From Stramenopiles sp. TOSAG23-3 (Eukaryota; Sar): DNA of 22,987 bases. Numbering within the stretch: the first letter of the stretch is position 1; each line of letters begins with the position of its first letter. The notes beneath the pieces were generated by a model that saw nothing but the letters and a program-made list of their open reading frames with translations, had not been told where the DNA came from and did no database searches. The DNA lies in the NCBI GenBank assembly GCA_900128585.1, contig LT642320.1:1-22987 (forward strand), written 5' to 3'. Positions 1-22,987 of the stretch are shown here, piece after piece. The position numbers and the translations under genes were made by a program.

Positions 1-364
1 TCGCCTCGCCTCGCCTCGATCGTACTTGATGGTACTTCTTCTATTTATTTCATTTGTGCATGCATGATGAAATTGTGCATGCCGTCCGTCCATTCGTTAG
101 GATGGTTGTTTTTCTATACCACCAACCAGATGCTGTTGTGTGTTTATGTATATTAGTATAATAAAATAATTAATAAATAATTATAAAAAAATCGCGATGT
201 TTCGTCATCAATTTCTTCTTCTTCTCTACACAATTTATTCTACGATCAATACATTCATCTTTAGCATATATACGATGATAAAAACTTCAACTGAGAAACG
301 CTGCCACGAGAACCATCTACAGCTAAGAAAAAGATATTTGATTCAAACCGGGATCATTTACTTC

Positions 365-372
365 TATAAATA
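365..372 (+). promoter_or_regulatory. TATA-like element upstream of NHP2
   Basis: The octamer TATAAATA lies about 76 bases before the NHP2 ATG, at a spacing that would suit a core promoter with a short leader. The surrounding DNA is AT-rich, so such a match can arise by chance; the transcription start is not visible. Low confidence. Confidence 0.25.
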
Positions 373-447
373 AAATAGACTTAATAAAAAGTGCCGTACC
401 GTACCTACAATACGAGTTCTAGTAGTGTTGTCCGTTGAATAATAATA

Positions 448-939
448 ATGAGCGAACCACCAAGAAAGAAGCAGAAGAAGGAGAAGAAGGAGAAGAAATC
501 TAAGAAAGATAAGAGGAAGCGTGAGGATGACAGCGAGGATGGAGGCTCGAAGCGCTCGTCCCTTCCCCTTGTTATTTCTCCGATTGCTCAACCTCTCGCG
601 GGAGAGAAACTGACCAAAAAGTTGCTAAAACTTGTGAAGAAAGTAGCAAAGGCCGATAGTAAGAAGTTAAGGCGTGGTGTAAAGGAGTGTGTTAAATATA
701 TTAGAAAAGGAGAGACGGGCCTCTGTCTTATTGCGGGAGACATATCTCCCATTGACGTAATTACTCATCTTCCAATATTGTGCGAAGAAAGCGACATTTC
801 ATACTGTTACGTGCCTTCGAAAGCAGAGCTTGGCGGTGCCGCGCTGACCAAGAGGCCTACCAGTTGCGTTTTGATCAAGTCGAGCTCCGACGTCAAGGAC
901 CTGTTTGAAGAGTGTGTGGGCGAACTCCCAACATTGTAA
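448..939 (+). CDS. NHP2: H/ACA ribonucleoprotein subunit 2 (NHP2-like, L7Ae family)
   Basis: This 163-residue protein is close to the 150-160 residues usual for NHP2. NHP2 is a core subunit of nucleolar H/ACA snoRNPs, which guide pseudouridylation of rRNA, and it binds RNA with NOP10 and the pseudouridine synthase. Residues 1-37 are a very lysine-rich tail (a likely nucleolar signal). The L7Ae/Gadd45 fold covers about 47-160, with RRGVKEC at 75-81, then LIAGDISPIDVITHLPILCE from about 94 and ELGGAALTKRPTSCVLI near 127-143, all hallmarks of the family. The start is an ATG immediately after an AT-rich leader and the stop is TAA. It converges with the CDPK gene downstream. NHP2 is preferred over the paralogue SNU13, which lacks the long basic tail and is shorter. 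Confidence 0.9.
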   Translation: MSEPPRKKQKKEKKEKKSKKDKRKREDDSEDGGSKRSSLPLVISPIAQPLAGEKLTKKLLKLVKKVAKADSKKLRRGVKECVKYIRKGETGLCLIAGDISPIDVITHLPILCEESDISYCYVPSKAELGGAALTKRPTSCVLIKSSSDVKDLFEECVGELPTL

Positions 940-1376
940 GTCGGGCCAAGACTATTGCGGTGGCTGGTAGGGGGGGGAGCACCGCGGACCGACCGTGGAT
1001 CGACTGCCTCTGACGATGAGACCTGGTGCTGCCTAATCTGCCGTTTGAGAGAGTGAGCCTTGCCTGCCTCCCTGCCCTGCCCCCTTTGCCTTTTGAGTGT
1101 GTGTGTGTGTGCGCCAACGCCAGTATTATTTAAATATCATTTACCAGGAGAGGAGATGTGCAGTAGTTGTGTAGAAAACAAAAAAGCAAAATATACGTGA
1201 TAGGTTTTAATTTTATTAAATATGCTGTGTAAAAAATCAAAAAATCTCTCATCCATATTTCTTAAAATTGTACTTCGTACTCTTCTCGATCTTACGAATG
1301 TGTGCATTTAAAAAAAGAAAACATCAGTAATTTATCATTTTAATTTTAAAACAAATTTAGTTTTTCGACTCCCTGT
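940..1376. other. Convergent 3' spacer between NHP2 and CDPK
   Basis: This 437-base gap between two converging stop codons holds no supportable gene. The first 190 bases are relatively GC-rich and include a G8 run near 971 and a short GT microsatellite near 1097-1110. The rest is AT-rich and probably contains the 3' UTRs and polyadenylation signals of both genes. A 74-codon minus-strand open frame across 893-1117 overlaps the NHP2 end and looks like low-complexity noise. Confidence 0.6.
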
Positions 1377-2939
1377 CTAGGCCGAAGGCTCCACCTCTGG
1401 GGCGACGTCCTCTGCGCCCACGGCGTCCAGGGAGCTGCTGGGTTTAGAAGGCTCCATCAACACTAAAAATTCGTCAAAATCAATGACACCATTGTTTTTC
1501 AAATCTGCACTCTTTAAAAATTCTGTGATTGCTTCTTCGCTGTAGACCTTCCCTGCAATCTTCTTCAAATTTTCCACGGAAATGAACCCAGATTTGTCCT
1601 TGTCTAGGCGGTCGAAGGCCACCCGCAAGGAATTCTTCTCCAAAAACCCACTGGTGTCCGCCGCGGCCGCTAAGAATTCCCCGTAATGGATTTTTCCCGT
1701 TCTGTCGAAATCGAGAGAGTCAAAAATGTTTTCCATGTCCTCAGTTGACAAGTTCTCCTGCTCCTTCAAAAGGGTCATCAGTTCCTCCCGGTTCAGGGTC
1801 CCCGAGTTGTCCACGTCTATGTCCGCGAACGCCAGCTGCAACTTTTTCATCTGCGCCCCATCCAAGGTGTGGGCGACTGCCATCATGGCCATCTTCTTCA
1901 CTGGGGAAAACTTAGCGTACTCGTTGATGTTCTTCAGCACGTCGTGATGGATTATAGACATACGCTTGGCCCCTATCTTTGTTTTGTTGGTCGTGAACCA
2001 CGGGTGTTCCAACGCCTGCGAGGCCGACAGTCGCTTGGCCGGGATCGGCTCCAGCATCTGCTGGATGAAGTCCTTGGCTTCGGCGGAAATGCTTTTCCAG
2101 CAACTGGCGTGGAACGAGAGCTTGGTGTGCTGCTGGACCTTCTTCAGCGTCTCGGACTGGTTTCGCCCTTGAAAGGGGACGCGGCCGACTAAGTACAAGT
2201 GGGCCAACACGCCGATCGCCCAGACGTCCACTTTTTCCGTGTAGTTCCCCGTCAAAATTTCCGGCGCGACGTACACTGGCGTCCCGCACATCGTCTGCTT
2301 GGCGCGCGAACCCCACAGGCTCATGCTGCTGGTCGGCGTTATCTTTCCGATGCCAAAATCGATCAGCACTATGCTATCGCGTTCCCCCGTGCGAAAGCAG
2401 ACGTTTGCAGGCTTGATGTCCCGGTGAATAATGTCGAACTTGTGGCAGTACGAGACCGCCGAGACCAACTGCCGGATAAGCTCGCAAATTTTCTTCTCTG
2501 TGAACTCTTCCTTCCGACCCTTGTACGCGTCGTACAAATCCCCCCCTTCCAGAAGTTCCATCACTAAATCCATCGTCGTGTCGCTTTCAAACGTCTCATA
2601 GAGCCTCACGATGTGCGGGTGGTCGAGTTTCTTCAAAAGTGCTACCTCGTTGCGCAGCTCCTTCAGTTGCGCGGTGTCGAGCTTGTCCAAGTTAACGCTC
2701 TTCAACGCAAAGAGCTTTCCCTCCATGGTCTTGTGCTCGACTTTGTAGACCGCTCCAGTTATGCCCGCCCCAAGCTTCTTCACAACTTTGTACTTGTCCT
2801 CCCATATCTGATCACGAATAGTGCCGATCAACTCCCCAAATATTTCCGTGTCTGTCTCCGTCGATTTGCGCGAACGTGAATTTCTGTCCGCGGTGGAGGT
2901 GGAGGTGGTGGTGTCCCCGCCACAAAGTTTGTTCCCCAT
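1377..2939 (-). CDS. Calcium-dependent protein kinase (CDPK), predicted N-myristoylated
   Basis: This is a 520-residue Ser/Thr kinase directly activated by Ca2+. The frame is open further upstream, but only to a GTG at 3068; the first ATG (2937-2939) gives MGNKLCGG, a textbook N-myristoylation (Gly2) plus palmitoylation (Cys6) signal, so I start there. Residues 50-315 form the kinase domain: glycine loop GAGITG (57-62), ATP lysine in ALK (K80), HRDIKPAN (172-179), DFG (194-196), GTPVYVAPE (219-227). A junction segment near 343-358 should be autoinhibitory. Four EF-hands follow with loops at about 375-386, 410-421, 446-457 and 479-490. EF3 ends in Asn instead of Glu, and EF4 has Lys at loop position 3, so both may bind Ca2+ weakly. 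The tail is acidic and proline-rich. The length and layout match canonical CDPKs; the particular subfamily is not determinable. Confidence 0.93.
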   Translation of the reverse strand: MGNKLCGGDTTTSTSTADRNSRSRKSTETDTEIFGELIGTIRDQIWEDKYKVVKKLGAGITGAVYKVEHKTMEGKLFALKSVNLDKLDTAQLKELRNEVALLKKLDHPHIVRLYETFESDTTMDLVMELLEGGDLYDAYKGRKEEFTEKKICELIRQLVSAVSYCHKFDIIHRDIKPANVCFRTGERDSIVLIDFGIGKITPTSSMSLWGSRAKQTMCGTPVYVAPEILTGNYTEKVDVWAIGVLAHLYLVGRVPFQGRNQSETLKKVQQHTKLSFHASCWKSISAEAKDFIQQMLEPIPAKRLSASQALEHPWFTTNKTKIGAKRMSIIHHDVLKNINEYAKFSPVKKMAMMAVAHTLDGAQMKKLQLAFADIDVDNSGTLNREELMTLLKEQENLSTEDMENIFDSLDFDRTGKIHYGEFLAAAADTSGFLEKNSLRVAFDRLDKDKSGFISVENLKKIAGKVYSEEAITEFLKSADLKNNGVIDFDEFLVLMEPSKPSSSLDAVGAEDVAPEVEPSA

Positions 2940-4491
2940 ATACGTTTGTATGTAGTGAGTGGTAGTAGTGGAGGACGTATGTAGGCGGTCAAGCAGCTCT
3001 CTCGTAGGCTCGTCGTTTGGCCGAAACAATATCTTCTTTAAAACCGTTCGCTGCACAGGAGGTGGCACATTTTCAATTAGCGGTCTGTTGGTCTGGTAAC
3101 AATGTATAGTTTTCAGATTTGGATATAATGTGAATAATACAAAATGTGATGATGATAATTATTTTTTATTATTATTATTATTATTTTTTTAATAATTATT
3201 TTTATATATAAAATTATAATTAATACTACTAGGGGTATTACAATAACACAGGTATTAAAAAACGGGTATTATTTATTATATATATTTTTTATTATACGAA
3301 TTAGCTCATCATGATGTAATTATTAGATTTTTTTTTTTTTTACCAAAAAAAAAAAATAAAAAAGAAGAGGAGAAGAAGAAGATTATTATTAGCCAATTAT
3401 TAGATAGACTATACAGTTTTAAATAGTCGTCTCCTCGTAGTATTGAGAGGAGGGGAGGGGAGGGAAGAAGTAAAATAACTAGAAGATAAAATATAGTTGC
3501 AATAGTACTATATATGGTATTGGTGTAATTATAATTAATACTATTATATAATATATGATAGGTAATTATACATTAGAAATAATAATAATATACAATATAA
3601 TTACTCATAATTAGTAATCTAGATATATATTAGTCCTAGTAAAGAAAAGAGCAAGGGAAGAAGAGACAATGAATCTGAAATCTGAAGAACGAGAAGAAGA
3701 AGTAAAGCTGAATGAATGAAGAAGGACAGAAATAAAAAAAAAGAAAAGAAAAGAAGAAGAAGAAGAAGAAGAAAGAAGAAGAAGATTGAAAGAAGAAGAA
3801 GAAAGAAGAAGAAGAAGAGGAAGAAGAAAGAAGAAGAAGAAGAAAGAAAAGATGAAGAAGAAGAAGAAGAAGAAGAAGAAGAAGAAGAAGAAGAAGAAGA
3901 AGGAAGAGACGGGGCAGGGGGCGGCTGGCGGCCGAGGGTGGATTGATAGGACATGTTTCATACTTATCTTATAAATACCACCGTAGTAGTCTCATATACT
4001 GTTACCTATATAATATATATTTGCGAGCATTTTTTTTTCTTCTTTTTTTCTTCTTTTCTTATATTATTGGCCGTTATTCAATATTCAATCAATCCCATCA
4101 TATATCCATATTAAGAATTAAAAAAAAGGAAGAAGAATTACGTATTATTTTTTATTAATTAGAAGAAGAAGCTCGAATAAAGAATAATAAAATTACATTT
4201 CAACATACTACACAACAAGGACACACCATCAGCAAAAACAATAATATTTTTTCTTCCCATCATTCATCTTCTTTTTTCTTCTTCTTTTTCAAGAATAATA
4301 TAATTAATAAAATAGTGTGAAAAAAAATATTATATGTTACATTTTCGTGTTTTTCTTCAATCAATTCAAAATTAATTACTGCTCGGGAGAAAGAAAAAAT
4401 TCAGTTTTCACCACGCCAATTCAAATTTCCTTCTCTGTTGTCTTAATTGATCGAAAGAATTTCATCGCACCGTAAACGCCCACGTCTCACT
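2940..4491. other. Divergent promoter spacer, CDPK / TTLL2
   Basis: This 1.55 kb gap separates two divergently transcribed genes and so should hold both promoters and 5' UTRs. It is extremely AT-rich, with TTA/TAT microsatellites (about 3155-3190), poly-T/poly-A runs (about 3330-3362), a long purine tract (see separate entry) and TTC/AAG runs around 4030-4060 and 4265-4290. All open frames in it, up to 116 codons, are low-complexity Ser/Phe/Leu or Lys/Glu/Arg translations of the microsatellites. I see no real gene. Confidence 0.6.
3716..3910 (+). repeat. Long purine tract with (GAA)16 core
   Basis: About 195 bases are almost purely A/G on the + strand. The tract consists of interrupted AAG/GAA repeats, ending in an uninterrupted (GAA)16 run at 3854-3901 and then a G-rich flank. 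Long polypurine-polypyrimidine DNA of this kind can adopt triplex (H-DNA) structure and is prone to length change. It lies about 770 bases upstream of the CDPK start and 590 upstream of the TTLL2 start. Confidence 0.9.
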
Positions 4492-6039
4492 ATGCAATAC
4501 GTCGGAGACGACGTCAAAGGTGAAGCGACGAAAAAGGAGGAACGCCAGGGGGGGGCGTGTCCCCTGGGGTCGCTGGTCCTGCGGATGGGGTCTGTTCCGA
4601 CCTCGTTGCGAACGGCGTGCTTGGCCAAGGGGTGGCGGGAGTACGATCAAAATACCTGCCGTGTGGACCAGTGGAATTTATGGTGGAAAAATGGGAGGTT
4701 TAAGCCCACAGAGTACAAAACGCCTCACGAACTGCAACGCATGAACCACTTTCCAAAGTCCAGCATTATCACAAAGAAAGATAGCATGCTGCGTGCGCTC
4801 AGAAAAGCTCAAAAAGTGTACGGGTCTGTATATAACTTTTTTCCCGAATCATTTATACTACCAAACGAGTATACAAAGTTCATGAAACGATACTCGGAGC
4901 AAGAAAAGCCAGAGCTCTGGATTTGCAAACCCGACGGCAGCAGCCGTGGGCGAGGCATATTCTTAATAAAAGACCCTTTCAGCGATCTGAAATACGACCA
5001 GCAATACATTGTACAGCACTACATACAGCGCCCACTGCTCGTGGGTGGGTACAAAATGGACCTGCGGATTTACGTGCTTGTTAGATCGTTTAAACCCCTT
5101 CGCGCCTACATTTACCGCGACGGCCTTGCGCGTTTCGGCACGGAAAAGTACGAAGCGAACGTTCAGGACATTAGCAACCAATACTCCCACTTGACCAACG
5201 CGTCCATCAACAAGCACTCCAAGACGTTCAGTGCGGAGAAGGACGTCATTGGGGCAGGGTGCAAGTGGACGTTCGGCGATCTCAAGGGCTGGTTTGTCGA
5301 GAATGGGCACGACTGGGAGAACATGTGGGGGCGCACCAGGAACTTAATATCGCTGACCCTCCTGACCGCGGTGAAGACCGTGCCCATCCGGCCCTGGTGC
5401 TTCGAACTGTTTGGCTTTGACGTTATGTTGGACGAGAAGCTCGAGCCTAGCCTCATTGAAGTCAACTGCTCGCCGGCGCTGGGGATCGACGAGCCCGCGG
5501 ACAAGACCGTCAAGATTCCCTTGCTCGATCAAATGATAGAATTGCTGGACATCAAACCCTTCGCGCCTGAAAACGTGAACAAAGTACTGAAGGAGAAAAT
5601 GAAACTGGGCAGAAACAAAAATAGGAACCGGAAGCGAGACGGCAGCAGCTTGAAACGGCGGAGGGAGAAGAAGCCTGCTGCTGCCGCAGTGCAAAATGCA
5701 TCGGAGCCCACGATCGTTGATTTAAACACCCTGGTCGTTCCGGGCACGAACTTCGAAAAGCTTTTCCCCTTTAACAAAGAATCGGAAGAGCTCTCGGCCC
5801 AGTTAGAGTTCGCCGCAGACGACATGCAAATGCAAAAAATAGAAAGGAGCATTGCCAAGATTCTTCGAACGGAACAGCGCCTGTACAAGCAGCAAAGGAA
5901 GACCCAGCGGCAACAGCAGCAGCAAGCCGGGACGGCTAGTGCCGCCGCAGCAGAGAGAAGGGAGGAAAAGAACAACATGCAACTGAAGCTAGACACTGCA
6001 AAGCAGATCGACACTTTTCTCAACGGAAGTTCCTCTTGA
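4492..6039 (+). CDS. TTLL2: Tubulin polyglutamylase TTLL2-like (tubulin-tyrosine-ligase family)
   Basis: This 515-residue protein belongs to the ATP-grasp TTL-like family, which adds glutamate (or other amino acids) to tubulin tails, typically in cilia and flagella. The open frame reaches back to a TTG at 4447 right after a TAA; the first ATG is 4492, which I use. The TTL domain spans about 45-360: GWREYD (47-52), WICKPDGSSRGRGI (143-156, nucleotide binding), KMDLRIYVLV (188-197), HLTNASINK (233-241), ELFGFDVMLD (305-314) and LIEVNCSPAL (321-330, Mg/ATP acidic and Asn residues). All key ATP-grasp residues appear present. After a basic linker (about 373-400), an FPFN motif near 425 resembles the conserved C-terminal FPFN segment of animal TTLL2, supporting that subfamily. 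The C terminus is helical and Gln/Ala-rich with a poly-Gln run near 474-478. The overall fold is certain; the exact amino-acid specificity is inferred. Confidence 0.9.
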   Translation: MQYVGDDVKGEATKKEERQGGACPLGSLVLRMGSVPTSLRTACLAKGWREYDQNTCRVDQWNLWWKNGRFKPTEYKTPHELQRMNHFPKSSIITKKDSMLRALRKAQKVYGSVYNFFPESFILPNEYTKFMKRYSEQEKPELWICKPDGSSRGRGIFLIKDPFSDLKYDQQYIVQHYIQRPLLVGGYKMDLRIYVLVRSFKPLRAYIYRDGLARFGTEKYEANVQDISNQYSHLTNASINKHSKTFSAEKDVIGAGCKWTFGDLKGWFVENGHDWENMWGRTRNLISLTLLTAVKTVPIRPWCFELFGFDVMLDEKLEPSLIEVNCSPALGIDEPADKTVKIPLLDQMIELLDIKPFAPENVNKVLKEKMKLGRNKNRNRKRDGSSLKRRREKKPAAAAVQNASEPTIVDLNTLVVPGTNFEKLFPFNKESEELSAQLEFAADDMQMQKIERSIAKILRTEQRLYKQQRKTQRQQQQQAGTASAAAAERREEKNNMQLKLDTAKQIDTFLNGSSS

Positions 6040-6680
6040 TCGTTGGAAAGCGGAAGGCAGAGGAACAGGCGAAGTAGTAGAGGAGAAGAAAAGGATTGTT
6101 GTTGAAAATTGAAAAACATAAAATACTACCTACACCACACCAGTATAAATAATAAAAACAGTGAACAGGAGAGCATTACAAAAAGAAGAAGAGAGAAGAA
6201 GAAAGAATTGAAGAACCAAATCCAAAATCACACCACCACACCACACCGTTCACCGCTTTGATTTTGTAGTTATAGTTCATATAGTTCGTAGTACACATTA
6301 CATGAAAAACGTAGTCCTCGTATCGTAAATTATGCGTGTGATACACATACACACAACTGAATAAGACAATCCATTCCGATTATTTAATATTAAAGTACCT
6401 TGGTATTATATTTTATTAGATCACTCCTCGTATTATATTCTAATAAATAGGTTTTACTCTTCGTCCGTAGTAGTGTTTGTCTAGATATATAAACAAACTG
6501 TCACCTCACAATTTAAAGTTACATACTTCTACTACGTAGGACGACGGTCTCCTCGTAGTCCAAGTCAATCAATGAAACTTCCATTTAAAATTTAAGCTAC
6601 GAGGTCGTAACTAACTCAAACTCAAACTCTTGGTATTATTTATTTTAAAATGTTTCTAGTCCGTCTTGTTCTAGTTCTGT

Positions 6681-6716
6681 ATCTGGAACTGGAATCTGGA
6701 ATCTGGAATCTGGAAT
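6681..6716 (+). repeat. Short tandem repeat, 7-bp unit TGGAATC
   Basis: About four and a half imperfect copies of a 7-base unit (TGGAACT/TGGAATC) lie head to tail in the TTLL2-HDAC spacer. This is a minisatellite-like array with no evident function. Confidence 0.8.
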
Positions 6717-6888
6717 GGCAATACGGTACCATTCATTTAGAATGAATGATGACTACGAGGATTTGTAATGATGATAAAATACCTACCTATTATACCTATT
6801 ATTACATACCTACCTAGATTACCAATCTGCCTATAATTTCCCGTATTATCGTTGGTGGGATAAATATAAAATATTATTATATTCCAAT

Positions 6889-6909
6889 AATACGAGGAGT
6901 CCTCGTATT
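6889..6909. repeat. Perfect palindrome (10-bp arms, 1-base centre)
   Basis: AATACGAGGA, a central G, then TCCTCGTATT: two CCTCGTA motifs facing each other form a perfect inverted repeat. It is the type of site that binds a homodimeric transcription factor, and it could also form a hairpin. It lies about 490 bases upstream of the HDAC ATG. Confidence 0.85.
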
Positions 6910-6943
6910 CCAAGTCCTCTTCGAAAAATGAAAAAAAAATAAT

Positions 6944-7016
6944 TTCATCTTCTTCTTCTATCGATCTTTTTTTTCTCTTCTTTTCTTTCTTTCTTTCTTC
7001 TTCTCTTTCTTCTTTT
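6944..7016 (+). repeat. Pyrimidine (CTT/TTTC) tract upstream of HDAC
   Basis: About 70 bases are nearly all C/T on the + strand, made of TTC, TTTC and T-run repeats. It sits about 380-450 bases before the HDAC start. Confidence 0.8.
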
Positions 7017-7394
7017 ATTTGTTTTTGTTTGTTTGTGATATAATGACAATGGTGATGATGATGATGATGTTGTTGTTGTTGTGTTTGTTGGTTGGGGAAG
7101 AAGAAGAAGAAAAAGAATATTATGTTGTATTAATAGTCATTATTTATACTACTAGTTCATTCCTGGTTTGGTTTATTAACTAAAACAGATTACAAAAAGA
7201 ATGATGTTCACTTAAGACGTTCAAATTGGCATAAGAAACAGCCAACTAAACCAACTAGATTACTTTTTAGTTGATTAATCCGTTTGATCTGAGTTGTTTA
7301 GTTTCATTGCTCTGTTGCGTTTGAAAAAAAACAACACCCACCCCACTCGAGACATCTGCCTGATTGGCGTGCCCGAACGCGTCATCGTAATCCG

Positions 7395-10300
7395 ATGCAC
7401 CCTCACAATGAGTCGCGGGCAAATACCTACGAAGGCAGGCTTCCTGACCTCAAGCTGGAAAAAAGGTATGTCGAGCTCAAGGAAATGAGTTCCCTGACGT
7501 CTATCCTTGAAAATTCTTCAAGTGGGTCGACGATTGGCACAGAAACCTTGCGTTCGCCCCCCACGTCAGATGGCCCCGCGGACATCTTGCAGCCTCTGAA
7601 GAGTGCCTTTGCTATTACACCCGCAAGCACAACAGTTGATCCTGTCATGTGGCTGACAGAGTATGCGGACAGAATCGACCAGCACCAGGCTGCCATTGAG
7701 GCTGCGTCCGCGTTTGAGGAAATGTGGCGGGCGTCCAATACGAAGGTCCTAGAAGACTGCATCGAAATGAAGGAGAAAATTGAACAACACGTTGAAAAAT
7801 TTCAAGGAAATGTTCCCATAAACAGGCAAAAGGAGCACCTTGAGACGCTTAGGGCAGACTTTAAGGCGCAGCAAGAGGCCAAAAGGGTTGCCGCGGTAAA
7901 CGTGATAAAGGCCAAGGAAGAGCTGAGGCTGGCAGAAGAAAAGTACCGAAAGGCTACGATCCATGCCAGGCGTGTTCGACAGCAAAGTACCATTACGGAA
8001 GACGATCTGAAAGAGAGAGAGATATTGGTCGTGAAGCTGACCGAGGAACTGCCACGGGTGCTGGGCCATTGTGAATCCCTCGTGAGGGACGCCAGCCGGA
8101 AAGCCGAGCTTATCGATGCATTGAAGGAATACTGTGAACGGGCGACGCGGTTCTTGCAGAGTACCATGGACCCGCAAAGTGCGTTTTTGAGAATGGTAGA
8201 GCGGCTGCGTGCCCTCATTGTCCATTCCTCCGAGAACGGCGTCGTGTACAACAAGAACGCGCTGAACAGGGCCATTCACCTGGTCCGGTGCGTATGGGAT
8301 CAAGGCGCTCTGCCCCGTGAAGTTTCAACCCTGGGGAGCTGTATTGCCGCGCCCGATGGTGGAACGAGACGCAAGTTTGCCAACACGGGCAATGCCACTC
8401 ATGTTTATTTCCACGCTGGAGTAGAGCTGCACAATGTTCCCGAGCGGCACGTTGAGCAGGCGTTCAGGGTCACCAACTGTTTGAGGTACTTGAGGCAGCA
8501 CCACAACAGTTCGACTCCGTACTTTATTACTGAAATTACAAAGAGGAACGAAGTTTCGCCTAGTGCAACAATTCTCCGCCTTGTTCATTCCGGGGCCTAC
8601 TTGCAGCGTATCTTTCAAACAGCCGAGGAGGCCGCAACCTCGGCACCAGTCCCAATGGAGGGCTCCGATGACGAGCTGGTCGCCGTTGATATGGAATCGG
8701 AGGGAGAAAACGAGGAATACCACGTAGGCAAGACCTTGGTAAACACGTTTCTTGATGACGCCAGGTGGAAAAGAATTAAATGCGCTCACAAGCTGCACGA
8801 AATTGGGATTTCCTCGGACGCTGATAATGCGGCGCAAGGGCTTGAGGTCGAATACAGTGCTACTGGGGGCCTGGACGGTGCGCCGGCGCAGGAGGGCTCG
8901 CAGGGCTCACTCAAAAATAGTAGCGGCAGGGAAGGGTTGGGAACGTCCCCTGGCGGGAACGGTCGGCAGCATAATAGTGGGACGGCAAGCGCTCCCTCCA
9001 CCACCGATTTTAGCGCGTTAAGAAAGCTTTACGACAATGAGGTAATGAAGGCTATCCAAGGCGTCGATTTTTCCAGCATAAGAAGTTTGAGCCTGAAGCA
9101 AATGCTCGAGTACAGGCTAGTAAGACCGGGGCCGATCCACATTATGTACCGTGGTGTAGTGGTAACAGAAGGGGTGTTTCTTCCGAACGGCAACTTCAGA
9201 GCATTCGGGGAAGAGTACGAAACCCCGTCGGGCATGGCAATGCAGTGCATTCGAAGAAAGTTAAACCCTGATCTTCAATCGATCAGTGGCTACGTCGCTG
9301 TTCACCAAAACGGTTCAAGTCTTGCCTCGATCCGTAATAAATTTTTGAACGCTGTGAAAAAGTATTGCGGGGAAGACACACAGGGTTCGTACGAGGTCTA
9401 CGAGGATCCACCCGATTTTGAAAAAGTTCCTACCAACAATTTCAAATTTTCGCTTTTTGAAAAAGAAATTCAAAACAAAAACATAACGATAAAGCAGTTG
9501 ATCGACAGCGAATTGCTGACGCCTGGCCCAATCACGATATTTTATCACAAAAAATCCGTAGAGGCGGGAACGCTATTGAAGGACGGCACCTTCGAATATG
9601 CGGGGAACGTGTGGCAAACGCCGTCGTCTGTGGCTTTGTATGTAGCTCGAAAAGTGAATCCAGACATAAAAACACTAAATGGATACTCTGCTATAAGGCG
9701 TAAGGGGGTGAAATTAGAGACTTACCGAAAAGCATTCGTGAAAAAACTGAAGGAGGCCCATAGCAAGAAACGAACGGTGCAGGAAACGAGCGAGGAAATT
9801 GAGAAGGAAGAGACTGTGGGAACGGAAGGGCCGGCAGAAAATGTAAAAAACTCTGTCCTTAAGGCAGAGACGGAGACGATGCATCGGAGAAAGGGGGGCA
9901 AAGGGGGATCCCTCTCCCCGCGTGGCAAAGGCTCCCTCACCTCGCGTGGCAAAGGCTCCCTCACTCCGCGTAACAAAGCCCCACTGTCTCCGCGCGTGAA
10001 GGGGAAAGCCAGCACAGAGCCGGCGCGTGTTACCCGAAAAAAGACTAGGTCTCCTGGGAAAATGGAAAGCGGGTGTGGGAGCGGAGACAACGGGGCACTG
10101 CAGTACTGGCTGTTTTTAGGCGGAAAGCTAGCACTGGATCGCGAGTCTTTGATAGAAATTTGGATGAATGACGACAGAAGCGGCAAGACCCACAGTTGGC
10201 ATCGTGCCAAAATCAACCACCAGTGTGGAAAGTACGAGTACAAGTACCATTTTATTGCCGACTCGAACAAAAGATCGTACGTGCTGAATGTGTTGCATCA

Positions 10301-11462
10301 TTTATGGCGCCATGTGAAAGAAAGTGAGCTAGTGGTGAGCCGAACTGGCCGCGTCCGAAAACGTCCCCAGCGGTTTGAGAGTATGCCTAATTTGCCCCAA
10401 CTTGCCTCTAGCAAGCGAAAATTGAAGGACGAGCCAGGGCAACCGGTCGAAAAGAAGAGGCGGTTTGAAGCATATAGCAGACCAACCTACCTAATTGAGG
10501 ATCACGACGACGTCGGTGAAAGAGGCAGCAGCAACAGCAGCGATAGCGATGAAGAGTCAGGCGAGGGTGGGCTTGAGGACACGTTTGTGTCGAACAAGTC
10601 CCACGTTGCATGCATGCAGGCAGCCGGCGTTGTGTGCAAAGCTGTTGATGACATCATGTCGCTCGCTTCCCCCGTCGGCAAAGTGTTCTGCCTTGTCAGG
10701 CCCCCGGGGCATCATGTAGGCCGCTACGGTCGCACAAGTGGCTGCTGCTCGCATGGCTTTTGCTTGGTAAATAACGTGGCCATTGGTGTCATGAAAGCCA
10801 AGGTTGACCACGGGTGCAAGCGTGTTGCAGTCGTTGATTTTGATGTTCACTTTGGGAACGGAACCTATGAAATTTTTGAAGAAGACGACGATACACTGTT
10901 CATATCTGTGCACAAGGCAGACACTGGCGAAGGGGATGTCTTCTTTGGCTCAGACTTGCCAGGCGTCGATGACGTTAGCCGACAAAACATTTGCATATCT
11001 ATTGATGGGGGGATTCAGAAACCTAACCACCGTGGAGGTCGCCAGAACTTCACAGAAGCGTTTCAAAAGACTGTTTTTCCAGCCCTGGTTAACTTTGACC
11101 CCGAAATTATTTTTCTCTCCTCCGGTTTTGACGGTCACATGGATGACCCTTTAGGTGGGCACTTGGGGCTGCGCCAAAAAGATTTCAAGGAGCTGACGGA
11201 ACATATTGTTCGGATTGCGGAACGCCCAGGTGGATCTTGCAACGGTCGCATTGTGAGCGTGCTCGAAGGCGGTTACGATGCCAACAGAAAGAACGGGTCG
11301 TTGCAAAAATGCGTAAATGCCCACGTCAAAGCCCTGTGCATACCGTCCAGCAGAGAGGAGAATGCAGCAGGGGGTTCCGGGGGACAGGATGCCGGGACTT
11401 CAAAAGGCACGACCAGTGGAACAAGTGGTATTGAGAAAACGAGTTTTATTCGTTGTGTTTGA
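7395..11462 (+). CDS. Class II-type histone deacetylase with tandem RAMA domains inserted in the catalytic domain
   Basis: A 1355-residue zinc-dependent deacetylase, presumably nuclear and acting on histones. Order: helical/coiled coil (about 107-255); N-terminal HDAC piece (336-410) with HNVPERHVEQAFR (346-358, the HPE..R region of class II enzymes) and VHSGAYL (397-403); acidic linker; RAMA 1 (about 566-658) and RAMA 2 (about 697-788), each with L-x-PG, DG/NG, Y/W-x-TPS and GY-x-A motifs; an 8-residue SPR repeat (835-867); a Tudor-like segment (904-981); basic linker; C-terminal HDAC piece (1061-1316). The latter has RPPGHH (1102-1107), DFDVHFGNGT (Zn ligands D1150 and H1152), GFDGH (Zn ligand D1246) and GGY (Y1294), so catalysis should be intact. 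The two pieces add to about 330 residues, a normal HDAC. RAMA domains are known from bacterial methylase-associated proteins and eukaryotic MPND, linked to recognising methyl-adenine DNA. The ATG at 7395 has a weak context; the in-frame ATG at 7485 (residue 31) is an alternative start. Confidence 0.88.
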   Translation: MHPHNESRANTYEGRLPDLKLEKRYVELKEMSSLTSILENSSSGSTIGTETLRSPPTSDGPADILQPLKSAFAITPASTTVDPVMWLTEYADRIDQHQAAIEAASAFEEMWRASNTKVLEDCIEMKEKIEQHVEKFQGNVPINRQKEHLETLRADFKAQQEAKRVAAVNVIKAKEELRLAEEKYRKATIHARRVRQQSTITEDDLKEREILVVKLTEELPRVLGHCESLVRDASRKAELIDALKEYCERATRFLQSTMDPQSAFLRMVERLRALIVHSSENGVVYNKNALNRAIHLVRCVWDQGALPREVSTLGSCIAAPDGGTRRKFANTGNATHVYFHAGVELHNVPERHVEQAFRVTNCLRYLRQHHNSSTPYFITEITKRNEVSPSATILRLVHSGAYLQRIFQTAEEAATSAPVPMEGSDDELVAVDMESEGENEEYHVGKTLVNTFLDDARWKRIKCAHKLHEIGISSDADNAAQGLEVEYSATGGLDGAPAQEGSQGSLKNSSGREGLGTSPGGNGRQHNSGTASAPSTTDFSALRKLYDNEVMKAIQGVDFSSIRSLSLKQMLEYRLVRPGPIHIMYRGVVVTEGVFLPNGNFRAFGEEYETPSGMAMQCIRRKLNPDLQSISGYVAVHQNGSSLASIRNKFLNAVKKYCGEDTQGSYEVYEDPPDFEKVPTNNFKFSLFEKEIQNKNITIKQLIDSELLTPGPITIFYHKKSVEAGTLLKDGTFEYAGNVWQTPSSVALYVARKVNPDIKTLNGYSAIRRKGVKLETYRKAFVKKLKEAHSKKRTVQETSEEIEKEETVGTEGPAENVKNSVLKAETETMHRRKGGKGGSLSPRGKGSLTSRGKGSLTPRNKAPLSPRVKGKASTEPARVTRKKTRSPGKMESGCGSGDNGALQYWLFLGGKLALDRESLIEIWMNDDRSGKTHSWHRAKINHQCGKYEYKYHFIADSNKRSYVLNVLHHLWRHVKESELVVSRTGRVRKRPQRFESMPNLPQLASSKRKLKDEPGQPVEKKRRFEAYSRPTYLIEDHDDVGERGSSNSSDSDEESGEGGLEDTFVSNKSHVACMQAAGVVCKAVDDIMSLASPVGKVFCLVRPPGHHVGRYGRTSGCCSHGFCLVNNVAIGVMKAKVDHGCKRVAVVDFDVHFGNGTYEIFEEDDDTLFISVHKADTGEGDVFFGSDLPGVDDVSRQNICISIDGGIQKPNHRGGRQNFTEAFQKTVFPALVNFDPEIIFLSSGFDGHMDDPLGGHLGLRQKDFKELTEHIVRIAERPGGSCNGRIVSVLEGGYDANRKNGSLQKCVNAHVKALCIPSSREENAAGGSGGQDAGTSKGTTSGTSGIEKTSFIRCV
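9897..9995 (+). repeat. In-frame 24-bp repeat coding for GKGSLTPR-type units
   Basis: Four consecutive units of about 8 residues (one has 9) read GKGGSLSPR, GKGSLTSR, GKGSLTPR and NKAPLSPR. The two middle 24-base units (9924-9947 and 9948-9971) differ at only two positions. Units of S/T-P-basic type resemble the SPKK motifs of histone tails, which bind the DNA minor groove and are phosphorylated by proline-directed kinases. It lies between the RAMA pair and the Tudor-like segment of the HDAC. Confidence 0.85.
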
Positions 11463-11617
11463 TGCAGCAGACGGCACGCGTGTTAATGTTTTGGTTTTAA
11501 TTTTTGTAAGTATGATATCATGGTCATACGGACTCTTATAAGAATAATGTCCCGTATGAATATGATATGATTTTTAAGTCTCGCACATTTATATTGGTAA
11601 ATTGGTCGCGTAACGCT

Positions 11618-12523
11618 TCAAAGTCTAGATTGGTGGTGAAAATACCCTTCGGCGTTTGATATAACTACTTTTCCCGTTTCCTTAACCTTCGTCTGTATGA
11701 TCACGCGTCCCGGGGTGGATGCATCTACCCACATATTGACCTGTAAAGTCTGGCCTGGCATGACGGGGGAAGCAAAGCGCAGGCCAATTGATTTGAAGTT
11801 CTTTCCAGTATTCCCGCAAAAGTTCTTCACAAAGGCCCTTGAGGTAAATCCTAAACTGCACAAGCCATGTAAGATTGGCCCTTTGGGGAACCCCATCATC
11901 TTGGCAGCCACAGGGTCAACGTGCAGTGGGTTGTAATCCCCGGAAAGTCTGTATATTTGCGCCTGGTTGTGCGGTACCTTCATTTCTTCCACCACGTCCG
12001 GCGCACGCTTTGGGGTCTTGATTTTCTTTGCAAAATTTTCGCCCGAGTCGGTAAACCCTTTCTTGGCTCCTACCAAAAAGGTTCCACTCCTCATGCGATA
12101 GTACAAGGTTCCACTCGCATCTTCCAGCAGCGCTTCCATCTGGACGGTAGCCCCCGACCCTTTCTTTTGTATGCCAGCAAGTCGTTGGCGCAGGACCAAC
12201 TTGGCTCCACTCTTCGGGATCTCGTTCACTTTTTCAATGTAGCGTTCGCCGTCCAACCCTGCAACAACCCCGGGCAGCATAGGCATTTTGGGCCCCTCCC
12301 CCATCGCTTTTGATGGGAATGTCACGACGTCTTGGTCCGTTCCTTTAAACGACAACACAATCGGAAACGTTGGAAAGGCTTCAAATTGTTTGTTGTTTTC
12401 GTAAACAAAGTTCAGTTCCTCGCAACCAATCCCTACCGCATACGTCAAGAGATCTCGCCGGAGGTAAGACACGTCTTGCGTGGTCCATTTGTTCAGGAAC
12501 TTGTTCGTATCAATGTCCGTCAT
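11618..12523 (-). CDS. ECH2: Peroxisomal enoyl-CoA hydratase 2 (MaoC/hotdog family)
   Basis: This 301-residue protein catalyses hydration of 2-trans-enoyl-CoA to (3R)-hydroxyacyl-CoA in peroxisomal beta-oxidation. It equals the hydratase-2 part of animal MFE-2 (HSD17B4) and the stand-alone plant ECH2, whose length is similar. The frame extends to a TTG at 12550, but the first ATG (12521-12523) gives MTDIDTNKFL and is chosen. The N-terminal degenerate hotdog covers about 20-150. The C-terminal catalytic hotdog (about 175-298) carries the hydratase-2 signature YRLSGDYNPLHVDP with catalytic D196 and H201, and GPILHGL at 215-221. The protein ends in Ser-Arg-Leu, a peroxisomal targeting signal type 1. 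Its stop lies 155 bases from that of the HDAC gene, which it converges on; it diverges from GNL1. Confidence 0.94.
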   Translation of the reverse strand: MTDIDTNKFLNKWTTQDVSYLRRDLLTYAVGIGCEELNFVYENNKQFEAFPTFPIVLSFKGTDQDVVTFPSKAMGEGPKMPMLPGVVAGLDGERYIEKVNEIPKSGAKLVLRQRLAGIQKKGSGATVQMEALLEDASGTLYYRMRSGTFLVGAKKGFTDSGENFAKKIKTPKRAPDVVEEMKVPHNQAQIYRLSGDYNPLHVDPVAAKMMGFPKGPILHGLCSLGFTSRAFVKNFCGNTGKNFKSIGLRFASPVMPGQTLQVNMWVDASTPGRVIIQTKVKETGKVVISNAEGYFHHQSRL

Positions 12524-13321
12524 GTTGCAGTAAAATGACAGTATAATCAATGCTGGTAGAGAGCCTGGTACGTTTCTTGCTTTTTAATTTTAGATGGACA
12601 ACTATCTGTTCGTTTGACCTGTTATTTGCGACTGTTGAGACAACAAAAAATGTGCAATTTTGTTTTTGACCTTCTTTTTTTGTTTTGCCACACGCCACCA
12701 CCAATACCTCCTCCTCCTCAACCTCTCCTCTTCTTCTCTCTGCCTCTCTCTCTGCTGATGCTGCGCTGCCCTAAGGATCTGATCCGACTTCGGTTCGTCG
12801 GGTTCGTTTTTTTAATATTTTAATCACAAAGAATAAAATCTTTTTCTTCTTTTTCCTTCTTGTGTTGATGTTTTTTTTTCATGTTTTATCAGTTCTTCCT
12901 CTGCTGTTACTGTATATTTTTTATTATTATTTTTTCCTTCTTCTTCTTTTTTTTCTTCCTTCTCTTCTTCTTTTTTTTTTCGTTTTCTTCTTCTTCTTCT
13001 TCTACTTCTTCTTATCTTTTCTTTTTCTTCTTCTTCTTCTTTCTTGCTTTCATTTCTTCTTTTCTTCCTCTTCTTCCTCCTCTTCTTTCTTCTTCTTTCT
13101 TCCGTCCGACCGTCGTTTGTTATCTAAATTTAAATGTGTCGTTAATATTTTTATTTTTTACCCTGAAAAAACAGAGAAGAAAATAAAAATCTTAATAACC
13201 AGCTTATGTCCGTTTATCATTGCATTGCATTAAACAAAAGAAAGAAACCTCTCCATTTATCGTTCATTCATTGACTCGGTAAGCACCACGGACAGTGTCA
13301 TCTTTCCTCGGTCGGGTGACC
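12524..13321. other. Divergent promoter spacer, ECH2 / GNL1
   Basis: This 798-base gap between two divergent ATGs holds no gene. Its main content is a long pyrimidine tract on the + strand (12841-13102), preceded by a CT-rich stretch near 12690-12760. The open frames here (up to 123 codons, mostly Phe/Ser/Leu) are translations of that tract. Confidence 0.6.
12841..13102 (+). repeat. Long pyrimidine tract (TTC/CTT microsatellite)
   Basis: About 260 bases are mostly C/T on the + strand, with repeated TTC units and T runs, broken only by a short mixed piece near 12860-12935. It mirrors the GAA tract of the CDPK/TTLL2 spacer and ends about 220 bases before the GNL1 ATG. Confidence 0.85.
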
Positions 13322-14788
13322 ATGCCAACTAAAAACAAAGGTCATCGGAAAAAACCGTTCAGTGGAAAGAAGAAGAAGGCGCAGTTACAGAACAAACGGG
13401 GTAAGCGTAGGGACCAACAGAATCAAGCGCAAGGGAGAGCGCAGGCTGGAGAGGCTCCGGGAAACGAAGACGCGGCCGGTGGTGATGCCACGTTGACAAC
13501 ATCTTTTGGGGCACCCCTGGACAGTGCAAGTGGCAACCGCTCAAAGACTAGGTTTGCAACTACTGTAATGAGAGAAAATGACGAAGTCGTTCGACAGCGC
13601 AAGGCACGCGGGAGCGAGCCAATTTCCCGCAATGAAACGTTTGAGAAACCAATTGCAACTCTAAAAAAACTCCACCCACACTTATTCCATCCACGGCGGC
13701 CAGCCTGGTCCTCGACGCTCAGTGCCGAGAGAATCGAGGAGAGTGAACAGGCTTACTTCAGTGCGTGGTTAGCCAACATCCATAATCATTTCTCGCCCTC
13801 CGCAGTTACACCGTTCGAACATAATCTAGAAGTATGGCGCCAACTTTGGAGAGTTGTTGAACAAAGCGATGTTCTACTAATCACTGCCGATTGCCGAAAT
13901 CCGCTCTTTCACATTTCGGAATCGCTGGTGAACGAACTCTTGATCTTGCGAAAACCGGTGGTGATTGTTATCACAAAAATAGATCTGGTCCCGCCGGAGC
14001 ACGTCATCGCGTGGAAAACTTACCTTCAGAGGCGCTTTCCGCTGGCTTCGGTGACAGAGTTTAGTGCTCGAGGGCCGCTGTCAGAGGCAGACAAGAATCG
14101 TCTGAAAGGTGGGCTGTCGTCTCGTCGAAAATTTTTGAAGAACAAGCCAAAATTTGAGTGGGCAAAACCGTACGTTGAGTACCTGGTAGGTGTGTGCGCA
14201 AAATTAGCCAATTTCACGTTTGGCGGGGAGGACGGCGGTACGAGTGCAGGCGGCGCGAAGAAACAGCTCACTATTGGATTGTGTGGACATCCGAACACGG
14301 GCAAAACGAGTTTACTAAACGCTCTTGCTGGAAAAAAAGTTGCTAGCGTTTCACGGACGGCCGGCCACACTAAGTATTTGCAGCACATCCCACTGGAGAG
14401 TGGTGTCGTGCTGATAGACTGCCCCGGCCTGATTTTTCCTTTAGAAAAGCCAAGGTTCATGGGCGAAGTGCTGGGTCTGTATCCAATTGCTCAAATAAGA
14501 GAACCTTTTACTGCTATTCGTTTTGCATTCGAACATTTGCCGCTGGAGAAGTTGTACATAGTAAAGAAGCCGGAATGGTACTTTGACGAAGACCTTGGTT
14601 TGGGGCCAGAAGACGTAGAATGGACACCCATAATGTTCTGCGAGGCGGTAGCGGAAAAACGCGGGTTCTTGCTTAGTCGTGGGGGGGCGCCCGATGTGCA
14701 GAGGGCTGGCCTGCAAGTTATGAAAGACCTGTGCGACGGTGTGCTATGCCTTGCATTTCAGCCACCGAACGAAAAGACCGGGCTTTAG
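13322..14788 (+). CDS. GNL1: GNL1-like circularly permuted GTPase (nucleostemin/YlqF family)
   Basis: This 488-residue GTPase is of the family that acts in ribosome biogenesis and nucleolar function. The frame opens at a GTG (13295), but the first ATG (13322) yields a start MPTKNKGHRKKPFSGKKKKA, very like the KKPFSVKQKKKQL start of animal GNL1; that choice is firm. The EHNLEVWRQLWRVVE segment (about 166-180) is a GNL1 hallmark. The G motifs appear in permuted order: G4 TKID (218-221), a possible G5 in FSARG (247-251), then G1 GHPNTGKT (322-329), G2 SRTAGHTKY (344-352) and G3 DCPG (366-369). CEAVAEKRG (440-448) matches the family's C-terminal helical region. G4 has Thr in place of the usual Asn. 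The long acidic tail of animal GNL1 is absent. It could be mistaken for LSG1, but the N terminus and the EHNLE..WRQLWR block favour GNL1. Confidence 0.93.
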   Translation: MPTKNKGHRKKPFSGKKKKAQLQNKRGKRRDQQNQAQGRAQAGEAPGNEDAAGGDATLTTSFGAPLDSASGNRSKTRFATTVMRENDEVVRQRKARGSEPISRNETFEKPIATLKKLHPHLFHPRRPAWSSTLSAERIEESEQAYFSAWLANIHNHFSPSAVTPFEHNLEVWRQLWRVVEQSDVLLITADCRNPLFHISESLVNELLILRKPVVIVITKIDLVPPEHVIAWKTYLQRRFPLASVTEFSARGPLSEADKNRLKGGLSSRRKFLKNKPKFEWAKPYVEYLVGVCAKLANFTFGGEDGGTSAGGAKKQLTIGLCGHPNTGKTSLLNALAGKKVASVSRTAGHTKYLQHIPLESGVVLIDCPGLIFPLEKPRFMGEVLGLYPIAQIREPFTAIRFAFEHLPLEKLYIVKKPEWYFDEDLGLGPEDVEWTPIMFCEAVAEKRGFLLSRGGAPDVQRAGLQVMKDLCDGVLCLAFQPPNEKTGL

Positions 14789-14859
14789 TAAATGGCATAG
14801 ATGCGTCTTTAACATATATTTTGTTTTTTTAATTTCTTTTTTAATAAGAATATTTACAT

Positions 14860-14895
14860 TTAAAAATAACAGCCAATTTTATTGTTTTTAAGAAT
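14860..14895 (+). repeat. Direct repeat copy A (36 bp)
   Basis: The sequence TTAAAAATAACAGCCAATTT and following bases is repeated nearly exactly at 15059-15093. The copies differ by one substitution and one base of a T run. Confidence 0.9.
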
Positions 14896-14942
14896 TACCG
14901 CTAGCCAGCCGCTTGGAAAATCCCACAAGGATTGAGTCACCT

Positions 14943-15062
14943 ATGAGTGAGATATCGGATGAGGAAGTTGATTACGGTTCATTTGCAAGCATTGCTAATC
15001 CATCCACTCTAGATTTCAGTTTTCAGTTTTCAGTTACCAGTACATTAATTTTAATTACTTAA
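14943..15062 (+). other. Small open frame between direct repeats (39 codons), unrecognised
   Basis: An ATG at 14943 opens a 39-codon frame beginning MSEISDEEVDYGSFASIANP. The frame is open without an ATG back to 14892, so the open part spans almost exactly the segment between the two 35-bp direct repeats, and both bounding stops lie within the repeats. The composition is more balanced than the surrounding spacer and the translation looks protein-like (acidic, then Ser/Phe-rich). I recognise no family. It may be a genuine small gene, a displaced coding fragment, or chance. Confidence 0.2.
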
Positions 15063-15093
15063 AAATAACAGCCAATTTTCTTGTTTTAAGAAT
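15059..15093 (+). repeat. Direct repeat copy B (35 bp)
   Basis: Second copy of the sequence at 14860-14895. It ends about 30 bases before the stop of the minus-strand membrane-protein frame, so it lies in that gene's 3' UTR, while copy A lies in the presumed 3' UTR of GNL1. Confidence 0.9.
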
Positions 15094-15125
15094 GACCTTA
15101 CACCGTATGATTACCATTTCCGAAC

Positions 15126-15875
15126 TTACTCGGCTGGTTTACTTTCTTCCTTGGCTTCTTCTGCCGGTTTAGCGTGTGTATCTTCAGCTGAATTTTCTTC
15201 TGCAAGCTTAGCGGGTGTATCATCTGCTGGCTTTTCTTCCTTGTCCTGTTTCTTCGACTTCCTCCTCTTCTTCTTCTTTGCCCCATTCTTCTCCTTTTTT
15301 GCCCTCCTTGCTGCCCTTCGTTCTGCCAGACGACTTTTACTTTTTTTGTTTCGATTCGCTTGGAGAGTCTTTCTCAGCTCATTCGCATCCTCCATATTTT
15401 GCATGATGGCAGACGTCTCGTCCGTCGGAACGGGGCCCGTGTAAACAGGCTTCTTAATGTTTTTCGACAGGGAATCCGTCACGCGTGCGGCGCGGGCCTT
15501 TCTCAGTTTTCGTTTGAGCACTCGGCTGCTGTAGGTAACCACTGCGGCTCGAAGCATTTCCTTCATCAGTAGAAGCACGGCAAATAAGATGATAATTACT
15601 CCAATGTACTCCAGAGTGGCTAGCACAACACCCGCTGCGGGATAGTGCTCGTCGAACAATTCCTGATCAGACGGTTGGTCTACGGCAGAAATGGCCGTGG
15701 CGTTGGTGCTATTTCCAGCTTTTGGATTTGTGTCTACTGCAAAACTCAGTGCGAGTTCTTTCAGCACTGCATCATTACCAAGAGCAGCGATAGCGAGTAG
15801 TATCTCGCTGAAAAGAAGCGAGGCGTCCAACACGTTGTTTGACCCGCAGGATTTCCACGAGCATGATTTCTTTTT
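15126..15875 (-). CDS. C-terminal part of the multi-pass membrane protein (after a frame slip)
   Basis: This is the continuation, one frame over, of the protein encoded at 15876-17950. The frame has no ATG near its beginning (the first usable start codon would be a GTG at 15833) and it overlaps the upstream frame, so it is not an independent gene. Translated from the slip it gives about 249 residues: KKKSCSWKSCGSN, a hydrophobic helix (LLFSEILLAIAALG), a lumen-type stretch with N-glycosylation sequons (NST, NAT), a strong transmembrane helix (about 15600-15645, VLATLEYIGVIIILFAVLLL), then a long cytosolic-looking tail. The tail is Lys/Arg-rich and ends with imperfect repeats of KPADDTPAKLAEE type. 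TAA stop at 15126-15128. That the two helices complete a membrane domain begun in the other frame is inference, but strong. Confidence 0.7.
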   Translation of the reverse strand, partial: KKKSCSWKSCGSNNVLDASLLFSEILLAIAALGNDAVLKELALSFAVDTNPKAGNSTNATAISAVDQPSDQELFDEHYPAAGVVLATLEYIGVIIILFAVLLLMKEMLRAAVVTYSSRVLKRKLRKARAARVTDSLSKNIKKPVYTGPVPTDETSAIMQNMEDANELRKTLQANRNKKSKSRLAERRAARRAKKEKNGAKKKKRRKSKKQDKEEKPADDTPAKLAEENSAEDTHAKPAEEAKEESKPAE

Positions 15876-17950
15876 GCGAAGCTGAACAGCCGGATCACTG
15901 TGTATATGAAAACAATCATATTAATGCCAATCATCAAACTGTGCGACAGGATCTTCTTCGTGATGAAAAACAATTGAACCATGGCGATTGCCAATTTACG
16001 AAATAGCACTACTGATTCCCAAAAGTAGGACTCTGGGCGGTACTTCTCAAACATCCAGCCGTACCGTTGGCGTTTGTCGCAGTTTGGGCATTGCTGACAT
16101 GGGGACCCGTCGAATTGGAGTTTCTTACAGTTACGTTTGTCCACCCATTTCGGAAGTGTTGTGTCGGACCCGGTGCTACAACAGCGTCCATTCCATGCAA
16201 ACACTTTTCTGGCCGCAACAAAAACTGGTACTACGCAGTACACGATGAAGAGGAGTACACTGAATGCAAAAATTAGCGACCATTGCCCGCCGAGCGACAA
16301 GTCGCAGATTACCGAAGAGTCCATTACTAACCTTGGTGCCCCACCTTCCCCTTCGACGCAATTAATTCCGGATAGGACCTGTTGAAGAGTCAGTGCGTAC
16401 ACGAACACTGCCCACAAATAAAAGCCTACGGCAACAATGCGATTTTGAGAAGAGCGGCGTTGCCTCTTTAAGCCCCCGATGTTGAAATCGGAGCTCTCGA
16501 TAACCCACGAATAGTACAAGTACGAAGCAACGCTCCAGACGGCAAACACTACCAGGAGTAGTGCAGGGAAGGACATTTTCATCAAGTATGTATCCTGCGC
16601 ATCTAGCTCCCACGCACACTCCGGACTGGACGTCATTCCTGACAAATCAACGCTCAATATTTCAAGCATATCGGTAATTACCTTTTTCAGCCATGGTGGG
16701 AGGTGAACCAGGGTAAAGTCTGGCATCGCTATGCTCAACGTAATTGTGTGTGCACTCAAAACGTTGAAGGTTCTGGCGATCTGACGACTGACAACCGACG
16801 CTTGGGTGGCTGCCCCGGCCCTGACATTAACCTTTTTCACATCTGCGTCTGCCTGCTTCTTCTTCTTCTTCTCCAGCTTCTTTTTCATGGCTTTCAACTG
16901 TGCGTACACAGTATTATCGTCAAACGTTTTTTGCGCCTCCCGGTGAGCTTGGCAGGACGATAAAATAGCACCACACTGCTTGGCCTCGGACGCTCGTCCA
17001 AACGAAATTAACGTTTTGCCTTTTTGCGGAATTCTGTATTCTTTCCCCTTGTGCGGGCCTGAAACAACCAACAAGCGATCCCAAGATATAATTTTCATTA
17101 CACTTGTACCCATCCCAATTGCCATGCCGATGTCCAACGCCACAGCAGAGTCCTTCTTGATATCCTTTCCGTTTAACCTTGTCCCGTTGGTGGAGTCTAA
17201 ATCGATCAGAAACCACCGTCGGTGCTGTAGCCCTTGGCCGCCAGTGGCCTCCCCACTTCTTGCCTCCGATTCTTTCAAATAATCGTCGTCTGATGTCGTC
17301 CTTACGAACGTTACCATAACTTTCTTGTTAGTCTTTATTTTTTCCGCAAGCAGATGAATGACAGCGTTTGGCTTTGAGTCCAGCGGCACGTCGTCGTCGT
17401 CAATAGCTTCGATCCTGTCGCCCTTCTCGACGCCTTCTTTCTCTGCCGCCGATCCCGGAACCACGTCCTCGACAATCATGTTTTCTCCAACCTTGATGCC
17501 GATTCTCCCAGTAAACACGACGTCATAGTCGTCCATGTTCGTGTTAATCAGCTCCCCATCTTCGTTGAAAATCGCGTCTGAAATGTCAATGACGCAATGC
17601 AAGGCGGACATCTCCTCTTCTTGGTACAGGGACACGGCGACTTGGCTGGCCACCGTATGGTTCCTCGCAAAAAACTGGGATGCATCTACGGTGCTGTTGC
17701 TGTTATTCGCCTCTCCTAAAGTCTTGTACAGGCCGGCCGAGTCGTGCTTAACTTGCCCAACGAAGCATTCGCCGTAACTAATGTTGCAATTATTCCCGAT
17801 GTTGAAAATTCCTCGCCCTCTTGCAATCTGGCGCGATCGCTCTACCCTCTGAAGGAAGGACGACTTGTCCAGCGGCTTTCCCAGGGTTGGCACTGCCGTC
17901 GCGGCCAAGAGGGCAGCAACGAAGCAAACTATTTTAAAACGAATTGCCAT
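15761..17950 (-). CDS. Signal peptide-PDZ-FHA-multi-TM receptor/channel-like protein, N-terminal part (frameshifted)
   Basis: As it stands this is a 729-residue frame from an ATG at 17950; the last 36 or so residues are out of frame relative to a better continuation at 15126-15875. Residues 1-24 are a signal peptide (cut near PTLG/KP). A Cys/Asn-rich segment with several N-glycosylation sequons follows (50-100). PDZ domain at about 146-216 (RIGIKV binding loop, VVPGSAAEKEGVEKGDRI). FHA-like sequence in reversed order: the C-terminal half DLDSTNGTRLNG (250-261) through MGTS, then the N-terminal half LLVVSGPHKGKEYRI..SFGRA (293-319). A Lys-rich helix (351-373). Membrane domain: SSPECAW (441-447), TM helices at about 461-482, 504-526, 556-580, 645-663 and 670-690, with a Cys cluster (590-624) and YGWMFEKYRPESYFWE (630-645) as seen in protist TRP-like/receptor-like proteins. 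The assembled product would be about 940 residues. Function unknown; a surface sensor or channel is inferred. Confidence 0.75.
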   Translation of the reverse strand: MAIRFKIVCFVAALLAATAVPTLGKPLDKSSFLQRVERSRQIARGRGIFNIGNNCNISYGECFVGQVKHDSAGLYKTLGEANNSNSTVDASQFFARNHTVASQVAVSLYQEEEMSALHCVIDISDAIFNEDGELINTNMDDYDVVFTGRIGIKVGENMIVEDVVPGSAAEKEGVEKGDRIEAIDDDDVPLDSKPNAVIHLLAEKIKTNKKVMVTFVRTTSDDDYLKESEARSGEATGGQGLQHRRWFLIDLDSTNGTRLNGKDIKKDSAVALDIGMAIGMGTSVMKIISWDRLLVVSGPHKGKEYRIPQKGKTLISFGRASEAKQCGAILSSCQAHREAQKTFDDNTVYAQLKAMKKKLEKKKKKQADADVKKVNVRAGAATQASVVSRQIARTFNVLSAHTITLSIAMPDFTLVHLPPWLKKVITDMLEILSVDLSGMTSSPECAWELDAQDTYLMKMSFPALLLVVFAVWSVASYLYYSWVIESSDFNIGGLKRQRRSSQNRIVAVGFYLWAVFVYALTLQQVLSGINCVEGEGGAPRLVMDSSVICDLSLGGQWSLIFAFSVLLFIVYCVVPVFVAARKVFAWNGRCCSTGSDTTLPKWVDKRNCKKLQFDGSPCQQCPNCDKRQRYGWMFEKYRPESYFWESVVLFRKLAIAMVQLFFITKKILSHSLMIGINMIVFIYTVIRLFSFAKRNHARGNPAGQTTCWTPRFFSARYYSLSLLLVMMQC
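15871..15875 (-). other. Frame slip in an A5 homopolymer
   Basis: The minus strand reads GCAAAAAGAAATC. In the upstream frame the residues after FAK (about 691-693) become RNHARGNPAG and run to a stop without membrane character. One additional A in the run would continue into the frame encoding KKSCSWKSCGSNNVLDASLL and two more hydrophobic helices. A sequencing indel is the simplest cause; a real mutation, programmed slippage or an unseen intron are alternatives. Confidence 0.65.
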
Positions 17951-18025
17951 ATTTGTAAGGCGATAAGAGCGATGAACAGCAAATAGAACAGTTTAAAACG
18001 ATAAACTCGTACAGAATTCCAGTGG

Positions 18026-18097
18026 CTTTCTTTCTTTCCTTTCTTTCTGTCTCTCTTTCTTTCTTTCTCTCTCTCTTTACTTTTCCTTCTCTCTCTC
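18026..18097 (+). repeat. Pyrimidine (CTTT/CT) tract
   Basis: About 70 bases are almost exclusively C/T on the + strand (thus purine on the coding strand of the adjacent minus-strand gene), beginning about 75 bases upstream of its ATG. CTTT and CT units alternate. Confidence 0.85.
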
Positions 18098-18983
18098 AAT
18101 AACCTTGGTTAGTTTTTTATTTTGTTATTTTACGCGTTACTAACTTTTGAGTCCAATGAATGCGGAGTGCGGAGTGTGATAGTGTGATGTTGAGAGGTGT
18201 TGTTGTGTAATATGTGAATAGAATTAGATAAAGTATATAGGAATAAGGAGTGATTCCATTTTTTTTTTTACTGGTGGTTGGTTGTTATTTTATTATTATT
18301 ATTTATACAATATATAAGTATAACAAAAAGGTCAAATAAAACAACTAACTAATCCACTAATGATATTGCATTCTAAAAATATAACTGAAAATATACAAAT
18401 ATAAAAAGGCAAAAAAATGAATATATTAAATACAAAGCACAAAATATAAAATAACTATTAATATATAATAAAATGAATATGGAATATATCGTTATTCGTA
18501 TAAATTATTTTTTATGAGGAATTCACGGAAAGTTTAAAGTATATAAATGTTTCTAACAGAATTCCTTTTTTTAAATATACTTTTTATACTTGATTATAAT
18601 GGGATTGAATTTTATTTTAATTTGTATAAACTGTTATTATAGTTTTTAACCAATCTTTTGAGTCTAAATTATTCTTATTTTATTATATATTGTTATTTAA
18701 TAATAAATGGAGCGCAATAATTATATTATTAATATAGATTTTGGTTCGGAGTTTTCTATTTTTGAAAACAAAAAGTGAAACGAATATTGAGATCGAACCC
18801 TAAAACTAAAACTAAAACTCTTCGCGCGTCTTGTTCACCCTTAAATAATATTAATAATTTATTTGGTTTTATTAAGCTATTTTTTACGCGTATTTTATTT
18901 TTGATTATTATTATATATCGAGAAGATCATGAAGAAAGAAGAACAACACAACAACACAACACCAAAACAAATAAACAACAAAA

Positions 18984-19044
18984 TTTCTCTCTTTTTCTCT
19001 CTCCTCTCCTCCTCTCCTCTTCTTTTTTCGTCTTTCTTCTCTTC
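18984..19044 (+). repeat. Pyrimidine (CT/CCT) tract upstream of the glycosyltransferase
   Basis: About 60 bases of nearly pure C/T, built from CTCTCCT and TTC units, in the likely promoter or 5' leader of the gene starting at 19309. Confidence 0.8.
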
Positions 19045-19308
19045 GCGCAAAATAATATAGTCATTCTAGTATGTGGAATTAAAAACTGTAAGCTTGCTCT
19101 CGTTTTTATTCTTTCATTCTAGAGATTGAGTGTTTCAAGATTGTTTGATGACGATTTGACGCTTTCCAGGACACGGAACGCAGGAAAATAGCGTTGCAAG
19201 AAGCTTAAACATTTGAGCCGCACGTTTCCGGGGAAAGTAGTTGGTCCTGCATTGCGGGGTATGGTGGCGACACGGAGTCTGTAGCCGAAAAATACCAGCA
19301 CTGGCAAC

Positions 19309-22300
19309 ATGAAGCATGAACGTTTACATTGGAAAAAATGTCTCTCTGTGCCACAGTGGTTTGCTCTTTTAGCATTTTTGCTTTTCTGCGAGAATGCGGA
19401 TGGGCTAACATATAAAATAATTCACCCGAAAACTCTGGATGTAGTGGGGTCAGACATCTTTCTGCTGGTTCGTGCCGAGTGCTCGAAAGAGGAAGACAAA
19501 CATTCTGGGAAACGACTGTGCATTTCCATAAATAATGCCACGGAAAAACACAACGTGCGGTCGCGATCGCTTTTTTCCCATTGTATGCAATCTCCGCGCC
19601 TCCAATGTTCCAACGCCAAGGGGGATGAAAAAGAAGGGACAATGGTGCATTTGCACTTGAACGTGGGTTACACCCGGGGGGTGCTGTCTTTATTGCTCAC
19701 CGGGGACGTTTTGATCACGGCTTCAAATCCCAGAACCGATCCTTTTGTATACGACACGGTGATTATTCAAACAAAACCATCTGTTCAGGAAAATCATATT
19801 ATTGCTCTTCCGGGCACGAAACAAGTTGCACTTGCATTGCTGTCACCTTTGGATAAGATGAACGTTCAGCACGGAAGGCCTGTAGAAGTTGTTTTTTATC
19901 ACCACAATCCATCCCCGTCCACCGCGGTCTGTGTTCAAGTGGACGATGGCTTGTTCAAAAAATGCTTTTTGTCGAATTCCAGACAGCCTTTAAATTTGTA
20001 TGGGGTCCCCGTCGGCATCCATGTTTTGAAGATATGGGATGACCAGCTTATGAATCCGGCCAACTTCAGCGACAGGGGCAACAATTTGGACTTTGTTCCC
20101 ACCAGTATTTTTCGCGTGCAGAAAAGGTCGAAACTACCGGCTGTGCGGATTGCATCGCCGCTCCCCGACGATGTCCTGGGTACGCAAAACGTTTGGATTA
20201 AACTGGGCGTAGGGGGGGGATGGACTGCCAACGATATTGGCCTCGGGGAATTTTTGGTGTGTTTCAGACTGTTGCCAAGCAACTTATTTACCTGCAAGAA
20301 GCGCATCGAAGAGCCCTTCCATTTGACCGGGCTGAAAAGGGGAGAGTATGAACTCCACGCGTGGGTGGCAACGTCGAAGGAGGAAGAAGTTCCAAACACT
20401 ACAGTTTCGGTGAACTTTGCGGTGACGGGCTCTGTCAAACGGAGCGATCGCACAGGTTCACACGAGGCCGTTCCCGCGCCGGCGCAGGAGTGCTCGACGA
20501 ATAGCACCTTCATTCTATTTATATTTGCATACGAAAGACTCGACCATTTGCGGAAGCTGTGGAAAAGTGTGAAGGGTGCGCACTACTTTGATTGTTCGGT
20601 CGATGTAAAAATTTTTGTTGACAAGAGCCCCGTTGCAGATGTGCACGATCGGTTGGTACGGACTGCAAACTCTTTTTCATGGGAGCACGGGGAAATAGCA
20701 GTAATTTTGCGAGAAGAGAGGGTTGGGCTAGTTGAAAATATCTTGTCGGCCTGGGAAGCCCCTTTGGCAAATGAAAGGGCAATATTTTTGGAAGATGACG
20801 TTGTCGTTTCTCCGTGGTATTTTTACTATCTGCTGGCCGTTGAGCGACGAGGGGTTCGGCCGCGCGATACCCAGTTGAAGCCACGCTTCCTTGGGGTGTC
20901 GTTGTACAGACCCGATTGGAACGAAATAGAATGGCACCCCGTTGTCGACAACCCGTCAGAGGCCTCGGACAATGGGGATCATGTAGCCCTGATGCAACTT
21001 CCCTGTTCTTGGGGTGGAATGTTTTACCCAGGGCCTTGGAGTAGATTTTTGGAATGGCAACAGGCGATGGGCTTTCTGGACCAGCTCGGGGCGGGAGTGC
21101 AAGCGACAGGCAATGACCGATTCTGGTTGCCCGATTCAATGTCTAATTTCTGGCGCAAGTCGTGGAAACGACCGCTGCTGAGATTCATGGTAGAAACAAA
21201 CCTGTACATGACCTACCCTTCGAGGTCAAGTTTCAGCACAACATCATCTCCGCCGGGAGAAAACATTGAAGGAGACACGCTTTCTGCTCTTTATAACGTC
21301 AGCATCATTTTTGACTTCGACAAAAACCTGCGTGATCTGGGAGAGGGCGATACTCCGTTAAATGCAAAGGCCCGGGACATGTACAGCCGTGATCGGGCTC
21401 CGAAACGGATAAGTAGTGCAGCCAGCGTGGTTAAGGTTTCCGTCCGCCCGGAAGATGGAGCTGCTGCTGCACCACTTGCAACGTGCGCAGAGAAAGGCGA
21501 CGGTACCGTCTGTGAATTCCGCCATGTAGCCATCACTAGCAACGGAGAGATAAAAATATTCAACAGTCTTGCAGGGCAACGGCGCCTTTTTGGCGGGCCT
21601 TTGCTTGCCCCGAACTTTCGGCATCGATGCTGCATGGACAGCCAGCCCCTCGTTTCGGCAAAAGTGCTGCCGGGCACCTACGATAGCTCGGTATCATCTT
21701 ATTGTGATGCGCGTGTGGAAAAGGCGTACTTGTTCTCCCTTACTATGTTTCCTCAGCACGGGCACACATTTCACGATACACTGTTTTCCCTTTTTGTAAC
21801 GCTGGTGGAGCGTGGCGACTTTGCGAACGGGGAGGACGAGCGAACAGGCCTACATTTTATTCTTGCAAATAACAACGACGAAGCTTTGGAGACTGTGGAC
21901 GATTTGGGGCCGTACAAAATTGTACTGGAGACACTCCTTTCGGGCAGGGGAAAAATATGGTTGCTTTCAGACTTCACAAGAAGCAACAGAGTCACGTGCG
22001 TTGATAGTCTGGTCAGTGGGCTAAGCTCATCCGCGAGCTTTTACGCCAATTTTTCTTCAGCGATGCTGGTGCGCACGCGGCAACTTCGTATGCGTGAATT
22101 TATCGGTATTTACGAAACTGCACTTCAGGTGAGGAGAACAGCCAAGGCTTCAGTGGCGCGATCTTGCGCAGACAATTCATTCTGCTACTCTTCGGAACGA
22201 CTGTTGTTCGTGCACCGAACGAGCAGAAAAGTGTTAAACCGTTTGGAATTGTACAATGCCACAGTTGCCCGTGGCTATGACAGCAGCACCGTGTCCTTTG

Positions 22301-22695
22301 AGAATTTGTCGCTTCGAGAACAAGTAGAGTCAGTTCAAGGTATATCAGTCCTCGTCGGCGTGCTAGGCACCGGCCTGTTCAACTCCTTGTTTATGAAATC
22401 CGCAAGTAAAGTAGTAATCTTAATGCCGTTTGGTGTTAAGTCTTGGATGGGCGAGAATGTCATTAGAATGGCATCGCTAGAAAACCGGGAGGTTGTTCGT
22501 TTAGAATCAAAAAAACCCCGAAGAAACACTTACTTGAGATGGACAGATTTTGTTGGCCCAGGGAAGCCCTTTTCTCCCACTGATGTATACTCATCACCAG
22601 ATAAAGTTTGGTTGTTTGACTGGATGGTTGGATTTTCTTTGTTCATGAACCAGGATTTCTACATTGATAAAGATGAATTTGTCGACTCTCTTTGA
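19309..22695 (+). CDS. Two-domain glycosyltransferase: Ig-like repeats, GT-A domain and GT61 domain
   Basis: An 1128-residue secretory-pathway enzyme, probably Golgi. The ATG has A at -3. A hydrophobic stretch at about 16-28 (FALLAFLLF) is a signal peptide or anchor. Residues 35-378 look like three Ig-like beta-sandwich repeats; two start with a P-L-D/P-D turn (ALLSPLDKM near 180, IASPLPDDV near 280) and contain VCVQVDD or VCF..C patterns. Residues 399-690 are a GT-A fold domain of GT2/GNT-I type: FIFAYERLDHLRKLW, then FLEDDVVVSP with the EDD metal motif at 495-497, and GNDRFW near 600. Residues about 735-1120 are a GT61-type (DUF563) domain: TSRKVLNRLELYN, FENLSLREQVESV and VGVLGTGLFNSLFM (1016-1029), equivalent to the G-x-HGAGL-x-N signature of EOGT, POMGNT2 and plant xylosyltransferases, but with Leu for His. 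Each domain presumably adds a different sugar; donor and acceptor are unknown. Confidence 0.85.
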   Translation: MKHERLHWKKCLSVPQWFALLAFLLFCENADGLTYKIIHPKTLDVVGSDIFLLVRAECSKEEDKHSGKRLCISINNATEKHNVRSRSLFSHCMQSPRLQCSNAKGDEKEGTMVHLHLNVGYTRGVLSLLLTGDVLITASNPRTDPFVYDTVIIQTKPSVQENHIIALPGTKQVALALLSPLDKMNVQHGRPVEVVFYHHNPSPSTAVCVQVDDGLFKKCFLSNSRQPLNLYGVPVGIHVLKIWDDQLMNPANFSDRGNNLDFVPTSIFRVQKRSKLPAVRIASPLPDDVLGTQNVWIKLGVGGGWTANDIGLGEFLVCFRLLPSNLFTCKKRIEEPFHLTGLKRGEYELHAWVATSKEEEVPNTTVSVNFAVTGSVKRSDRTGSHEAVPAPAQECSTNSTFILFIFAYERLDHLRKLWKSVKGAHYFDCSVDVKIFVDKSPVADVHDRLVRTANSFSWEHGEIAVILREERVGLVENILSAWEAPLANERAIFLEDDVVVSPWYFYYLLAVERRGVRPRDTQLKPRFLGVSLYRPDWNEIEWHPVVDNPSEASDNGDHVALMQLPCSWGGMFYPGPWSRFLEWQQAMGFLDQLGAGVQATGNDRFWLPDSMSNFWRKSWKRPLLRFMVETNLYMTYPSRSSFSTTSSPPGENIEGDTLSALYNVSIIFDFDKNLRDLGEGDTPLNAKARDMYSRDRAPKRISSAASVVKVSVRPEDGAAAAPLATCAEKGDGTVCEFRHVAITSNGEIKIFNSLAGQRRLFGGPLLAPNFRHRCCMDSQPLVSAKVLPGTYDSSVSSYCDARVEKAYLFSLTMFPQHGHTFHDTLFSLFVTLVERGDFANGEDERTGLHFILANNNDEALETVDDLGPYKIVLETLLSGRGKIWLLSDFTRSNRVTCVDSLVSGLSSSASFYANFSSAMLVRTRQLRMREFIGIYETALQVRRTAKASVARSCADNSFCYSSERLLFVHRTSRKVLNRLELYNATVARGYDSSTVSFENLSLREQVESVQGISVLVGVLGTGLFNSLFMKSASKVVILMPFGVKSWMGENVIRMASLENREVVRLESKKPRRNTYLRWTDFVGPGKPFSPTDVYSSPDKVWLFDWMVGFSLFMNQDFYIDKDEFVDSL

Positions 22696-22987
22696 GGGCT
22701 TTGTCGACTTGGTCGTGTTTTTATTTTTTTACGCCGTTAATCAAAATTTCCTAGGAATAGCATTAACACATTTTCTAAATTTAGTAAATATTTTGTCCTA
22801 AAACGTATCATCGTAATTTATATCGTATTAATATATAGTGTTGGAATCTTGACCAGAACACATACGAATATGTCCTGGAAATCGCTGACCGGCCTAGCCG
22901 TTTAGGAGTCCCAGAAGGTACACTTACATCTGTATGTGTATACGACCACGAAACGATCAAACTCAATACCGATCATTATTTCATTGA
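22696..22987. other. 3' flank of the glycosyltransferase gene
   Basis: These 292 bases after the TGA are AT-rich at first and more mixed from about 22840. I see no gene, tRNA cloverleaf or repeat; the sequence runs to the window edge. Confidence 0.5.

Follow-up and report, generated by a model that had tools for sequence, protein, structure and literature searches.

The window (the whole 22,987-nucleotide stretch analysed) carries on its forward strand a gene whose translation is an uninterrupted frame of 1355 amino acids with zero internal stops, as the first-pass annotation had proposed; the remaining two forward frames contain 72 and 71 stops over the same interval. The encoded protein contains two pieces of a histone deacetylase (HDAC) domain separated by two RAMA domains and further segments. 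The features are collected in Table 1. A protein search recovered P0002, which derives from a separate public record (an 8324-base contig) and is 100% identical over the whole searched length. Two further proteins, P0003 and P0004, contain both HDAC pieces in the same domain order and in an open frame. The identity of P0002 and the order shared with P0003 and P0004 rule out, for all practical purposes, that two genes were read as one through an assembly or gene-model artefact. No Pfam family passed its cut-off in residues 1–325, which are 27–28% identical to P0003 and P0004, and an NCBIfam scan of the 1355-residue protein returned no match.

Table 1. Features of the RAMA-HDAC gene, with positions in the window
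Feature	Residues	Positions	Strand	Basis
Whole gene		7395..11462	+	one 1355-codon frame; identical protein P0002
N-terminal region	1–325	7395..8369	+	helix/coiled-coil appearance by eye
HDAC domain, N-terminal piece, with LVHSGAYLQRI	335–411	8397..8627	+	profile-profile match
Acidic stretch MEGSDDEL	415–437	8637..8705	+	also in P0003, P0004
RAMA domain 1	562–660	9078..9374	+	PF18755, below curated cut-off alone
RAMA domain 2	690–788	9462..9758	+	PF18755; MPND RAMA 7ydt
S/T-P-R and K-rich repeat	839–870	9909..10004	+	translation
Tudor/Agenet-like domain (weak assignment)	901–979	10095..10331	+	conserved in four family members
Basic patch SRTGRVRKRPQRF	982–994	10338..10376	+	translation, family alignment
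HDAC domain, C-terminal piece with catalytic motifs	1061–1313	10575..11333	+	PF00850; HDAC columns 116–431

The C-terminal piece matched Pfam Hist_deacetyl (PF00850) at residues 1053–1311, covering profile positions 62–295 of 298 (E 5e-55; 187.3 bits vs a cut-off of 27.9), with the first 61 profile positions missing. Residues H1106, H1107, D1150, H1152, D1246 and Y1294, which we take to be the zinc and catalytic positions of HDACs, were all found in the translation. The score above cut-off and these residues place the protein in the zinc-dependent HDAC family, in agreement with the earlier description of a catalytic piece that has the expected motifs and lacks the usual start. Judged by sequence, the enzyme is most probably a lysine deacetylase of class II type. 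Non-histone proteins, too, are substrates of class II enzymes.

The absent start had been assigned to residues 336–410. Scanned alone, this N-terminal segment gave no Pfam match, even at E 10. However, in an unbiased profile-profile alignment (hhalign) residues 335–421 aligned to columns 2–95 of a 431-column HDAC profile with a score of 36.8 and E 9e-4, at an hhalign probability of only 22.6%. The query profile comprised three of the four family members (P0005 lacks that part). The HDAC profile was made from nine sequences (L003, L005, L006 and P0006–P0011), leaving out P0012, whose record ends inside the domain, L004 and L008 from the same genome, and the divergent L009. None of 200 column shuffles reached the observed score (maximum 23.1, mean 14.9), and the reversed and insert-region controls scored 13.8 and 14.5. 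By sequence profile, though not by Pfam or structure, the N-terminal part of the HDAC fold thus appears complete. The empty Pfam scan and the low hhalign probability, despite the E-value, would suit an N-truncated HDAC preceded by a chance resemblance. We regard that reading as very improbable, given the shuffles, the colinear and complementary HDAC columns taken by the two pieces, and the 53% and 51% identity of residues 335–411 to P0003 and P0004.

The two pieces together occupy columns 2–95 and 116–431, with only a variable loop left over. The insert, of about 650–660 residues, follows the VHSxxYL helix and precedes the DTxVS loop, where the first-pass annotation had put the break. The three residues that come next after it, E1061, D1062 and T1063, do not vary among the four aligned proteins. 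Six relatives without the insert (P0006–P0011) carry 22–54 residues at the equivalent junction, and the loop therefore tolerates variation in length. The composition of residues 412–440 was examined; the acidic stretch within them is 48% and 39% identical to P0003 and P0004. The protein is a clear example from nature of an HDAC accommodating a very large inserted segment at what is presumably the rim of its active site.

The tandem RAMA domains expected at residues 566–658 and 697–788 were recovered with slightly wider borders (Table 1). The whole protein matched PF18755 in two stretches with E 9e-22 and 77.4 bits, above the curated cut-off, which makes it a RAMA family member. Scanned alone, RAMA domain 2 scored 54.5 bits (E 1e-14), and RAMA domain 1 scored 32.6 bits (E 8e-8), just below the 35.2-bit cut-off. 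RAMA domain 2 also matched the RAMA chain of MPND (7ydt) with E 1.9e-8. The structural study of MPND names S113, S115 and W135 as DNA-backbone contact positions (PMC9963953). These align with T610, S612 and Y633 of RAMA domain 1 and with T742, S744 and Y764 of RAMA domain 2. Both domains thus retain hydroxyl and aromatic residues at these positions, the place of W135 being taken by Tyr/Phe in the RAMA-HDAC proteins. The RAMA domains are probably DNA-binding.

The S/T-P-R repeat noted earlier is present in the window protein but was not seen in the aligned part of P0003, and hence is not a conserved part. The Tudor-like segment is conserved in the four family members. Its label is weakly supported: the Agenet profile matched only one of the four (E 0.08), with no match in the window protein's own sequence, and a search of its alignment against PDB gave 27 matches, the best of which (E 0.24) is unrelated. 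The strand pattern of this segment, judged by eye, also enters into the label.

The first protein search, in which scoring was limited to the 8000 candidates with the most shared words, gave 11 matches: the protein itself, P0003–P0005 and seven HDACs lacking RAMA (P0006–P0012). The aligned family members are only 36–43% identical over the full alignment. P0003 and P0004 share the domain order, and the N-truncated P0005 shares it in the C-terminal part it holds. A Pfam scan of P0005 found no RAMA at E 0.1, and its RAMA domains were assigned by alignment to P0004. With the RAMA-Tudor region as query, one match was obtained, the same protein, and a profile search returned two, P0002 and P0003, though P0004 and P0005 exist. 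The searches made here undercount relatives. In the family alignment the domains form conserved islands separated by poorly conserved linkers; linkers 438–560 and 1003–1058 are 17–29% identical to P0003 and P0004. In a midpoint-rooted tree of 17 rows, in which three branches were flagged as long, the four RAMA-HDAC proteins form one clade (support 100/99) inside a 13-row group (96/96), separate from the pair L004/L008 of the same genome. They group with rows that we take to be class II, and not with the presumed class I rows. L005 of the same genome groups with two ankyrin HDACs, P0009 and P0012 (the latter from Ectocarpus), which hints at a stramenopile host genome. A viral-contig scan gave 34 pattern matches, 0 of them confirmed. 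An exon-by-exon search for the light-harvesting family PF00504 found none in the genome, which weakly suggests a heterotroph.

We favour, at a probability of roughly two in three, a class II-type zinc lysine deacetylase that is split in sequence and tethered to chromatin via its insert. The catalytic domain would probably be whole in space, with the first strand and helices (335–411) packing against the catalytic remainder (1061–1313), and the insert would leave and re-enter at the loop that immediately precedes D1062–T1063, the pair expected to grip the substrate. The two RAMA domains, the basic patch and the Tudor/Agenet-like domain may keep the enzyme bound to linker DNA and to nucleosomes, where it would deacetylate nearby histone tails. 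This reading is supported by the complementary HDAC columns, shared order, conserved domains and catalytic residues. It also draws on the match of RAMA domain 2 to MPND, on the aligned contact positions, and on the binding of dsDNA and histones by the MPND RAMA domain described in PMC9963953. Counted against it are the N-terminal piece being invisible to Pfam, the low hhalign probability, the Tyr/Phe at the W135 position, the weak Tudor assignment and the non-histone substrates of class II enzymes.

Class I and II HDACs hold the substrate backbone through the aspartate or serine of a DTxS-type loop. A ligand bound to the insert might move the loop at residue 1062 and switch the active site on or off. 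The invariant residues after the insert would suit such gating, but we consider it unlikely, as the poorly conserved flanking linkers may mechanically uncouple the insert from the loop. Somewhat better placed, though still doubtful, is the coupling of 6mA reading to deacetylation raised in the first-pass annotation, in which the RAMA pair would specifically read 6mA on linker DNA and direct the deacetylase to chromatin bearing that mark. PMC9963953 recounts that predictions had made RAMA a candidate sensor of 6mA and that the first report on MPND described in vitro binding to 6mA DNA; adenine methylation is widespread across eukaryotes, according to PMC12695648. The same genome encodes another RAMA protein, L002, which carries an HMG box, and an MT-A70 protein. 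Among solved structures, the closest relatives of the MT-A70 protein are MTA9/AMT7, the family named as partner of AMT1, a methylase that makes 6mA in DNA (PMC12695648). Yet this was the one MT-A70 gene found, it is nearer to MTA9/AMT7, the partner, than to the remaining MT-A70 chains among the matches listed, and no AMT1 was identified. Moreover, binding by the MPND RAMA domain is described as unaffected by 6mA and without base contact (PMC9963953). PMC12695648 links 6mA to permissive chromatin, where a deacetylase would be unexpected unless its task were to reset acetylation once transcription is over. That the insert reads 6mA linker DNA plus a histone mark, and that binding beside the substrate loop switches catalysis, appears improbable. 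If true, such gated 6mA reading would join adenine methylation directly to histone deacetylation within a single protein; finding eukaryotic 6mA readers is described as key (PMC12695648). In comparison with the gated or 6mA-specific forms, the tethered enzyme remains our preferred reading, and a RAMA pair inside an HDAC-type enzyme is a testable candidate for linking adenine methylation or linker DNA to acetylation.

Literature searches found no paper on a RAMA domain with a deacetylase, nor one under PF18755, and nothing among the titles listed on a RAMA-HDAC fusion or a split HDAC loop; searches on HDACs with 6mA readers in protists and on stramenopile ankyrin HDACs likewise gave no RAMA-HDAC fusion by title. 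Such fusions may be listed in the survey of adenine methylation in eukaryotes that Iyer and colleagues published in BioEssays in 2016. Interruption of the catalytic domain by readers would be an unusual way of tying chromatin binding to deacetylation. HDAC6 and HDAC4 share the catalytic motifs, and HDAC6 is the best PDB match (E 3e-56), but their catalytic domain is continuous; in the best 60 of 75 PDB matches the best stretches start at residue 1051 or later, within the C-terminal piece only. Ankyrin-repeat HDACs (P0007–P0012 and, by eye, L005) are among the closest HDAC relatives and are neighbours in the tree. They have the VHxxxY ... DTxxS junction in common with RAMA-HDAC but carry their partner domains outside the fold, with 22–54 residues at the junction in five of six (P0007–P0011; P0012 was missed by the motif search) vs about 660. 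MPND and MYSM1 likewise join RAMA to a chromatin enzyme, a deubiquitinase, and in MPND the RAMA domain precedes the MPN domain instead of lying inside it (PMC9963953). The HMG-box protein L002 is of nuclear type and comes from the same genome, but has one RAMA domain and no HDAC.

Pfam analysis of the protein encoded by the window located an HDAC domain at residues 1053–1311, entering at profile position 62, and found RAMA twice. The positions H1106, H1107, D1150, H1152, D1246 and Y1294, which we take to be catalytic from established HDAC knowledge, are all in place. The tandem RAMA arrangement proposed in the first-pass annotation is supported; scanned alone, RAMA2 scored 54.5 bits, above the Pfam cut-off, while RAMA1 fell slightly below it (32.6 versus 35.2 bits).

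The N-terminal HDAC piece has no HDAC match in Pfam even at E 10, and profile-profile alignment was therefore used. Three family members, cut to their first 560, 600 and 670 residues, were built into a profile that hhalign was left free to align anywhere along a nine-sequence HDAC profile. Window residues 335–421 were placed on columns 2–95 of 431 with a score of 36.8 (E 9e-4) at a reported probability of only 22.6%. Across 200 column shuffles the score never rose above 23.1; with the profile reversed it was 13.8, and for the insert region 14.5. Columns 116–431 were taken by the C-terminal piece (score 492). Since both column ranges are matched, the pieces are, at the profile level, colinear and complementary, with only a loop of variable length among relatives unaccounted for, in agreement with the earlier proposal that an insert splits the HDAC. 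The VHxxxY-to-DTxxS spacing is 22–54 residues in P0006–P0011, the six relatives without an insert that the motif search recovered, versus ~660 in the window protein, ~565 in P0003 and ~770 in P0004. In L006, another HDAC of this genome, the loop at this junction is likewise enlarged, and a PHD-finger-like cysteine cluster, identified by eye, lies N-terminal to the HDAC.

Full-alignment identity to the window protein is 43% for P0003, 36% for P0004 and 41% for the N-truncated P0005. The homologue search that the first-pass annotation proposed revealed relatives with the same domain order and with conserved islands throughout; the best reading of the interrupted enzyme is therefore a single functional protein. 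The four family members group together (support 100/99) in a tree of 17 rows, adjoining a group with ankyrin-type HDACs, the fork of that group (90/91) being drawn open, and separate from the own-genome pair L004/L008, class I as judged by motifs. In L008 and L009, by eye, the HH dyad is QH or HQ and the DxH motif is changed; both paralogues are likely catalytically dead. At the sequence level, the RAMA-HDAC architecture is real, conserved and unusual, a variation on known families.

RAMA2 matched the crystallised RAMA chain of MPND at E 1.9e-8. According to PMC9963953, MPND Ser113, Ser115 and Trp135 touch the DNA backbone, and their mutation nearly abolishes DNA binding. With MPND numbering assigned through SPS and GW and spacing checked by hand, these positions correspond to T610, S612 and Y633 in RAMA1 and T742, S744 and Y764 in RAMA2. 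Hydroxyl and aromatic character is retained in both domains, so DNA-backbone binding is likely. The same paper reports direct histone binding by MPND and no effect of 6mA on binding, contradicting a cited earlier report of 6mA preference; 6mA reading by RAMA1 and RAMA2 is therefore only possible.

The insert re-enters directly before the D1062–T1063 loop and for this reason may gate the active site; the linkers on either side, however, show low conservation, a point in favour of plain tethering. Most likely, the insert would serve as a tether that keeps the enzyme, a class II-type deacetylase, at linker DNA and nucleosomes.

A link from 6mA to deacetylation is an attractive, unproven hypothesis. 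Exon-by-exon search of the possibly incomplete genome found one MT-A70 gene, L010, and no second one; AMT1 itself was therefore not identified. A DPPW motif can be read by eye in the L010 protein, whose N-terminal part includes a stretch weakly matching the TAB3 zinc finger (E 0.0088, 17.7 bits). The list of solved chains at E 0.01 has 11 entries. Its first three bear the names MTA9 or AMT7 (59.1–59.6 bits), followed by 'Methyltransferase MT, putative' (52 bits), a further MTA9 chain (44.3), five MT-A70-family chains (18.8–24.7) and the TAB3 match; none is named METTL3 or METTL14. PMC12695648 describes AMT6/7 (MTA9) as partnering the DNA methylase AMT1, the two co-occurring. The genome has two C5-cytosine methylase matches; one open frame, L012, has a partial match (E 1e-7).

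The window corresponds to contig C579, one of 660 in a genome of 12.88 Mb. The gene is a single ATG-initiated open frame; its product is 100% identical to P0002, a protein from a separate public record. Its neighbours look eukaryotic. One frame pairs PDZ and FHA matches, an unusual combination, and one interval has just 24.5% G+C, adjoining genes having ~45–55%.

Locations of features, with percentage identity between the window protein and each of P0003 and P0004 (ranges cover both relatives)
Feature	Location	P0003	P0004
Open frame, 1355 codons	window 7395–11462 (+)		
N-terminal HDAC piece	residues 335–411	53%	51%
RAMA1	residues 562–660	46%	37%
RAMA2	residues 690–788	45%	37%
Tudor-like region	residues 901–979	55%	35%
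C-terminal HDAC piece	residues 1061–1313	68%	67%
Three linkers		17–29%	17–29%
N-terminal region	residues 1–325	27–28%	27–28%
Kinase with EF hands, calcium-dependent-kinase-like	window		
Tubulin-tyrosine-ligase-family gene	window		
L7Ae-type protein	window		
GT61 glycosyltransferase	window		
PDZ and FHA frame, 729 aa	window 15761–17950 (-)		
Low-G+C interval	window 18001–19000		
L002, 657 aa, HMG-box match plus a single RAMA domain; another RAMA protein of this genome that may bind DNA	G000:C648, 37–2007		
L006, HDAC	G000:C335		
L008, HDAC-family protein	G000:C191		
L009, HDAC-family protein	G000:C493		
L010, MT-A70 protein, 689 aa	G000:C180, 942–3011 (-)		
L012, 2129-codon open frame	G000:C571
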